Assembly (NCBI RefSeq): GCF_900112975.1
Contig: NZ_FONQ01000002.1
Location: 310,001 to 374,000, forward strand
Source of the DNA: Flavobacterium xueshanense
Lineage (GTDB): Bacteria > Bacteroidota > Bacteroidia > Flavobacteriales > Flavobacteriaceae
Length of the DNA: 64,000 nt
Direction of reading: 5' to 3'
In this document: piece by piece, positions 1 to 64,000 of the stretch
How the letters are laid out: every line of letters begins with the position of its first letter
Numbering within the stretch: the first letter of the stretch is position 1
Position numbers and translations under genes: made by a program
Notes under the pieces: generated by a model
Seen by the model: the letters and a program-made list of their open reading frames with translations, nothing else
Told to the model about the DNA's origin: nothing
The model's database searches: none

Positions 1-1
1 A

Positions 2-661
2 TCAGCGCAAAAAACAACAGTCAATCAAGTTTACTTTCCTAATTGGATTGATTATTCTTTAATAAATCCAGAAATTGCACAGGAAAATAAAGTTTTTAAT
101 AAAAATACGTTTAACATTCTTTATTCTGGTAATATTGGAGAAAAACAAGATTGGAATTTCTATATTGAGTTTGTAACCGCAATGGAAGTACATCCCGAAT
201 TTCATTTTTATTTAGTGGGTGAAGGAGCAAAACGCGTGGAAGTTTTAAAACAATTACAAAACAAAGTAAATTTCACCTATTATCCTCCGGTGCCTTATAA
301 ACAGTTAAATAATTTGTTGTGTGATGCGGATGTTCATGTATTGTTTCAAAACTCAGAGTTCAACGATTTGGTCATGCCCTCAAAAATCTTAGGGATGATG
401 GCAAGTGCAAAACCATCAATAGTTACTGGCCATAAAGATTCTGAAATAAAGGTTAACTTTGAGAATTCTCACGGGGGTTATTATTTTGATGAGAATACTA
501 TTGAAACAATAAAAATGTGTCTAATGGATTTAAAAAACAATCCTGAGAAGGCTCGTTTAATGGGAATTTTAGCAAGAGATTTTGTAATTGAAAATTTTTC
601 GTATGAAAAAGTTTTATCAGAATTTCAATTAAAATTAGAAGATACAGTTCAAAAAAAATAA
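2..661 (+). CDS. glycosyltransferase family 4 (WcaI-like), 5' end cut by window
   Basis: The open frame enters from the left edge, so the N-terminal acceptor half is missing and about 219 residues are visible. The motif YSGNIGEKQ near visible residue 40 is the sugar-nucleotide-binding start of the second Rossmann lobe in GT-B enzymes of the WcaI group. It is followed by FYLVGEGAKR and by VMPSKILGMMASAKP, the region that holds the family's conserved acidic/proline signature. Such enzymes add a sugar to a lipid-linked oligosaccharide at the cytoplasmic membrane. The following FkbM, SDR and sugar-transferase genes place it in an exopolysaccharide or O-antigen locus. The exact donor sugar cannot be told. 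Confidence 0.85.
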   Translation, partial: SAQKTTVNQVYFPNWIDYSLINPEIAQENKVFNKNTFNILYSGNIGEKQDWNFYIEFVTAMEVHPEFHFYLVGEGAKRVEVLKQLQNKVNFTYYPPVPYKQLNNLLCDADVHVLFQNSEFNDLVMPSKILGMMASAKPSIVTGHKDSEIKVNFENSHGGYYFDENTIETIKMCLMDLKNNPEKARLMGILARDFVIENFSYEKVLSEFQLKLEDTVQKK

Positions 662-678
662 AAAACAATTGATAATAA

Positions 679-1425
679 ATGGAATATTCTACCTTAATAA
701 AAAGGATTTTTATTATTGCAAAATCAAAATGGATCTTGCATATATTAAAAGGAAATTTATTTTCTTTAGCCTCTTTTGAAGTAGTTTCAAATTTAAAGGA
801 AATGGTTCCGGAATTGCATTATATAATTGATGTAGGAGCTAATTCGGGACAGTTTTCGAAGGTAGCGAGCTATTTTTATCCTGAAGCAAGAATAGATGCT
901 TTTGAACCGCTTCCAAATCTTTACTCAAAGATTAAAAAAACATTTGAAAACAAAAAAAATATTAGAATTCATAATGTTGCTTTAGGAAATGAGAACGGAA
1001 CCATTATGTTTAATAAAAATAATTACGGACATATTAGTTCAATATTGGAGATTAGTAGTACAAATAAACACTATCCTAAACAAGAAAATGATTTAAACCA
1101 AATTATTGTTAATATAAAGACCCTAGACTCTTTAAATTTAATCAAAAATAAAACCAAAGGTAATGCCCTTTTAAAACTAGACGTTCAAGGATATGAACTG
1201 GAAGTTTTAAAAGGTGCAGTAGAAACAATCAACAATATTGATTATATTGTTATTGAAGCAAATTTAGAGGAACTGTATTCCAATCAACCTTCCTTTACAA
1301 AAATGAATAATTATCTGAATGAAAGGGAATTTGAATTAATGGGAATGCTTGATTTTAATTTAGGTGATAAGAATAAATACATCGAGGTGGATTTATTATA
1401 TAAAAAAACAGAAAAAAGGAAATAG
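679..1425 (+). CDS. FkbM family methyltransferase
   Basis: The 248-residue protein has the SAM-binding motif IIDVGANSGQFSKVASYFYP near residue 50, DAFEPLPNLY for motif II, and the LKLDVQGYELEVLKGA segment that is diagnostic of FkbM-type methyltransferases. These enzymes O-methylate sugars or other hydroxyls. In polysaccharide loci they usually methylate a glycan residue. It starts 17 bases after the GT4 gene and ends 4 bases before the next start, so it is part of the same operon. The acceptor is unknown. Confidence 0.88.
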   Translation: MEYSTLIKRIFIIAKSKWILHILKGNLFSLASFEVVSNLKEMVPELHYIIDVGANSGQFSKVASYFYPEARIDAFEPLPNLYSKIKKTFENKKNIRIHNVALGNENGTIMFNKNNYGHISSILEISSTNKHYPKQENDLNQIIVNIKTLDSLNLIKNKTKGNALLKLDVQGYELEVLKGAVETINNIDYIVIEANLEELYSNQPSFTKMNNYLNEREFELMGMLDFNLGDKNKYIEVDLLYKKTEKRK

Positions 1426-1429
1426 TTCT

Positions 1430-2404
1430 ATGGCAAAAATACTAATCACCGGAGGTTCTGGCTTTATAGGGACTAACTTAGTAGCATATTTTTGTTCTAA
1501 AAACCACGAAGTTATCAACTTAGATATCAATTCACCAAAAAATAAATTGTATTTAAAAAATTGGGTCAAAGGGGATATTTTAAATTTAAGTGATATTAAA
1601 TCATGTTTCAATACATTTAATCCTGAATATGTAGTTCATCTGGCAGCACGCACAGATTTAGAAGAAAAAAAATCAATCAACAGTTACAGCGCAAATACGG
1701 ATGGAGTTCTAAACATTGTTGAGGTTGTAAATTCATTTCCGAACATAATAAAAACAATTTATGCTTCAAGTCGAATGGTTTGTAGAATAGATTATTTACC
1801 GACTTCATTTAATGATTTTTGTCCTCCAAATTTATATGGCGAAAGTAAAGTCATTGGAGAAAAATTAGTTAAGGAAAAGGCAAAACATGATTATGTAATT
1901 GTTAGGCCAACTTCAATTTGGGGTCCATATTTTGAAATTCCTTATCGTACTTTTTTTGATACTATCAGAAAAAAAACATTCTTTTTACCTAAAAATTACA
2001 ATCCTAAAAAATCATTTGGGTTTGTCAGCAATACGGTTTTTCAAATAGAGCAAATATTATTTGCTTCTAAAGAAAATACAGAAGAAAATTATTATTTATC
2101 AGATTATCCAGCAATTAATCTAAAAGAATGGTCAAATTTAATCTCTGAAGAGTTTAACGGAAAGAAAACAAAAGAGGTTCCCATTTTTCTATTAATAATA
2201 GCCGGAAAAATCGGTGATATTCTACTAAAAACCGGTTGGAAAAATCCTCCTTTAACTTCATTTAGATTAAACAATCTAATAACGGATATGGTTTATGACA
2301 CTCAAAATCTAGAGAAATTATGTGGAGAGTTGCCTTATAAGCTGGAAAATGGTGTAAAAATAACTACTCAATGGATTAAAAATGAACATGCCAAAAGCGT
2401 GTAA
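1430..2404 (+). CDS. NAD-dependent epimerase/dehydratase (extended SDR)
   Basis: I place the start at the ATG of MAKILITGGSGFIGTN, 4 bases after the FkbM stop and behind an AAAAGGAA ribosome site. The open frame reaches 22 codons further upstream, but that part overlaps fkbM. The protein has the GGxGFIG NAD(P) motif at residues 8-14, an HLAARTD segment, and YGESKVIGE as the YxxxK catalytic pair. The usual upstream Ser region reads YASSRMV. It is about 324 residues, normal for sugar-nucleotide epimerases, dehydratases or reductases. The C-terminal half is divergent, so the substrate is not predictable. Confidence 0.82.
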   Translation: MAKILITGGSGFIGTNLVAYFCSKNHEVINLDINSPKNKLYLKNWVKGDILNLSDIKSCFNTFNPEYVVHLAARTDLEEKKSINSYSANTDGVLNIVEVVNSFPNIIKTIYASSRMVCRIDYLPTSFNDFCPPNLYGESKVIGEKLVKEKAKHDYVIVRPTSIWGPYFEIPYRTFFDTIRKKTFFLPKNYNPKKSFGFVSNTVFQIEQILFASKENTEENYYLSDYPAINLKEWSNLISEEFNGKKTKEVPIFLLIIAGKIGDILLKTGWKNPPLTSFRLNNLITDMVYDTQNLEKLCGELPYKLENGVKITTQWIKNEHAKSV

Positions 2405-2488
2405 AGCACCATTATTTAAAACAAATCTCATTTTTTACAAGATTATTTGTTAATTGTTTTTTATACCTTGCGTTCGTAAAATTGATTT

Positions 2489-3472
2489 ATGAAAAGAATA
2501 CTTATCACTGGAGCCGCAGGTTTTTTAGGATCACATCTTTGTGACCGATTTATCAAAGAAGGTTATTTTGTTATTGGGATGGATAATCTCATCACTGGGG
2601 ATTTAAAAAACATTGAGCATCTTTTTAAATTAGAACAATTCGAATTTTACCATCATGACATCACAAAGTTTGTCCATGTTCCGGGAAATTTAGATTATAT
2701 ACTTCATTTTGCATCACCTGCAAGTCCAATAGATTATCTAAAAATTCCAATTCAAACCCTGAAAGTAGGATCTTTGGGAACGCACAATTTGTTGGGATTG
2801 GCCAGAGTAAAAAAAGCACGAATTCTTATTGCATCCACTTCTGAAGTGTACGGAGATCCATTGGTTCATCCGCAAACCGAAGAATATTATGGAAATGTAA
2901 ATACAATAGGACCAAGAGGAGTGTATGATGAAGCAAAACGTTTTCAAGAATCAATCACTATGGCATACCATACATTTCATGGTGTAGAAACCAGAATCGT
3001 TAGAATCTTTAATACTTATGGGCCAAGAATGAGACTTAATGACGGTCGTGTTATTCCAGCATTCATAGGTCAGGCGATTCGCGGAGAAAATTTAACCATT
3101 TTTGGTGACGGGATGCAAACTCGTTCGTTTTGTTATGTTGATGATCAGGTAGAAGGTGTTTTCAGATTATTGCATTCGGATTACGTTTATCCAGTAAATA
3201 TTGGAAACCCGGACGAAATCACCATCAAGGATTTTGCAGAAGAAATTATAAAATTAACAAGCACAAATCAAAAAGTAGTCTATCATCCGTTGCCCGTAAA
3301 TGATCCTCTGCAGCGTCAGCCTGACATTACTAAAGCTAAAAATTTATTAGGATGGGAAGCTAAAGTAGGTCGTGCCGAAGGAATGAAAATCACGTATGAT
3401 TATTTCAAATCTTTATCTAAAGAAGAATTATCCAAAGAGGAGCACAAGGATTTTTCAAAATATATTTTTTAA
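2489..3472 (+). CDS. UDP-glucuronate decarboxylase-like SDR (UXS family)
   Basis: The 327-residue extended SDR has [11 protein letters not shown] at the N-terminus, [29 protein letters not shown] with the catalytic Ser, and a YDEAKRFQE YxxxK motif. [19 protein letters not shown] and [14 protein letters not shown] follow. This motif set matches UDP-glucuronic acid decarboxylases, which make UDP-xylose from UDP-glucuronate. One point against is that the Tyr follows RGVYDEAKR, as in classical UXS enzymes, so I see no obvious lost residue. It lies 84 bases after the previous gene in the same direction and would supply an activated pentose to the polysaccharide pathway. Confidence 0.85.
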
Positions 3473-3631
3473 TACAAGGATTTAGGCTCAAAATGGTTTC
3501 GTCATTCTTGTGTAGTTTTATCATACTCTTTTTGATTTCATATTGTAATAAAATAAACCATTTTTACATGCCGATGCGTAGTTTAAATGTTATAAATTAA
3601 TTTAAACATAAATTTATAATAAAAACACTTT

Positions 3632-3639
3632 TATTTTTG
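3632..3639 (+). promoter_or_regulatory. -7 promoter element (TATTTTTG) before the sugar transferase
   Basis: A perfect TAnnTTTG match about 120 bases upstream of the GTG at 3760. No convincing -33 TTG is seen. The 287-base stretch from 3473 to 3759 holds no gene I can support. A short in-frame-closed ATG at about 3734 ends after six codons. Confidence 0.4.
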
Positions 3640-3759
3640 TTTCAAAAATCATAATTTGGGCATGAAAATACTGCATTAAAAGACAGCTTATTTTCGGTTT
3701 CGGAGTGTAATCATAGTAGTAAAAGAAAATCAGTATGACTTTTCTAATCGGATAAAATA

Positions 3760-5112
3760 GTGAAAACCAAAACGGGAAGATATTCAGGCTATATTCGCCC
3801 TTTTTCATTTGTAATAGACTTAATTGTTATCAATGTACTCTCAGTATACTTGACTGGCTTTCCTGTTTACGAGCTTTTTTATCCCCTTTTTATAAGTATA
3901 AGTTGGTTTATTATAGCTTCTAGTTTGGGGTTTTATGAAGTTTATAGATACACGAAAGTGATTTCCATACTAAATTGTGCTCTAAAGCAAGGGATTTTGT
4001 TTACGCTTATCTGTCTCGCCTTCGCTTTTTTTGACTCTGAAAATTCCAGTTTTCAAAGAATCGTTCTCTTCACTTCAGTTTCGCTGTTCTTAATTCTAAT
4101 CATTAAACTGTGTATTTATTATTTTCTAAAAAGGTACAGAGTGCTTTTTGGCGGTAATTTTAGAACTGTAATACTGTTAGGAAATTCTAAAAGTGTGAAG
4201 CCATTACAACAGTTTTTTACTGAAAATCCGGATTATGGATATAAATTAGAAAAAGTTTTTGACTTGGAAAAAGATAAAGTGCGAAAGCTTAGGGAGAGTT
4301 TTGCCTTTGTTTTGGAACACAAAATAGATGAAATGTATTGTTCGATGAGTGATTTGACGCAAAATCAAATTAATGAAATTGTATATTTTGCTGACAATAA
4401 CCTAAAAACATTAAAATTTATTCCGGACGAAAAGCAGATTCTTTCCCGGAATTTTACTTTTGAATATTACAATTACATTCCAGTAATTTCCTTGAGAAAT
4501 ATCTTGTTAGACGATACCTTGAACAAGGTCATCAAGCGGGTTTTTGATATTTTATTTTCGGTTGTGGTGATTCTAGGGTTGTTATCTTGGCTTACCATAA
4601 TTCTCGCAATTTTTATAAAATGGGAATCAAAAGGGCCTTTGTTTTTTATACAAAAGAGGAATGGATTAAATTATAAAGAATTCAATTGCTACAAATTCAG
4701 ATCGATGGAATTAAACGATGAAGCTGATGTAAATCAGGTTTCTAAAAATGATATTCGGGTAACTACAGTAGGTCAGTTTATACGGAAAACAAGTATTGAT
4801 GAGCTGCCACAGTTTTTAAATGTATTATTTGGCGATATGTCCGTTGTAGGCCCCAGACCCCACATGGTAAGTCATACCGAAATGTATGCGTTGAAGGTGG
4901 ATAAGTTCATGGTACGCCACTTTATAAAGCCAGGAATAACCGGACTTGCTCAAACCAAAGGATTTCGTGGTGAAGTCGAAACAGATAAAGATATTATTAA
5001 CAGAGTAAAATTTGATATTTTTTATTTAGAAAATTGGTCTATTTTATTAGATATTAAGATTATTTTTAACACAATATACAACACCATAAAAGGTGATGAA
5101 AAAGCGTATTAA
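3760..5112 (+). CDS. polyprenyl-phosphate sugar-1-phosphate transferase (WcaJ/PssY type)
   Basis: The protein is 450 residues from a GTG start. The N-terminal third has several membrane helices, followed by a CoA-binding-like Rossmann region (AVILLGNS at about residue 140). A further helix near residue 260 leads into the bacterial sugar transferase domain, with KRNGLNYKEFNCYKFRSM, RKTSIDELPQFLNVLFGDMS and VGPRPH near residues 300-370. PGITGLAQ lies near residue 390. These enzymes load the first sugar-phosphate onto undecaprenyl phosphate to start an exopolysaccharide repeat unit. The GTG is preferred because upstream frames are closed. It ends 2 bases before the GT2 gene. Confidence 0.9.
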   Translation: MKTKTGRYSGYIRPFSFVIDLIVINVLSVYLTGFPVYELFYPLFISISWFIIASSLGFYEVYRYTKVISILNCALKQGILFTLICLAFAFFDSENSSFQRIVLFTSVSLFLILIIKLCIYYFLKRYRVLFGGNFRTVILLGNSKSVKPLQQFFTENPDYGYKLEKVFDLEKDKVRKLRESFAFVLEHKIDEMYCSMSDLTQNQINEIVYFADNNLKTLKFIPDEKQILSRNFTFEYYNYIPVISLRNILLDDTLNKVIKRVFDILFSVVVILGLLSWLTIILAIFIKWESKGPLFFIQKRNGLNYKEFNCYKFRSMELNDEADVNQVSKNDIRVTTVGQFIRKTSIDELPQFLNVLFGDMSVVGPRPHMVSHTEMYALKVDKFMVRHFIKPGITGLAQTKGFRGEVETDKDIINRVKFDIFYLENWSILLDIKIIFNTIYNTIKGDEKAY

Positions 5113-5114
5113 AA

Positions 5115-5897
5115 ATGGAAAAATCACTTGTGTCCATAATTACTCCTTCTTTTAATTCTGAAAAATTTATTGTTGAAGCGATTCAATCGGTTCAGCACCA
5201 AACCTATCAGCATTGGGAAATGATAATAGTAGATGATTGCTCCACTGATGAAACGGTTTCTATAATTGAAGAAATCGCAATTAAAGACGCAAGAGTCCAA
5301 CTTTTTAAACTCGAAAAAAACTCAGGAACCGGAATTTCCAGAAACGCCGCTTTGGCGAAGGCAAACGGAAAATATATTGCTTTTTTGGATGCAGATGATT
5401 TGTGGAAACCAAACAAGTTAGCAGTACAAATTGAGTTCATGAAAGTGAATAATCTTCCTTTCACGTTCTCTTTTTATGAATGCATCAACGAAGCTGGACA
5501 ACCGCTTAACAGAAGAATCGAAGCGCCACTGCATCTTTCATACCGGCAGTTGTTTTTTTGTAATTATGTAGGGAATCTAACGGGTATCTATGACGTAAAT
5601 TACTTTGGGAAAATCGCTATTTCCTCCATCCGGAAACGACAAGACTGGATGATGTGGCTGACTGTTCTTAAAAAAATAAAATTCGCACAACTTGTTCCGG
5701 AGAGTTTGGCTTTTTATCGCATCAGAGACAACTCGATTTCTGCATCTAAATTTGATTTAGTAAAACATAATTTTTCAGTGTACAGATCATATCACCGTTT
5801 GAATTTAATTGGTGCAACACTTTGCATGATTGGTTTTTTGTTTACTCAATTAATCCTCAAACCACGTTATTCCAAGACCATTAAAGCATCGATTTAA
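5115..5897 (+). CDS. glycosyltransferase family 2
   Basis: This 260-residue GT-A protein starts VSIITPSFNSEKFI and has IIVDDCSTDET near residue 40 and FLDADDLWKPNKL near residue 95, the metal-binding DxD-like segment. A hydrophobic stretch near the C-terminus may anchor it at the membrane. It adds a sugar, probably early in assembly of the repeat unit started by the upstream sugar transferase, to which it is translationally close. Its last 17 bases overlap the 3' end of the opposite-strand CapK-like gene. Confidence 0.88.
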   Translation: MEKSLVSIITPSFNSEKFIVEAIQSVQHQTYQHWEMIIVDDCSTDETVSIIEEIAIKDARVQLFKLEKNSGTGISRNAALAKANGKYIAFLDADDLWKPNKLAVQIEFMKVNNLPFTFSFYECINEAGQPLNRRIEAPLHLSYRQLFFCNYVGNLTGIYDVNYFGKIAISSIRKRQDWMMWLTVLKKIKFAQLVPESLAFYRIRDNSISASKFDLVKHNFSVYRSYHRLNLIGATLCMIGFLFTQLILKPRYSKTIKASI

Positions 5898-7212
5898 ATT
5901 GCTTCAATTTCCCTCGATTGCTTCTTTCTAAAGTATCTTTTCGGATAAATATAAATTTTAAATTCGGTTCCAAATACAGTTCAATCGCCTTTTCAATTTT
6001 TTTAATTTGTGCCAAATTTAATTGGGTTTCACTCACATATTCAATTTCAAAAGTATCTATTTTGGTTTGTTTTATCACAAATTCTTTTACGTTTCCGTCG
6101 TCTTCAATAATGCTTTTTGTCACGTAATAGAAAGTAAGTCCGGGCGACTTTTTTCCGCTTGGCAAAATAGCAACATCATTAGTTCTTCCAATTAATTTTT
6201 TGAGAATTGGTTTTTGCAACGTGCTTTTTTCGTCCAAAATTCCAATATCGCCAATATCGTATCGGATAAACGGATGCGCTTTATTGAATAAGGAAGTAAT
6301 GACAATACGTCCTGAAGTACCGTTAGGAACTGCTTTATCATTGTCATCTAAAATTTCCACAAACAACGTTTCGGAATTCACCTGCCATTCATCATCTGGG
6401 TTCTGGAAGGCAATCAAATCCAGTTCTGAAGCGCCATATTCATTGACGATAGGAATCCCAAATTGTTTTTCCAATAAGAGTTTGTCTTCTTCAAAAAGCA
6501 TTTCAGAAGTTACCATGCACACTTTTAAAGAGGGACAAATGGCTGTTAATACAATATTTTTCTTTTGTAAAAATTTGGCAAACAAAACAATCGAACTCGT
6601 GTAACCGTTGATGTAATCGAATTTTTTAGTTCGAAAATGATTCAAAAATCCATCTAAAACTTTATCAGATAAATCGAAAATGGGAAACCTAAACCGATGG
6701 CTCAAAGCATCTTTTAAACGCTCTTTTTGATGGCCTATGAAATCCATTGGAATTCCATAAAAACGCGCTTGAAAGGATACATTAAAATCGATGCCGTACC
6801 AATCAAAACGATACATGTTTGAAGCCCAAGTCAACGCATGACAATATTTATCTTTGGCAAAAATAAAAGGAGTTCCGCTGGAACCAGACGTTTTATTGAC
6901 GTAAATGTTTTTAGCGGAATAGCCTTCCGAAAGCCTTTCCTGTAATGGTTTCTGTAAATTTTTCTTATTTAAAACTGGTAAATCTTCCCAGCGGGTAAAA
7001 GTTGTTACGCCGGTTAAATCTTTGTAAAAAATATTGTTTTGCAAATGAAAATGAACAATTTCCAATTTTTTATGTTCAACGAAAGTCTCGTGTTCTTTTT
7101 CAGAAAAGGCTACAATTTTCCGCAATTCGGCTTTGGCTTCCTTCATTGGGAAACTATTTAGCTGCAGCGATAAGTCGAATAGTGGGAACATCTTAAAGGT
7201 ATATTTCATCAA
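5881..7212 (-). CDS. CapK/PaaK-like adenylate-forming enzyme
   Basis: The protein is 443 residues. The phosphate-loop motif NKTSGSSGTPFIFAKD lies near residue 110, VNEYGASELD near residue 255 carries the YGxxE signature of adenylating enzymes, and FIRYDIGD near residue 320 is the hinge-preceding motif. The overall form is that of phenylacetate-CoA ligase relatives. Members next to polysaccharide loci, such as CapK, are thought to activate a carboxylic acid for transfer to a glycan. That role is an inference from position. It converges on the GT2 gene with a 17-base overlap and is read divergently from purD. Confidence 0.82.
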   Translation of the reverse strand: MMKYTFKMFPLFDLSLQLNSFPMKEAKAELRKIVAFSEKEHETFVEHKKLEIVHFHLQNNIFYKDLTGVTTFTRWEDLPVLNKKNLQKPLQERLSEGYSAKNIYVNKTSGSSGTPFIFAKDKYCHALTWASNMYRFDWYGIDFNVSFQARFYGIPMDFIGHQKERLKDALSHRFRFPIFDLSDKVLDGFLNHFRTKKFDYINGYTSSIVLFAKFLQKKNIVLTAICPSLKVCMVTSEMLFEEDKLLLEKQFGIPIVNEYGASELDLIAFQNPDDEWQVNSETLFVEILDDNDKAVPNGTSGRIVITSLFNKAHPFIRYDIGDIGILDEKSTLQKPILKKLIGRTNDVAILPSGKKSPGLTFYYVTKSIIEDDGNVKEFVIKQTKIDTFEIEYVSETQLNLAQIKKIEKAIELYLEPNLKFIFIRKDTLERSNRGKLKQFKSML

Positions 7213-7291
7213 AAATAATATTTACCAACAACTAATAATGGAGAACCAACAACTTTTTAAAAATTAATTATTTTTTAAGTTCAAAAGCAAT

Positions 7292-7299
7292 TATTTTTG
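7292..7299 (+). promoter_or_regulatory. -7 promoter element (TATTTTTG) of purD
   Basis: A perfect TAnnTTTG followed by C, 24 bases before the purD ATG. No clear TTG at -33. Confidence 0.5.
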
Positions 7300-7323
7300 C
7301 TGCACAACTAAACACAACGACAC

Positions 7324-8598
7324 ATGACAATTTTACTACTGGGTTCAGGCGGAAGAGAACATGCTTTTGCATGGAAAATGATTCAAAGTCCGCTTTGTGA
7401 CACACTTTTTGTAGCACCAGGAAATGCGGGAACGGCTTCTATTGCTACTAATGTCGCTATCAGTCCAACTGATTTTGAAGCTATAAAAGCATTTGTTATT
7501 CAGGAAAAAGTAGCAATGGTTGTCGTGGGACCAGAAGATCCTTTGGTAAAAGGGATTTATGATTTTTTTCTAAACGATGCTGCATTAAGTCATATTCCGG
7601 TTATCGGTCCTTCAAAAATGGGCGCACAACTGGAAGGAAGTAAAGAATTTGCCAAAGAATTTCTAATCAGACATAACATTCCAACTGCCGCATACGATAG
7701 TTTTACAGCTGAAACGGTAGAAAAAGGATGTGAATTCTTGGAAACACTGCAACCTCCGTATGTTTTGAAAGCTGATGGATTGGCCGCCGGAAAAGGCGTT
7801 TTGATTATTCAGGATTTGGCAGAAGCCAAAGAAGAATTAAGAAACATGCTGGTTCATCAAAAATTTGGTGCCGCAAGTTCTAAAGTCGTTATTGAAGAGT
7901 TCCTTGACGGAATTGAATTAAGTTGTTTCGTTCTTACTGATGGGAAAAATTATAAAATTCTGCCAACGGCTAAAGATTATAAACGCATTGGCGAAGGCGA
8001 TACAGGACTAAACACGGGCGGAATGGGAGCTGTTTCTCCAGTTCCTTATGTTGATGCGGTTTTAATGGAAAAAATTGAAACACGCATCGTAAAACCTACC
8101 ATTGATGGATTTCAAAAAGACGGAATTCCGTACAAAGGTTTTGTTTTCATTGGGTTAATCAATGTTAATAACGAGCCAATCGTAATTGAATATAATGTGA
8201 GAATGGGCGATCCGGAAACCGAAGTGGTTATCCCGAGATTGAAAACGGATTTGGTAGCGTTGTTTTTGGCTGTAGCCAATGAAAAACTAGACGAAATCAA
8301 TCTGGAAATTGACAAAAGAAGCGCTACTACAATTATGATTGTTTCTGGTGGATATCCGGAAGATTTCGAAAAAGGAAAAGTAATTTCCGGATTGGAAAAA
8401 ATTCAAGATTCTATTGTTTTTCATGCGGGTACTAAACTGGATAACGGAAATATTCTTTCAAATGGAGGAAGAGTTTTGGCTGTAACATCTTTTGGAAATG
8501 ATTTTGAAGAGGCCATAAAAAAATCTTACCAAAACATAGACAAGCTACATTTCGATAAGATGTATTTTAGAAAAGATATTGGAAACGACTTGAAATAA
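7324..8598 (+). CDS. purD: phosphoribosylamine--glycine ligase
   Basis: The 424-residue ATP-grasp enzyme joins glycine to phosphoribosylamine in de novo purine synthesis in the cytosol. Visible family landmarks are LLLGSGGREHAFAWKM at the N-terminus, VVGPEDPLVKG near residue 75, KADGLAAGKGV near residue 150, NTGGMGAVSP near residue 230 and NVRMGDPETEVV near residue 290. Length is normal. It is monocistronic here, convergent with a small membrane-protein gene, and has its own promoter element. Confidence 0.97.
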   Translation: MTILLLGSGGREHAFAWKMIQSPLCDTLFVAPGNAGTASIATNVAISPTDFEAIKAFVIQEKVAMVVVGPEDPLVKGIYDFFLNDAALSHIPVIGPSKMGAQLEGSKEFAKEFLIRHNIPTAAYDSFTAETVEKGCEFLETLQPPYVLKADGLAAGKGVLIIQDLAEAKEELRNMLVHQKFGAASSKVVIEEFLDGIELSCFVLTDGKNYKILPTAKDYKRIGEGDTGLNTGGMGAVSPVPYVDAVLMEKIETRIVKPTIDGFQKDGIPYKGFVFIGLINVNNEPIVIEYNVRMGDPETEVVIPRLKTDLVALFLAVANEKLDEINLEIDKRSATTIMIVSGGYPEDFEKGKVISGLEKIQDSIVFHAGTKLDNGNILSNGGRVLAVTSFGNDFEEAIKKSYQNIDKLHFDKMYFRKDIGNDLK

Positions 8599-8629
8599 TT
8601 GACAAGTATCGTTCACTTTTTTTTAAATA

Positions 8630-8860
8630 TTATTTTAAGAAAGAGTGAGCGGTAGTATCTTGCTTTTCTGTTCCAGCGTCTTCAAAAATCTTTAATTGTC
8701 TGATCCAATATACCATTGCGGCAGCACAAATAATCATAAAAATCCAGTTGATTGTATTTGCAACAAACCAAGAACTCAACTCTAATGAGCGTAAAAAGTC
8801 TAGTGGAGCAAATAGAATATCAACAAATAAATATTGTATTCCTTCGAAAAATGATTTCAT
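8630..8860 (-). CDS. small conserved membrane protein (DUF6341-like)
   Basis: The 76-residue protein has two hydrophobic stretches, at about residues 8-20 and 33-52 (WIFMIICAAAMVYWIRQLK). The motif FAPLDFLRSLELSSWFVAN precedes the second. From memory this is a flavobacterial family (DUF6341) usually sited near purD and upp; I could not check this. The function is unknown. It faces purD tail to tail and is divergent from the following multi-pass protein, with 142 bases between their starts. Confidence 0.75.
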   Translation of the reverse strand: MKSFFEGIQYLFVDILFAPLDFLRSLELSSWFVANTINWIFMIICAAAMVYWIRQLKIFEDAGTEKQDTTAHSFLK

Positions 8861-9002
8861 AATGTATAGAATTAATTTTAATAGTTGTTTTTGGCAACTC
8901 TGATTTGTAAAAGTTCTGATTTAGAAGAATCTTTTTGAACAAGCAGGGTTTACTTTTTAAACAAGTATTATATTTACGAACACAAAAGTATAAAATATCC
9001 GT

Positions 9003-9932
9003 ATGATAACAAGTGTTTTTAGAAAATCTACACCGTTAAATTTTTCATTGGTCGTAATTTTAATGCTGGTTTTCTTTTTATTTTTCCAATTTCAAGATTT
9101 ATCTTGGACAAATTCTTTTTTTTCTACCGCACAAAAAGGGGGATTGTTCTGTGTTGTTGTTGCTTCTGTTTTTATTACCGATTTTGTGGCAAAGAAAAAC
9201 GGATTGAGTAAAGACAGCACATACACGATTTTTTTTTACTTTTTGTTTCTACTTTTTTTTCCTTCAGCGCTAGATAATTTAAACTTGATTTTGTCTAATT
9301 TCTTTATTCTGTTGGCGCTTCGCCGATTGATTTCATTACAATCTCTAAAAGCTTCCAAAGAAAAAATATTTGATGCTTCATTATGGATTTTTCTGGCTGC
9401 GTTATTTCATTTTTGGAGTATAATCTTTCTAGTGTTAGTTTTTATATCAATAATTTTTCACGTTTCCAGCGATTATAGAAACTGGATATTACCTTTTATC
9501 GCTTTTTTTATAGCAGTAATCATGTTCCTGCTTTTTGCAACGGTTTTCGATTTAAATGTCATTGAATACATCCTTAAAAGTGTACAAATCAATTTTAAGA
9601 TTGATTATTTCACGAATAATTATCAAAATGGGGCTTTGTCTATTTATGCAACTGTTGCCCTGTTTTTCTTGGTTTCTATGTTTGCCACATTGTCAAGCAG
9701 ACCACAATTGCTGCATACTTCTTTCAAAAAAATTATCGCCTCTTTCTTTATTGGAGTAATAATTTTTCTGATTTCGGATAATAAAAGTAATGACTTATTG
9801 CTTTTTACATTTGCGCCTTTGGCCATACTGGCAACGAGTCACATCGAAATGCCACAACTAAAATTGAAGCAGGAAATGGTACTTTTTGTGCTTATAACCT
9901 GCAGTTTATTTGCTTTTTTCAGCCAACTATAA
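9003..9932 (+). CDS. multi-pass membrane protein (DUF6427-like)
   Basis: The protein is 309 residues, almost all of it hydrophobic helices (eight or more), with short charged loops. It starts MITSVFRKSTPLNFSLVVIL. It resembles an uncharacterised flavobacterial family I recall as DUF6427, found beside upp. No catalytic motif is visible. Its stop overlaps the 3' end of upp on the other strand by 6 bases. An imperfect -7 element (TATATTTA) lies about 30 bases upstream. Confidence 0.75.
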   Translation: MITSVFRKSTPLNFSLVVILMLVFFLFFQFQDLSWTNSFFSTAQKGGLFCVVVASVFITDFVAKKNGLSKDSTYTIFFYFLFLLFFPSALDNLNLILSNFFILLALRRLISLQSLKASKEKIFDASLWIFLAALFHFWSIIFLVLVFISIIFHVSSDYRNWILPFIAFFIAVIMFLLFATVFDLNVIEYILKSVQINFKIDYFTNNYQNGALSIYATVALFFLVSMFATLSSRPQLLHTSFKKIIASFFIGVIIFLISDNKSNDLLLFTFAPLAILATSHIEMPQLKLKQEMVLFVLITCSLFAFFSQL

Positions 9933-10580
9933 TTTTTCACCGTAGGCTAAATCTCCCGCATCTCCCAGACCGGGAACAATATAGCTGTGTTCATTAAGTT
10001 TTTCGTCTAATGAAGCGACCCAAAGATGACAGTTTTTCGGCAGATGTTCTTCCAAATGCGCGATGCCCTCTGGTGCGGCAATTACAACTGCGATATGAAT
10101 TTCTTTTGGCGTTCCTTTTTCCATCAATTTATTGAAAACGCTTACAATAGATTGACCGGTGGCAAGCATGGGATCAACTAACAGCAGATTTTTGTTGTTG
10201 ATGTCAGCAATGGCTTGATATTGCACTAAGATATCAAAGTAATCATCATTGTTGGGATGGTGACGGTAAGCAGATACGAAACCATTTTCGGCATTATCAA
10301 AATAATTCAAAAAACCCAAATGCAGTGGCAATCCGGCTCTTAAAACAGAACATAAAACCAGTTGATCTTTAATCTCAGTCGTGTTTTTTATACCTAGCGG
10401 CGTTTGGATTTCGACACTTTTATAATGCAGTTCTTTACTTAATTCATACGCCATTATTTCGCCAATACGTTCAATATTTCTTCGGAAACGCATGCTGTCA
10501 TTGTGAACATTTACATTGCGTATCTGTCCCAAAAAATGATTTAGAATACTGTTTCCTTCCGATAAATAATGAATTTGCAT
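9927..10580 (-). CDS. upp: uracil phosphoribosyltransferase
   Basis: This 217-residue salvage enzyme converts uracil and PRPP to UMP. The PRPP loop LLVDPMLATGQSI is near residue 130. The C-terminal uracil-binding segment, YIVPGLGDAGDLAYG, is intact. CSVLRAGLPLHLGF supplies the other substrate contact. Length and order of motifs are standard. It converges with the membrane-protein gene and is divergent from the DUF4254 gene. Confidence 0.96.
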   Translation of the reverse strand: MQIHYLSEGNSILNHFLGQIRNVNVHNDSMRFRRNIERIGEIMAYELSKELHYKSVEIQTPLGIKNTTEIKDQLVLCSVLRAGLPLHLGFLNYFDNAENGFVSAYRHHPNNDDYFDILVQYQAIADINNKNLLLVDPMLATGQSIVSVFNKLMEKGTPKEIHIAVVIAAPEGIAHLEEHLPKNCHLWVASLDEKLNEHSYIVPGLGDAGDLAYGEKL

Positions 10581-10639
10581 GGTTTTATTTTTGTAATTAA
10601 ACTTACAGTTATTTTTTTATGGTATAAAAGTATAAAAAG

Positions 10640-10647
10640 TATCTTTG
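10640..10647 (+). promoter_or_regulatory. -7 promoter element (TATCTTTG) of the DUF4254 gene
   Basis: A perfect TAnnTTTG element 19 bases upstream of the ATG at 10667, with nothing else in the short gap from the divergent upp gene. Confidence 0.5.
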
Positions 10648-10666
10648 TCTTTTAATATATAAAGAT

Positions 10667-11272
10667 ATGTTTTCAAAATTAGCGTACTCCGTATTCGAAC
10701 AAAGCATCAAAGATTATCATCAATTTGATAACGTTAACCAGCCTATAAATAATCCTTTTCCGAAGGATAAATTTGAACATTTATTGTATCACAAAAACTG
10801 GATTGATACCGTTCAATGGCATTTTGAAGATATTATTCGGGATCCAAATATTGATCCTGTGGCTGCTTTAACATTGAAAAGAAGAATTGATGCTTCTAAT
10901 CAGGAACGTACCGATATGGTGGAATATATTGACAGTTATTTTCTTCAAAAACACAGTCTTGTAATCGTAAAAGATAATGCAAAAATCAACTCCGAAAGTC
11001 CGGCGTGGGCTTTTGACCGATTGTCGATTTTGGCATTGAAAATTTATCACATGCAAGAAGAAACTAATCGTGCCGCAGCTTCACAAGAGCACAGAGATAA
11101 GTGTCAGACAAAGTTGAATATTTTATTGGAGCAAAGAACAGATTTGTCAACTGCTATTGATGATTTATTGACAGACATTGAAAATGGCAATAAATTCATG
11201 AAAGTGTACAAACAAATGAAAATGTACAATGATGATGATTTGAATCCTGTTTTGTACCAAAACAAGAAGTAA
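10667..11272 (+). CDS. DUF4254 domain protein
   Basis: The 201-residue soluble helical protein has no signal peptide. LYHKNWIDTVQWHFEDIIRDPNIDP and LKRRIDASNQERTDMVEYID are typical of the DUF4254 family of Bacteroidota, whose genes usually sit just before a GT9 glycosyltransferase, as here. The biochemical role is unknown; a link to lipopolysaccharide core synthesis is suggested only by neighbourhood. It is separated from the GT9 gene by an 80-base gap holding a palindromic repeat. Confidence 0.85.
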   Translation: MFSKLAYSVFEQSIKDYHQFDNVNQPINNPFPKDKFEHLLYHKNWIDTVQWHFEDIIRDPNIDPVAALTLKRRIDASNQERTDMVEYIDSYFLQKHSLVIVKDNAKINSESPAWAFDRLSILALKIYHMQEETNRAAASQEHRDKCQTKLNILLEQRTDLSTAIDDLLTDIENGNKFMKVYKQMKMYNDDDLNPVLYQNKK

Positions 11273-11282
11273 AAAAGATATT

Positions 11283-11336
11283 TTGAACCATAAAAGTATT
11301 AAGATTCATTAAGTTTCTCTTAATTACCTAATGGTT
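11283..11336 (+). repeat. extragenic palindrome, AACCATTAAG family, copy 1
   Basis: Imperfect inverted repeat with ends AACCAT and ATGGTT and internal TTAAG/CTTAA steps. It lies between the DUF4254 and GT9 genes. A second, better-preserved copy lies just after the GT9 gene (12388-12449). Confidence 0.6.
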
Positions 11337-11352
11337 TTTAAACAATAATTAA

Positions 11353-12399
11353 TTGGCAACTAGCATCAAACATATAGCCGTCATGAGACTTTCCGCAATG
11401 GGAGATGTCGCCATGACGGTTCCTGTTTTACGCGCTTTTGTAAACCATCATCCACAAGTTAAAATCACAGTGATTTCCAGACCGTTTTTCGAACCTTTTT
11501 TTGAAGAAATTCCCAATCTTTCTTTTTTTGCTTTCGATGAAAAAGAACGACACAAAGGGTTTTTGGGATTGTTGCGCTTGTTCCAAGATTTAAAAGGTTT
11601 AAACATTGATGCTTTTGCCGATTTACACAACGTTTTGCGTTCTAAAGTCATCCGAAATCTTTTTGCGTTAAGCAGAAAAAAAACAGGTTCGGTGGATAAA
11701 GGAAGAGCAGGAAAAAAAGCGTTGACCCAATCCGAAAATAAAGTGTTTCAGCAACTCCCTACGATGTTTGCAAGACACGTCAAAGTATTTGAACAACTCG
11801 GTTTTACAGTTGATTTATCACATCCAGTTTTTCCTGACAAACCAATTTTGGGCCATGAAATTCTGACGATAATTGGAGGAAAAAATCACAAACTTATAGG
11901 AATTGCTCCTTTTGCACAATACGATTCTAAAGTATATCCGTTGGATTTGATGAAGCAAGTAATTGACAAATTAGCTTTAAATACAACACATACCATTTTA
12001 CTTTTTGGCGGTGGAAAAAAAGAAATTGAACTATTGAATTCACTTGCTTCCAACAAAAAAAACGTAATCAATATGGCTGGGCAACTCAAATTGCAGCAAG
12101 AATTGCAGCTCATCAGTAATTTGGATGTGATGCTTTCGATGGATTCCGGGAATGCGCACATTGCGGCTATGTTGGGCGTAAAAGTAATTACACTTTGGGG
12201 CGCTACGCATCCGTATGCAGGATTTTCACCGTTTAATCAGCCATTGGAAAATTCTTTGGTTTCCGATAGAAATATTTTTCCAAAATTACCAACTTCGGTG
12301 TATGGAAATAAAAAAGTTGCAGGTTATGAAGATGCCATGCGAACGATTTTGCCGGAATCAATAGTTTTAAAAACAAAAAATATTCTTTTGAACCATTAA
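11353..12399 (+). CDS. glycosyltransferase family 9 (heptosyltransferase-like)
   Basis: The 348-residue GT-B protein has the family start HIAVMRLSAMGDVAMTVPVLRA, a central ADLHNVLRSK, and the donor-site region MLSMDSGNAHIAAMLGVKVITLWGATHP near residue 265. These enzymes transfer heptose or a related sugar to the lipid A core. The TTG at 11353 is chosen because the beta-strand before the RLSAMGD loop must be included and no ATG precedes it. The only in-frame ATG alternative, at about 11383, would remove that strand. It is flanked on both sides by copies of the same palindromic repeat. Confidence 0.87.
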   Translation: MATSIKHIAVMRLSAMGDVAMTVPVLRAFVNHHPQVKITVISRPFFEPFFEEIPNLSFFAFDEKERHKGFLGLLRLFQDLKGLNIDAFADLHNVLRSKVIRNLFALSRKKTGSVDKGRAGKKALTQSENKVFQQLPTMFARHVKVFEQLGFTVDLSHPVFPDKPILGHEILTIIGGKNHKLIGIAPFAQYDSKVYPLDLMKQVIDKLALNTTHTILLFGGGKKEIELLNSLASNKKNVINMAGQLKLQQELQLISNLDVMLSMDSGNAHIAAMLGVKVITLWGATHPYAGFSPFNQPLENSLVSDRNIFPKLPTSVYGNKKVAGYEDAMRTILPESIVLKTKNILLNH

Positions 12400-12449
12400 G
12401 GCATTAAGAGATTTAAGATTTAATGAAACTTAATTCTTTAATGGTTCAA
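12388..12449 (+). repeat. extragenic palindrome, AACCATTAAG family, copy 2
   Basis: A perfect 12-base inverted repeat, TTGAACCATTAA (12388-12399) and TTAATGGTTCAA (12438-12449), with a 38-base interior of TTAAG-like steps. The left arm includes the stop codon of the GT9 gene. It may also act as a transcription stop between two convergent genes. Confidence 0.7.
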
Positions 12450-12453
12450 GAAT

Positions 12454-12762
12454 TCAAAGCCAAATTATTTCGTCTTGACATCGCTTCAAAATATATCTTT
12501 TTAAATTCGAAATGGTTTCCTGATAATTTGGAGCGTCATACCCAAAACGTTCGTGCTCGGCTTGTTCTTTTTCGATAGCATCGCAGCCTTTTATGACTTC
12601 TTTAAGCATATCAAGCATTGCCAATTCTTTGTTGGTTGTTTTTTGAAATTTGAATTCCACTATTTCATCTTGTAATTGCTCACAATATTCTAAAAGTTGC
12701 GTTACTTCTGGTTCGTTAAGAAGGGAAGGGTTGTTTTTGAATATTTCTCGAATGGATTTCAT
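12454..12762 (-). CDS. hypothetical protein, helical, 102 aa
   Basis: A soluble, charged, mostly helical protein starting MKSIREIFKNNPSLLNEPEV. I do not recognise the family. It has no signal peptide and no membrane segment. It is convergent with the GT9 gene and lies 25 bases downstream of the parE toxin gene on the same strand, so it may be cotranscribed with the toxin-antitoxin pair. The regular codon use and the A-rich region before its ATG support a real gene. Confidence 0.65.
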   Translation of the reverse strand: MKSIREIFKNNPSLLNEPEVTQLLEYCEQLQDEIVEFKFQKTTNKELAMLDMLKEVIKGCDAIEKEQAEHERFGYDAPNYQETISNLKRYILKRCQDEIIWL

Positions 12763-12787
12763 ATAAAAAACAGTTTACAGTCTCAGT

Positions 12788-13081
12788 TTAAAGCTTAGAT
12801 TTCAAATCCATTCTTTCATGAAGAATCCTTATTATTTCTATTTCTTTGACCGAAATAATTCTATAAAAAATAATGTGATGATTGGTTTTAAATCCTAAAA
12901 TATCAGGTTGAATTAACACATAATTTTTCCCAAAGTTGGGATAGTTGGCTAATTCCTGACAAGATTCTAATAGTTGTTTATAATATTTATTGGCTTGTTT
13001 TTCTGACCATTCCTCATAAGTATACTCCCAGATTTCAGCTAAATCATTTACAGCTAAATTTGTCAAATAATATTTAGCCAT
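12788..13081 (-). CDS. parE: RelE/ParE family toxin
   Basis: The 97-residue protein has the ParE fold signature. LTNLAVNDLAEIWEYTYEEWSEKQANKYY forms the N-terminal helical hairpin, PNFGKNY follows, and a C-terminal HHIIFYRI plus IEIIRILHERMD make the strands. ParE toxins block DNA gyrase; RelE relatives cut mRNA. The IxILHxRMD ending favours ParE. It overlaps the upstream antitoxin gene by 8 bases, the usual arrangement for such pairs. Confidence 0.9.
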   Translation of the reverse strand: MAKYYLTNLAVNDLAEIWEYTYEEWSEKQANKYYKQLLESCQELANYPNFGKNYVLIQPDILGFKTNHHIIFYRIISVKEIEIIRILHERMDLKSKL

Positions 13082-13325
13082 TTACTCTTTTCTTTGCTTG
13101 TAACGTTTCTAGGTGATTTTTTGGGTCAAAGTCTTTTGCAAGTCCACTATCGATTCCTTCCTGAATGGCATTTTTTAATAGTAGAACTTTATCTTCTTCT
13201 TCTTCTAGCATACGAAGACCAGCCCGAATTACCTCACTTGCATTTTGAAATCGACCTTTTGAAATACTTTTTTCGACAAAAATTTCAAAATGATTTCCTA
13301 AAGAGATTGACGTGTTCTTTCCCAT
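13074..13325 (-). CDS. parD: ParD-like antitoxin
   Basis: The 83-residue protein has a ribbon-helix-helix N-terminus (TSISLGNHFEIFVEKSIS, then GRFQNASEVIRAGLRMLEEEE) and an acidic C-terminal tail that would wrap the toxin. It neutralises the ParE toxin encoded downstream and is expected to repress the operon by binding upstream. A matching short palindrome lies 22 bases before its start. The order antitoxin then toxin with an 8-base overlap is canonical. Confidence 0.9.
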   Translation of the reverse strand: MGKNTSISLGNHFEIFVEKSISKGRFQNASEVIRAGLRMLEEEEDKVLLLKNAIQEGIDSGLAKDFDPKNHLETLQAKKRVNG

Positions 13326-13346
13326 GATTTTAATTTTTTACTAAAG

Positions 13347-13361
13347 TACCAAAAATTGGTA
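13347..13361 (-). promoter_or_regulatory. candidate ParD operator
   Basis: The perfect inverted repeat TACCAA-AAA-TTGGTA sits 22 bases upstream of parD. Read on the minus strand it ends against TACTTTAG, a near match to the -7 element, so a bound ParD or ParDE complex would cover the promoter. Ribbon-helix-helix antitoxins are known to autoregulate from such sites. Confidence 0.5.
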
Positions 13362-13521
13362 ACAATTGAAATGTTTGTTCTGAAAATTTAACGTTTCCCT
13401 GTTTCTTGTAGCAGGGGAAAAGTATATATTAAATTTTTATCAATCACTCGATTTACAAGGATAAGACAACTTTAAATTAAGCCTAAAACCAAATAAAGTA
13501 AAACTACGGTTAGAGGTAATT

Positions 13522-14067
13522 TTAGTTTGTTTTTTTATAATTCTTTTTAATTAAATTCCAATATATCATATCATTTTCTATTCTTATCTGTGCAAAATTA
13601 AATTTATTCAGAAGATTTATCGAACTATTATTTTCGGTTAAACAATTTGCAGTAATTTCTTTTATTATTTCGTTTGAGAAAGCCCATTTTATTATTTCTC
13701 TTACTGCTTCTTCTGCGAAACCTTTTCGTCTTTCCTCTTTAATTATGCCATATCCTATATCAATATTTTCTTCTTTATTGTTAAATCCTTTAAATCCTAA
13801 ATCTCCAATTATTTCCAACGTGTCTTTTTTGATTATCATCCAAGATTCATAACCCGTTGGAGAACCTACTTTAGTTAGATTATTAATAATTCTAGGTAAT
13901 GTTTCTAAAACATCATTGTCTGGCCAACTTTTCCCTTTTTGAAAGTTCCATTTTTCTAAATCACTAAAATCATTGTTTAAAATATTTTGACAAAATGAAA
14001 TTGTAAAAGGTTTAAGTATTAATTTTTCAGTTATTAGTTGTTCAATTTCAATTTTTTTAATTTTCAT
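13522..14067 (-). CDS. GNAT family N-acetyltransferase (RimJ/RimL-like)
   Basis: The 181-residue protein has an N-terminal ITEKLILKPFT typical of RimJ/RimL relatives. IIGDLGFKGF comes next, followed by the acetyl-CoA region IGYGIIKEERRKGFAEEAVREIIKWAF near residue 105 and a terminal LLNKFNFAQ. It transfers an acetyl group from acetyl-CoA to an unknown amine. The gene is very AT-rich and isolated, with about 200 bases between it and parD. The gap includes a hairpin with arms TTTCCCTG and CAGGGGAAA (13393-13420) that lacks a clear T tract. Confidence 0.85.
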   Translation of the reverse strand: MKIKKIEIEQLITEKLILKPFTISFCQNILNNDFSDLEKWNFQKGKSWPDNDVLETLPRIINNLTKVGSPTGYESWMIIKKDTLEIIGDLGFKGFNNKEENIDIGYGIIKEERRKGFAEEAVREIIKWAFSNEIIKEITANCLTENNSSINLLNKFNFAQIRIENDMIYWNLIKKNYKKTN

Positions 14068-14194
14068 ATTTTTTTGTAGAAGATTATCAAAGTAAATAAA
14101 TATAAGGTGTTACCTCATAGGATTCAAAAACAGTGTAGATTTTAATGTACTATTATTCTGCTAATATACTACAAATCAAAATCTTCTCAAAACA

Positions 14195-14226
14195 AAAAAA
14201 CTTCCCTTTTCAGAGAAGTTTTTGTT
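14195..14226 (-). terminator. rho-independent terminator of the ferredoxin reductase gene
   Basis: A hairpin with arms AAAACTTC and GAAGTTTT. Read on the minus strand it is followed by a T-rich run, and it lies 18-50 bases after the stop of the reductase gene. Confidence 0.65.
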
Positions 14227-14243
14227 ATAATTCAGACTAATTC

Positions 14244-15296
14244 TTAAACATCATCATAATCCACATAAATAGTCGCTGAGGTAGGATGCGCTTGACAGGT
14301 AAGAATAAGTCCATCTGCGATTTCTTTATCGGTAAGGATGGAATTTTTAGTCATTTCGGCAGTTCCGGAGATAACGCGAGCCAAACAACTGCTGCATATT
14401 CCGCCTTGGCATGAATACGGAGCATCAATACCCTGCTTTAAAGCGGCATCAAGAACGGTTTGTTTTTGTGACATTTCGAAAGTCGTTTCCTCATCATCTA
14501 CCATTATGGTAATTTTAGTATGACCTTCTAATGATTGTTCTATTTTATGTTCTTTCGTAGAAGTGGAAAACAATTCAAATTTTATTGCCGATTCTTTTAC
14601 ATTATGTTCTTTTAAAACACCAGAAACAATATTGATCATTTCTTCCGGTCCACACAAAAAGAACTTATCAAATTCTAATTCCTTGTGTTTGTTATTCAAA
14701 ATAAAATTCACCGTCGATTTTTCAATTCGTCCAAACAAGGCATGTTCAACTTTGGCTTGACTGAAAACATAATGAACAAAAAGACGTCCTACATATTGCA
14801 ATTGCAAATCGTGTAATTCTTGATGGAAGATAGTTTCTTCAGGCGTTTTGTTTCCGTAAACCAATACAAAAGAACTCTTCGGTTCATTTTTCAATACGGA
14901 TTTTAAGATAGACATCACTGGTGTGATTCCGCTTCCCGCTACAAAAGCTGCGTAGTTTTTTTGTCGATCCACTTGGGGATCAAAAGTGAATTTCCCTTCT
15001 GGTTTTCCTACTTCAAGAACATCGCCAACTTTGAGTTTTGTATTAGAAAATTGTGAGAAAGCACCGTTTTTGACAGCTTTCACTGCAATGCGCAACTCGC
15101 CGCTTTCGGGAGAAGAACAGATAGAATACGCCCGACGAATTTCAGTACCGTCAAGTGTTAATTTTAAGTTGATGTATTGACCGGCAATATAAGCGTAATC
15201 TGCTTTTAATTCCTCGGGTACGTTAAAAAGTATCGAAACAGCGTCTTTGGTTTCGCGTTTTACTTCTTTTATTATTAATTTCAGAAAGGATGACAT
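14244..15296 (-). CDS. PaaE-type ferredoxin--NADP reductase with 2Fe-2S domain
   Basis: The protein is 350 residues in three domains. An FAD-binding barrel carries RRAYSICSSP near residue 55. The NAD(P) domain has AGSGITPVMSIL near residue 120 and FLCGPEEMI near residue 215. A C-terminal plant-type 2Fe-2S ferredoxin domain has Cys ligands in SCQGGICSSCLAR, and a last Cys in LILTCQAHP. This layout is that of the PaaE/HCR reductase class, which passes electrons from NADPH to an oxygenase or other partner. No oxygenase is nearby, so the partner is unknown. Confidence 0.9.
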   Translation of the reverse strand: MSSFLKLIIKEVKRETKDAVSILFNVPEELKADYAYIAGQYINLKLTLDGTEIRRAYSICSSPESGELRIAVKAVKNGAFSQFSNTKLKVGDVLEVGKPEGKFTFDPQVDRQKNYAAFVAGSGITPVMSILKSVLKNEPKSSFVLVYGNKTPEETIFHQELHDLQLQYVGRLFVHYVFSQAKVEHALFGRIEKSTVNFILNNKHKELEFDKFFLCGPEEMINIVSGVLKEHNVKESAIKFELFSTSTKEHKIEQSLEGHTKITIMVDDEETTFEMSQKQTVLDAALKQGIDAPYSCQGGICSSCLARVISGTAEMTKNSILTDKEIADGLILTCQAHPTSATIYVDYDDV

Positions 15297-15311
15297 GTGA
15301 TTATTTTTTTA

Positions 15312-15319
15312 CAAAGATA
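15312..15319 (-). promoter_or_regulatory. -7 promoter element (TATCTTTG) of the reductase gene
   Basis: A perfect TAnnTTTG match on the minus strand, 15 bases before the ATG. The nearest TTG is 25 bases further up, slightly beyond the usual spacing. Confidence 0.45.
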
Positions 15320-15378
15320 GGAAACACATTAGATTTTTTGAATCCAAAATATTTGAAAATTTTAATACCTAAAACTAT

Positions 15379-15405
15379 TATGTATAAGAATCTTATGTAT
15401 ATTTG
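15379..15405 (+). promoter_or_regulatory. padR promoter with candidate operator
   Basis: The -7 element TATATTTG is at 15398-15405. The octamer TATGTATA occurs twice in direct orientation, at 15379-15386 and 15394-15401. The second copy overlaps the -7 element and the centres are 15 bases apart. PadR proteins bind ATGT/ACAT-rich sites over their own promoters, so autoregulation is plausible. Confidence 0.45.
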
Positions 15406-15414
15406 TTTTTCAAA

Positions 15415-15440
15415 ATGAGATTACTTCGTGCCTCGCAATG
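15415..15440 (+). repeat. REP-like fragment in the padR leader
   Basis: The stretch contains GATTACTTCGTGCCTCGCAA, close to the widely dispersed extragenic sequence I remember as GATTGCTTCGTGCCTCGCAA. It sits between the -7 element and the padR start, and creates a spurious in-frame GTG upstream of the true ATG. Confidence 0.4.
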
Positions 15441-15448
15441 ATAAAAAA

Positions 15449-15790
15449 ATGAAAAACTCACAATTATATAAAGGAAGTCTGAATACGATTATAATGAAAT
15501 TGCTCGAAGAAAACGGCAAGATGTACGGGTATGAAATCACCCAAAAAGTCAAGGTGATTACCCAAGGCGAACTCAACATTACCGAAGGCGCTTTGTATCC
15601 GGCTTTGCACAAACTGGAAGCGGAGGGTTTACTGGATGTAGAAATCGAAAAAGTGGACAACCGCATGCGTAAATATTACAAACTCACGGAAAGCGGTCAG
15701 AGAGAAACCGTAAACCGACTCTCAGAACTCGAAGATTTCATCCGAAACATGCAGAGTTTAGTGAACGCAAGCCCAAAATTAGAATTTTAA
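15449..15790 (+). CDS. PadR family transcriptional regulator
   Basis: The protein is 113 residues from the ATG of MKNSQLYKGSLNTIIMKLL. I reject the in-frame GTG 21 bases upstream because family members start here and that segment is a repeat fragment. The winged helix is clear: MYGYEITQKV, TEGALYPALHKLEAEGLL, and RKYYKLTESG in the wing. PadR repressors commonly control neighbouring membrane-protein or ABC exporter genes. The two membrane proteins and the ABC system that follow are the likely targets. Gaps to the next gene are about 10 bases. Confidence 0.92.
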   Translation: MKNSQLYKGSLNTIIMKLLEENGKMYGYEITQKVKVITQGELNITEGALYPALHKLEAEGLLDVEIEKVDNRMRKYYKLTESGQRETVNRLSELEDFIRNMQSLVNASPKLEF

Positions 15791-15800
15791 TTTTTTGAAG

Positions 15801-16472
15801 ATGAAACTAACCACCGAACAAATAGAATATGTATCTAATTATGTCAAATCCTTTGAAATCAAGTGGTATGAATTACAAGTAGAATTTACAGATCACATGG
15901 TAACTAGTATGGAGGAAATTTGGGGGAAAGATCCTGAACTAACTTTTGAGCAAGTAAAACAGCATGCAGCAAAAAAATTTGTAGGGGATTCAAGTTTTAA
16001 ATCTATTACAAAGGAAAGAAAACGTATTTTGCAAAAAGAGTACAGGAAAGTACAATGGAAAATGATAACTGAGTATTTGAAGTTTCCTAAAATTATTGGA
16101 AGTATCATATTAGTGTATCTCGCGTATACTTTTTCATTTTTTTTTGTTAGTCCTCAGAAATATTTAGCGGTATTATTTTGTTCTTTATTACTCATTGGTT
16201 TACCATCGCTGTATTACTGGTGGAAAAGCAAAGAAATTGATGGTAAGCATTTTTTAACTTTAGAAACCTTAAACCCTAATCTTTTGGTATTTTCTTTTCC
16301 TTCTTTGGGAATGAATATAACTAGACAACTGAAAGAAGAATTACTGCAATACCAATGGTTAATATTGTTTTTTTGTTGTATTTGGGTATTAGGAATTTTG
16401 ATTTCAATTACAGCAATTCATCTTCAAAAGAAAACAAACGAAAATGTCAAAAAACAATACCAACTAACATAA
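15801..16472 (+). CDS. HAAS-like membrane protein A of PadR operon
   Basis: The protein is about 223 residues. The N-terminal helical domain, LTTEQIEYVSNYV then LQVEFTDHMVTSMEE, resembles the HAAS-type domain that accompanies PadR regulators in many bacteria. About four membrane helices follow. The ATG at 15801 is chosen over an in-frame TTG 6 bases earlier. The next gene begins with the same nucleotide context (TTTTTTGAAG then ATGAAACTAAC), showing the two arose by tandem duplication. The function is unknown; HAAS proteins are thought to sense or anchor in the membrane. Confidence 0.75.
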   Translation: MKLTTEQIEYVSNYVKSFEIKWYELQVEFTDHMVTSMEEIWGKDPELTFEQVKQHAAKKFVGDSSFKSITKERKRILQKEYRKVQWKMITEYLKFPKIIGSIILVYLAYTFSFFFVSPQKYLAVLFCSLLLIGLPSLYYWWKSKEIDGKHFLTLETLNPNLLVFSFPSLGMNITRQLKEELLQYQWLILFFCCIWVLGILISITAIHLQKKTNENVKKQYQLT

Positions 16473-16482
16473 TTTTTTGAAG

Positions 16483-17163
16483 ATGAAACTAACTAACCAC
16501 CAACTAACGATTATTGAAGAAACGCTTGTTTTAAATGGAGTTGTTTATGATGATATTAAACTAGAATTGATTGATCATATTGCTTCAGAAATTGAGGCGG
16601 AAGCTTTTAGTGAAGCGAAACCTTTTGAGATTATTTTAACAAAGGTATTTGATAAATGGAAGCCACAATTAAAACCAACTTCGCATAATTTATTGCTAGG
16701 TTATGGGTTTTTAGCCCCAAAGATTATTTCAGATAAATTTGCCGATGACAAGAAAAAGGAACTCCTTGTCGCCGGAGTTACTGTCTGTATGCTTACGGTT
16801 TTAATTTTATTGATTAAGAGTAAATTTCAGAGTCCTTCAATTTTATCGGGCATTGTTTTTGTTTTACAAACGACATGCGTACTGGGTGCATTATTGATTG
16901 TAAGTGCAAGACTATTTGTTTTAAAATCCAAAACAAAAACAACATATTTATTTTGGTTTAATAAAAGTTTTTCTTTGATTTTGCTTTACGGTTTGCTCAT
17001 CGGATCTGGTTTTTTCCCCATCCTTGTTACGAATGAAAATTTAGAAATAAGAGTCGGATCCTTGATTGTAGCTTTAACTTATTTATTCTTAGTTTATGGG
17101 AATTTAAAATTTTTTTACAAACACTTACAATTCAAAAAGAAACTGTCTATTTCTAATGCATGA
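16483..17163 (+). CDS. HAAS-like membrane protein B, paralogue of A
   Basis: The protein is about 226 residues. The N-terminal domain LTNHQLTIIEETLVLNGVVY followed by LELIDHIASEIEAEA aligns with protein A at the FTDHM/LIDHI motif, then four to five membrane helices follow. Sequence outside the N-terminus has diverged strongly from A. The first 12 codons and the 5' flank are nearly identical to those of gene A. Beyond its stop the same frame continues as an open fragment (see the remnant at 17173), so the original gene cluster may have had a third copy or a longer product. Confidence 0.75.
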   Translation: MKLTNHQLTIIEETLVLNGVVYDDIKLELIDHIASEIEAEAFSEAKPFEIILTKVFDKWKPQLKPTSHNLLLGYGFLAPKIISDKFADDKKKELLVAGVTVCMLTVLILLIKSKFQSPSILSGIVFVLQTTCVLGALLIVSARLFVLKSKTKTTYLFWFNKSFSLILLYGLLIGSGFFPILVTNENLEIRVGSLIVALTYLFLVYGNLKFFYKHLQFKKKLSISNA

Positions 17164-17172
17164 AACTGATAG

Positions 17173-17337
17173 TCCAACGGACAGACCGACTTTATCCACA
17201 ACATATTGTTCCAACTATTCAATAGTTTTTTAATCAATGACTATTTTTTATTGGGAGTAAATATTGTTTTTATAGTAGTAAGCATCGTACTTTTCATCAC
17301 TTTTAAAATAATCCCTTCCAAAGTAGAAGCCTATTAA
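17173..17337 (+). pseudogene. C-terminal remnant of a third membrane paralogue
   Basis: The frame is open for 54 codons after in-frame TGA and TAG stops. It encodes a membrane-helix-like tail (DYFLLGVNIVFIVVSIVLFI then TFKIIPSKVEAY) and a proper stop, but has no start codon. It is in the same reading frame as the preceding paralogue. The hydrophobic profile looks like the last helix of the HAAS-like proteins, so I read it as what is left of a deleted paralogue. Sequence similarity to the neighbours is too weak to prove this. Confidence 0.4.
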
Positions 17338-17423
17338 AAACAAACCTACCCGGAATATAAATAAGAAAACTTGTAACGTTTTCTTGTTTTGACTACATAT
17401 TACAAAACCAAAATAACCAAATT

Positions 17424-18893
17424 ATGATTCAAAAATTCCTTTATCTCGAATGGAAAGCATTTTTTAGGTCAGCTTCCTTCGCTACTAATCTGGCTTTGAA
17501 AATCCTGATGGGCTTTGTGGCCATTTATTTCATTTTAATTTTCCTAGCATTAGGAGTCGGGGCCTTTTATATTCTGAAGAAAATGAATTTCGATCCCATC
17601 GTAACTGTAAATCAATTCATGATTTATTATGTATTGATGGATTTAATCATCCGATTGCTGTTGCAAAAAATCCCGGTGATGAACATTCGTCCGATGTTGA
17701 TTTTTCCAATTGAAAAATCCACAATTGTTCATTTCTCTTTGGGGAAAACCGTTTTGTCATTCTTCAATTTGGTGCATGGTTTTTTCCTGATTCCGTTTTG
17801 TGTTGTTTTAATCATCGAAGGTTATGATGTGCTTTCCGTCGTGCTTTGGTACACTGCCATCTTTTCTTTGCTATTCACCAACAATTTCCTCAATATTCTA
17901 CTGAGTAATAAGGATAATTTATTTGCAATTTTCTTAGCAATGGCTGCTATTTTAGGAGGATTACATTATTACGGACTCTTTAATATCACGGAGTTAACAG
18001 CGCCATTTTTCAATGCTATTTTCAATACGTATTGGGCTTTTGCCATTCCGGTTTTGGGTCTAATAGCTATATATTATGTTACTTTCCAGTATTTTAAAAA
18101 GAATTTATACCTCGACGCTGGATTGTCAAACAAACATGATGTTGCCAAAACGGAGGAGCTGACTTGGTTAAACCAATTTGGAACCATAGGAACCTTCTTA
18201 AAAAACGACATTAAATTAATCAAAAGAAACAAACGGTCAAAAACTACCGTGGGATTGAGTGTCATGTTCCTTTTTTATGGTTTGCTTTTCTTTACTAATG
18301 GGATCGAAGCTTATAATAATCCTGTAATGCACATTTTTGCCGGGATTTTTGTTTCGGGCGGATTCTTAATCACTTTTGGACAATTTGTACCGAGTTGGGA
18401 CAGCGCCTATTACCAGTTGATGATGACGCAAAACATTCCGTACAAAGGCTATTTGAGTTCGAAATGGTGGCTGATGGTAATTGCTACAATAGTGACCACT
18501 ACCATTGCATCGTTCTATCTTTATTTTGGATGGCAGGTATATTTAACAATTGTTGTGGGTGCGATTTATAACATCGGAGTCAATTCTCATTTGGTTTTAT
18601 TGGGTGGTGCATACACCAAAACACCAATCGATTTAAGTTCCGGAAAAGGTGCTTTTGGCGATAAAAAAGCATTCAATGTAAAAACCATGTTGATTTCGAT
18701 TCCGCAGTTGGCTTTGCCCGTTTTGTTGTATTGGCTAGGCTCTAAATATGCAAATCCAAATGTAGGCTTAGCGCTAGTAACAGGGGCAGGAGTGATTGGT
18801 TTTGCATTCAAAGAGAAAGCATTTTCGTTGATTGAAAAAATCTACAAATCAGAGAAATACGCGACCATTGCGGCTTATAAACAAAAAGGATAA
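17424..18893 (+). CDS. ABC transporter permease, DUF5687 family
   Basis: The protein is 489 residues with an N-terminal FLYLEWKAFFRSASFATNLALK, the signature of DUF5687 ABC-2-like permeases of Bacteroidota, and about twelve membrane helices in all. A soluble loop near residue 240 carries WLNQFGTIGTFLKNDIKLIKRNKR, a second copy of the amphipathic coupling segment. That suggests two fused half-permeases. With the ATPase encoded 50 bases downstream it forms a complete exporter of unknown substrate in the PadR-controlled operon. Confidence 0.85.
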   Translation: MIQKFLYLEWKAFFRSASFATNLALKILMGFVAIYFILIFLALGVGAFYILKKMNFDPIVTVNQFMIYYVLMDLIIRLLLQKIPVMNIRPMLIFPIEKSTIVHFSLGKTVLSFFNLVHGFFLIPFCVVLIIEGYDVLSVVLWYTAIFSLLFTNNFLNILLSNKDNLFAIFLAMAAILGGLHYYGLFNITELTAPFFNAIFNTYWAFAIPVLGLIAIYYVTFQYFKKNLYLDAGLSNKHDVAKTEELTWLNQFGTIGTFLKNDIKLIKRNKRSKTTVGLSVMFLFYGLLFFTNGIEAYNNPVMHIFAGIFVSGGFLITFGQFVPSWDSAYYQLMMTQNIPYKGYLSSKWWLMVIATIVTTTIASFYLYFGWQVYLTIVVGAIYNIGVNSHLVLLGGAYTKTPIDLSSGKGAFGDKKAFNVKTMLISIPQLALPVLLYWLGSKYANPNVGLALVTGAGVIGFAFKEKAFSLIEKIYKSEKYATIAAYKQKG

Positions 18894-18943
18894 TTAGCAA
18901 TCACATTACCCAAGTAACCAGTTAAACGATTAAACTTCAAAAA

Positions 18944-19639
18944 ATGATACAAGTAAACAACCTTTCGAAAACATACAACGGAACAACCGTATTAAAAATA
19001 GATACTTTAGAAATAAAAAAAGGCGAAAGCTTTGGATTAGTAGGGAATAACGGAGCCGGAAAAACCACTTTTTTCAGTCTCTTATTGGATTTAATCCAGC
19101 CATCAACAGGAAATATTATCAATAATGACATTCAGGTAAACACCAGCGAAAACTGGAAACCATTTACTGCTTCTTTCTTAGATGAAAGCTTCCTGATTGG
19201 GTACTTAACGCCGGAAGAATATTTTTATTTCATTGGTGATTTACGCGGACAAAACAAAGCCGATGTCGATGCTTTACTGGCAACACACGAAGAGTTTTTC
19301 AACGGAGAAATACTTAAAAACAAGAAATATTTACGCGATTTATCCAAAGGAAACCAGAAAAAAGTAGGCATCATTGCCACCTTAATTGGGAATCCGGAAG
19401 TCATTATTCTGGACGAACCGTTTGCCAATTTAGACCCAACCACCCAATTTCGATTAAAAAAAATTATCAAGGATTTAGCTGATAATCCGGAAGTAACCGT
19501 CTTGGTTTCCAGCCACGATTTACTGCACACCGTTGAGGTCAGCAACAGGATTGTCGCGTTGCACAAAGGTGAAGTGGTCAAAGACATTCAAACTTCGCAA
19601 GAGACGTTACAGGAATTAGAACTGTTTTTTGCTGTTTAA
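18944..19639 (+). CDS. ABC transporter ATP-binding protein
   Basis: The 231-residue ATPase has Walker A LVGNNGAGKTTFFSLL near residue 35. The signature is LRDLSKGNQKKVG near residue 130, with SKGNQ in place of the usual SGGQ. Walker B is VIILDEPFANLDP, with the H-loop SSHDLLHT. SKGN variants are normal for exporters of this class. It pairs with the DUF5687 permease upstream. Confidence 0.92.
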   Translation: MIQVNNLSKTYNGTTVLKIDTLEIKKGESFGLVGNNGAGKTTFFSLLLDLIQPSTGNIINNDIQVNTSENWKPFTASFLDESFLIGYLTPEEYFYFIGDLRGQNKADVDALLATHEEFFNGEILKNKKYLRDLSKGNQKKVGIIATLIGNPEVIILDEPFANLDPTTQFRLKKIIKDLADNPEVTVLVSSHDLLHTVEVSNRIVALHKGEVVKDIQTSQETLQELELFFAV

Positions 19640-19671
19640 AATTCAACGCAACAGTCGTAGACAAAACTTTT

Positions 19672-19729
19672 ACCGCTAATTTGCGAATTGCATTTATTAA
19701 TTTGAGTGTTCAGTTTGCGAATTAGCGGT
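19672..19729 (+). repeat. extragenic palindrome, GCTAATTCGC family
   Basis: Inverted repeat with left arm ACCGCTAATTTGCGAA and right arm GTTTGCGAATTAGCGGT, and a loop of about 27 bases. It follows the ABC ATPase gene and may work as its terminator. A relative with reshuffled bases lies at 60254-60308. Confidence 0.6.
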
Positions 19730-19760
19730 TTATTTTTGGCGTAACCCTCCGTAAAAACTT

Positions 19761-19834
19761 CGGGTCGGGCTGTCCGCTGTATCTTTATTTTCTTAAAGAA
19801 AGAAAATAAAGGATGCCGCTTTCATCCCTTACGC
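19761..19834 (+). repeat. hairpin element with conserved flanks, copy A
   Basis: A perfect 12-base stem, CTTTATTTTCTT (19783-19794) and its complement (19800-19811), with loop AAAGA. Upstream flank is GGGCTGTCCGCTGTAT, downstream flank GATGCCGCTTTCATCCCT. Copies B (61681) and C (43589) share the flanks but have different, still perfectly paired stems. The rest of the 313-base gap up to sprE shows only the promoter noted at 19918. Confidence 0.65.
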
Positions 19835-19917
19835 ACCAGATGAATATCCAAATATAATGTCATAATTTTCACGATATCAAAAAGAAATGTATTTTTACCA
19901 GTTCATATACTAAAAAG

Positions 19918-19925
19918 TATATTTG
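19918..19925 (+). promoter_or_regulatory. -7 promoter element (TATATTTG) of sprE
   Basis: A perfect TAnnTTTG match followed by GC, 27 bases before the TTG start of the sprE-like gene. It supports that start because it leaves a short leader. Confidence 0.5.
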
Positions 19926-19952
19926 GCAGTTAATTGATAAAAACGTTTTCCA

Positions 19953-22580
19953 TTGAAAATCAATATATTTAAACCATTATCCTTCTTGTTATTTTTTGCT
20001 TTTTTGGTAGCTTGTTCTACAAAGAGAGACACTTTTATGGCTAGGAATTCACATGCTTTGAGTACCAAATATAATATTTTATATAACGGTCAAGTAGGCT
20101 TGGATAAAGGAGTTGAGGCGGTAAATACCAACAGCGATGACGATTTTTGGCAACTACTGCCGGTAGAAAAAATGCAAATTGTAGAAGATTTCACTTCCAC
20201 AACAAAATCTAAAAACACCGATTTTGAATTGGCAGAAACCAAAGCTACCAAAGCCATTCAAAAACATTCGATGAACATTGGTGGTAAAGAAAAAAACAGT
20301 CAAATTGACGAAGCGTATCTGATGCTCGGAAAAGCCAGATATTACGACCAACGATTTGTTCCTGCACTCGATGCATTCAATTATATTTTGTACAAATACC
20401 CAAACAGCAGCCGAATTTATGAAGCTAAAATTTGGCGGGAGAAAACCAACATGCGTCTGGGAAATGATGCTTTGGTGATAAAAAATATCAGTAAATTATT
20501 AGAAGATCAAGATGTAAAAAAACAAGTTTTTGCAGATGCAAACGCTCTTTTAGCCGCTTCTTTTTTAAATTTAGAAGAAAAAGACAGTGCAGTTGCTAAA
20601 CTAAAATTAGCAATAGAATTCACGAAAGTAAATCAGCAAAGAGCCCGTTACCGTTTTGTTTTGGGACAACTGTATCAAGAATTAGGATACAAAGACAGTG
20701 CTGTTACTTCCTATCAATCCGTGATTGCTATGAACCGAAAAGCGGAGCGCAAATTTGTTATTCAGGCACATGCCAAAAAAGCGGAGTTGTTTGACTACCA
20801 AGCGGGAGATTCGGTTTCTTTTGTAAAAACATTCGATAAATTGATTCAAGACCGGGAAAATCGTCCGTACAAAGATTTGATTTTTCATCAAATGGCAGTA
20901 TTTCATGACAAGCAAAACAATCAGAAAACTGCATTGAATTTTTATAATGCATCGTTACGTACCAATTCAAAAGACACCTATTTAGTAGCTTCAAATTACA
21001 GAAATTTAGGAAACCTGTATTTTCGAAATGCAGAATATCCGTCGGCAGCAAAATACTACGACAGTACTTTGGTTAAACTGAATATTAAAACAAGGGAATT
21101 TGCAAAAATCCAAAAAATAAGAAGTAACCTCGATGAGGTGATGTTGTATGAAGCGCTTGCAAAGCGAAATGACAGTATTTTAAATGTGGTTGCGATGAAT
21201 CCTGCGGATCGTAAAACTTATTTTGAAAAGTACATTGTTGCGCTAAAAGAAAAAGATGAGGTTAAGCAACTTTTAGAGGAGAAAAACAAAGCGAAACAGG
21301 AAAACATAAACAGAAACAATGCGATTACTTCGATGGATCCTGCTTCAGGTCAAGAGCCGGTAAAATCAGCCCGTAAATCATCAATGGCTCCGCCTACAAT
21401 TACCAGTGCGGCTTCTCAACCAGCAGCTGGTGTTTTCTATTTTTATAATCCTACAACGGTCGCTTTTGGAAAAGTAGAATTTAAGAAAAATTGGGGCGAA
21501 AGGACATTAAATGGCAATTGGAGAATTTCATCAGGAAATGCAAATTCAGCTTTGGCTACTGCTTCGGATGAGGATAAACAATCCGTTGAAAAGGAAGCGG
21601 AACCAAATAAAATTATGGAACAATACACCGCTGATTTTTACCTGAAACAGCTTCCAACAGCGCAAATAGAATTGGACAGCATCAATAAAGAACGCAATTT
21701 TGCGTATTATCAGTTAGGGATTATTTACAAGGAAAAATTCAAAGAAAATGCTTTAGCAACTGCTAAACTGGAACAATTTTTAATCAATAATCCAGAAGAA
21801 AAACTGACGCCGCCGGCGATGTATAATTTGTATAAATTATATCAAATCACAGATGTAAATAGAGCGGCGGAAATGAAAAACAAGATTTCAGCTCAATTTC
21901 CGGATTCTCGATATGCACAAATAATTAATAACACTAATCCAAATGGAATTTCTCAAAATGAAACCCCGGAAAATGTCTATAATAAATGGTACAAGTTATT
22001 TCAACAAGAACAATTTGTTACGGTTTTAGAAAACGCAGACGTTTTGATTAGTCAGTTTTCGGGAGATGAGATTGTATCCAAATTTGAGTTGCTAAAAGCA
22101 AATGCTATTGGTAAATTAAAAGGTTTGACGGCCTACAAGAACGCATTGCAAGTGGTAGCGGATAATTATCCCAACAGTGAAGAAGGGAAAAATGCACAAG
22201 TTATTCTGACCGAACAAATCCCATTTTTAGAGAAAGTGGAATTCAAAACAACAGATTCAAACAATTGGAAAATTCTATTTCTTGTGGGTTCCCGAGACGA
22301 TAAAAACACAAAAGCTTTAGAAGAAAAAATCAAATTATTCATTGCGAGTGAAAATCTTCAAAAACTATACTATTCGTATGATATTTACACGGAGAAAGAA
22401 AATTTTATTACAATTCATGGGATAAAATCACGAGTTTACGCGGATGATATTGCACTGGTTTTGAAAGAAAATGTAAAATATAAAATGACCGAGCCAGCTA
22501 TTGTGGTTTCGGGCGATAACTACAAAGTGATTCAAATTAAGAAAAATCTTGAAACGTACTTAGTACCAGCAAAAGAGTAA
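19953..22580 (+). CDS. sprE: type IX secretion lipoprotein PorW/SprE, TPR-rich
   Basis: The protein is 875 residues from a TTG start, which is needed to include the lipoprotein signal (FLLFFAFLVACSTKRD, lipobox Cys near residue 23). LSTKYNILYNGQVGLDKGVE just after it is the PorW/SprE hallmark. Long runs of TPR-like helical pairs follow (for example AYLMLGKARYYDQRFVPALD, then YRNLGNLYFRNAEYPSAAKYY). A low-complexity segment lies near residues 445-490, and a C-terminal domain holds an RDDKNTKALEEKIKLFIAS stretch. In Flavobacterium johnsoniae SprE is required for gliding and type IX secretion; PorW is the Porphyromonas counterpart. It would sit periplasm-side on a membrane. The bactofilin gene starts 3 bases later. 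Confidence 0.9.
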   Translation: MKINIFKPLSFLLFFAFLVACSTKRDTFMARNSHALSTKYNILYNGQVGLDKGVEAVNTNSDDDFWQLLPVEKMQIVEDFTSTTKSKNTDFELAETKATKAIQKHSMNIGGKEKNSQIDEAYLMLGKARYYDQRFVPALDAFNYILYKYPNSSRIYEAKIWREKTNMRLGNDALVIKNISKLLEDQDVKKQVFADANALLAASFLNLEEKDSAVAKLKLAIEFTKVNQQRARYRFVLGQLYQELGYKDSAVTSYQSVIAMNRKAERKFVIQAHAKKAELFDYQAGDSVSFVKTFDKLIQDRENRPYKDLIFHQMAVFHDKQNNQKTALNFYNASLRTNSKDTYLVASNYRNLGNLYFRNAEYPSAAKYYDSTLVKLNIKTREFAKIQKIRSNLDEVMLYEALAKRNDSILNVVAMNPADRKTYFEKYIVALKEKDEVKQLLEEKNKAKQENINRNNAITSMDPASGQEPVKSARKSSMAPPTITSAASQPAAGVFYFYNPTTVAFGKVEFKKNWGERTLNGNWRISSGNANSALATASDEDKQSVEKEAEPNKIMEQYTADFYLKQLPTAQIELDSINKERNFAYYQLGIIYKEKFKENALATAKLEQFLINNPEEKLTPPAMYNLYKLYQITDVNRAAEMKNKISAQFPDSRYAQIINNTNPNGISQNETPENVYNKWYKLFQQEQFVTVLENADVLISQFSGDEIVSKFELLKANAIGKLKGLTAYKNALQVVADNYPNSEEGKNAQVILTEQIPFLEKVEFKTTDSNNWKILFLVGSRDDKNTKALEEKIKLFIASENLQKLYYSYDIYTEKENFITIHGIKSRVYADDIALVLKENVKYKMTEPAIVVSGDNYKVIQIKKNLETYLVPAKE

Positions 22581-22583
22581 AAT

Positions 22584-22982
22584 ATGTTTAATAAAAAACA
22601 AAAATCCTACACCGATCTTTTGGGAAAAACCAATCGAATCGTGGAAGGCACAATTATAAAAGGCGACATTATATCCCAAGCTGATTTTAGATTGGACGGG
22701 AATTTAATAGGAAATTTTCAGTCGGAAGGAAAAATAGTTATTGGACCTGCGGGAAGTGTCACTGGCGATATTATCTGTAAAAATGCGGATGTCGAAGGAA
22801 AATTTGACGGAAAAATACAAGTTACTGAAATCCTGAATGTAAAAGCGAAGGCCAGTATTCATGGCGAAGTTTCAGTAGGAAAATTATCCGTGGAACCTGG
22901 CGCTGATTTCACTGCGTCTTGCGCGATGAAAACCAATAGTATAAATCAAACCTTGAATGATGGACAACAAAACACCAAATAA
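22584..22982 (+). CDS. bactofilin family protein
   Basis: The 132-residue protein has a central beta-helix of short repeats (GTIIKGDIISQADFRLDGNL, then GKIVIGPAGSVTGDIICKNA and GKFDGKIQVTEILNVK) and disordered ends, the bactofilin pattern. These polymers scaffold cell-envelope machinery. It lies 3 bases after sprE and its 3' end overlaps the next gene by 26 bases, so it is in the same transcript. Whether it serves gliding or the secretion machinery is inference from position. Confidence 0.9.
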   Translation: MFNKKQKSYTDLLGKTNRIVEGTIIKGDIISQADFRLDGNLIGNFQSEGKIVIGPAGSVTGDIICKNADVEGKFDGKIQVTEILNVKAKASIHGEVSVGKLSVEPGADFTASCAMKTNSINQTLNDGQQNTK

Positions 22983-23196
22983 AAACAATTCCAACAAGTG
23001 GTTGGTATTTATGGGAATTCCGTTTCAAATGGGAATTGTTATTTTCGCGTTCACTTACTTTGGGATGTGGTTAGATAAAAAATATTCAGATGAAAGCTCT
23101 TCCTTTTACACTATTATTTTATCACTATTGTCCGTTTTTATAGCACTTTACAACGTAATTCGCCAAGTTAAAAATATTAATAAAAATAACGAATGA
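22957..23196 (+). CDS. AtpZ/AtpI-like small membrane protein
   Basis: The 79-residue protein has two membrane helices: WLVFMGIPFQMGIVIFAFTY, and one around SSSFYTIILSLLSVFIALYN. GMWLDKKY lies between them, the loop motif of AtpZ-type proteins that accompany F1Fo-ATPases. These are thought to help with Mg or ion uptake or c-ring assembly. It begins inside the bactofilin gene (26-base overlap) and its stop overlaps the next start by 4 bases. Confidence 0.82.
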   Translation: MMDNKTPNKNNSNKWLVFMGIPFQMGIVIFAFTYFGMWLDKKYSDESSSFYTIILSLLSVFIALYNVIRQVKNINKNNE

Positions 23197-23576
23197 TTAA
23201 AATTTTACCGTTTTTGAAGTATTTAATACCCTTCACATTGCTCTTATTTGCTGCACAATATTATGGAACAGCAGCCTGGAATACACATCATGAATTTTTT
23301 TATGCTACTTGGAGTATTTATCTTTTCCTGTTTGTTACCACACTTTTAATCTATTTGCTGTTGCTTTTTGTAAATTTAAATTTTCCTGATTTTACTGGTT
23401 TTGCTTTTCTGGGCACCACTTTTGTGAAAATGATGGCGGCTGTCGTTTTTTTGATTCCATTGATACAATCAGAAGGCAGAGAAACTAATTTGGATATAGC
23501 AGCTTTTTTCATCCCTTATTTCCTATTTTTGCTTTTTGAAACCGTTTTTGCGGTACGATTAATAGATAAAAGATAA
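23193..23576 (+). CDS. four-helix membrane protein in the atpI position
   Basis: The 127-residue protein has four predicted helices, including FGFAFLGTTFVKMMAAVVF-like packing near residue 80 (read as FLGTTFVKMMAAVVFLIP). It is not recognisably AtpI by sequence, but it has the same size, helix number and place, between AtpZ and AtpB. From memory it matches a flavobacterial family (DUF6168), unverified. Its ATGA overlap with the previous gene indicates translational coupling. Confidence 0.75.
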   Translation: MIKILPFLKYLIPFTLLLFAAQYYGTAAWNTHHEFFYATWSIYLFLFVTTLLIYLLLLFVNLNFPDFTGFAFLGTTFVKMMAAVVFLIPLIQSEGRETNLDIAAFFIPYFLFLLFETVFAVRLIDKR

Positions 23577-23651
23577 GTTGCTTGAAAATAATGCAATACG
23601 ATTATAAAATTCATTTTTTGAAATCATCATTATAATTTTCAATTAAATATG

Positions 23652-23659
23652 TACCTTTG
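23652..23659 (+). promoter_or_regulatory. -7 promoter element (TACCTTTG) of the atp operon
   Basis: A textbook TAnnTTTG followed by C, 41 bases before atpB, in a 124-base gap. It suggests that atpB onward can be transcribed separately from the sprE unit. The best TTG upstream is 31 bases away, longer than normal. Confidence 0.55.
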
Positions 23660-23700
23660 CAAAAAATTTTAAAAACGTAAAATCAGATACACAATTAATA

Positions 23701-25094
<1,394 letters not shown>

Positions 25095-25103
25095 TTAAAA
25101 TTT

Positions 25104-25139
25104 AAAACTTCCTGATACGGTTGGTATCAGGGAGTTTTT
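25104..25139 (+). terminator. hairpin terminator/attenuator between atpE and atpF
   Basis: AAAACTTCCTGATAC (25104-25118) pairs with GTATCAGGGAGTTTT (25124-25138) over 15 base pairs with one G-T wobble and a 5-base loop, followed by a short T run. It lies inside the operon, 10 bases after atpE and 34 before atpF. Confidence 0.75.
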
Positions 25140-25171
25140 ATTTCTAAAACAAACTTTTTAAATATAAAAAT

Positions 25172-25663
25172 ATGAATTTAACAGCACCAGAGAGTTTAAT
25201 TTTTTGGACCTCGATCATCTTTATAGTTTTCTTTATCCTTTTAAGAAAATTTGCCTGGAAACCAATTCTTGGCGCAGTAAAAGGTAGAGAAGATTCAATC
25301 AATGAAGCCTTATCTTCAGCAGAAACTGCTCGTAGAGAAATGCAAAATCTTACTGCCGAAAACGAACGTATTCTTCAGGAAGCAAGATTAGAACGTGACT
25401 CTTTATTGAAAGAAGCGCGTGAAATGAGAGAAAAGATGATTGCTGATTCTAAAGCTGATGCACAAGCAGAAGGCGCAAGAATGATCGAGCAAGCTAAAAC
25501 AGCTATTTTAGCAGAAAAAAATGCGGCTATGGCTGAATTGAAATCACAAGTTTCATCATTGTCTTTGAGTATTGCTGAAAAAGTATTAAAGGATGAATTA
25601 TCTAACAAAGAAGCTCAAACAAAATTGATTGAGAATATGTTAGGTGACGTTAAATTGAACTAA
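25172..25663 (+). CDS. atpF: F1Fo ATP synthase subunit b
   Basis: The 163-residue peripheral-stalk subunit has one N-terminal membrane helix (SLIFWTSIIFIVFFILL-like, residues 8-25). KFAWKPILGAVKGREDSINEAL follows, then a long charged coiled coil rich in Glu, Ala and Arg. It dimerises and joins a and delta. It sits downstream of the atpE terminator and 2 bases before atpH. Confidence 0.95.
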   Translation: MNLTAPESLIFWTSIIFIVFFILLRKFAWKPILGAVKGREDSINEALSSAETARREMQNLTAENERILQEARLERDSLLKEAREMREKMIADSKADAQAEGARMIEQAKTAILAEKNAAMAELKSQVSSLSLSIAEKVLKDELSNKEAQTKLIENMLGDVKLN

Positions 25664-25665
25664 TT

Positions 25666-26199
25666 ATGGCAAGTACAAGAGCAGCAATTCGTTATGCAAA
25701 AGCAATTCTAGACTTAGCAAACTCAAAAGGTGTTGCCGAAGCAGTAAGCAGTGATATGAAAACTATTGCTACAACTATTCATGGAAATTTAGAATTGAGT
25801 ACTTTTATTCAAAATCCTACCATTAAAGTTGCGGTAAAAGAAAATGCCTTGTTAGAAGTTTTTGCGGGTATCAACGGAGTAACTCAAGGGTTATTTCATT
25901 TATTATTTGAAAACAAAAGATTCGAAATATTAGGGGCTATTGCTACTGAATATGGTAAATTATCTGACTTGGAAAATGGTATCGAAGTAGCGCAAGTTAC
26001 TACTGCAATTCCTATGGATGCGGCTTTAGAAACAAAAGTTTTAGCGAAAATAGCAACATTTTCAGATAAAAAAATTACAATAGAAAACATAGTAGATCCT
26101 GCGATAATTGGAGGTTTTATTTTGAGAATAGGTGATAAGCAATACAACGCTTCAGTTGCCAATAGATTACAAGTATTAAAAAGAGAGTTAAGTAATTAG
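25666..26199 (+). CDS. atpH: F1Fo ATP synthase subunit delta
   Basis: The 177-residue protein starts STRAAIRYAKAILDLANSKG and has LFHLLFENKRFEIL in the middle. The C-terminal signature is IENIVDPAIIGGFILRIGDKQYNASVANRLQVLKREL, read here in parts because of its length. It caps the catalytic head and binds subunit b. It is spaced 2 bases from atpF. Confidence 0.94.
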   Translation: MASTRAAIRYAKAILDLANSKGVAEAVSSDMKTIATTIHGNLELSTFIQNPTIKVAVKENALLEVFAGINGVTQGLFHLLFENKRFEILGAIATEYGKLSDLENGIEVAQVTTAIPMDAALETKVLAKIATFSDKKITIENIVDPAIIGGFILRIGDKQYNASVANRLQVLKRELSN

Positions 26200-26237
26200 T
26201 TTTATTGCACATTTAAGTGTCTAAATTATAAATTAAG

Positions 26238-27815
26238 ATGGCGGAAATCAAACCTGCTGAAATTTCAGCAATATTAAGAAAGCAAGTAGAAGGTTTTGAA
26301 TCTGGTGCTACACTAGAAGAAGTAGGAACAGTGCTTCAAGTTGGAGATGGTATTGCTCGTATTTACGGGCTTTCTAATGTTCAATATGGAGAGTTAGTTG
26401 AATTTGACAATGGATTAGAAGCTATTGTTTTGAATCTTGAAGAAGACAATGTAGGTGTAGTACTTTTAGGACCATCAACAGGAATCAAAGAAGGTTCAAC
26501 TGCAAAAAGAACACAACGTATTGCTTCTCTTAAAGTAGGAGAACAAATGGTAGGTCGTGTAGTAAACACTCTTGGTTTTCCTATTGATGGAAAAGGACCA
26601 ATCGGTGGAGATTTATACGAGATGCCTTTAGAAAGAAAAGCTCCTGGAGTTATCTTCCGTCAGCCCGTTACTGAACCATTACAAACGGGTATTAAAGCAG
26701 TAGATGCTATGATTCCAGTTGGTCGTGGACAACGTGAGCTAGTTATTGGTGACCGTCAGACAGGTAAATCAACTGTTTGTATCGATACTATCTTAAATCA
26801 AAAAGAATTTTACGATGCTGGGAAACCAGTATTTTGTATCTATGTAGCTATTGGACAAAAAGCTTCGACTGTAGCAGGAATCGCTAAAATGTTAGAAGAA
26901 AAAGGTGCAATGGCGTATACTGTTATCGTTGCTGCAAATGCATCTGATCCAGCTCCTATGCAAGTGTATGCTCCTTTCGCAGGTGCTGCAATTGGTGAAT
27001 ATTTCAGAGATTCAGGTCGTCCGGCTTTAATTGTTTATGATGATTTATCAAAACAAGCCGTTGCGTATCGTGAGGTTTCTCTTTTGTTAAGAAGACCACC
27101 GGGACGTGAGGCATATCCTGGAGACGTTTTTTACTTGCACAGTAGGTTATTAGAGCGTGCTTGTAAAATAATTGCAGATGATGGCATCGCTAAAAATATG
27201 AATGATTTACCAAATTCATTGAAATCAATTGTAAAAGGTGGTGGTTCTCTTACTGCGTTACCAATTATTGAAACTCAAGCTGGTGACGTTTCTGCATACA
27301 TTCCAACAAACGTAATTTCGATTACAGATGGTCAAATTTTCTTGGATGGAGATTTGTTTAACTCTGGGGTACGTCCGGCAATTAACGTTGGTATTTCGGT
27401 ATCTCGTGTTGGAGGAAATGCACAAATTAAATCAATGAAAAAAGTAGCAGGTACTTTGAAACTGGATCAGGCACAATTCCGTGAATTGGAAGCATTTGCT
27501 AAATTTGGTTCTGATTTAGATGCCGTTACTTTAAACGTAATTGAAAAAGGAAAAAGGAACGTTGAAATTTTGAAACAAGGTTTGAACGATCCATATACTG
27601 TTGAAGATCAAGTTGCGATTATCTATGCTGGTTCTAAAAACTTATTGAGAAATGTTCCTGTGAACAAAGTAAGAGAATTTGAGAAAGATTTCTTGGAATT
27701 CTTGAACAACAAACACAGAGCAACTCTTGATGCTTTGAAAGCAGGAAAATTAACAGACGAAATTACAGATGTAATCGAATCTGTAGCAAAAGAATTATCA
27801 GCAAAATATAACTAA
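26238..27815 (+). CDS. atpA: F1Fo ATP synthase subunit alpha
   Basis: The 525-residue nucleotide-binding subunit of F1 has Walker [10 protein letters not shown] near residue 172, [16 protein letters not shown] with [15 protein letters not shown] near residues 265-295, and [11 protein letters not shown] near residue 385. Length is slightly over the E. coli form, as in other Bacteroidota. The catalytic beta partner is not in this window. Confidence 0.97.
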
Positions 27816-27820
27816 TTTAG

Positions 27821-27879
27821 TGAAAAATGAAAAGTGAGTAGTTTTGGCTATTCACTCTTCACGATTCACTCTTCACTAC
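27821..27879 (+). repeat. short direct/inverted repeat between atpA and atpG
   Basis: TTCACTCTTCAC occurs twice with a 14-base period (27851-27862 and 27865-27876). The opposite sense AGTGAAAAATGAAAAGTGAG lies upstream, so the segment can fold. It resembles dispersed AGTGAA-type repeats that I remember from flavobacterial intergenic regions. Confidence 0.5.
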
Positions 27880-27886
27880 AAAAAAA

Positions 27887-28747
27887 ATGGCAAATTTAAA
27901 GGAAATCCGTAATAGAATTACTTCCGTTTCATCGACGATGCAAATTACATCGGCAATGAAAATGGTTTCTGCAGCAAAGCTAAAGAAAGCACAAGATGCA
28001 ATTACAGCAATGCGCCCTTATGCCGAAAAATTAACTGAATTATTGCAAAATCTTTCTGCTGCACTGGAAGGTGATGCTGGTGGAGAATTTACAACCCAAC
28101 GCGAAATTAAGAAAGTGTTACTTGTTGTAGTGACTTCTAACAGAGGTTTAGCGGGTGCTTTTAATACGAATGCAATCAAAGAAGCTAAAAGCCGCGCTGA
28201 ATTTTACGCAGGTAAACAAGTGGATATTTTTGCCATAGGAAAAAAAGGAAACGATGTTTTAAGCAAAACATTACCGGTTGTAGCTAATGAAAGCGCTGTT
28301 TTTGATGATTTGACTTTTGATAATGTGGCTAAAATTGCTAATTCATTAATGGAGAAATTCGTTGCTGGTGAATACGATAAAATTGAGTTGATTTACAATC
28401 AATTTAAAAATGCAGCTACACAAATCGTTCAAACAGAACAATTCTTGCCTTTAGCGTCTCTCAAGTCAGATGTTACGGTTGCTCCTGGAGATTACATTTT
28501 TGAACCATCGAAAGAAGAAATCGTGTTGACTTTGATTCCAAAATCATTAAAAACACAATTGTATAAAGGAATTCGGGACTCATTTGCTTCTGAGCACGGA
28601 GCGCGTATGACTGCGATGCACAAAGCAACTGATAACGCAACGGAATTGAGAAATCAATTGAAATTGACTTATAATAAAGCACGTCAAGCTTCTATTACTA
28701 ATGAAATCTTAGAAATTGTTGGTGGAGCGGAAGCATTGAATGGGTAA
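27887..28747 (+). CDS. atpG: F1Fo ATP synthase subunit gamma
   Basis: The 286-residue central shaft starts ANLKEIRNRITSVSSTMQIT SAMKMVSAAKL in two runs, with VVVTSNRGLAGAFNTN near residue 80. The C-terminal helix is ELRNQLKLTYNKARQASITN EILEIVGGAEAL. Both coiled-coil ends are intact. It is the last gene of this atp cluster, closed by a strong terminator. The atpD and atpC genes must lie elsewhere. Confidence 0.96.
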   Translation: MANLKEIRNRITSVSSTMQITSAMKMVSAAKLKKAQDAITAMRPYAEKLTELLQNLSAALEGDAGGEFTTQREIKKVLLVVVTSNRGLAGAFNTNAIKEAKSRAEFYAGKQVDIFAIGKKGNDVLSKTLPVVANESAVFDDLTFDNVAKIANSLMEKFVAGEYDKIELIYNQFKNAATQIVQTEQFLPLASLKSDVTVAPGDYIFEPSKEEIVLTLIPKSLKTQLYKGIRDSFASEHGARMTAMHKATDNATELRNQLKLTYNKARQASITNEILEIVGGAEALNG

Positions 28748-28774
28748 TACATTATTGATTCAAAATACATTGAG

Positions 28775-28803
28775 AGAGCCAACAGATGTTGGCTCTTTTT
28801 TTA
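28775..28803 (+). terminator. rho-independent terminator of the atp operon
   Basis: AGAGCCAACA pairs perfectly with TGTTGGCTCT around a GA loop (functionally a 4-base loop), followed by eight Ts. Confidence 0.9.
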
Positions 28804-28808
28804 TGTAC

Positions 28809-29060
28809 TTAACTCCTATTTTTGTTTTTTTTAATTGGGTTTTCTGTGCTTGTTTTGACTTGGGACGTTCCCATTATAGAGTCAATTTGTTTTTTACCTA
28901 TGGCCTCTAACCAAGATATTTGTTTTGTTTTGCTTTTTTGCCAGGGACATGTATTTACTGCTTTTTCTATTTCAGGTAAGGCTATTTTACCTTTTTTTTG
29001 GGCGTAAGATGGTGCAGGGAATAATGCAAAGCATACCGAAAAGTACATGTATTTTTTCAT
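28809..29060 (-). CDS. small secreted protein, 83 aa
   Basis: A signal peptide MKKYMYFSVCFALFPAPSYA with likely cleavage before QKKGK is followed by about 62 charged residues with one Cys (NTCPWQ). I do not recognise the family. It converges on atpG across the terminator. The start is supported by the clear signal peptide. No perfect promoter is seen upstream (only TAGTATTTG with an extra base). The 296-base stretch 29061-29356 is AT-rich and shows no supportable gene. Confidence 0.5.
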   Translation of the reverse strand: MKKYMYFSVCFALFPAPSYAQKKGKIALPEIEKAVNTCPWQKSKTKQISWLEAIGKKQIDSIMGTSQVKTSTENPIKKNKNRS

Positions 29061-29356
29061 ATTTTTATACTGAAATCACTATTAAATGTTTTGCAAATAC
29101 TAAGCTAAATTTATCGTCAGCCTAAAACATCTGTAATAAAATTCACTATTATTTCCAAGTATTGTGTGATTATTTTAAGTATCAGTGTAAACATTTTAAT
29201 TTGATTTGATTTTCTGTTATTACTGTATTTTAATTATTAGTAATAAGACATTTTATTATGATTAGTGAGATATGTAAAATGAATTATTTCTGTATGAATT
29301 TTAATGTAAAAGATTTAATTTAACTACAAAGTCTGTATGGTTCATTTAGGATAGAC

Positions 29357-29584
29357 TTAAAATGAAGTTTTGGGATTCAGCTCCTTTTTTGAATCTGATT
29401 GCTTCTTTTTGTATGTTTCATAGCTTGCTAGTGCTACTGAAAAAAAGAGGATTAGAAAGATGCGTTCTAAGACCAATAGTTTGTAGATGTCGTTGTTTTT
29501 TTCATCTTTAAAAAAATTTCGTATAATTAAAATAAACACAATTAGAATTGTATTTTGTAACGTTTGAGTAATAAAGTATTTCAT
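29357..29584 (-). CDS. small two-helix membrane protein, 75 aa
   Basis: Two hydrophobic helices (about residues 10-25, ILIVFILIIRNFF, and 42-60, ERIFLILFFSVALASY) are separated by a charged loop, with a basic and acidic tail. I do not recognise it. It has the same size and layout as the protein encoded at 29686, with the second helix preceded by an L-x-x-x-R/E-x-F pattern, so the two may be diverged copies. It is probably in one transcript with 29902 and 29686. Confidence 0.5.
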   Translation of the reverse strand: MKYFITQTLQNTILIVFILIIRNFFKDEKNNDIYKLLVLERIFLILFFSVALASYETYKKKQSDSKKELNPKTSF

Positions 29585-29685
29585 TAGATGTGGCTTTTAA
29601 ACTTCAGTATAGTAGTAGTAACTGAAAAAATATACTTTTCAAACAAATTTTGTAGGTTTTAGATTCTTAAAGTCAGAACTTATAT

Positions 29686-29898
29686 TTATTGATTTAGTTT
29701 TGTCATATCGATGGCTCTCATTTTAAAATATATCTTTATAAACACTACAGCAATAAACAATCTATAGCCTCTGTATACCCAAATATTTACTGGGAAAGAG
29801 AATAATTCGTAGGTGTCTCTGATTTCAATTAAGGAATAAATGAAGTTTATGGTAAAGAAAATTCCAAAGAATAAATAAAAGTTTTTGGATAGCTTCAT
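29686..29898 (-). CDS. small two-helix membrane protein, 70 aa
   Basis: The protein starts MKLSKNFYLFFGIFFTINFI. A loop with ELFSFPVNIWVYRGYR and a second helix RLFIAVVFIKIYFKM follow. I do not recognise it. The ATG lies 3 bases after the stop of the 55-residue gene at 29902, indicating translational coupling. Possible roles include a peptide-associated immunity or transport helper; this is a guess from the nearby RiPP-type operon. Confidence 0.55.
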   Translation of the reverse strand: MKLSKNFYLFFGIFFTINFIYSLIEIRDTYELFSFPVNIWVYRGYRLFIAVVFIKIYFKMRAIDMTKLNQ

Positions 29899-29901
29899 TT
29901 G

Positions 29902-30069
29902 TTAGTGATTGTTTGGTATTGCTCTCATTAGTCCAGCCATAAAATTGGCCCAATCAGAAATTATCGCAGCTGCCGCAGTAATAAGCATTAAAAATGCAGT
30001 GAAAGTCGGTTCTTTTATAGTTTTTACTTTTGCAATATTTAGTTGATCTAAAAATGGTTGTAAATTCAT
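29902..30069 (-). CDS. 55-aa single-helix peptide, first gene of divergent transcript
   Basis: This short gene encodes 55 residues starting MNLQPFLDQLNIAKVKTIKE. The second half is an Ala-rich hydrophobic helix (TAFLMLITAAAAIISDWANF) ending AGLMRAIPNNH. It has no Cys and only four Ser/Thr, so it is not an obvious lanthipeptide precursor. It resembles small holin-like or leaderless bacteriocin-like peptides in general form only. It is the first gene after the minus-strand promoter at 30274, which shares an operator with the RiPP operon. It stands 3 bases before the next small gene. Confidence 0.5.
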   Translation of the reverse strand: MNLQPFLDQLNIAKVKTIKEPTFTAFLMLITAAAAIISDWANFMAGLMRAIPNNH

Positions 30070-30273
30070 TTTTTCATTTTTTTAAAATCCTGTTTTTAAA
30101 AAAGTTTCTCGAGAACTTTTATGCTCATTTTTTAATGGATATTGTAGCTTTATAAACTCCATGCTCTGTATTTTTTTTAAGGGTTACGTACCAGCTGAAT
30201 TATTCCCTTTTTTTGATAAAGCTTATATTATTTGACTATCGTTTTTATTTTTAATACTTTTCCTTTCTGAGGC

Positions 30274-30304
30274 CAAAACTAGGATAGTGGCAGACGTTGT
30301 GCAA
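30274..30304 (-). promoter_or_regulatory. minus-strand promoter, TTG-N20-TAGTTTTG
   Basis: TAGTTTTG (30274-30281 on the minus strand) is a perfect -7 element. TTG at 30302-30304 lies 20 bases upstream. The palindromic operator begins 11 bases beyond the TTG. The same three parts with the same spacings occur at 40786-40868. It would transcribe the small membrane-protein genes 29902, 29686 and 29357. Confidence 0.65.
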
Positions 30305-30315
30305 ATACTTGTTAT

Positions 30316-30334
30316 CGGAATTCACGGAATTCCG
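30316..30334. promoter_or_regulatory. palindromic operator, site 1
   Basis: CGGAATTCACGGAATTCCG, with half-sites CGGAATTC and GAATTCCG around a 3-base centre. It lies between the divergent small-peptide transcript and the TPR-AraC regulator, so one bound protein could control both. The regulator itself is the obvious candidate ligand. This is not proven, since AraC-type domains often prefer direct repeats. Confidence 0.6.
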
Positions 30335-30422
30335 ACAAGATGTATTTTTAAAATATTAAAAATCAATACAATACAAATAACTTAGAAATTTAGTTTTTTA
30401 CATTATTTTAATTTACATAATC

Positions 30423-30430
30423 TACTTTTG
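30423..30430 (+). promoter_or_regulatory. -7 promoter element (TACTTTTG) of the TPR-AraC regulator
   Basis: A perfect TAnnTTTG 17 bases before the regulator ATG and 88 bases after operator site 1. Confidence 0.5.
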
Positions 30431-30447
30431 TACTAAACCAAATAACA

Positions 30448-32154
30448 ATGACTAACCAACAATTTTTAAAAATAGTTCTTGCTGTACTGTTTCCTTTCTT
30501 TTTATGGTCGCAGACAAGTAAGCCAATTCAAAAATCGGATTCTTATGAAGATTTAAAAAAAGAGTTTATTTCACAGAAAAGTGATTATAATAAGAAAAGA
30601 TTTATTTTGGAAATCATTTCTAATTCTTATTCTAAAAAAAATAATTTAAATCTTTCACGGAGTTTTTATCTTTTATCAACTTTATACAAAGGAAATAAAG
30701 CAATTCAATACCTTGATTCATCTATTGCTTATTCCACTAATCAAAATGATTATAATTTTCCAGCATTATCTTATTCTAGAAAGGCATATGAGTTAAGAAT
30801 GCAATTTAAGTATAGCAAGGCTTTGGACAATTTTTTTAAAGCAGAAAAATATGCTAATGGTAATAATGAAGATTTAAATTTTTATATCAAGCGGTCAATT
30901 GGTGTTTTGAGGTCAGAGGAATTAGGTGAAGTAGAGGAGGCTTTGTTACTATACCGTGAATGTTTAAATTATATTAGAAAAAAGGAATTATCTTCTTTAA
31001 AATACAGTAGCGATTATCACAATCTTTTATTTGTGCTTGCGGATGCACATAAATCATTAAAGAATTTGGACTCTGCTAGTTTTTATAACAAATTAGGGTA
31101 CAAAGAGTCTATTAAAACTAACGATAAGTTTTACATACCCTATTTTATTTTAAATGAAGGTGCAAATGAAATGTTAAAGAAAAATTATAAAGCATCTTTA
31201 GATAGTATAAATAAGGCATTGCCTCAGATAATATTAGATAAAAATTATGGTAATATACTGGCGTCTTATTTTTATTTAGGAAAGTCTTACGCAGGTATGA
31301 GTAATGAAAATAAAGCGATTCAAAATTTTATCAAAGTAGATTCTATGTATTTATTAAATAAAAGAATTACACCAGAGTTTATAAGTGGATATTCCTATTT
31401 AATTGAATATTACAAAAAAACTGGCGACAAAGAAAATCAATTAAAATTCTTAAATAAGATTATGAGTATTGATAGCATATTACATAGAAACTATAAATAT
31501 TTAAATAAAGTTTTAGTAAAAGAATATGATACCCCGCACTTAATTGCAGAGAAAGAAGCTTTAATACAATCTTTGGAAAAAAGGCAATCTACTTCTTATA
31601 TCTGGATTGTAGTTTTAGTTGTAGGTGTTACAGGCTTGTTTGGCTACCAATTTTATTTAAAAAAACAACACCAAAAACGATTTGAAGCAATTCTGCATCC
31701 AGCCATGACTACCGAAGAAAATAGTACTGTACTACAAACACAGCCTATAACACCTGATGCTAAAGAAAATCAAGTACAACAAAGTCTATCAGATGAAATA
31801 ATACTTGAATTATTGGAAAAATTAATAGTATTCGAAAACGATAAAGGCTTTATAGAAAAAACAATTTCTATTCAAAAATTGGCTTTACAATTGAGTACCA
31901 ATACTAAATATTTGTCTAAGGTAATTAATGAACAAAAAGGAAAAACGTTTGTACAATACATTAATGAGCTCCGGGTAAATGAAGCAGTTTTGCAAATGCA
32001 AGCACAACCTATTTTGCAAAATTATACCATAGCTTCATTAGCAAGTGAGTTTGGTTTTAATTCGGCAGAAGCCTTTTCGGCTGCTTTTTATAAAAAGTAT
32101 AAAATCAAGCCTAGCTTTTTTATCAAAGAGTTGAGTAAAACTAGAGCTAGTTAA
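30448..32154 (+). CDS. membrane-anchored TPR-AraC family regulator
   Basis: The protein is 568 residues. An N-terminal signal or anchor (FLKIVLAVLFPFFLWSQ) is followed by about 350 residues of TPR-like helical pairs (for example KALDNFFKAEKYANG), expected outside the cytoplasm. A membrane helix lies near residues 383-400 (YIWIVVLVVGVTGLFGYQF), and a C-terminal AraC-type double helix-turn-helix follows (IQKLALQLSTNTKYLSKVIN near 475; TIASLASEFGFNSAEAFSAAFYKKY near 530). It is a one-protein signal transducer that could sense a periplasmic signal and bind DNA. The operator palindrome lies before it and again just after it, before the subtilase operon. Confidence 0.85.
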   Translation: MTNQQFLKIVLAVLFPFFLWSQTSKPIQKSDSYEDLKKEFISQKSDYNKKRFILEIISNSYSKKNNLNLSRSFYLLSTLYKGNKAIQYLDSSIAYSTNQNDYNFPALSYSRKAYELRMQFKYSKALDNFFKAEKYANGNNEDLNFYIKRSIGVLRSEELGEVEEALLLYRECLNYIRKKELSSLKYSSDYHNLLFVLADAHKSLKNLDSASFYNKLGYKESIKTNDKFYIPYFILNEGANEMLKKNYKASLDSINKALPQIILDKNYGNILASYFYLGKSYAGMSNENKAIQNFIKVDSMYLLNKRITPEFISGYSYLIEYYKKTGDKENQLKFLNKIMSIDSILHRNYKYLNKVLVKEYDTPHLIAEKEALIQSLEKRQSTSYIWIVVLVVGVTGLFGYQFYLKKQHQKRFEAILHPAMTTEENSTVLQTQPITPDAKENQVQQSLSDEIILELLEKLIVFENDKGFIEKTISIQKLALQLSTNTKYLSKVINEQKGKTFVQYINELRVNEAVLQMQAQPILQNYTIASLASEFGFNSAEAFSAAFYKKYKIKPSFFIKELSKTRAS

Positions 32155-32188
32155 CTGTTTTAAAATAAGTAAATAGAATTTTAGGTAG

Positions 32189-32207
32189 CGGAATTCACGG
32201 AATTCCG
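32189..32207. promoter_or_regulatory. palindromic operator, site 2
   Basis: The same 19 bases as site 1, CGGAATTCACGGAATTCCG, without change, in the 127-base gap before the subtilase gene. It ends 44 bases before the -7 element. Confidence 0.6.
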
Positions 32208-32251
32208 GTAAAAACTTTACATTTTTATTTACAGGAATCGTACAACTTTAA

Positions 32252-32259
32252 TACATTTG
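32252..32259 (+). promoter_or_regulatory. -7 promoter element (TACATTTG) of the subtilase-LanB operon
   Basis: A perfect TAnnTTTG 22 bases before the subtilase ATG. It overlaps TTGAACCATTAA (32257-32268), a 12-base match to the arm of the palindrome repeat at 12388. Confidence 0.5.
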
Positions 32260-32281
32260 AACCATTAAAATTACCTTAATT

Positions 32282-33979
32282 ATGAAATTATTGCCGCTTT
32301 ATTATTTTACTTGTTTTGTTTTTATTGCAAATATTGTAAGCTGTTTTTCTCAAGAGAACACGATAAGCAGTAATTTATTCAGCATAAAGCAGGATAGTTT
32401 ATTAAATAATTGGTTTCAGAAAGATTACTTGCAAGACGGTCTACCAGGTATTTCCTTAGACAAATGGTATAAACAAAATAAAAGAATACCAAAAACTAAT
32501 GAAATAATTGTTGCAGTTATTGATACTAAAATTGATTTAAAACACGAGGATTTAGAAAATCAAATATGGATCAACACAAAAGAAATTGCAAATAACGGCA
32601 TAGACGATGATAGCAATGGATTTATTGATGATTTAAATGGTTGGAATTTTTTAGGATATAGTAATGGAGACTATATAAAATGGGGGAACAATGAGTTTGT
32701 GCGTATTATTAGAAAATGGGCACAGGTATTTAAAGATAAAACAGCGGCACAACTATCCAAGAATGAATTAAATCAATTCAAAGAATATGAAAGAGCCCAA
32801 TTAAAATTTGGAACTGAAACTAAATTTTATAAAAATTGGTTAAGGTCTTTGCAGTATCTTATACAAGTATATCCATTGGTCAAAGACACATTAAAATACT
32901 ATTTTCCAAAAGAAGACTATACAAACCAACAGTTGGATAGTTTGTATCAAAAGCATAAAATCAATGACAAAAGTTTTAGGAGCAGAAGGGATGATAACGA
33001 CAAAGATCTAGGAGCATTAATTGATTATATGCGGGTTAGCTTAGGGTCAAATCAAAATACTTTAAAAGATATAAAAGATCAAGAATCACAACTTAATTCC
33101 ATTGTAAATGAATGTTTAAATCTTGAATTTAATGAACGCCATTTTATTAACGATGACGTATTTGTCGCAAAAGGAAACAATGAAATAACAAATACAACTA
33201 AAAAAGAGCACACGATAGAGAATCACAGCACACTAGTTTCTGGAATAATTGCAGCTGATAGAACCAATGATATAGGAATAAAAGGGGTTGCACCTCATAC
33301 TAAGATAATGCCTTTGGTTATTTGTAGTAATGCAGATGAGCATGATAATGATATTGCTGCAGCAATTCGTTACGCAGTTGATAATGGTGCAAAAGTAATC
33401 AACATGTCTTTTGGTAAGGAATTTTCGTTGTACAAAAACAGGGTAATAGACGCTTATAAACATGCCGAAAAGCATGATGTTTTGCTCGTTCATGCTGCAG
33501 GAAACAATAGTTTTAATGTTGATGAAAACCCATATTATCCAAGTGATGTTGATTATGAAAACCCAGATGAAGTTGTAGACAATTTTATAACTGTGGGTTC
33601 AATATCACAAAAAATAGATAGTAATTTTGTGTCTGAATTCTCTAATTATGGCAAAAAAAATGTGGATTTATTTGCTCCTGGAGATAAAATTTATACTACT
33701 ACAGCTGGAAATAGTTATGCGTATGATTCAGGAACTTCACTAGCAGCACCTATGGTTTCAGGGGTCGCTGCTTTGATCTGGTCATATTATCCTAAACTTA
33801 CAGTTCAGGAGGTAAAACAAATCATTTTAGATTCGGGTACAGCCTATGATATTGAGGTTTTGGTTCCCGGTGGAGAAGGTAAAAAAGTAAAATTTTCAGA
33901 ACTATCTAAATCTGGAAAGGTTTTGAATGTCTATGATGCGATGGAACTCGCTAAAAAAGTGAGTAAAAAGAAACGATAA
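32282..33979 (+). CDS. subtilisin-like S8 peptidase of RiPP operon
   Basis: The protein is 565 residues. The signal region ends FIANIVSCFSQ, with IVSC usable as a lipobox. The catalytic triad is Asp81 (VAVIDTKIDLKHEDL), His315 (NHSTLVSGI) and Ser486 (GTSLAAPMVSGV), with oxyanion Asn408 (AAGNN). About 230 residues separate Asp and His, far more than in subtilisin. This insert carries many charged residues and occurs in related Bacteroidota enzymes. Its stop overlaps the LanB start as TAATG, so the two are translationally coupled. A role in cutting the leader of a modified peptide outside the cytoplasm is the natural inference. Confidence 0.9.
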   Translation: MKLLPLYYFTCFVFIANIVSCFSQENTISSNLFSIKQDSLLNNWFQKDYLQDGLPGISLDKWYKQNKRIPKTNEIIVAVIDTKIDLKHEDLENQIWINTKEIANNGIDDDSNGFIDDLNGWNFLGYSNGDYIKWGNNEFVRIIRKWAQVFKDKTAAQLSKNELNQFKEYERAQLKFGTETKFYKNWLRSLQYLIQVYPLVKDTLKYYFPKEDYTNQQLDSLYQKHKINDKSFRSRRDDNDKDLGALIDYMRVSLGSNQNTLKDIKDQESQLNSIVNECLNLEFNERHFINDDVFVAKGNNEITNTTKKEHTIENHSTLVSGIIAADRTNDIGIKGVAPHTKIMPLVICSNADEHDNDIAAAIRYAVDNGAKVINMSFGKEFSLYKNRVIDAYKHAEKHDVLLVHAAGNNSFNVDENPYYPSDVDYENPDEVVDNFITVGSISQKIDSNFVSEFSNYGKKNVDLFAPGDKIYTTTAGNSYAYDSGTSLAAPMVSGVAALIWSYYPKLTVQEVKQIILDSGTAYDIEVLVPGGEGKKVKFSELSKSGKVLNVYDAMELAKKVSKKKR

Positions 33980-36189
33980 TGAACAACTACCAAGTTCGTC
34001 CTTTCTCGCACTATGTTTTAAGAACCCCTTTATTTCCTTTGTCTTTCTATTGGGATGTTTTGGAAAAGTATTCTGAAAAGACCTTATTGTTGCAGTTTGA
34101 AAACCCTTATGTTAGAGAAGCCATTCGTATGGCTTCCCCGGAACTAGTAACGGCTTTAGACAAATGGAAATCTGATCCTTCCAGTCTATCCCATAAAAAA
34201 AGGGATGGATTACAGCTTAGCTTACTGAAATATATTGCGCGAATATCAACTCGTTGTACGCCTTTCGGATTATTTGCTGGTTGTACAGTGGGCAAAATAA
34301 CTTCTGAAACGAAGATTATACTCAATTCAACTGAAAATTTTAGTCGTTTTACACAATTTGACATGCAATTTTGGGTGGCACTATTACACCAATTTGCTAA
34401 ACGAGAAGAAGTTACAACCCGTCTCAACTATTATCCTAATAATTCGATCTATGCTCTTGGGGATTTTTACCGATATGTTGAATACAACTATGTAAAAACA
34501 AAAAGAGAGCACAGTATTTCAGCATTGCGAAAAACAGCACTTTTAAGTGATTTAGTGCTCCAAGCAAAATCCGGAATGACTGTTGATGAAATGATTTCTC
34601 TAATTGCCGACGATGATTCTGAAACCGCAGAAGCTTTAGAATATATTAATCAACTTATCGATTTTCAGTTTCTGGTAAATGAATTGGATGCAACAGTTAC
34701 AGGTAGTGATGAATGGGCGCGTGTTTTTTCAATCATTGATAAAATTCCGAATTTTAAAAAAGAGTCTCTCCTTTTGCAAAGTATAAGAACTCAATTTTTA
34801 GTATTGGACCAAACGCTTGTCCCTTATGAAAAAAACTATGAAGCTATAAAGGATTTAATTCAGAAAATAGGTGTGGATCATGATGAAAAATATCTTTTTC
34901 AAACTGATTTAAATACGACCGCTTCCGTAAATACTTTGAGTACTAGTTCTCAAAAAAAAGTCTTCCAAGCGGTTCGTTTTTTAAACGGAATTCAAAAGCA
35001 AAAGAAGTCTGAAAACCATACGAGTTTTATAAAAGCATTCACTCAAAGGTATGAATCCAGAGAAATGCTTTTGGCAACTGTTTTGGATACTGAAACGGGA
35101 ATTGGATATCTTCAAAATTCTGAAATGAATGATACGCATGAGATTTTGGAGCATTTTTCTTTCAAAAGTAAAGTTCAAGAATCAGTCATTCAGTCGTGGT
35201 CCTCTAATGATTTTATACTGGAGAAAAAACTACGGAAATGTAACCTGAAAAACGAAAAAGCCGTATCGCTTTCTGAGAATGATTTTCCGGATTTTGATCC
35301 TACTTGGAATAATGCACCAGCTACCTTTTCGGGAATGATTGAAATTGCATTGCATCAAGAAAAAGAATTGCTTTCAATTGAATCTTCGGGTGATGTTAGC
35401 GCAGCAAAATTATTAGGGCGTTTTTGCAATGGAAATGATGCAATTTACAATTTGACCAATGAAATTGTAATAAAAGAAGCGACCTATCATTCTGATAAAA
35501 TTCTGGCTGAGATCGTTCATATTCCGGAATCAAGAACTGGTAATATATTAAGAAGACCTGTTTTCAGAGCATTTGAAATTGCCTATTTGGCTAACTCTGG
35601 AGTAAAGCAAGATTACACGATTGATCTTAATGATTTAATGATCTCGATACGCAACAACAAAATTATTTTGCGATCTAAGAAGTACAATACAGAAGTTATT
35701 CCTTGTTTGTCAAATGCCCATAACTATTCTAATAAATCGCTGCCTATTTATCATTTTTTATGCGATTTACAATCGCAAGATATAAAGCCCATTTATAGTT
35801 TCAGTTGGGGTGTTTTAGAAACACATTATGATTTTTTTCCAAGGGTTGAGCATAACGGAGTACTACTTTCAAAATCAAAATGGATGGTAAGTAAAACTGA
35901 AATTATGTCTTTTTATAAAATGGATGGCAATCAATTATTTGAAGATTTTTCGATTTGGAGAAAACAACGAAGCATTCCTCGTTTTGTAAATTGGGCCTAT
36001 TTTGACAACACACTATTACTTGATTTTGAAAAAGAAATCGGGATTCAATTATTTTTAAAATCAGTTGTAAATCATGCTAAAATCACTTTAGAAGAATTTC
36101 TATTTAGAGAGGAATTTGTTGTGAAAAACGCAAACGGTGAAAATTTTGCCAATCAGTTTATACTATCCTTTTATAAAGAACAATTGTAA
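33979..36189 (+). CDS. lantibiotic dehydratase family protein (LanB N-terminal/glutamylation part)
   Basis: The 736-residue cytosolic protein has the family motifs: N-terminal YVLRTPLFPLSFYW, ARISTRCTPFGLFAGCTVG near residues 85-102, LRRPVFRAFEIAYLAN near residue 530 and FFPRVEHNGVLLSKSKW near residue 620. These proteins use glutamyl-tRNA to activate Ser/Thr of a precursor peptide. The length fits the glutamylation part only. The elimination part is encoded separately just downstream, as in thiopeptide and pinensin-type systems. No LanC cyclase is nearby. Confidence 0.88.
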   Translation: MNNYQVRPFSHYVLRTPLFPLSFYWDVLEKYSEKTLLLQFENPYVREAIRMASPELVTALDKWKSDPSSLSHKKRDGLQLSLLKYIARISTRCTPFGLFAGCTVGKITSETKIILNSTENFSRFTQFDMQFWVALLHQFAKREEVTTRLNYYPNNSIYALGDFYRYVEYNYVKTKREHSISALRKTALLSDLVLQAKSGMTVDEMISLIADDDSETAEALEYINQLIDFQFLVNELDATVTGSDEWARVFSIIDKIPNFKKESLLLQSIRTQFLVLDQTLVPYEKNYEAIKDLIQKIGVDHDEKYLFQTDLNTTASVNTLSTSSQKKVFQAVRFLNGIQKQKKSENHTSFIKAFTQRYESREMLLATVLDTETGIGYLQNSEMNDTHEILEHFSFKSKVQESVIQSWSSNDFILEKKLRKCNLKNEKAVSLSENDFPDFDPTWNNAPATFSGMIEIALHQEKELLSIESSGDVSAAKLLGRFCNGNDAIYNLTNEIVIKEATYHSDKILAEIVHIPESRTGNILRRPVFRAFEIAYLANSGVKQDYTIDLNDLMISIRNNKIILRSKKYNTEVIPCLSNAHNYSNKSLPIYHFLCDLQSQDIKPIYSFSWGVLETHYDFFPRVEHNGVLLSKSKWMVSKTEIMSFYKMDGNQLFEDFSIWRKQRSIPRFVNWAYFDNTLLLDFEKEIGIQLFLKSVVNHAKITLEEFLFREEFVVKNANGENFANQFILSFYKEQL

Positions 36190-36192
36190 AGT

Positions 36193-37041
36193 ATGGAAAG
36201 AGATTTTTGCATAGGGAGTGAATGGCTGTATTATAAAATATACACTGGAGTAAAAACAGCAGATCTTATATTGTCTGAAAAGTTTTATCCCTTAATTTTA
36301 GATTTACAAAAGGAAAAAATAATTTACAAATGGTTTTTTATCAGGTATAAAGATCCTGATGAACACTTAAGAATTCGTTTGTATTGTAAAACCCCAGAAA
36401 ATACTGCGACGGTAGTCGCCAGAATGTATCCGGTTTTAAATATGTTGTTGGAACAAAATAGCATTTGGAAAGTGCAAACGGATACGTACCAAAGAGAAAT
36501 GGAACGATATGGTAAAAAAACGATGATTGCTTCAGAAACATTGTTTTGGCATGATAGCGAAATGATAATACGTTATTTAGCGGTAAAGTCCTCTTTTGAA
36601 AAAAAGGAAATGCCCCTTTTATTTAGCTTTACTGCTATTGACACATTTTTAAATTCTTTTGGGTTAAGTAATTCCGATAAATTATCTTTAATGGATCAGT
36701 TACAACTGGCTTTTAAAAAAGAATTTGATGCGGATAAAAGTCTTAAAAAAGAATTAGATAAGCATTATAGAGAATTGTTTCCGGAAATGCAGCGGTTTTT
36801 ACTAGGAAAAGCGGCAGAAGATCATCCTGAAATTTTCAATTTTATTAGTGCAAAGAATAAAAAACACAATGATATGATTAATTCCATTAAAGGAAAATTA
36901 CAAATTCCTTTATCCGAATTTTTATGTAGTCACATTCACATGATGCTGAATAGACAATATACCTCGAAGCAAAGGCTGTATGAATTGATCATCTACGATC
37001 ATTTATATCGTTATTATAAAATTCAAGAATATAGAAAATGA
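36193..37041 (+). CDS. thiopeptide-type/SpaB_C protein (split LanB elimination part)
   Basis: The 282-residue protein has EWLYYKIYTGVKTADLILSE at the start and WFFIRYKDPDEHLRIRLYC near residue 50. TDTYQREMERYGKKTMI near residue 97 and ETLFWHDSE follow. The order matches the stand-alone SpaB_C or thiopeptide-type bacteriocin biosynthesis family. Members eliminate glutamate to give dehydroamino acids or, in some thiopeptide systems, form the central ring. It starts 3 bases after the LanB stop. Which of the two chemistries applies cannot be told. Confidence 0.87.
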   Translation: MERDFCIGSEWLYYKIYTGVKTADLILSEKFYPLILDLQKEKIIYKWFFIRYKDPDEHLRIRLYCKTPENTATVVARMYPVLNMLLEQNSIWKVQTDTYQREMERYGKKTMIASETLFWHDSEMIIRYLAVKSSFEKKEMPLLFSFTAIDTFLNSFGLSNSDKLSLMDQLQLAFKKEFDADKSLKKELDKHYRELFPEMQRFLLGKAAEDHPEIFNFISAKNKKHNDMINSIKGKLQIPLSEFLCSHIHMMLNRQYTSKQRLYELIIYDHLYRYYKIQEYRK

Positions 37042-37091
37042 AACGCCCATGACAATCGTCATTGACAAACAGTAATATGATTATAGGCGTT
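37042..37091 (+). terminator. hairpin after the RiPP operon
   Basis: Outer arms AACGCC and GGCGTT enclose a small perfect hairpin ATGAC-AATC-GTCAT (37049-37062). There is no strong T run directly after it, so it may be a structure that stops or protects the transcript. Confidence 0.4.
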
Positions 37092-37135
37092 CCAACTTCC
37101 AATAAAAACAAACATTATAAACAGATGAATTAAAA

Positions 37136-37165
37136 GGGTTTGGCTACTTATGTTAAACCCTATTG
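37136..37165. terminator. bidirectional terminator between convergent genes
   Basis: GGGTTT and AAACCC arms around a 13-base loop, with A/T-rich runs on both sides (TTTT on each strand), between the SpaB_C gene and the lipoprotein gene at 37187. Confidence 0.5.
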
Positions 37166-37186
37166 TTTTAAAGTAAAAGATGCAGT

Positions 37187-38146
37187 TTATTTAAATCCAG
37201 TTACTTCAAAAGTTCCGTTATTGATGGTATGCAGTAGCACACCATTATCAAAAACTTGAGTGTTTATTTCACCTCTACTTACTTTTAGTCCGTTGATGAT
37301 TAGGCGTTCTTTAATAATATAACTTCCTGAGGTTTGAAACTTTTTCCAATCGACGGGACGAATCCATAGTAATTGAGTAGCTCTAAAAATGCCAATGTAT
37401 TGCTCTAAATCGATCCTGTTTTCTGTACTGTTTTGGTCAAAAGTATAGGTTCCTTTATCCAAATCCCATAAATCTTTTTTGGATTTGATTATGGCGCGGT
37501 AACCGTTATCAGAATAGAAAAAAAACTGGTAAGGATTTGTTTTTAAACTTGAATCAAAACTTGAATAAGGTAGATTGGTTAAAAAATTTAGAGTGTTTGT
37601 TTCAAAATTTAGGTCTGAAATAAAACTAGTACATTCCGTGTTTCTAACATCTTGAATGGTTATTGTACCTTCTATATGTTTTCTTTTTTTATCAACATCC
37701 AACGCATCACTGTAAGATTGCTCCAGTAGTTCTCCTTTAAAATTAAAATGAAGATAATTTTTTGTTTCATCGTATTCAAAATTGGTAATTGTCATTAATC
37801 CTTTTGGATTAAAATCGGCTGTTTCAAAATGCATATTTTTATTGCGATAATCAAAAAGTGTGATGTTTCTTAAAGCACCATTTTTATTAAGGCGAAATTC
37901 GATTCTAAAACCCATATTATTAGAGCTATCATATCTACAGCTAGCGAATACACCGTTACAACTTTCGTTAGAACTTATAGAACTATTTGTTACTTTTAAA
38001 TTTTCATTATCAATTTTAATTTCGAAAGACCTTTTGATGTCCTCTTTTTCTATTTCGTCTTTATCACAGGAGTATAATACTAAGAATAGAAGTAATGAAG
38101 CTACATTAATTAAAAATCTCTCGAAGTATTTATTTTGATTTGTCAC
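37187..38146 (-). CDS. hypothetical lipoprotein, 319 aa
   Basis: The start is GTG. The signal FLINVASLLLFLVLYSCDKDE has its lipobox Cys near residue 27 followed by acidic residues. The rest is a beta-rich polar protein with three more Cys. The family is not recognised; similar small lipoproteins occur widely in Flavobacteria. It is convergent with the RiPP operon and separated by 193 bases from the following minus-strand pair. That gap shows nothing but AT-rich sequence. Codon use is strongly AT-biased like the rest of this island. Confidence 0.65.
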   Translation of the reverse strand: MTNQNKYFERFLINVASLLLFLVLYSCDKDEIEKEDIKRSFEIKIDNENLKVTNSSISSNESCNGVFASCRYDSSNNMGFRIEFRLNKNGALRNITLFDYRNKNMHFETADFNPKGLMTITNFEYDETKNYLHFNFKGELLEQSYSDALDVDKKRKHIEGTITIQDVRNTECTSFISDLNFETNTLNFLTNLPYSSFDSSLKTNPYQFFFYSDNGYRAIIKSKKDLWDLDKGTYTFDQNSTENRIDLEQYIGIFRATQLLWIRPVDWKKFQTSGSYIIKERLIINGLKVSRGEINTQVFDNGVLLHTINNGTFEVTGFK

Positions 38147-38339
38147 AGTTGTTTTTTACCATTATACTTGTATTAGTTTGGATTCAAATTGTATTTTCTT
38201 GTATTATAAACTCTGGATATAATTATTAATCTATCGGCATTCTTGCAAACAACTTTATCCATAAATTGTACAACTTAGTTATTTAAAGTATTTTAACTAG
38301 TCGTCTTGGTTTAAAATATATTTTTTATTATCGTAAATT

Positions 38340-39032
38340 TTAAAATTCTTTCCCGAGTTTAAGGCCAATCCTTATTAATTCATCATATCCTCCTCCAGTT
38401 TTAAAGAAATGGTTATCTCTTATTACAGGGAGTTGCCCCCTGATATTAATTCCGATGGTAAAGTTTTTTGGTAGAGTATAGTCGTATCCTAATGTTGTAA
38501 GATAGACAAGTGTTTCTGTATTCTTAACTAGATAAGATAATTCAGTGTTCTTAGTTACTGTTTCATCGTTATTCAGAGTAAAATTGTATTGAAAATAATT
38601 TTGATAAGTGATTCTTTGTATATTATATCCCACGCCATTTGAAAAATATAGTAAATGTTTTTGCTTTTTTATTAAATTTAAATAAAAATGAGATGCAAAT
38701 ACGATTTGACTTATTGTTTTGTTTTCTTTAAACGAAATTTCATAATTCTTGATTTCATTACTATTTATAGTTCTTTCATCACCGTATGAAAAAACAGCTG
38801 GTACATTGTTGAATGAGCTACCTTCTAATGAAATTGAAATACCATATCGTTTTTTTAGATTGAAATAATATTCCATTTCTAAACCTTTAGTCCTATCGTC
38901 AATACTCTGATCACTAGACGCTTCAATATAATTGACAGATATTTTGCTAAATTTGTTATTCGTTTGTGCTTGTAGATTTGAAAAAAGCATAGTAGCAATT
39001 GCTACTATGCATAATGTGTTGTTAATTTTCAT
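38340..39032 (-). CDS. outer-membrane beta-barrel-like protein, 230 aa
   Basis: A signal peptide (MKINNTLCIVAIATMLFSNLQAQ) is followed by alternating amphipathic strands such as EMEYYFNLKKRYGISISLEG and LVYLTTLGYDYTLPKNFTIG, and a terminal IRIGLKLGKEF ending in Phe. These are the marks of a small outer-membrane barrel. Its ATG follows directly on the stop of the 461-residue lipoprotein gene with no gap, so the two are cotranslated. The function is unknown. Confidence 0.6.
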   Translation of the reverse strand: MKINNTLCIVAIATMLFSNLQAQTNNKFSKISVNYIEASSDQSIDDRTKGLEMEYYFNLKKRYGISISLEGSSFNNVPAVFSYGDERTINSNEIKNYEISFKENKTISQIVFASHFYLNLIKKQKHLLYFSNGVGYNIQRITYQNYFQYNFTLNNDETVTKNTELSYLVKNTETLVYLTTLGYDYTLPKNFTIGINIRGQLPVIRDNHFFKTGGGYDELIRIGLKLGKEF

Positions 39033-40418
39033 TTATTGAACAATTTTTGTTAAATAAGGTTTAAAATAATACTGTAACTTATCAGCTGCTCTTACAGAGT
39101 ATTCCGTACCGTTATCATTGTATGTACCAGCTCCCGTGTCTCCAATAATTTGTGTTAAAACCGCTCTTCTGGAAACATTATTGTTATATCTTAATTTGCA
39201 GTTACCTCCAACTCTAACATCAAAGTTAATATCGATTTTAGGATCAAATGTAACTTTTTTCTGTTCAACATCCCAGCCTAATTTAACCGTTCCTTTTGCG
39301 TTTAAATTACCTGAAAAAGTATGATGAGATGCCCATGTCAATGTGTGCTCAGCTTCATGCATATTCCAATCGTCATCCCATAATATGTTTACATCTACCC
39401 AATTATGATTTCTCGCATCTCTTCTTTTTATATGCTGTCTAGTCATAAGTTGTCTCGAATCAGCAGACAGCGGAAAGACTAGATTATTATTATTATCTGT
39501 TGTCAAATTCGCTGAAGATCTCACCAATGTTATTGTTGTTGGTGTCAAAAATGTTCCCAAATGCTCCATCAAACGAATTTTGGGAATATTAACTTTCAGT
39601 ACATCTGCATCCATTATTTTTGTATGGTCTACGTTAAAGTTCAAAAAACCTTGCCATCCCTGAAAGGCCCAATTTGGAGGATTATTACTTATTATTACAG
39701 GATTTGGGTTAGGGTCAGAAGCAATTCCACTTTCAATATACACTGCGGGTCTAACAACTAAAACAGGATTATTATAGGCAAAATCGTCGTTTATTATAGC
39801 AATTGGTTGTAAACCATATATTCCATTTACAGATTGATAGCCATAATTATAATTTTGTTCAATCATTGGATCCCAAGTAAGTGTAATTGTGTTTTCATCT
39901 TCTAAATTAAAGTTTTCTTCATAAGGGAAATAAACGTCAAGTCCTTGTGATGCATAATACTCAGAAAGTTCATCATATGTATCCTCGATAGTTCTTTGAG
40001 TCGTTGAAGCGTTAATTTTTTTCAGTTGACTTTTCAAGTTGGGATATTGATCAATATTTTTTCGTACTTCGTTTATAAGAGTTTTTCTAAATGATTCTTT
40101 TGCAGAAATTTTTATGTTGTTTCTATTTCTGGATAGTAATAATAATTCCTCTTTCGATATGTTTTTTCCCAGTAGCGCATTTACAGTTACTGCTTCTGAA
40201 TTATCCCCTCTTTGATGTATTAGATCAACCAGATATTTGCGATTTTCTTTATCTGATAAAGTTTTACCTAATAATTGTGCAAACTCTTTCATCGCTTCAA
40301 TTTTATTTGATTTCGCTGAATAATTCATTTCCAAACTATTATCTTCAATTTTATCTTCTCTCTCGCAAGAATTTAATGTAAATATTCCTACTGCAATTAA
40401 TAATAAATATTTTTTCAT
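39033..40418 (-). CDS. lipoprotein with HEAEH motif, 461 aa
   Basis: The lipobox is LNSCE at residue 18. The N-terminal 130 residues are helical and highly charged; the middle is Asn- and Pro-rich. The segment DDDWNMHEAEHTLTWASHH near residue 355 contains an HExxH motif, followed by a beta-rich C-terminal domain. The motif could mark a zinc peptidase, but no other peptidase landmarks are visible. It is first in a minus-strand operon under the promoter at 40786, with a leader of about 360 bases. The family is not recognised. Confidence 0.6.
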   Translation of the reverse strand: MKKYLLLIAVGIFTLNSCEREDKIEDNSLEMNYSAKSNKIEAMKEFAQLLGKTLSDKENRKYLVDLIHQRGDNSEAVTVNALLGKNISKEELLLLSRNRNNIKISAKESFRKTLINEVRKNIDQYPNLKSQLKKINASTTQRTIEDTYDELSEYYASQGLDVYFPYEENFNLEDENTITLTWDPMIEQNYNYGYQSVNGIYGLQPIAIINDDFAYNNPVLVVRPAVYIESGIASDPNPNPVIISNNPPNWAFQGWQGFLNFNVDHTKIMDADVLKVNIPKIRLMEHLGTFLTPTTITLVRSSANLTTDNNNNLVFPLSADSRQLMTRQHIKRRDARNHNWVDVNILWDDDWNMHEAEHTLTWASHHTFSGNLNAKGTVKLGWDVEQKKVTFDPKIDINFDVRVGGNCKLRYNNNVSRRAVLTQIIGDTGAGTYNDNGTEYSVRAADKLQYYFKPYLTKIVQ

Positions 40419-40601
40419 GTCATTTTTAATTTTTTGTTGTTTTCTAAAAAGCCACTAATTCATAAGAGCTTTCTAAGATTTTAAACTGTTGTTTTCCAAT
40501 ATGGATATTCTACTTGTAAACAGAAATTCACTATGTCAGAAAAATTTAAAATTTTTTATAGAATAATCAAACTTTATCTTTCCGAGATAATTTGGTAATG
40601 T

Positions 40602-40846
40602 AAAGTTTCTCGAGAACTTTTGGGCTTAGTTTTTTAGAGATCATAGCACGATAACTCTTTGCTGTGTTTTTTCTGAAAGGGTTACAGTACAGCTGAAGTA
40701 TTCCCTTGTAATTGGCCAATTGATTTTAAAAAGTGATTTAGATTTAGATAACGTCTTACCCAAAAGACTTTCACTTTCTTAAAGCCAAAACTACCCTCAT
40801 ATATTTTAACACACAAACACTTGTTATTGGAATTCGCGGAATTCCG
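40602..40846 (-). repeat. promoter-leader element, copy 2
   Basis: The partner of 30101-30334, in direct orientation 10.5 kb away. Shared blocks are AAAGTTTCTCGAGAACTTTT (40602-40621), the 27-base GGG...CCC block (40679-40705), GCCAAAACTA and the palindrome. The stretch 40419-40601 between this element and the lipoprotein ATG is AT-rich leader with no gene. Confidence 0.7.
40786..40816 (-). promoter_or_regulatory. minus-strand promoter, TTG-N20-TAGTTTTG
   Basis: TAGTTTTG (40786-40793) and TTG (40814-40816), 20 bases apart and 11 bases from the palindrome, an exact copy of the layout at 30274-30304. It would drive the 461-residue lipoprotein and barrel genes. Confidence 0.65.
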
Positions 40847-40868
40847 TGTCCAAATTCCGTGAATTCCG
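40828..40868. promoter_or_regulatory. palindromic operators, sites 3 and 4
   Basis: Site 3 is TGGAATTCGCGGAATTCCG (40828-40846). Site 4, on the other strand at 40852-40868, reads CGGAATTCACGGAATTT. Two adjacent sites 5 bases apart suggest cooperative binding. The plus-strand GNAT gene at 41005 lies on the other side and could also be affected. Confidence 0.55.
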
Positions 40869-41004
40869 ATAGGTTATTTAAAAAAAGAAAGTAATTCATT
40901 TTTCTTTAGAAAATAAGGATCGTAATGTCTTTCAGAAAAATCATAATTTCTATTCTTCCAAACCATTCTTTTTTTCTTTAATTTTACATTTTTGAAAAAC
41001 AACC

Positions 41005-41448
41005 ATGAAAATACAATTAAGAGAACTCAGCACAGTAGAAGAAATGCTTGAAAACATTGAAGTAATGCGATTTTTATACCCCGCATTTACGGTAGAAAAA
41101 TACAAATCGTATCTTACGGAGATGATTCCGAATAATTACAGGCAGGTAGCCGTTTTTGAAAATGAGATTTGTGTGGCGGTTTCTGGGTTTTGGTCGGGAA
41201 CAAAACTTTGGTCGGGAAAATACATCGAAATTGATAATTTTATTGTGCATCCGGATCACCGTTCCAAAGGATTGGGCAAAATGATGACGGATTATGTAGA
41301 TGCTTTGGCGAAGGAAACTGGTTGTACCATGATCGTTTTAGATGCCTTTACCGGAAATTTCACCGCGCATCGCTTTTATTACAATCAAGGTTATGTGCCA
41401 AAAGGGTTTCACTTTCTTAAGATTTTAAATGAAGAAGGATTAAGTTAA
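41005..41448 (+). CDS. GNAT family N-acetyltransferase
   Basis: The 147-residue protein has the acetyl-CoA loop in FIVHPDHRSKGLGKMMTDYV near residue 85 and the late FTAHRFYYNQGYVPKGFHF. It acetylates an unknown small molecule or protein. It is the first plus-strand gene right of the RiPP island. An imperfect -7 (TACATTTT) lies about 15 bases upstream. The next gene starts about 10 bases after it. Confidence 0.88.
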   Translation: MKIQLRELSTVEEMLENIEVMRFLYPAFTVEKYKSYLTEMIPNNYRQVAVFENEICVAVSGFWSGTKLWSGKYIEIDNFIVHPDHRSKGLGKMMTDYVDALAKETGCTMIVLDAFTGNFTAHRFYYNQGYVPKGFHFLKILNEEGLS

Positions 41449-41458
41449 ATTGAAAATT

Positions 41459-41920
41459 ATGAAAAGATATAAAATAATTAGTCTCTTGTTGATCACCGCT
41501 ATCAGCCTTACTTTTTGTGCCATGAAACAAGAACTTCAAACAGAATTTCCTCAAGAAATCCAGTCTGCTTTTTATCAGAAAATGAAAAACGGAACCGAAA
41601 GCAGCGGTACTCATTTTTATATCGAATTCAAAAAACCGCTTGCGACAAACATCAAATTGGAGAAAATCTATTTTCACAATCAAGAATCTTCTGTTGAAGA
41701 AATTACTAAAAGTACCGTTGTAGCACATTTTTATCAACGTAATAAAAAAGAAGATTTAATTTTGGATAGTAATCCTGCCAAAGAATACGGCAACAAAGCA
41801 CCCGTAATTCAAAAATCTAAATTTGATTTAAAACCCAATGAAGCAATTTTGGAATACAAGAAAGACAATAAAACCCAGTTCTTTAAAATAACCAATCTCA
41901 CAGAAAAGCCATTGCGGTAA
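41459..41920 (+). CDS. hypothetical exported protein, 153 aa
   Basis: The ATG at 41459 is preferred to an in-frame TTG 9 bases earlier, because it gives a compact signal peptide MKRYKIISLLLITAISLTFC followed by AMKQE. The Cys has Phe before it, so a lipobox is doubtful. The rest is a small beta-rich domain with SSVEEITKSTVVAHF. The family is not recognised. It is cotranscribed with the GNAT gene. Confidence 0.6.
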   Translation: MKRYKIISLLLITAISLTFCAMKQELQTEFPQEIQSAFYQKMKNGTESSGTHFYIEFKKPLATNIKLEKIYFHNQESSVEEITKSTVVAHFYQRNKKEDLILDSNPAKEYGNKAPVIQKSKFDLKPNEAILEYKKDNKTQFFKITNLTEKPLR

Positions 41921-42003
41921 TTGCGCAATAGAAAAGCTTTTGTTATTGATTGTTCTCTTTCAAAACAAACATTCACTTCAGTGGATTAAACCAAAGAATT
42001 AGT

Positions 42004-42011
42004 TATTTTTG
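42004..42011 (+). promoter_or_regulatory. -7 promoter element (TATTTTTG) of the flippase gene
   Basis: A perfect TAnnTTTG followed by GC. It lies inside the upstream extension of the flippase open frame and 28 bases before the TTG at 42040, which decides the start in favour of that TTG. Confidence 0.55.
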
Positions 42012-42039
42012 GCACTTTAATTTTAATAAAAACACCATT

Positions 42040-43506
42040 TTGGGATTATATAAAAATCTTTTTAAACAGACTGCCATTTACGGATTGGCAACGGTCATCC
42101 CCCGAATGTTCAGTTTCTTATTGGTGCCATTGTATACGGATTTACTCCCAAAAGCAGAATACGGAAAGGTTTCCATCATTTTTGCCTACATGATTTTCTT
42201 TAATGTCATTCTTGCATACGGTATGGAAACCGCGTTTTTTAGGTTTTACAACAAGGAAACCAACAAGAATTCAGTAGTAGAAACCACCTCGATTTCAATT
42301 TTTTGGACTTCCTTAGCATTTTTGTTTGTATCCTTATTGTTCCGAAACACCTTATCTCTTTGGTCCAGAATAGACGAACAATATATCAGCTACACCATTT
42401 GGATTTTAGTGCTCGACGCTTTAGTGATTGTTCCATTCTCTAAATTAAGGGTCAATCAGCAACCTGTAAAATATGCGATAATCAAAATAGGAAATGTAGC
42501 TGTCAATCTGTTTCTGAACGTTTTCTTTTTGAGTTATTTACCGGCGATTGCAGAGTCAAATCCAGACAGTGTTTTACGTTCTTTGTACTTGGAAGATTTT
42601 CAAATAGGCTATATATTTGTTTCCAATATTGTTGCCAGTTTACTTACATTTATACTGTTGTCACCCAATTACTTTAAATTGAAATGGCATTTTGATTATT
42701 CGCTATGGAAACGAATGATGAAATACGGTATGCCTATTATGGTGGCCGGAATAGCATTTGCTATCAACGACCAATTTGACAAAATATTATTGGGAAACTT
42801 ATTGCCTCCTGACATTGCTGATGCCGAAGTGGGCGTTTATTCCGCCTGCTACAAACTTGGATTATTCATGGTTTTGTACCGAACGGCCTATACTTTAGGA
42901 ATCGAACCCTTCTTTTTTAGCCACTCGGATAGTCAGGATGCGCCACAAACATACGCTACGATCACCAAATATTTTGTGATATTTGGCTCTTTTATATTAC
43001 TGTCAGTCATCGTTTTTGCTGATATTCTGAAAGTAATTATGATTCAGGATGAGTCCTATTGGGAAGCCATGAAAGTAGTGCCGCTCATTATTTTGGCAAA
43101 CTTCTTCTTAGGAATTTATACTAATCTTTCCGTTTGGTACAAACTGATTGATAAAACACATATTGGCGCCTATATTTCTATAGTGGGGGCCATAATCACA
43201 CTCGCGTTAAATTACCTACTGATCCCAACAATGAGTTATTACGGGTCGGCAATTGCCACGATTGCGGCGTATGGAAGCATGATGTGTATTTCCTACTATT
43301 TCGGGAATAAATATTATCCTATTCCGTACGATACGAATAAAATTTTCATGTATCTATTGATTTCAGTAGGATTTTCGGCAGTTTCCTTTTATGGTTTCAG
43401 AGAGAATTATTACGTAGGAATCACATTATTACTTGTATTTATTTATTTTATATACCACAACGAAAAAGAATTATTAATCAAAATGTTGAATCGAAAAAAG
43501 AATTAG
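42040..43506 (+). CDS. Wzx-type oligosaccharide flippase
   Basis: The protein is 488 residues with about 14 membrane helices. From TTG at 42040 it begins GLYKNLFKQTAIYGLATVIP RMFSFLLVPLYT, the usual start of this MATE/MVF-related polysaccharide exporter family. The frame is open 30 codons further up, but that part is not hydrophobic and contains the promoter. It moves lipid-linked sugar units across the inner membrane. It is followed by dut and a nucleotidyltransferase rather than a glycan cluster. Confidence 0.87.
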   Translation: MGLYKNLFKQTAIYGLATVIPRMFSFLLVPLYTDLLPKAEYGKVSIIFAYMIFFNVILAYGMETAFFRFYNKETNKNSVVETTSISIFWTSLAFLFVSLLFRNTLSLWSRIDEQYISYTIWILVLDALVIVPFSKLRVNQQPVKYAIIKIGNVAVNLFLNVFFLSYLPAIAESNPDSVLRSLYLEDFQIGYIFVSNIVASLLTFILLSPNYFKLKWHFDYSLWKRMMKYGMPIMVAGIAFAINDQFDKILLGNLLPPDIADAEVGVYSACYKLGLFMVLYRTAYTLGIEPFFFSHSDSQDAPQTYATITKYFVIFGSFILLSVIVFADILKVIMIQDESYWEAMKVVPLIILANFFLGIYTNLSVWYKLIDKTHIGAYISIVGAIITLALNYLLIPTMSYYGSAIATIAAYGSMMCISYYFGNKYYPIPYDTNKIFMYLLISVGFSAVSFYGFRENYYVGITLLLVFIYFIYHNEKELLIKMLNRKKN

Positions 43507-43588
43507 AATCTAGTTTTTAAGAGCTATTTCCTGCTATTCGTTGCAAATGAAATTCACTGAACTCAAATGAAAATAAAAGTATAGTGAA

Positions 43589-43646
43589 GTAATTTTTTCC
43601 TTTTTAAAGAAAAAAGGAAAAGGATTTCCACTACTATCAGGGCTAT
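43589..43646 (+). repeat. hairpin element with conserved flanks, copy C
   Basis: Stem TTTTCCTTTTT (43595-43605) with its complement at 43611-43621 and loop AAAGA, the same loop as copy A. The right flank GATTTCCACTACTATCAGGG continues into CTATT, matching copy B over ATCAGGGCTATT. It lies in the 204-base gap between the flippase gene and dut. Confidence 0.6.
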
Positions 43647-43710
43647 TACTAAAAAGAAACAACAATATGTACAGACAAGTGGCGACTTGTTTCTTCTAAA
43701 TAAAAAAACA

Positions 43711-44145
43711 ATGACAATAAACATCATCAACAAATCACAACATGCCTTGCCTAACTATGAAACTATAGCCTCTGCAGGAATGGACTTACGAGCCAGTTTA
43801 ACTGAATCTATTATTTTAAAGCCACTTGGAAGAGCCATTGTCAAAACAGGTCTTTTCATTGAATTGCCCATAGGTTATGAAGCACAAGTACGTCCGAGAA
43901 GTGGTTTGGCTGCCAAAAAAGGAATTACGGTCCTGAATTCTCCTGGAACAGTAGATGCTGATTATCGTGGTGAAATTGGTGTAATTTTAGTAAATTTATC
44001 CAATGAAGATTTCATTATCGAAAACGGAGAGCGTATCGCTCAACTAATCATAGCAAAACACGAACGTGCGCAGTGGATTGAAGTACAAGAGCTAACAGAA
44101 ACGTCACGAGGAGAAGGCGGTTTTGGAAGTACGGGAGTAAAATAG
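43711..44145 (+). CDS. dut: dUTP diphosphatase
   Basis: The 144-residue trimeric dUTPase has all five motifs: [43 protein letters not shown], and the C-terminal [10 protein letters not shown]. The ATG at 43711 is chosen over an in-frame TTG 24 bases earlier, since family members start just before the first strand (MTINIINKS). It converts dUTP to dUMP. Confidence 0.96.
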
Positions 44146-44214
44146 TTTTTGGTATTCAGTTGCAGTTAGCGGTTATGAAATAACGAAGTGAAGAATATAT
44201 TTCAAATACAATGC

Positions 44215-44337
44215 TGCAAAAATTCGTTTAATCCATGTGATCTGTGGCGAACAAAAGCGATAGTTTGCAAATCGTGCAAACGTAAAAATAATAAAAACCT
44301 TCGTGAACTTTGCGAGAACCTTCGTGAACTTTGCGGT
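44215..44337 (+). repeat. intergenic repeat with 2 x 21-base tandem
   Basis: AACCTTCGTGAACTTTGCG is repeated with a 21-base period (44296-44316 and 44317-44337), ending 14 bases before the next ATG. The left part (TTTAATCCATGTGATCTGTG, then GCGAAC) also looks like a dispersed flavobacterial intergenic repeat from memory. Confidence 0.55.
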
Positions 44338-44351
44338 TAAAAAAATATTAA

Positions 44352-45362
44352 ATGAAAATAATTGTTCCAATGGCCGGTCGTGGCTCACGTCTTCGCCCAC
44401 ATACATTAACCATTCCTAAACCATTAATTCCTGTCGCTGGAAAACCAATCGTTCACCGTCTGGTGGAGGATATTGCGGGAGTATTGAATCAAGATATTGA
44501 AGAAGTAGCCTTTATCATCCATGAAAGTTTTGGCAAAAAAGTAGAAGAAGAATTAATCGCTATCGCACAAAAATTAGGAGCCAAAGGCACTATTTATTAC
44601 CAAAATGAAGCTTTAGGAACGGGTCATGCTATTATGTGTGCCAAAGATTCTTTGAGCGGACCTGCAGTTATTGCTTACGCAGATACGTTAATTCGTGCCG
44701 ATTTTGATTTAGATAAAAATGCGGACAGTGTGATTTGGGTAAAACAAGTAGACGAGCCAGAAGCTTTTGGTGTTGTAAAACTGAATGAAGCGAATGAAAT
44801 AGTAGAATTAGTGGAGAAACCGGCAACTTTTGTATCTGACCTTGCCGTAATTGGAATTTACTATTTTAAAGATGTTGCAGTGCTAAAAAACGAATTACAA
44901 TTAGTATTAGACAACAACATTATCCACGGTGGCGAATATCAAATAAATGACGGGATCAAGCAAATGATGGCCAAAGGCATGAAATTTGTTCCGGGTAAAG
45001 TAGACGAATGGATGGATTGCGGTAATAAAAATGTAACCGTTGAAACAAACTCCAGAATGTTAGGATTCTTGCATAATGATGGCGAACATTTAGTGGACTT
45101 TGATGTCAAATTAGAAAATTCTATTATAATCCCGCCTTGTTATATCGGAAAGGATGTGGTTTTGATTAACGCAACTGTTGGGCCAAATGTATCTTTAGGT
45201 GATGGATGCCATGTTTCAAACAGTACGATAAAAAACAGTTTAGTACAAACACACTCTCATATCAAAAATGCAAATTTGGACAATGCGATGATTGGAAATT
45301 ACGCTAGTTTTGATGGGAATTTTACAAGCATTAGTATTGGAGATTATTCGGTATTGGAATAA
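44352..45362 (+). CDS. sugar-1-phosphate nucleotidyltransferase
   Basis: The protein is 336 residues. The nucleotide loop is GRGSRLRPHTLTIPKPLIPV at the N-terminus, followed by LGTGHAI, AYADTLI, and EAFGVVKLNE with VEKP. A left-handed beta-helix tail of hexapeptides (for example CYIGKDVVLINATVGPNVSL) follows the catalytic domain. It resembles glucose-1-phosphate thymidylyl- or mannose-1-phosphate guanylyl-type enzymes; the sugar is uncertain. Its start is decided by the GRGSR motif lying 10 residues in. Confidence 0.88.
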   Translation: MKIIVPMAGRGSRLRPHTLTIPKPLIPVAGKPIVHRLVEDIAGVLNQDIEEVAFIIHESFGKKVEEELIAIAQKLGAKGTIYYQNEALGTGHAIMCAKDSLSGPAVIAYADTLIRADFDLDKNADSVIWVKQVDEPEAFGVVKLNEANEIVELVEKPATFVSDLAVIGIYYFKDVAVLKNELQLVLDNNIIHGGEYQINDGIKQMMAKGMKFVPGKVDEWMDCGNKNVTVETNSRMLGFLHNDGEHLVDFDVKLENSIIIPPCYIGKDVVLINATVGPNVSLGDGCHVSNSTIKNSLVQTHSHIKNANLDNAMIGNYASFDGNFTSISIGDYSVLE

Positions 45363-45413
45363 ATAAAATACAATTCCTGCCTCTTTTTAAAATGGTGCAG
45401 GATTAAATTTAAA

Positions 45414-46766
45414 ATGAAAAAAAGCGCTTTCATAATTTTATTTCTCGTTTTGCAATGCAATTCTGCTTTGCTGTGGGCGCAAACGGAGCCCGAAGAAATC
45501 AAGCTCGATACAGATCAATTTCAAGAACTTTTTTATGAATCCTTGCTTCAGAAAGGAATTGAAAATTATGATAAAGCGATAGTAGCTTTGGATAAAGCCA
45601 ACAAAATAAAACCGAACGATGCAACTGTTTATTATGAATTGGGAAAGAATTACTTAGCATTAAAAGAGTATAAAAGTGCCTATAATTACTTTGAAAACGC
45701 CACCAAGATCGACCCTAAAAACAAATGGTTCTGGATAGGAATGTATGATGTGAGTTACGAAACTAAAAATTTCAATCAAGGTATTACCGTCATCAATAAG
45801 TTGATTGAATTTGATCCAAAATACAAAGAAGATTTGACCTCATTGTATATGGGAACCAATCAGTATGAAAAAGCTTTGGCATTGATTCAGGAACTCAATG
45901 AAACCTATGGAAAAACAGACCGAAGGGAATTGTACAAAAGCCAGATTTTATCAGTAGGTAAATTTCAAAATATGGAGATTACCAATCTGGAAGATCTAAT
46001 TGTTAAAAATCCACAAGATGAGTTCAATTATATCAGTTTAATATTTTTGTATTCCAAAAATAATGAAGAAACAAAAGCTTTTGAAATAGTCAAAAAACTA
46101 GAAAAAGCAATTCCAGATTCGGAATGGGCACAAGTTAGTTTATTCAAAAATTATTTGGATGCTAATGACGCACCAAAAGCGATAAAAGCGATGAATGTCG
46201 TTTTGGCCAGTTCCAAAATAGATTCGAAAATAAAACACAGAATTCTGAATGAGTTTCTGATTTTCACGGATAAAAATCCGCAATATTCGCCTGATTTAGA
46301 GAAAGCTGTGAACTATTTTGACAATGATTCTTCCGTAGATGTAGCCAAAGAAGTAGGGAAATTTTTCCATGCTAAAAAACAATGGGAAAAAGCTATTATT
46401 TATTATGAAAAATCGACAAGCAAGGGAATAGGAGATACTGTAGAAACGAATTTACTTTTGCTTCAAGCGCATACAGAGATGAAACAATTTGATGCAGTAG
46501 CCAAAAAATCGTTGGCGCTGGTAGAGACTTTTCCAACACAACCGCAATTTTATTATTATGCCGGTTTGGCTAACAATCAGCTCCAACAATTTAAAAAAGC
46601 GAAAGATTTATTAGAAATGGGCATGGATTATGTAGTGGAGAATAAGGAATTGGAAATAAATTTCAATATCCAGCTTGGAGAAGCGTACAACGGTTTAGGA
46701 GATTTCAAGAAAAAAGACTTGTTTTTTTCTAAAGCCAATCAATTATTAAAAGAAAAAAAACAATGA
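45414..46766 (+). CDS. periplasmic TPR protein, 450 aa
   Basis: A signal peptide (MKKSAFIILFLVLQCNSALL then WAQ) is followed by at least eight TPR-like repeats, such as ATVYYELGKNYLALKEYKSA and QFYYYAGLANNQLQQFKKAK. It probably scaffolds an envelope complex. Its stop overlaps the DUF4292 start by 4 bases, so the two are coupled. The same gene order (dut, nucleotidyltransferase, TPR, DUF4292, EnvC-like) is, from memory, common in Bacteroidota. Confidence 0.82.
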   Translation: MKKSAFIILFLVLQCNSALLWAQTEPEEIKLDTDQFQELFYESLLQKGIENYDKAIVALDKANKIKPNDATVYYELGKNYLALKEYKSAYNYFENATKIDPKNKWFWIGMYDVSYETKNFNQGITVINKLIEFDPKYKEDLTSLYMGTNQYEKALALIQELNETYGKTDRRELYKSQILSVGKFQNMEITNLEDLIVKNPQDEFNYISLIFLYSKNNEETKAFEIVKKLEKAIPDSEWAQVSLFKNYLDANDAPKAIKAMNVVLASSKIDSKIKHRILNEFLIFTDKNPQYSPDLEKAVNYFDNDSSVDVAKEVGKFFHAKKQWEKAIIYYEKSTSKGIGDTVETNLLLLQAHTEMKQFDAVAKKSLALVETFPTQPQFYYYAGLANNQLQQFKKAKDLLEMGMDYVVENKELEINFNIQLGEAYNGLGDFKKKDLFFSKANQLLKEKKQ

Positions 46767-47548
46767 AAAAAATTTCAATACTAGTACTACTTACTGTTCT
46801 TATGGTTTCGTGCAAATCGAAAGCCATTGCCATTGCAGCAAGTAATGAGCCTGTTGTGGAGGCAGGATATATGTCGGCCAAAAAAATAATAGAAAATCAT
46901 TACAACAATAAAAACGAATTTTCTACATTATATATAAAGTCAAACGCCCGTTATGCTGATGACAAACAAACGCAAAATGTTACCGCTGAAATCAAAATCA
47001 AGAAAGATGAACAGATCTTGGTAAGCATACGTTTTCTGGGAATTACAATGGCAAAAGCATTAATCACTCCCAATACAGTAAGCTATTACGAAAAGATAAA
47101 TGGGAAATATTTTGATGGCGATTTCAGTAGTTTAAGCCAATGGCTTGGAACGGATTTAGATTATAATAAAATCCAGAACATGTTATTAGGCCAGGCCATT
47201 GATGATTTGACAAAAGGAAAATATTTAGAATCATTATTGGAACAAACGTATCGATTGGATGATACATCAAATAAAAATACTAAAAAATCATTCTTTTTGG
47301 ATGCCGATAAATTCTTGGTTCAAAAACAAGAAATCACGCAAACTGCTGAAGAGCGAATGATCAAAGTAGCGTATGCTAACAACAAAGTATACAATCAGGC
47401 TACATTGCCAACAAGCGTTTTAATTAATACATTTCAGAAGAAAGGAAATACCGAAATTAATCTGGAATACAACTCAGTAACTTTCAATGAAGAACTTTCT
47501 TTTCCTTATAGTGTTCCAAATGGGTACAAAAGAATTATAATTAAGTAA
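46763..47548 (+). CDS. DUF4292 lipoprotein
   Basis: The 261-residue protein has lipobox LMVSC at residue 17. The mature part is beta-rich with TAEIKIKKDEQILVSIRFLG and ITPNTVSYYEKINGKYFDGD, typical of DUF4292, which recalls LolA/LolB-like carriers of lipoproteins in fold. That relation is from memory and not certain. It is sited between a TPR protein and an EnvC-like protein, 23 bases from the latter. Confidence 0.82.
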   Translation: MKKISILVLLTVLMVSCKSKAIAIAASNEPVVEAGYMSAKKIIENHYNNKNEFSTLYIKSNARYADDKQTQNVTAEIKIKKDEQILVSIRFLGITMAKALITPNTVSYYEKINGKYFDGDFSSLSQWLGTDLDYNKIQNMLLGQAIDDLTKGKYLESLLEQTYRLDDTSNKNTKKSFFLDADKFLVQKQEITQTAEERMIKVAYANNKVYNQATLPTSVLINTFQKKGNTEINLEYNSVTFNEELSFPYSVPNGYKRIIIK

Positions 47549-47571
47549 ATTAGCAAAAATATTTTTTCAAT

Positions 47572-48825
47572 ATGCCAAAATTTCTCCTAAGCCTAATTTT
47601 TATCTGTATGACTTCATTACTGTGGAGTCAGGAATCTCAACAAGAAAAATTAGAAGAACGTAAAGCTCAAATTCAAAAAGAAATTCGAGAAAATGAAAAG
47701 TTATTACAATCTGTAAAGAAAAAAGAAAAATCTGCTGTTAACGTAGTGATTATTCAAAGCACTAAAATAAAGCTGAAAGAAAAATTAATAAACACCACTG
47801 AAAAGCAAACCAAATTGCTGAATAATGACATGTATATTAATCAGGTTCAAATCAATAAATTGAAAAAAGAATTGACTGAACTTAAGGCGGATTATTCTAA
47901 GATGATTGTGAAATCATATAAAAGCCGTTCATCGGAAAGCAGAGCGATGTTCTTGTTATCGTCTGAAAACTTTTTACAGGCTTACAAAAGAGCCCAGTAT
48001 ATGAAGCAATACACGAGCTATAGAAAAATGCAGGGTGAAGAAATAAAAACGAAGTCGAATAAGCTTACGGATTTTAATCAAAAACTAGATGTACAAAAAA
48101 CAGCAAAACAAAAACTGATTGCTGAAAATGAAAAAGAACGATTGTCACTCGAAAAAGAGAAAAAAGAGCAGTTGAAGTTGGTTAGCGTTATCAAAAAAGA
48201 TAAGAATAAGATTTCCCAAGAAATTAGAAAAAGACAACAAGAGTACAAAAAAATTGACAGGCAAATCAATAAACTAATTCGGGAAGCTATTGCTGCAGCC
48301 AACAGGAAAGCAGCCTTAGAAAAGGCAAAAGCCAATCCGAATGCCCCGGTTTCTAAAGCTGCTGTGTCATCATCCAAAATTGAATTAACTCCGGAAGCCA
48401 AAATTATTGCAGATAATTTTAGAGCTAACAGAGGAAGACTGCCTTATCCAGTTGAAAAAGGATATGTGTCATTAGGATACGGAAACCAAACGCACCCATT
48501 GTTTAATACGATAACCGTGCACAATAGCGGTGTAGAAATCACTACTGACAAAGGCGCAAGTGCAAGAGCAGTTTTTGGAGGAGAAGTAACCAGCGTTATT
48601 GTATTGTCACCAGTAAACAAAGCGGTAATGATACAACACGGGGATTACTTCACGGTCTATCAAAATTTAAGTTCCGTGAATGTTAGCAAAGGAGATAAAG
48701 TAAGTATAAAGCAAAGCCTTGGAAAAGTAAGAACTAATGGGGAAACGGGTAAAACGGTAATTAAATTCTTAATCCTTCAAAATACAACTTACAACAATCC
48801 TGAAGGTTGGTTGTCACCAAGATAA
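47572..48825 (+). CDS. EnvC-like murein hydrolase activator (degenerate M23)
   Basis: The protein is 417 residues: a signal peptide, about 220 residues of Lys/Glu-rich coiled coil, then a LytM/M23 domain from about residue 295. Zinc ligands are largely lost. The first His remains (VHNSGVEI) but its Asp partner is Glu, the usual HL after the YQ strand is YQNL, and the late HFEI is replaced by KFLI. Such catalytically dead forms, like EnvC, activate amidases during division. The strong terminator after it closes the operon that begins at dut or the nucleotidyltransferase. Confidence 0.88.
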   Translation: MPKFLLSLIFICMTSLLWSQESQQEKLEERKAQIQKEIRENEKLLQSVKKKEKSAVNVVIIQSTKIKLKEKLINTTEKQTKLLNNDMYINQVQINKLKKELTELKADYSKMIVKSYKSRSSESRAMFLLSSENFLQAYKRAQYMKQYTSYRKMQGEEIKTKSNKLTDFNQKLDVQKTAKQKLIAENEKERLSLEKEKKEQLKLVSVIKKDKNKISQEIRKRQQEYKKIDRQINKLIREAIAAANRKAALEKAKANPNAPVSKAAVSSSKIELTPEAKIIADNFRANRGRLPYPVEKGYVSLGYGNQTHPLFNTITVHNSGVEITTDKGASARAVFGGEVTSVIVLSPVNKAVMIQHGDYFTVYQNLSSVNVSKGDKVSIKQSLGKVRTNGETGKTVIKFLILQNTTYNNPEGWLSPR

Positions 48826-48842
48826 AGACAGTTATTTTAAAT

Positions 48843-48888
48843 AAAAAAAGCACTATTATATTCCTTGGAATACGATAGTGCTTTTTTT
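48843..48888 (+). terminator. rho-independent terminator
   Basis: AAAAAAAGCACTAT and ATAGTGCTTTTTTT form a long stem with an inner ATTCC-TT-GGAAT pairing, 18 bases after the EnvC-like gene. The A run on one side lets it work in both directions, although the opposite gene starts over 1 kb away. Confidence 0.88.
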
Positions 48889-49039
48889 ATGACCGATATT
48901 TTAGTTAAGAAACTCTTTAAAACTAAAGCAAAAAAAAGTTTTGCAAAGAACCTTTTCAACGGTTATATTGTAAATTTATAATTAGTACAATTGATTTAAT
49001 TTGTAAAAACAAATGCAAATTTAGAATCGGTTTAAAGTG

Positions 49040-49888
49040 CTATTCAGCTTTAGTAAAAGAAGAATTTATAGCCTTTATTGTTCCTTCAGTAGACCAAGTC
49101 CCCGAAACTATAATACGTCTGATAGTGTATAATGGATCAACAGGATCTCTTTTGGTAGATAAAATATAAGCCATTTTATAATCACTCTTTTTTATTTCTG
49201 GGATTGCATCGGTATTCCATAACCCAAACGGATAGGCAAAATCGGGTACTGGTTTCCCTATGATTTCCTCCAGTTTTGCTTTTGGTTTAACCAATTGTGT
49301 ATTCCAGTCGTCTCCGGTATATTTTGTTACCATGTGATGATCCCAAGTATGTGCGCCTATCACATGCCCGTCGTCAGATAAGCTTTTAATTTGCTCTTTG
49401 CTCATATATCCGGGACGGTTAATAGAAACGGTCATTATAAAAAACACCCCTTTAAAACCATATTTTTTCATCTCGGCTGCGCCAATACTAAATTGTTCTT
49501 CTCTGGTATCATCAAAGGTAATCATGATTGGCTTTTCAGGTAATGGGTCATCAAAAACTAAATAATTATACAATTGTTCCGGCAAGATGGTGTGGTAGCC
49601 TGCATCAGCTAACGTTTTCATTTGTTCTGCAAAAGCAGGAGGTTTTACGGTATATACTTTCACGTTTCCACTCGCACTGGCGCTAAAATCCCTGATGTTA
49701 TGATAACATAAAATTGGCACTTCTTTTTTCGAAAGAATGGTCGCGGCATCAGCAGCTACTTTTTTTGGAGCAATAATTTTTGCAGGAGCAGCAACAAGCG
49801 GGACTTCAGGAACTATTTTACGCGTTTCTGATTGACATCCCACCAATAAAAATAATCCAATGAAAACGGAATAAAGAATATTTTTCAT
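49040..49888 (-). CDS. polysaccharide deacetylase lipoprotein (CE4)
   Basis: The 282-residue protein has lipobox LVGC at residue 18. The NodB-type domain has VPILCYHNI near residue 57, MITFDDTREEQF near residue 120 (the catalytic Asp pair), HVIGAHTWDHHMVT near residue 180 with the metal His residues, and FAYPFGLWN. It removes acetyl groups from a polymer of N-acetylglucosamine or peptidoglycan at the outer side of the cell. It lies 14 bases after a companion lipoprotein gene in the same direction. Confidence 0.9.
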   Translation of the reverse strand: MKNILYSVFIGLFLLVGCQSETRKIVPEVPLVAAPAKIIAPKKVAADAATILSKKEVPILCYHNIRDFSASASGNVKVYTVKPPAFAEQMKTLADAGYHTILPEQLYNYLVFDDPLPEKPIMITFDDTREEQFSIGAAEMKKYGFKGVFFIMTVSINRPGYMSKEQIKSLSDDGHVIGAHTWDHHMVTKYTGDDWNTQLVKPKAKLEEIIGKPVPDFAYPFGLWNTDAIPEIKKSDYKMAYILSTKRDPVDPLYTIRRIIVSGTWSTEGTIKAINSSFTKAE

Positions 49889-49902
49889 AAGTTAAATAGT
49901 AA

Positions 49903-50931
49903 TTATTGGTACTGAATGTAAATTGGTTTTGGAGTGAATTTCACTAATTCTTCAGGACTATAGATTTTCCAATCGTTTTTATTGTCATTTTTATAAAACA
50001 ATTTAAAACCGGCAAATTGTACAGGTTCTCTATAAATATAACTGACGTAAGAATCTTTTTTTAATACCTTACTTCCAAAACCATCCATATCCATTACGAT
50101 TTGAACTTCGGGTACGGTTTTGATTTCTTTGTAGTTTTTAACCATACCTTGTGTAAAACGGTGTATCACTAACACTTTTGGAGTCAGTTTATTTTTGCGG
50201 ACAATGTCTGCCAAAATAGTAATGGCGTCATTAATATCTGCGGCCGTAAAATGTCCGATTTTAGAACCTGGACGTTCTCCGTTTTTCATCGAAAATTCAG
50301 GATCAATTCCAAGATGTACATTAGGCATGGCAAGATATTTTTCCAGTTCCGCTACTTCTGATTTAACAGTGCTGTGACCTACCTGGATATCTAAAAATAC
50401 TAATGCATTGATGGGTTTTGCCCAACTGATAACAGTGTCAATTTGTTTAAAAGGCATTCGCAAGCGGTGCATGTTGTTTTTACCCGGAGCGCCTTGAGCC
50501 GTAACAGCAATGTAGTGCAAAGCGGGAATTGTTTTTACACTAGAATCAGCTGCCTGCCATTTAGCTACTTCGCCTTGTAATTTTGCCAACATTTCTTTTC
50601 GAGGAAGTTCACCCAAAATTCCCATTCTTGTGGAGTATAAATTTCCGTAATAAGCAATAATTCTATTGTATGGTAATAACGCACCGGGTAAAGGATAAGG
50701 CGCTTTTACAGGCCATCTGCCGGTGGTGTCATTGTTGCTTAAAGCGACCATTCTTTTGTTGAAATCAAGTGTGTCAATGGTAAGAGCGGTCTTTTTTTCT
50801 ATTGAATCCGCTTTTTCAGTCTCTGTTGTCGTTTTTCCGTTTACAGTATCGGCCGCTTTGCCACGATCGCAGGATAAAGTACTTAACAACAATAAAGGAA
50901 GTGTGATACATGCAAGTGCTAATTTTTTCAT
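49903..50931 (-). CDS. lipoprotein with TIM-barrel-like domain, companion of deacetylase
   Basis: The 342-residue protein has lipobox STLSC near residue 21 and a Thr/Glu linker. The folded domain has RIIAYYGNLYSTRMGILGEL, LVFLDIQVGHSTV, VHLGIDPEFSM, KVLVIHRFTQGMV and VMDMDGFGSKVLKKDSY. These spaced acidic motifs on predicted strands recall barrel hydrolases. The same motif order occurs, from memory, in uncharacterised secreted proteins of Actinobacteria. With a CE4 partner it suggests a two-part glycan-processing unit. No catalytic assignment is possible. Confidence 0.7.
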   Translation of the reverse strand: MKKLALACITLPLLLLSTLSCDRGKAADTVNGKTTTETEKADSIEKKTALTIDTLDFNKRMVALSNNDTTGRWPVKAPYPLPGALLPYNRIIAYYGNLYSTRMGILGELPRKEMLAKLQGEVAKWQAADSSVKTIPALHYIAVTAQGAPGKNNMHRLRMPFKQIDTVISWAKPINALVFLDIQVGHSTVKSEVAELEKYLAMPNVHLGIDPEFSMKNGERPGSKIGHFTAADINDAITILADIVRKNKLTPKVLVIHRFTQGMVKNYKEIKTVPEVQIVMDMDGFGSKVLKKDSYVSYIYREPVQFAGFKLFYKNDNKNDWKIYSPEELVKFTPKPIYIQYQ

Positions 50932-51003
50932 AAGTAAATAATGTTGTTTTTTATTTAAAAGGAATATCGAAGTTTAAAGATAATTTAATTCTTGTTTCAA
51001 TCA

Positions 51004-51036
51004 CAAAGGTATGATTTTTAAAGAACGTCTTTTCAA
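51004..51036 (-). promoter_or_regulatory. minus-strand promoter, TTG-N22-TACCTTTG
   Basis: TACCTTTG (51004-51011) and TTG (51034-51036), with 22 bases between, upstream of the lipoprotein/deacetylase pair. The rest of the 329-base gap 50932-51260 shows only an imperfect plus-strand -7 (TAACTTTA at 51220-51227) for the TonB receptor gene. Confidence 0.55.
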
Positions 51037-51260
51037 GTAAAGTAGTGTTATAAAGCGGTATTTTTTATATAATTTACGGTTTAACGAGGGCTTTATATAA
51101 TTTCACAACCTATTTTAATCAAATATAAAAACAGAATATAGTTCCGCTTATATGCAATCGAGAATTTTCTTTAATCAATCCTTGCTTAAAAATGATTTTT
51201 AGGAATAAAAATAAATAGCTAACTTTATAAACGTTTTTACTCATTCAAATACTCTAACAA

Positions 51261-53339
51261 TTGTTCAAAAAATCCTCTTTTTTCCTCCTTTTTTTATGTA
51301 GTGCGACTGCTGTTTTTGGACAAATAAAAAAAGATACGATTGCCCTTTCAGAAATCACATTGAAGGGTTCGCCAATTAAAAATGTACTTCAAAATACGGC
51401 TTCTTCTGTTTCAGTGATTACCACAGCTGACATAAATAAAAGTGATGGAATTATTCTGACTCCGGTCTTAAACAAAATCCCTGGCGTTACGATGCAGCAA
51501 GGCGCTTTCAATACCAACAGGATTACGATTCGGGGTATTGGCGCCCGATCTCAATATGGTACCAATAAAATAAAAGCCTATTTTGATGGGATTCCATTGA
51601 CTTCCGGTGAAGGCGAAACCACAATAGACGATATTGATTTAGGAGCGATCGAAAAAATTGAAATTATAAAAGGGCCAAATTCCACTAGTTTTGGTTCCGG
51701 TTTGGGCGGTGTAATCCAATTGTTTTCACGAGAAACGCCTTCGTTGGAATCATTCGGGAAATCAACAATCACTTTTGGAAGTTTTGGGTTGTTGCAGCAA
51801 CGTCTTTCGGCAGGATACAGCGATTCCCAAACAAATGTATTTACAAGCTTTACGGATTTACAAAGTGACGGATTCAGAACAAACAGCTCCTACAACAGAA
51901 AATCATTTAACCTGCACGCCAAACAAAAAATTGTTCCCAATGGTAGTTTGTCATTTTTAGGAACATTCACTCGATTGAAAGCTTTTATTCCAAGTTCTAT
52001 CAATGAGACTGATTTAAAAAATAATCCTGAGAAAGCAGCCGCAACTTGGGCAGCCGCGCAAGGTTTTGAGTCGTATGACAAATTTATGTTCGGATTAGGA
52101 TACGAGCATCAATTTTCCGAGAAATGGTCTTTACAAACCAGTGTTTTTTCTAATTTTAAAGACGCGTACGAACCCAGACCTTTTGATATTTTGGATGAAA
52201 AAATAAATGCCGCGGGTTTTCGTTCCAATGTAAATTATAAAGACCAATTGTTTTCCTTGCCATTTGAACTGAGTTTTGGCACCGAATTATCAACTGAAAA
52301 GTACAAGTATTCTCTTTTTAAAAATTTGTACAAATCGCAACCGGGTCAAGGCAGTATTCAAGGAGACGAATTTAGTGCCGTCAAACAAAACCGGAATTAC
52401 ACCAACTACTTTTTACAAATGGAGCTTTGGATTTCAGAAAAACTGCATCTGGAAACCGGAATAGCATTTAACACAACCAAATATTCGTTACAAGATATTT
52501 TCGAAAATAATTCTGGGGGTCAAAAGATGCCTTTTACTTTTGGAAATGTTTGGTCGCCAAGAATTGGTTTGTCTTATAAAGTAAGCAAAGGGAAAAACAT
52601 ATTTACGTCGGTTAGCAAAGGATTTTCGGTACCTTCAGTTGCAGAAACATTGACTCCCGAAGGTCAAATAAATACCGATTTAAAACCAGAAATAGGTTGG
52701 AATTACGAACTAGGTTTCAAAGGAAATTGGCTTAAAAATAAAGTTTATACAGAAGTAACGTTTTATACCACACAAATTGAAAATTTATTGGTGGCACGAC
52801 GCACCGCCAATGATCAATTTGTAGGAATTAATGCGGGCAGCAGTTCGCATACGGGATTTGAATTCTTAGTAAATTATAAACTTTTAGAGCTGACCCAATT
52901 TCAAATTACACCTTATTTTTCAGGAGCGGTGAATACTTTTAAATTCAAAGAATTTTTGGATGGTGGTGCGAATTATTCGGGAAACCAACTTACTGGAGTT
53001 CCCGAAAAACAATTCAATTTTGGAGTGGATCTAAATACAAAAAACGGATTTAGTGTCAACACTTCTTTCCGAACGATAAGTAAAATTCCGTTGAACGATT
53101 CCAATACAAAATATAGTGAGCGGTATTCGTTGCTCGACATTAAAACGACGTATGTTTTTACGATCCTTAAAATCCTAAAAACAGAGTTGAATGCTGGAGT
53201 TAATAATGCATTGGACACTAAATATGCAGCGAACATTCTGCCGAATGCTGTAGGTTTTGGGACTGCCGCCCCACGCTATTTTTATCCGGGAAATCCTGTC
53301 AATTTTTATGGTGGTTTTTCGGTGTCGTATGTTTTTTAG
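51261..53339 (+). CDS. TonB-dependent receptor
   Basis: The protein is 692 residues from a TTG start, which gives a complete signal peptide (FKKSSFFLLFLCSATAVFGQ). The plug domain has TIALSEITLKGSPIKN and ASSVSVITTADINKS, then NRITIRGIGARSQYGTNKI and IEKIEIIKGPNSTSFGSGLG near residues 40-150. The rest is a 22-strand-type barrel ending in aromatic VSYVF. There is no carboxypeptidase-like leader domain. It imports an unknown ligand, perhaps iron-related given its FecA-like plug wording. No regulator sits beside it. Confidence 0.9.
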   Translation: MFKKSSFFLLFLCSATAVFGQIKKDTIALSEITLKGSPIKNVLQNTASSVSVITTADINKSDGIILTPVLNKIPGVTMQQGAFNTNRITIRGIGARSQYGTNKIKAYFDGIPLTSGEGETTIDDIDLGAIEKIEIIKGPNSTSFGSGLGGVIQLFSRETPSLESFGKSTITFGSFGLLQQRLSAGYSDSQTNVFTSFTDLQSDGFRTNSSYNRKSFNLHAKQKIVPNGSLSFLGTFTRLKAFIPSSINETDLKNNPEKAAATWAAAQGFESYDKFMFGLGYEHQFSEKWSLQTSVFSNFKDAYEPRPFDILDEKINAAGFRSNVNYKDQLFSLPFELSFGTELSTEKYKYSLFKNLYKSQPGQGSIQGDEFSAVKQNRNYTNYFLQMELWISEKLHLETGIAFNTTKYSLQDIFENNSGGQKMPFTFGNVWSPRIGLSYKVSKGKNIFTSVSKGFSVPSVAETLTPEGQINTDLKPEIGWNYELGFKGNWLKNKVYTEVTFYTTQIENLLVARRTANDQFVGINAGSSSHTGFEFLVNYKLLELTQFQITPYFSGAVNTFKFKEFLDGGANYSGNQLTGVPEKQFNFGVDLNTKNGFSVNTSFRTISKIPLNDSNTKYSERYSLLDIKTTYVFTILKILKTELNAGVNNALDTKYAANILPNAVGFGTAAPRYFYPGNPVNFYGGFSVSYVF

Positions 53340-53361
53340 AGACCAATCCTAAGTGCGAATT

Positions 53362-53805
53362 TTATTTTTTAATGGTTGCGACTTCTTTTTCGGTAACAAT
53401 TTTGGTTTGTTTATTACTCCAAGAAGTCATGATGTAATTCATCACATCAGCAACTTCCTGATCCGTAAGTCCCATGGCTGGCATGGTACTATTGTACTTT
53501 ATTTTATTGACGACAATTTTGCCACTTTGTCCAAATTTTACAGCAGCTATACTTTGATTTCTCTTGGTTTTTAACCAATCAGAACCGGCAAGAGGAGGGA
53601 AGTTCTTACCATCTCCTTTACCATTTGCACCATGGCATTGCATGCAAAAATCAGCATAAATTTCTTTTCCCGGTGACTGAAATTTTGAAACAACTGTGGT
53701 TTTGGTATTCAAGTCAATGTAGTTGTTTTGAGAAAATGGGTTTTCTAAAAAAAAGCTTCCCAATACAAATAGTCCAAATCCCAAAAATAATTTCGTTGTA
53801 AACAT
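53362..53805 (-). CDS. cytochrome c (class I)
   Basis: The 147-residue protein has a hydrophobic N-terminus for export and a haem site YADFCMQCHGANGKGDGKNF near residue 50. The axial Met is in NSTMPAMGLTDQEVADVMNY. It is a small periplasmic electron carrier. It starts 3 bases after the sugar dehydrogenase gene on the same strand, so it is the likely electron acceptor of that enzyme. Read convergently with the TonB receptor gene, 22 bases apart. Confidence 0.92.
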   Translation of the reverse strand: MFTTKLFLGFGLFVLGSFFLENPFSQNNYIDLNTKTTVVSKFQSPGKEIYADFCMQCHGANGKGDGKNFPPLAGSDWLKTKRNQSIAAVKFGQSGKIVVNKIKYNSTMPAMGLTDQEVADVMNYIMTSWSNKQTKIVTEKEVATIKK

Positions 53806-53808
53806 AGT

Positions 53809-54933
53809 CTAATTAGGTATGATTTTAATAATTCCTTTTCCTTCTACGCCCATATAAATATAGCCATCTGGACCTTGTGCCACATTACGTACACGACCAA
53901 TATCGGTTGCGATTTTTTGTCTGCCGATAACTTCATTGCCTTTCAACTTTAGCAATTCAAGATATTGGAATTTTAAAGAACCAACCAATAAATGCCCTTT
54001 CCAGTCCGGATATTTGTCGCTGGTAACAAAAGTCATTCCGCTAGGAGCGATAGAAGGCAACCAATAATAAATAGGTTTTTCAATGCCTGGTTTTTCATTT
54101 TCTTTGCTGATGGTTGTTCCGTCATAATCGATGCCATAAGTGACTACAGGCCATCCATAATTGACTCCTTTTTTGATAATGTTGATTTCATCCCCACCTT
54201 GAGGACCGTGTTCATGTGCCCAAATTGCTCCTGTTACGGGGTTTTTTGCCATTCCTTGCGGGTTGCGATTGCCATAGGTGTAAATCGCTTCTTTTGCTTC
54301 AGCCTGTCCTACAAATGGATTGTCTTTTGGAATACTTCCGTCATCATTTAAACGGTATATTTTTCCACCGTCGCGTTTAATATCTTGCGGATTTACAAAA
54401 TGTTCGCCGCGCTCTCCAATAGAGAAATATAAATAGCCATCGCCATCAAATACAATTCGGGAACCAAAATGCTGCCCTTTTGTAGTGTTGGGAGTGGCTT
54501 TGTAAAGCGATTCAATTTGTGTCAGACTTCCGTCCAATAATTTTGCTCGAATGAGTTTTGTGTGACCGCCAGTTCCTTCCCCTTCATCGGAAGCATACGT
54601 CATATAAATCCAGCCATTTTTAGCATAATCAGGATGCAGTACGATGTCTAACAATCCGCCTTGTCCACGAGAATATACTTTAGGAACATTTTTGATTTCG
54701 GTTTTTGTACCGTTTTTGACTTGATATAAAATACCGCTTTTTTCAGTAACTAACATGCTGCCGTCTGGCAACCAAGTCATTCCCCAGGGAATAGCAATAT
54801 CTGAAACTACGGTTTCGAGCGTGTAATTTTTTACTTCGTCTTTAATGGGGATGTCATTGGATTTGACTTGCGCATCGCAACTGAAAGAAAGGAATGATAT
54901 CATTGAAAGTGAAACTAATTTGATTTTTTTCAT
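53809..54933 (-). CDS. PQQ-dependent sugar dehydrogenase (Gdh-B/YliI type) lipoprotein
   Basis: The protein is 374 residues from the ATG of MKKIKLVSLSMISFLSFSCD. I drop 34 upstream in-frame codons because they lack a signal peptide. The lipobox is SFSC. The six-bladed propeller has IPWGMTWLPDGSMLVTEKSG, GQGGLLDIVLHPDY, GQHFGSRIVFDGDGYLYFS with IGERG, and YGNRNPQGM followed by HEHGPQGGDEIN, the PQQ and substrate site of soluble aldose dehydrogenases. It oxidises an aldose outside the cytoplasm and would pass electrons to the adjoining cytochrome c. Confidence 0.92.
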   Translation of the reverse strand: MKKIKLVSLSMISFLSFSCDAQVKSNDIPIKDEVKNYTLETVVSDIAIPWGMTWLPDGSMLVTEKSGILYQVKNGTKTEIKNVPKVYSRGQGGLLDIVLHPDYAKNGWIYMTYASDEGEGTGGHTKLIRAKLLDGSLTQIESLYKATPNTTKGQHFGSRIVFDGDGYLYFSIGERGEHFVNPQDIKRDGGKIYRLNDDGSIPKDNPFVGQAEAKEAIYTYGNRNPQGMAKNPVTGAIWAHEHGPQGGDEINIIKKGVNYGWPVVTYGIDYDGTTISKENEKPGIEKPIYYWLPSIAPSGMTFVTSDKYPDWKGHLLVGSLKFQYLELLKLKGNEVIGRQKIATDIGRVRNVAQGPDGYIYMGVEGKGIIKIIPN

Positions 54934-55228
54934 GAGTTTTATTTTTGGGCATTTTAAAATAAATAAATCTTTTAAAGATAGTAAAAGAGGATTTAAAAAT
55001 TTAAAAAGGTGTATATTTTTGCTTAGAATTAACAAAACATAATTATTGAAGTCCTGTTTTTGATGTCAGAATTCAAATAGTTTTTTATAATCTTCCAAAT
55101 CTAAATATTAAATACTTTTTTACGACACATTGAAATTAAATATTTTATTAATTTTGGAATAAGAAGTTGAAACAAAATTAATATTGCCCTTCAAAGCTTT
55201 ATTTTACTACCGATTTAAATTATTTGTT

Positions 55229-55236
55229 TAACTTTG
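55229..55236 (+). promoter_or_regulatory. -7 promoter element (TAACTTTG)
   Basis: A perfect TAnnTTTG followed by C, about 200 bases before the DUF2452 gene. The 500-base gap 54934-55433 otherwise holds only an open frame of 17 codons from 55268 that I do not count as a gene. A shorter leader cannot be excluded. Confidence 0.4.
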
Positions 55237-55433
55237 CATCAATATCATTAAACAAAATAGCTTTTAAAATGTACGTTTTGAAATTTGTAAATCCACTTTT
55301 GCTTTCAACCGAATATTGGTAGATATAAAAAAGTATTGCAAGAACAAGCATTTTAAACTCATTTTAAAAATTATAGATGAAATGTTACTGATTGATTCCT
55401 CGGAATTAATTGGAAAAAATAAATTAAAATTTG

Positions 55434-55853
55434 ATGAAAAATAAAAAACCAGATAATGTTGTATATTCAGTCGAAAAAGGTTTTAATGCGAACGTATTGC
55501 CTTACGCTACAAATGTTGGAGCCCCGGTAATCAGGGTTGATGATGTGGTTTCTTGGAAAAGTAGAGGGATTGACAATGTGAATAAAGAGCTTGGAAATAA
55601 GTTTAACGAACTGAAGCTGCAATATCAAAAGTTGATGCAAGAATACGAATGGAATGAATTAGTGTACAGCGCTAAATTTTCATTTGAACCCGTTATTGGT
55701 GAAATTTATCATTTGTACAGAGATGCCACAGGGGTAAATTTTCTTTCTTTAATAGGACCTGATGAATGGAACAAGGAACATATTGGCACCTTTAAACTCA
55801 ACAGTGATAAAAAATGGATTCTCCTGAATGCACAAGATTCCCATCTCTATTAA
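55434..55853 (+). CDS. DUF2452 protein
   Basis: The protein is 139 residues from the second of two adjacent starts (TTG-ATG). It has an N-terminal VYSVEKGFNANVLPYATNVG, a helical middle, and FEPVIGEIYHLYRDATGVNF then LSLIGPDEW, the conserved core of DUF2452 in Bacteroidota. It is soluble, with no known function. It stands alone between long non-coding stretches. Confidence 0.82.
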   Translation: MKNKKPDNVVYSVEKGFNANVLPYATNVGAPVIRVDDVVSWKSRGIDNVNKELGNKFNELKLQYQKLMQEYEWNELVYSAKFSFEPVIGEIYHLYRDATGVNFLSLIGPDEWNKEHIGTFKLNSDKKWILLNAQDSHLY

Positions 55854-56203
55854 ATTAAAATAACCGAGATCATTTGGGGATATAGCGTTTATTTATATTT
55901 CTAAACCCAGAATTGATTTACTGAAGTGTACTATCTAAGAGAGCATAATCCCTTTTCATTGATTTTAGTCGGACTGATAACAAACAGAATTGTGATTTTT
56001 TCTTTGTGCATGTTTCCAATTGATTTTGAGTTAAACAATTGGCATAACAATTCGGAATTCTAAAATGGGTACCTCGAGATTTTAGATGGGTACCGCAATG
56101 GGTACCTTTTTTTATCAAAAAACCGGTCAAAGTTGTCAAATGACGAAATTTCCATTTTTCAATAAAACATCGTGAAGTCCAGCTTTCACTACCGCTTTAA
56201 AAC
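55854..56203. other. non-coding stretch with three ATGGGTACC boxes
   Basis: GGGTACC occurs at 56067-56073, 56088-56094 and 56100-56106, each after AT. Read on the minus strand it gives a Gly-Thr-His repeat inside a 73-codon frame (55918-56139). That frame lacks a signal, a clear ribosome site and a recognisable fold, and I do not call it a gene. It may be the tail of a decayed integrase-type gene next to the tRNA. Confidence 0.35.
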
Positions 56204-56236
56204 AAAAAAGACCTTACATCACTGTAAAGTCTTTTT
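56204..56236 (-). terminator. terminator of the tRNA-Asn gene
   Basis: On the minus strand AAAAGACTTTACA pairs with TGTAAGGTCTTTT (one G-T), loop GTGA, followed by a T run, just 7 bases after the tRNA 3' end. Confidence 0.85.
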
Positions 56237-56242
56237 AAAAAG

Positions 56243-56316
56243 CTCCCTCTCTTGGGCTCGAACCAAGGACCCTCTGATTAACAGTCAGATGCTCTAACCA
56301 ACTGAGCTAAGAAGGA
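56243..56316 (-). tRNA. tRNA-Asn (anticodon GTT)
   Basis: A 74-base cloverleaf. Acceptor stem TCCTTCT/AGAGGGA has one G-T pair; the discriminator is G. The D arm is AGCTCAGTTGGTTAGAGC. The anticodon stem is TCTGA/TCAGA around CTGTTAA, giving anticodon GTT. The T arm contains GGTTCGAGCCC. The CCA end is not encoded. No integrase is seen next to it in this window, although the non-coding stretch downstream has odd repeats. Confidence 0.96.
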
Positions 56317-56454
56317 AACTGTATGTTTTTATTCTTGTAATGAATGAACGTTTTTATATGCTTATTTGTGAAGTGTGTTTCACTTGTAAAGCGGTGCAAA
56401 GATAGGCTATCATTTGGTTTGTGCAAATAAAAATCAAACTTTTTTTATTTTTTT

Positions 56455-57795
56455 TTACTTCCCTACAATTGCCTTGTATATATCATTTCCGTTAGCAAAT
56501 AATAACAGTGTTATAAGTAATACGAAACCAACCATTTGCGCATTCTCTAGGAATTTGTCACTTGGTTTTTTACCGCTGATGATTTCATATAATAAAAACA
56601 TAACGTGTCCACCATCAAGTGCCGGAATAGGCAATAAGTTCATTACACCAAGCATTATGGATAATAAAGCGGTGATGTTCCAGAAAACTTCCCAGCTCCA
56701 AGTATTAGGGAAAACATTATAAATAGCATGAAATCCTCCTACTTGCTTGTAGGCTTTAGTTTCTGGATTGAAAATCATTTTGAGTTGTTTTCCGTAACCA
56801 AATAATTTGTCTTTACCCCTTTTTAGACCGACCGGGATGGATTCAGTAAGAGAATATTTTTTTTCTGTTATTTTGTAATATCCTAATTTAGCTAATAATG
56901 AGGCCTCTAATTCGCCAAGTTGTACACCTAGCTTGCCATCTTTGGATACAACAACTTGTATTTGCTGTTCTTTTTGGTTTCTAATAATGGTAGCAGTAAT
57001 AGTTTTGTTTTTATTATTTAACAAAATCTTTTTGACTTGATCCATATATTTGGCTTCTTGTCCATCCAAAGCTAAAAGTAGGTCATGTGCTTTTAAATTT
57101 TTATTAGTGGATTCCGCTGGAATTTCATTTATATAAAATGGTATTCTCATTGAAGCCGGAGGAACACCTTCTTCTTTTCTTTGATCAGCAAAATCAATTG
57201 GCATGGTTATTTCTTTTTGAACACCATTTCTATCGATTAATACTCTTTTTGACATCACAAGGTTCATGTTTAAGTCATTGTCAATTTTTTCAAGCTTTTC
57301 ATCATCAATTGATATTATTTTATCTCCCGTTTTGAAACCAGCTTTCATCATGGCTTGACTTTCAATGTTCAATCCATCTTTCAAATCCTCATTAGCAATG
57401 TAGGTATCGCCATAAGCAAATGCCATTCCGATATATATAATGAAAGCCAAAATAAAATTTACGGTAACGCCTCCCAACATAATAATCAAACGTTGCCAAG
57501 CGGGTTTTGAACGAAATTCCCATGGTTGCGGTGGCAAAGCCATTTGTTCCTTGTCCATACTCTCGTCAATCATTCCCGAAATTTTCACATAACCGCCCAA
57601 AGGCAACCATCCGATACCGTATTCAGTTTCGCCAATTTTCTTTTTTATAAGGGAGTATTTAACATCAAAAAACAAATAGAATTTTTCGACTCTGGTTTTA
57701 AACAATTTAGCAGGAATGAAATGTCCTAATTCGTGAAGTATAATCAGTAATGATAAGCTCAATAAAAATTGAGAAAGCTTGATAACTATGTCCAT
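56455..57795 (-). CDS. rseP: RIP metalloprotease (site-2 protease)
   Basis: The 446-residue membrane protease has the zinc site HELGH at residues 21-25 in the first helix. GIGWLPLGGYVKISG near residue 60 is the next conserved loop. A PDZ region follows around residues 130-300 (KTGDKIISIDDEKLEKI, then DLLLALDGQEAKYMDQ). The second catalytic motif is NLLPIPALDGGHVMF near residue 400. It cleaves membrane-bound anti-sigma factors or signal-peptide remnants within the bilayer. It is monocistronic, with its own promoter. Confidence 0.95.
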   Translation of the reverse strand: MDIVIKLSQFLLSLSLLIILHELGHFIPAKLFKTRVEKFYLFFDVKYSLIKKKIGETEYGIGWLPLGGYVKISGMIDESMDKEQMALPPQPWEFRSKPAWQRLIIMLGGVTVNFILAFIIYIGMAFAYGDTYIANEDLKDGLNIESQAMMKAGFKTGDKIISIDDEKLEKIDNDLNMNLVMSKRVLIDRNGVQKEITMPIDFADQRKEEGVPPASMRIPFYINEIPAESTNKNLKAHDLLLALDGQEAKYMDQVKKILLNNKNKTITATIIRNQKEQQIQVVVSKDGKLGVQLGELEASLLAKLGYYKITEKKYSLTESIPVGLKRGKDKLFGYGKQLKMIFNPETKAYKQVGGFHAIYNVFPNTWSWEVFWNITALLSIMLGVMNLLPIPALDGGHVMFLLYEIISGKKPSDKFLENAQMVGFVLLITLLLFANGNDIYKAIVGK

Positions 57796-57823
57796 TTTTT
57801 AATTTTAGTTCTTTTATAACTCA

Positions 57824-57857
57824 CAAAAGTAAGGTTTTCTATTTGTTTATTTTACAA
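57824..57857 (-). promoter_or_regulatory. rseP promoter, TTG-N23-TACTTTTG
   Basis: TACTTTTG (57824-57831) and TTG (57855-57857) on the minus strand, 23 bases apart. The -7 element is 28 bases before the ATG. Confidence 0.6.
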
Positions 57858-57985
57858 TAATTGTTCCATACCATTTTAAATGTTTGTTAATTAATGGAAA
57901 TTGAATTCTAAGTTTGATTTGTGAATCTTAACTTTACTTTTTTGAAATGAGTATTTCTTGTTTCTTTCACTTTTAAAATAAGGAT

Positions 57986-59053
57986 ATGTCGTCAAAATTA
58001 TTTTCTCCTCTTCAAATAAAAAGCATCACTCTAAAAAATAGAATTACAATTTCACCGATGTGCCAATATTCTGCTCAAGATGGTTTTGCCAATGATTGGC
58101 ATCTCGTACATCTGGGAAGCCGTGCCAGTGGTGGTGCGGGACTAATCATTCAGGAAGCGACTTCAGTTTCTCCCGAAGGCCGAATTTCTCCCGAGGATTT
58201 GGGACTCTGGAAAAACGAGCAAATCGAAAAAATGCAGCAGATTAATCAATTTATTATCAGTCAGAAATCGGTTCCCGGAATCCAATTGGCGCATGCCGGA
58301 AGAAAAGCAAGTGCCGCATCACCTTGGAACGGAAGCCGAAAACTAGACGCAACACAAGGCGGTTGGGATACCGTAGCGCCAAGTGCTGTGGCCTATCATG
58401 ACAATGAAAAATCACCTGTTGCATTAGATAAAACGGGAATTCAAAAAGTAGTTTGCGACTTTCAATTAGCTACAAAAAGAGCCGTTGAGGCGGGTTTTCA
58501 AGTATTGGAAATCCATGCGGCGCACGGGTATTTGTTGCATCAGTTTCTTTCGCCATTATCTAATTTTAGAACCGATGCGTATGGCGGAACTTTCGAAAAC
58601 CGAATCCGTTTGACTCTCGAAGTAGTCGAATCCGTTCAATCAGAATGGCCGGACAATTTGCCTTTATTCGTTAGGATTTCCGCGACAGACTGGGCAGAAG
58701 GCGGCTGGAACTTAGAGGAATCGGTACAGCTTTCGAAAATATTAAAAGAAAAAGGAGTCGATTTAATCGATGTTTCTTCAGGAGGATTAGTCTCGCACCA
58801 ACAAATTCCGTTGGGTCCAAATTACCAAGTTCCTTTTGCGGAAAGCATTAAAAATGAAACCGGAATCCTAACTGGCGCCGTAGGTTTAATTACGGATGCC
58901 GTTCAAGCTGAAAAAATTGTAGCTACAGGAAAAGCAGATTTAGTGTTATTCGCCAGAGAATCCCTTAGAAATCCGAATCTGGGATTGACATTCGCCCATG
59001 ATTTAAACGCGGATATTCAATGGCCAGAACAATACGAAAGAGCTAAAATTTAA
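57986..59053 (+). CDS. NADH:flavin oxidoreductase, old yellow enzyme (YqjM-like)
   Basis: The 355-residue FMN barrel enzyme carries ISPMCQYSAQDGFANDWHLV, giving Cys26 and Tyr28 as in YqjM. AHAGRKAS follows near residue 105. The substrate His pair is in EIHAAHGYLLHQFLSPLSN near residue 175, and TDAYGGTFENR comes next. It reduces activated C=C bonds with NADPH or NADH. The physiological substrate is unknown. It is 155 bases from the next gene. Confidence 0.94.
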   Translation: MSSKLFSPLQIKSITLKNRITISPMCQYSAQDGFANDWHLVHLGSRASGGAGLIIQEATSVSPEGRISPEDLGLWKNEQIEKMQQINQFIISQKSVPGIQLAHAGRKASAASPWNGSRKLDATQGGWDTVAPSAVAYHDNEKSPVALDKTGIQKVVCDFQLATKRAVEAGFQVLEIHAAHGYLLHQFLSPLSNFRTDAYGGTFENRIRLTLEVVESVQSEWPDNLPLFVRISATDWAEGGWNLEESVQLSKILKEKGVDLIDVSSGGLVSHQQIPLGPNYQVPFAESIKNETGILTGAVGLITDAVQAEKIVATGKADLVLFARESLRNPNLGLTFAHDLNADIQWPEQYERAKI

Positions 59054-59060
59054 TAAAATC

Positions 59061-59092
59061 TAATCACGAATTTCACGAATTGGCACTAATTA
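59061..59092 (+). repeat. dispersed repeat fragment (CACGAATTTCACGAATT)
   Basis: ATCACGAATTTCACGAATTG followed by GCACTAATT. I recognise this as a common flavobacterial intergenic repeat from memory. It is a single arm here; no matching inverted arm is found nearby. Confidence 0.4.
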
Positions 59093-59208
59093 TTGGGAGT
59101 GAATTTCAGAGGTAAAATTTCAGAGTTAGCCATTTCACCCAGTTCTTCTGTAAACTTATATGATTTATTTGTTTAAAACACACACGTTACTAATTTGAAA
59201 AATACGAT

Positions 59209-60249
59209 ATGCAAAAAATAAAAACAGCATTGCTCTCTTACGGCATGTCCGGAAAAGTATTTCATGCTCCTTTTTTAAATTTTCACACGGGATTTGAACT
59301 TCTTGGTTCTTGGGAACGAAGTAAAAAATTAATCCACCAGGATTTTCCTGCGTTAAAAAGCTACACGTCAATAGAGGAAGTATTGCAAGATGATGTAGAT
59401 TTAGTCATCGTAAACACTCCGGTGGAAACGCATTATGAATATGCAAAAGAGGTTCTTTTGGCCGGAAAACATGCCATAGTCGAAAAAGCATTTACTACTA
59501 CTGTTGCCCAAGCGCAGGAATTAGCAGCTATCGCCAAAGAAAAAGGGCTAAAGCTCGCCGTTTTCCAAAACAGAAGATGGGACAGCGATTTCAAAACCGT
59601 ACAGAAAATTATTTCAGACAAAGTATTGGGTGACATCGTGGAAGCCGAATTCCATTTTGACCGCTATAATCCTATTTTAAGTCCAAAGCAACACAAAGAA
59701 ACCGCCAATTCTGGTGCAGGCATTCTAAAGGATTTAGGGCCTCATTTAATTGATCAGGCGTTGTGTTTATTTGGTTTACCACAATCAGTTTTTGCGGATA
59801 TTCGCATCACGCGGGAACATTCTTTAGTAGATGATTACATTGATATTTTACTGTATTATTCCAATTTTCGTGTCCGACTCAAAGCTGGATTTTTTGTGCG
59901 CGAAGCCATTCCGGCGTATGTTATTCATGGAAAAAAAGGTTCTTTCCTAAAACCGCGTGGTGATGTACAGGAAGACGAATTGAAAGTAGGAAATAAACCA
60001 AATTTAGAAACGTGGGGAACGGAATCCATTGAAAGACGGGGACTTTTGCACACTGAAATTAATGGAGAAATTATTCAGGAAATTATATCCACACTTCAAG
60101 GGAATTATTATGATTTTTTTGACGGAATTTATCATTCGATTGTAAATGACTTAACCGAACCGGTGACGGCTCAAGATGGTCTGCATGTAATGCAAATTAT
60201 TGAAGCTGCAATCCAAAGCAGTGTGCAGAAAAAAGTAATTGACCTATAA
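59209..60249 (+). CDS. Gfo/Idh/MocA family oxidoreductase
   Basis: The 346-residue NAD(P)-dependent oxidoreductase has ALLSYGMSGKVFHAPFLNFH as its Rossmann loop. VDLVIVNTPVETHYEYAKEV and HAIVEKAFTTT carry the EK motif near residue 93. GAGILKDLGPHLIDQALCLF near residue 165 supplies the HxxD-type catalytic pair. The YSG-A-S-G form of the loop is normal for YdgJ/YhhX relatives. Substrate is a sugar or inositol derivative, not determinable. Followed by a hairpin repeat. Confidence 0.93.
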   Translation: MQKIKTALLSYGMSGKVFHAPFLNFHTGFELLGSWERSKKLIHQDFPALKSYTSIEEVLQDDVDLVIVNTPVETHYEYAKEVLLAGKHAIVEKAFTTTVAQAQELAAIAKEKGLKLAVFQNRRWDSDFKTVQKIISDKVLGDIVEAEFHFDRYNPILSPKQHKETANSGAGILKDLGPHLIDQALCLFGLPQSVFADIRITREHSLVDDYIDILLYYSNFRVRLKAGFFVREAIPAYVIHGKKGSFLKPRGDVQEDELKVGNKPNLETWGTESIERRGLLHTEINGEIIQEIISTLQGNYYDFFDGIYHSIVNDLTEPVTAQDGLHVMQIIEAAIQSSVQKKVIDL

Positions 60250-60253
60250 AATC

Positions 60254-60308
60254 TACCGCGAATTCGCTTATTTTTAAAAAAGTCTAAAAAATTAGCGAAT
60301 TCGTGGTA
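60254..60308 (+). repeat. extragenic palindrome, GCTAATTCGC family
   Basis: TACCGCGAATTCGCT and AGCGAATTCGTGGTA arms with an A/T-rich centre, starting 5 bases after the oxidoreductase stop. It is likely to act as its terminator. It is related to the element at 19672. Confidence 0.6.
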
Positions 60309-60357
60309 ATTACTTTTTATGAACAATAACGTTGTATTTTTCCTCAAATGTGTTGTT

Positions 60358-60391
60358 TTGACACAACTAATGATTGCTTTTTGTAATTTTG
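60358..60391 (+). promoter_or_regulatory. promoter, TTG-N23-TAATTTTG
   Basis: TTG (60358-60360) and a perfect -7 TAATTTTG (60384-60391), 23 bases apart, 28 bases before the TTG start of the MFS gene. TGTTGTTTTGACACAAC around the -33 is partly palindromic and may bind a regulator. Confidence 0.6.
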
Positions 60392-60418
60392 ACCCAATAA
60401 ATGCTAAAATAAATCACT

Positions 60419-61630
60419 TTGATAGATTTAAACTTTTTAGGAAGGTCAAAAACGAAAGCCAAATTCAAAAAAACTTACAAAGACGCTAAGGTTTCTTATT
60501 TGAACCGAATTCGTTGGGCTGTTTCCATGTTTTATTTTGGCATGGGTTTGTGTTTTGCCACTTGGGCCAGCCGAATTCCGGATATAAAAACCGCTTTACA
60601 CCTCAGCGAAGGCGATTTGGGAAGTATTTTATTCGCTTTGCCATTAGGTCAATTAGTGATAATGCCTTTTTCGGGAAAATTAGTCACTCGTTTTGGCAGC
60701 CACAGAATCTTAATATTTTCCCTTTTGTTATATGTTTTTAGCATGACAAATTTAGGTTTAGCTGCGGCGGCTTGGCAATTGTCATTGGGATTATTCGTGT
60801 TTGGAATCTTTGGAAATCTATCTAATATTGCCGTAAACACACAAGGCGTTTACACCGAAGTGCTTTTCAAAAAAACCATTATGTCCTCTTTTCATGGGAT
60901 GTGGAGTTTTGCCGGATTTATGGGAGCATTAGTAGGATTAGGAATGCTTGCTTTTAAGTTAACACCTTACATTCACTTTCTCATTGTTGGCGGAATCGTG
61001 TTTTTGATGATGGCGTTCAATTATAAATTTTTAATAAAAGCCAAAGAAACCATCAAAGCCGAAAAGAAAAAACTTTTTTCAAAACCGGATAGCGCGCTAA
61101 TTTGGTTGGGAATAATCGGATTCTGTTGCATGGCCAGCGAGGGCGTAATGTTCGACTGGAGCGGTGTTTATTTCAAAGATGTCATCAAAGCGCCTGGACC
61201 ATTATTCATTCTGGGATACACTTCTTTTATGATTATGATGGCCGGCGGACGTTTCTTAGGAGATGGCCTGATCCGTAAATTTGGACGAAAAACGGTCTTA
61301 CAAATCAGCGGAATCATGATATCAGCTGGACTTTTTACAGCAGTATTTTTTCCGTTTGTCATTCCAGCAACCATCGCATTTATGTTTGTTGGTTTGGGAG
61401 TTTCCACCATCGTTCCCACGGTATATAGTGTTGCCGGAAAAACCCCCAACGTATCGCCCAGCGTAGCCTTGACCACAGTTTCCAGCGTCAGTTTCTTAGG
61501 TTTTCTTATGGGTCCGCCAATTATCGGGTACATTGCGGAGCTATCAAGCCTCAGATTTTCATTCGCATTCATCGGTATTTTTGGAATTCTTATCTCCTTA
61601 ATGGTGTCCCGAATCAAAGCAATCGAATAG
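60419..61630 (+). CDS. MFS transporter (fucose permease-like)
   Basis: The protein is 403 residues with 12 membrane helices. RIRWAVSMFYFGMGLCFATW starts helix 1, ASRIPDIKTALHLSEGDLGS and GKLVTRFGSHRIL follow (the loop 2-3 motif), and DGLIRKFGRKTVL repeats it in the second half. The start is uncertain. TTG at 60419 fits the promoter but adds a basic tail of about 30 residues; a TTG at about 60500 is an alternative. It exports or imports an unknown small molecule. Confidence 0.85.
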   Translation: MIDLNFLGRSKTKAKFKKTYKDAKVSYLNRIRWAVSMFYFGMGLCFATWASRIPDIKTALHLSEGDLGSILFALPLGQLVIMPFSGKLVTRFGSHRILIFSLLLYVFSMTNLGLAAAAWQLSLGLFVFGIFGNLSNIAVNTQGVYTEVLFKKTIMSSFHGMWSFAGFMGALVGLGMLAFKLTPYIHFLIVGGIVFLMMAFNYKFLIKAKETIKAEKKKLFSKPDSALIWLGIIGFCCMASEGVMFDWSGVYFKDVIKAPGPLFILGYTSFMIMMAGGRFLGDGLIRKFGRKTVLQISGIMISAGLFTAVFFPFVIPATIAFMFVGLGVSTIVPTVYSVAGKTPNVSPSVALTTVSSVSFLGFLMGPPIIGYIAELSSLRFSFAFIGIFGILISLMVSRIKAIE

Positions 61631-61680
61631 ATAGAAGTATTTAGGAGCACTATATTTCGTTTCCATAAAAATAAATTCTC

Positions 61681-61755
61681 CCGCTGTTCGCAGTATCTTT
61701 CCAGTCCTGAAAAAGCTCAGGACTGGAAAGGATACTTGCTGCCATCAGGGCTATT
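61681..61755 (+). repeat. hairpin element with conserved flanks, copy B
   Basis: Perfect 14-base stem CTTTCCAGTCCTGA (61697-61710) with its complement (61717-61730) and a 6-base loop. The left flank is CCGCTGTTCGCAGTAT; the right flank is GATACTTGCTGCCATCAGGG plus CTATT. The stem sequence is unrelated to copies A and C. Confidence 0.65.
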
Positions 61756-62097
61756 AAATTCGTTTCTATTTCCTAAGAACTTTCCCTTAAAATAGATTCA
61801 ATAAAAATATTTTCATTGAAAATCAATATGTTAGTATTTTTTTTATACATTTAACATTATAATTCTTTCATAGATTATTTTGATTTGATACTGCATGCAA
61901 AATACCACTTAGTTGGCAGTATCGTATTTAAGGTTTATACCACTTTTTCCAAAATTCAATTTTAATTATTTTAACGTTATCCCATTTCGGATAATGTTTT
62001 CATGTTTGTAGTTCAACCGTTACATGTGATTGTAGCGATTGAACTACTTATTGGATTTTCAGCTTTTAAAAAATATAAACCATCATCCGTTGCATCT
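61756..62097. other. AT-rich leader before the TonB receptor
   Basis: No gene, RNA or repeat that I can support. A loosely matching promoter (ATAATGTTTTC near 61990) may serve the receptor gene. No riboswitch-like motif was recognised. Confidence 0.4.
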
Positions 62098-64000
62098 ATG
62101 AACAAATTTTACGTTGCATTTTTCTTTATCGTTCATATTGGATGTAGTGTTGCACAAAACAACACAGGATTTTTTGGAAAAGTCGTGGACTCAAAAACCC
62201 AAAATTCATTAGGTTTTGTGGTCGTCAGTATTCAAAATACTACCTTGATGCAACTCACTAAAGACGATGGTAATTTTAGTTTTGATACTGTTCCCGAAGG
62301 AAATATTTTGGTTCTGGTGCACAGTCAGGGATTCAAAGATGGGTTGTATCCGGTCGAAATTACTGAAGGACAAATGTTGGATCTAGGAACCATAACTTTA
62401 GAAGAAGACCAATCCACGGAACAACAAAACAGTATCATAACTCTTATCGAAAGTGATTTTGGTGAGGACAACAGTAGTTCCGAAAGTACTTCCGGTCTCT
62501 TGCAATCCTCCCGGGATGCTTTTTTGCAAGCCGCCGCTTTCAATTGGGGACAAGCCCGTTTTAGAGTTCGCGGATTAGACAGCGAGCATTCCACGATGAT
62601 GATTAATGGCGTTTCCATGAATAAAATTTATGACGGAAGACCGCAATGGGGCGAATGGGGCGGATTGAATGACGCACTCCGCAATCAGGAATTCACGCTC
62701 GGAACAGCACCTTCGGATTATACGTTTGGCGGAATTTTAGGAACGCAGGAAATCAATACGCGGGCTTCTATTTACAGACCCGGTTCCCGAATCTCATTTT
62801 CATCAGCCAACACTAATTACAGTTGGCGCACGATGGCAACGCATGCTTCCGGAATGAATTCTCGTGGCTGGGCTTTTGTTGTGTCAGCAGGAAAGCGCTG
62901 GGCGCAGGAAGGCTATTTTGAAGGAACAATTTATGATGCAAATTCTTTTTTTATAAGTCTGGAAAAAAAGTTAAGCGAGAAGCATTCCTTAAATCTGACG
63001 GCAATGTACACGCCCAATTCCAGAGCCAAAAATTCTCCAAACACTGCTGAAGTTACGCAATTGACGAACGTAAATTACAATTCCTATTGGGGTTTTCAAG
63101 ATGGTATAAAAAGAAATGCCCGCATAAAAACGATTGAAGAACCCACGATAATGCTAAATCATTATTTTAAAATTAATGATAAAATCAATTTGAATTCAAG
63201 TGTAATGTATCAATTTGGGAAAATTGCCAACAGCAACATTGATTATCAAAATGCGAATAGTCCTGATCCTACGTATTACAGAAAAATGCCCAGTTATTAC
63301 AGCTCCCTTTATGCAAAGGATAACGGAGAATTTTCGGGTGAGTTCACGCCGGATTATGAAAATGCGGAGAAAAGTAAAGCGGAGTTTTTAGCCCATTCTC
63401 AAATCGATTGGAAGGCATTGTACCAAGCCAATCAAAATCCAGTTTTGAATTCCAATGGAACTATTTCAGGTTATGAGCCTACAAAAAGCAAGTACGTTTT
63501 GTATGAAGATCAAGTAGTGGATGAAACGGCGGTGGCTACAACAAATTTGAGTGCGCAACTATCAGAAAATATCTTTCTGAATGTTGGAGCGTCTTTCAAA
63601 AAACTAAAATCTCATAACTCACAAAAATTGTTGGACTTGCTTGGCGGTTCTTATTTTGAAGATATTGATGCTTTTTATAGCGGGAATCAATCCCAGTCTG
63701 ATTTGAATAATCCAGATCGACAAGTGGTCGTTGGAGATACGTACGCATACAATTATAATTGTTTTGCCAATACTTTAGAAGCGTTTACGCAATTTAAATT
63801 CACTTACAGTAAAGTGGATTTTTATCTGGCGCAAAATTTTTGCAGAGCAGATTATCAAAGGGAAGGTTTGTACAAAAACGGAATCTATGAAACCAATTCC
63901 TTCGGGAAAAGCGAAAAAATAGCGTTTGAAAACTTTGGCTTCAAAGCCGGATTTAATTTGAAAATTTCCGGCAAACAGTTGGTGACTTTCAATGCGGCAC
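62098..64000 (+). CDS. TonB-dependent receptor with N-terminal CarboxypepD_reg-like domain, 3' end cut
   Basis: The frame stays open from the ATG at 62098 to the window end, 634 codons. The signal peptide (NKFYVAFFFIVHIGCSVAQ) is followed by a carboxypeptidase-regulatory-like domain (GFFGKVVDSKTQNSLGFVVV, then NFSFDTVPEGNILVLV). The plug has RFRVRGLDSEHSTMMINGVS and GTAPSDYTFGGILGTQEINT. Barrel strands then begin. The SusC-like layout suggests uptake of a large substrate, but the wording SESTSGLLQSSRDAFLQAA belongs to the non-SusC group. No SusD is visible. Confidence 0.88.
   Translation, partial: MNKFYVAFFFIVHIGCSVAQNNTGFFGKVVDSKTQNSLGFVVVSIQNTTLMQLTKDDGNFSFDTVPEGNILVLVHSQGFKDGLYPVEITEGQMLDLGTITLEEDQSTEQQNSIITLIESDFGEDNSSSESTSGLLQSSRDAFLQAAAFNWGQARFRVRGLDSEHSTMMINGVSMNKIYDGRPQWGEWGGLNDALRNQEFTLGTAPSDYTFGGILGTQEINTRASIYRPGSRISFSSANTNYSWRTMATHASGMNSRGWAFVVSAGKRWAQEGYFEGTIYDANSFFISLEKKLSEKHSLNLTAMYTPNSRAKNSPNTAEVTQLTNVNYNSYWGFQDGIKRNARIKTIEEPTIMLNHYFKINDKINLNSSVMYQFGKIANSNIDYQNANSPDPTYYRKMPSYYSSLYAKDNGEFSGEFTPDYENAEKSKAEFLAHSQIDWKALYQANQNPVLNSNGTISGYEPTKSKYVLYEDQVVDETAVATTNLSAQLSENIFLNVGASFKKLKSHNSQKLLDLLGGSYFEDIDAFYSGNQSQSDLNNPDRQVVVGDTYAYNYNCFANTLEAFTQFKFTYSKVDFYLAQNFCRADYQREGLYKNGIYETNSFGKSEKIAFENFGFKAGFNLKISGKQLVTFNAA

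Follow-up and report, generated by a model that had tools for sequence, protein, structure and literature searches.

A conserved palindrome as the predicted operator of a TPR-AraC regulator in a Flavobacterium RiPP island

We found that one palindrome lies at the promoters of a RiPP island in Flavobacterium xueshanense, within a 64,000-nucleotide stretch of DNA (the window), and that, judged from its sequence context, it behaves as an operator. The explanation that we favor, with a probability of roughly four in five, is that a TPR-AraC regulator encoded in the island itself binds the palindrome as its operator and would activate three units, namely a divergent small-peptide operon, a protease/LanB operon and a lipoprotein operon. 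The compact regulon proposed in the earlier note is largely retained, in that an AraC-type gene is linked to one operator shared by these three operons; its extension to the regulator's own promoter proved weak.

A search of the window located the 19-mer CGGAATTCACGGAATTCCG exactly at two places, and copies with two mismatches at two others, one on the plus and one on the minus strand, in agreement with the four places described previously. The fourth copy, whose coordinates are corrected here, pairs in tandem with the third (centers 22 bp apart) and does not mark a separate promoter.

30316-30334, no strand: operator site 1, exact, a palindrome with a 3-bp spacer, separating the regulator gene from the divergent small-peptide operon
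32189-32207, no strand: operator site 2, exact, 5' of the protease/LanB operon
40828-40846, no strand (19-mer on plus): operator site 3, the nearer of two sites at the lipoprotein-operon promoter
40850-40868, no strand (19-mer on minus): operator site 4, 22 bp upstream of site 3

Six strand-matches fell at these four places, whereas shuffled windows averaged 0.04 and never exceeded 1. When up to three mismatches were allowed across the organism's own genome (3,469,487 bases), we obtained eight strand-matches at six places, and no matches to a reversed-pattern control. The two places beyond the island (C18:80977 and C24:76279), each with three mismatches, lie within open frames; these run from stop to stop over 300 and 287 codons. 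The scan therefore did not reveal the many unrelated copies that had been named earlier as evidence against an operator. A looser degenerate pattern added a single place, C23:102310, with four mismatches to the 19-mer; this is intergenic and flanked by two divergent long frames, and could therefore be either a chance match or an additional target.

Analysis of the promoters in the window showed a fixed arrangement of these sites. A check of the letters established that both minus-strand promoters consist of the palindrome, 11 bases, TTG, 20 bases and TAGTTTTG, exactly as had been noticed earlier.

30274-30281, minus: -7 box TAGTTTTG of the divergent promoter
30302-30305, minus: -33 box TTTG of the divergent promoter
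40786-40793, minus: -7 box TAGTTTTG of the lipoprotein-operon promoter
40814-40817, minus: TTTG of the lipoprotein-operon promoter
32252-32259, plus: -7 box TACATTTG of the protease/LanB promoter, at a distance of 43 bp from the edge of the palindrome and lacking TTTG at -33

The distance at the protease promoter is 44 when counted from the edge of the 19-mer; if the edge of the 20/21-bp palindrome is used instead, it is 43, and 33 at the minus-strand promoters. The offset of one helical turn at the subtilase promoter, first seen in the window, is conserved across the genus. The -7 boxes follow the TAnnTTTG consensus given for Flavobacterium sigma-A promoters in PMC9723704; the island promoters differ from those in falling into two sub-types, each with an operator at a set distance upstream.

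We compared 38 Flavobacterium loci with a regulator gene, including the window. Two loci with LanB and no close regulator (L107, L108) were excluded from these counts, and the LanB C-terminal matches were covered at 39 places, which do not include G172, G358 or any match scoring below G086. The palindrome TCGRAATTC-N2/3-GAATTYCGA was present 3' of the regulator gene in 38/38 loci and 5' in 32/38, so that 32 loci carry it on both flanks and all carry it on at least one. At the divergent promoter, all 28 TAnnTTTG boxes that were found lay 33 bp (22 loci) or 34 bp (6 loci) from the palindrome, with a TTG 23-24 nt upstream of the -7 box in all 28 comparable promoters. At the RiPP-operon promoter the distance was 43 bp in 29 loci, 42 in four and 44 in one (42-44 in 34/36, with outliers at 33 and 54 bp), and in these 34 promoters TTG had no preferred position upstream of the -7 box. 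The two promoter types thus differ by one helical turn. Spacer identity averaged only 39-40%, compared to 28-31% expected from composition, and individual pairs were up to 86-88% identical. A tandem second site, 21-22 bp away, was found 5' of the regulator in 27/36 loci (shuffled mean 0.007, maximum 1), and sites 3 and 4 of the window share this plan. The 3-bp spacer also occurs with another regulator branch, at both sites in F. omnivorum and at one in G279, which weakens its use as a marker of a single branch.

Of the four promoters that the earlier note had united, three show tight spacing, and the fourth, the regulator's own, lies farther away and is more loosely spaced. Measured to the distal site, the spacing is about 115 bp: 113-118 bp in 19/29 loci with both features, 59-179 bp in the other ten, and 92 in the window. 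An absence of any fixed geometry at this promoter was considered and rejected, as the preference is looser yet real. Since the site is distant here and its spacing looser, autoregulation through the site 5' of the regulator is possible but weakly supported.

The regulator itself has the following layout.

30448-32154, plus: regulator, with hydrophobic N-terminus, TPR helices, a hydrophobic segment near residue 384 and an AraC-type HTH_18 domain (478-558)

Domain searches gave HTH_18 at E 4.8e-12 and HTH_AraC at 1.6e-07, both exceeding the curated cut-off, and together with the structural model place the protein in the AraC/XylS family with a two-HTH C-terminal domain. The model (mean pLDDT 81, pTM 0.57) contains TPR helices at 33-348, a long helix at 362-416 and the HTH region at 449-567. 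A hydrophobic segment at about residue 385 was seen in 31/42 regulators, and the transmembrane threshold was missed in 11/42. The hydrophobic segment and the model suggest a TPR-AraC protein anchored in the membrane. Similar proteins recur among the searched genomes, as in G004 and G017, each with at least four near-full-length matches. AraC/XylS activators carrying HTH_18 share with it the C-terminal double-HTH domain and sites adjoining the core promoter; the island protein differs in having a TPR domain joined through a hydrophobic helix and a signal-peptide-like start. AraC proteins usually recognize direct repeats, whereas the candidate site here is a strict palindrome. The TPR superhelix is shared with RRNPP/Rap peptide receptors, and Rap structures were among the Foldseek matches (RapF, 3ulq, E 3.2e-05, rank 30, the better matches being eukaryotic TPR proteins). 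Unlike these receptors, the regulator has a membrane segment and an AraC-type DNA-binding domain; peptide binding by its TPR fold is putative.

Divergent from the regulator, the minus strand encodes the following small proteins.

29902-30069, minus: p55, positional counterpart of the relatives' double-glycine bacteriocin-like peptide, without the GG motif; 75-78% identity in sister genomes G256 and G415
29686-29898, minus: p70, small membrane protein, possibly an immunity protein; relatives in L075, L081, L094 and L070 (the last contains a stop)
29357-29584, minus: p75, small membrane protein, 85-89% identity in G256 and G415
28809-29060, minus: p83, small protein with a signal-peptide-like start, 67-68% identity in G256 and G415

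What had been described as a unit of tiny membrane peptides does share the operator, and is recast here as the positional counterpart of relatives' double-glycine bacteriocin-like operons. The GG leader is absent from p55 and present in the relatives' counterparts, one of which matched Pfam Bacteriocin_IIc below the cut-off (E 0.062). We rejected p55 as the LanB precursor, as the precursor profile does not detect it.

The protease/LanB operon contains a split LanB.

32282-33979, plus: S8 subtilase, first gene of the operon here
33979-36189, plus: LanB N-terminal (dehydratase) protein
36193-37041, plus: LanB C-terminal protein

The dehydratase was identified on two proteins, by Lant_dehydr_N (E 1.2e-126) and Lant_dehydr_C (E 4.6e-65). 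The subtilase is first here because the precursor gene of the relatives is missing, a feature overlooked in the earlier note: all 37 relatives carrying the regulator have this gene, and none was found in the 128-bp gap between regulator and protease. A precursor profile search of the own genome gave a best E of 0.048 over 15 positions inside a 259-codon frame, which is not credible. The available part of PMC7268733 describes Bacteroidetes class I lanthipeptide clusters with LxLxKx5L leaders, often GG-terminated; the split LanB and subtilisin-like protease are common to those clusters and the island, and leaders of a similar general kind occur in relatives. The window differs in lacking a precursor, and 0/10 scanned proteins matched a LanC family. 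That part of the account makes no mention of the regulator and operator described here.

The third unit comprises the following genes, the last of which has relatives adjoining the island in G029 and G223, one G223 copy lying behind an operator.

39033-40418, minus: lipoprotein-like protein of 461 aa, no Pfam/NCBIfam match
38340-39032, minus: 230-aa protein, no Pfam match
37187-38146, minus: lipoprotein-like protein of 319 aa, no Pfam match

Both minus-strand transcripts begin with a structured leader RNA, also overlooked previously, which is pseudoknot-like and present in 93/398 Flavobacterium genomes.

30160-30222, minus: leader RNA module of the divergent unit, pseudoknot-like (model R1, 60.6 bits)
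40658-40720, minus: leader RNA module of the lipoprotein unit (model R1, 69.5 bits)

No Rfam family matched at its gathering score in window 20000-50000 or in the whole of L070, and all matches in four short scans by E-value fell under their gathering scores. The best SAM-II (RF01726) alignment, at L070 18612-18664, was full-length and reached 22.0 bits (E 0.016 for 101 bases) against a gathering score of 44, and two L134 modules scored 17.2 and 16.6 bits; SAM-II was not found in L129 1490-2250 or window 30040-30350 in the same scan. The leader shares an H-type pseudoknot and an A-rich linker with SAM-II, and differs in its tandem modules and in a score half of the gathering score. Swapping the 3' arms of the RNA stem gave a mean of 4.52, hardly different from the 4.47 of shuffled sequences. 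A 50-aa frame at 40567-40719 (minus) has relatives in the protein search, and was rejected as a peptide gene because several relatives contain stop codons and an RNA-like nucleotide pattern is conserved.

We then considered whether a different chromosomal regulator could bind the palindrome, with the island AraC-type protein controlling something else. Among 398 sampled Flavobacterium genomes, with regulator presence set at E<=1e-90, the 2-bp form occurred in 43/51 regulator-bearing genomes and 24/347 others (Fisher p 3.6e-32; these are related species, and the counts are not independent). This association, the palindromes flanking the regulator gene, and the joint retention of regulator and operators in sister genome G256 after loss of LanB make such an explanation quite unlikely. 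Five of the eight regulator-bearing genomes without the 2-bp form (G000, G223, G256, G316, G415) have the 3-bp form in the island, and pattern search found neither form in G011, G209 and G377, of which G011 has weaker sites. A different regulator would, however, account for the 24 regulator-free genomes with a match (two matches each in G164 and G248; all one-mismatch in the 14 whose sites were listed), for operators 5' of double-glycine peptide genes on contigs separate from the LanB island (L145, L148), and for sites kept in G415, where the regulator copy is stop-interrupted, as it also is in G223. The site in regulator-free G084 precedes a leader RNA (L123), and may therefore be a true site without a TPR-AraC regulator.

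If the island's regulator does bind, it could act as a repressor that blocks the promoters until a signal frees it, which we regard as unlikely. Repression is also possible for AraC-family proteins, and tandem sites 21-22 bp apart would equally suit cooperative repression. However, in the regularly spaced promoters (28 divergent, 34 RiPP) the site lies 5' of the core promoter, in fixed helical phase and clear of the -7 box, and this, along with the lack of a -33 TTG at a preferred place in the RiPP promoters, resembles activator-dependent promoters. It is from the position of the site alone that we infer activation over repression. Short AT-rich palindromes arise easily, and the L141-L143 matches fall inside unrelated coding genes, but a dispersed repeat, a mobile-element end or a chance palindrome is highly improbable, given the own-genome tally of four island copies and two in-frame matches, the promoter spacing fixed in dozens of species, and a reversed-pattern control that matched 2/398 genomes compared to 67 for the pattern.

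Taken together, the observed sites, their geometry, conservation and co-occurrence suggest how activation by the island's regulator might proceed. The protein would span the inner membrane in vivo, with its TPR domain outside, one membrane helix and the AraC-type HTH domain inside, and its two HTH domains would sit on the half-sites GGAATTC/GAATTCC. At the divergent promoter and that of the lipoprotein operon, the TTTG -33 box comes shortly after the site, where a bound activator could touch sigma; the RiPP-operon promoter, whose site lies one helical turn further 5', lacks a -33 box, and the bound activator would substitute for it. The TPR domain would read a signal, most likely an extracellular peptide and perhaps the island's own product, which would jointly switch on the bacteriocin-like, protease/LanB and lipoprotein operons. 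A fuller and rather doubtful proposal is that the membrane-anchored regulator reads a peptide exported by the island itself in the periplasm, much as an RRNPP quorum receptor would if it worked across the membrane, and activates bacteriocin-like peptides, RiPP enzymes and lipoproteins via the two fixed helical geometries. The leader RNA would then form a second cis layer, its H-type pseudoknot modules, unclassified so far, possibly being ligand sensors that act in tandem and are distantly similar to SAM-II.

For the regulator, an operator is thereby predicted to the single base, along with a regulon and a spacing rule for promoters (33 or 43 bp). This opens to direct testing the signal that it reads, the DNA contacts that it makes and the peptide clusters that it seemingly controls. 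The operator search also exposed an RNA, without a threshold-level Rfam match, that is present in 93/398 of the sampled Flavobacterium genomes.

The positions at which the earlier note had placed a palindromic 19-mer, a candidate operator, were borne out in the window. The features considered here, with their Pfam matches, are as follows.

30160-30222, minus strand: leader RNA
30316-30334: candidate operator
30448: TPR-AraC regulator gene (HTH_18, plus a TPR match below threshold)
32189-32207: candidate operator
32282: subtilase gene (subtilase S8)
33979: first part of the split LanB (Lant_dehydr_N)
36193: second part of the split LanB (Lant_dehydr_C)
37187, 38340 and 39033, minus strand: lipoprotein operon (no Pfam match)
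40658-40720, minus strand: leader RNA
40828-40846 and 40850-40868: candidate operators

The protein from 36193 also scored above the cut-off of the NCBIfam family for thiopeptide-type bacteriocin biosynthesis; none of the other nine proteins scanned reached the cut-off of any NCBIfam family. The geometry described earlier was exact at both minus-strand promoters, and the spacing at the protease promoter was one helical turn longer. The observation itself is confirmed. The central part of its interpretation, a compact regulon, holds and gains support from conservation throughout the genus, with changes in detail; binding by the regulator and activation are the steps of this reading that we infer.

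A dispersed repeat would leave scattered copies at unrelated positions. Allowing up to three mismatches, the genome of the window held the 19-mer at two further places only, both within open frames. A looser degenerate pattern added one place (contig C23, 102310-102328; 1511-1529 of fetched stretch L171), four mismatches from the 19-mer; this copy lies outside the island, flanked by two divergent long frames, and may be a target or a chance occurrence. Among 398 sampled Flavobacterium genomes, the palindrome with a 2-bp spacer (at most one mismatch) was found in 67 and its reversed control in 2. The regulator (E<=1e-90) was present in 51 genomes, in 43 of them together with this palindrome, and 24 genomes had the palindrome without the regulator. 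The matches outside islands that were inspected fell within coding genes (L141-L143), at additional regulator genes (L144, L147), at the end of a contig bearing regulator fragments elsewhere (L146), upstream of double-glycine peptides (L145, L148) and upstream of a lipoprotein (L149, position 19771). At about 5180-6130 of L145, the operator is followed by four peptides of a distinct double-glycine family, MKLSLxxLKxxAE...GG...CH.

A search of the genus with the LanB C-terminal protein (E<=1e-30) matched 67 of the 398 genomes; 39 stretches were fetched and the regulator gene was present in 37, giving 38 loci with the window. Operators were scored against TCGRAATTC-N2/3-GAATTYCGA, with at least 13 of 18 scored positions matching. 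A site lay within 150 bp past the regulator stop codon in all 38 loci, and within 300 bp ahead of the regulator start in 32. The six upstream misses comprised two starts close to a contig end (L080, L084), a regulator frame broken by stops and hence a misplaced start (L076), an operator scoring 12 (L101), and two loci with no operator in reach (L079, L086). A second site followed 21-22 bp further on, ahead of the regulator, in 27 of 36 loci; in the window, this tandem plan is found at 40828/40850 instead.

Spacing was measured to the first -7 box (TAnnTTTG). At the divergent promoter of the small-peptide operon, where boxes were found for 28 of 32 sites, it was 33 bp in 22 loci and 34 bp in 6, and the box was TAGTTTTG in 27 of 28 promoters. 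At the protease/LanB promoter (boxes for 36 of 38 sites) it was 43 bp in 29 cases, 42 in 4, and 44, 33 and 54 in one each, with TATATTTG as the box in 25 of 34 promoters. Spacing was looser at the regulator's own promoter. Of 29 loci, 19 had 113-118 bp between the distal site and the last box, and the other 10 had 59-179 bp; the window has 92 bp, and seven further loci lacked a core or box.

The 3-bp form with an ACG/CGT core occurred in the islands of the window's genome and five others (G029, G223, G256, G316, G415). The regulators of four of these six genomes formed one supported tree branch with that of the window; those of G316 and G415, each 65% identical to the window's, were not part of the tree. 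Spacer length tracks the regulator imperfectly, because the 3-bp form also appears on another branch, in F. omnivorum and at a single site of G279.

In an AlphaFold model of the regulator (21 sequences, mean pLDDT 81, pTM 0.57), the TPR helices are followed by a long helix at 362-416 and then by an HTH domain. Foldseek returned TPR proteins, peptide-bound eukaryotic ones first and Rap pheromone receptors lower down, and the predicted fold would be consistent with peptide sensing. Of 42 regulators, 31 had a hydrophobic segment near residue 385 that passed the hydropathy threshold used.

Similarity between the two minus-strand leaders extends past the promoter, and what they have in common is an RNA module rather than a gene. 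A 15-sequence model matched in 93 of 398 genomes, and the modules frequently occur as tandem repeats spaced by about 89 bp. Pseudoknot-like modules, also seen in L127, L129 and L133-L138, occur as leaders of operator-controlled operons and in stand-alone tandem arrays; in L134-L138 such arrays carry a terminator-like hairpin and run towards atpG. In the covariation set of 86 matches, which includes loci fetched twice and has 76 distinct rows, aligned on the outer stem and not on the pseudoknot, 96.7% of outer-stem cells were paired, with 16 double-changed. The pseudoknot GCU/AGC was paired in 99.6% of cells (one double-changed, six changed on one side), as against 78.8% for the alternative CUG/CAG. 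The covariation score of 0.125 was reached in none of 500 shuffles, and slid controls gave 0.011-0.084. The evidence for the pseudoknot pairs is modest because they hardly vary. No Rfam family matched at gathering scores. Below these, SAM-II matched in L070 (22.0 bits vs 44) and in two modules of L134 (17.2 and 16.6 bits), and PreQ1 once, in L129 (15.6 bits); SAM-II is the most telling, and both are leads on the type of fold, not on membership. The best-matching open-licence literature, in the portions retrieved (PMC7268733, PMC10352776 and PMC9723704 included), had no apparent description of the operator, the regulator or the RNA.

The 18 loci of named relatives were mostly from Flavobacterium, the LanB C-terminal protein being 88% identical in F. 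omnivorum and 74% in F. glaciei. Three were from Bacteroidales (39-40% identical) and had no operator at the score used. The usual gene order is regulator, precursor, one to three proteases, LanB and LanB C-terminal protein, with exceptions such as a second regulator (L071) or no full protease match (L093, L094). Among operator-bearing relatives, peptides such as MNLDNLNLVELNAQEVQEVDGG... often come after the RNA. The window has p55 at this position, with no GG, and two sister genomes conserve p55. More families of small GG-leader peptides, often cysteine-rich, lie close to the island in several species (L090, L091, L104, L105).

Precursor-like peptides, their leaders usually ending in GG or AG, were recognised by pattern (35 in all) in 34 of the 37 relatives' loci; the profile made from these peptides also matched the remaining three (L074, L091, L102). 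All 37 of the other regulator-bearing loci that were fetched through LanB have the precursor gene, which is missing in the window and in sisters G256 and G415. In the window, the gap between regulator and protease (32155-32281) is only 128 bp and holds no precursor peptide, and the profile found none across the whole genome. The stretch from G256 has two tandem regulator copies (10858-14426 of L139), 91% and 64% identical to that of the window. LanB was not found in the fetched stretches of G256 and G415, nor did the genus search find it in these two genomes. The LanB of the window may or may not still have a substrate. This branch of the island is undergoing remodelling, since the window lacks the precursor, and G256 and G415, in which no LanB was found, have the protease immediately behind an operator, as in the window.
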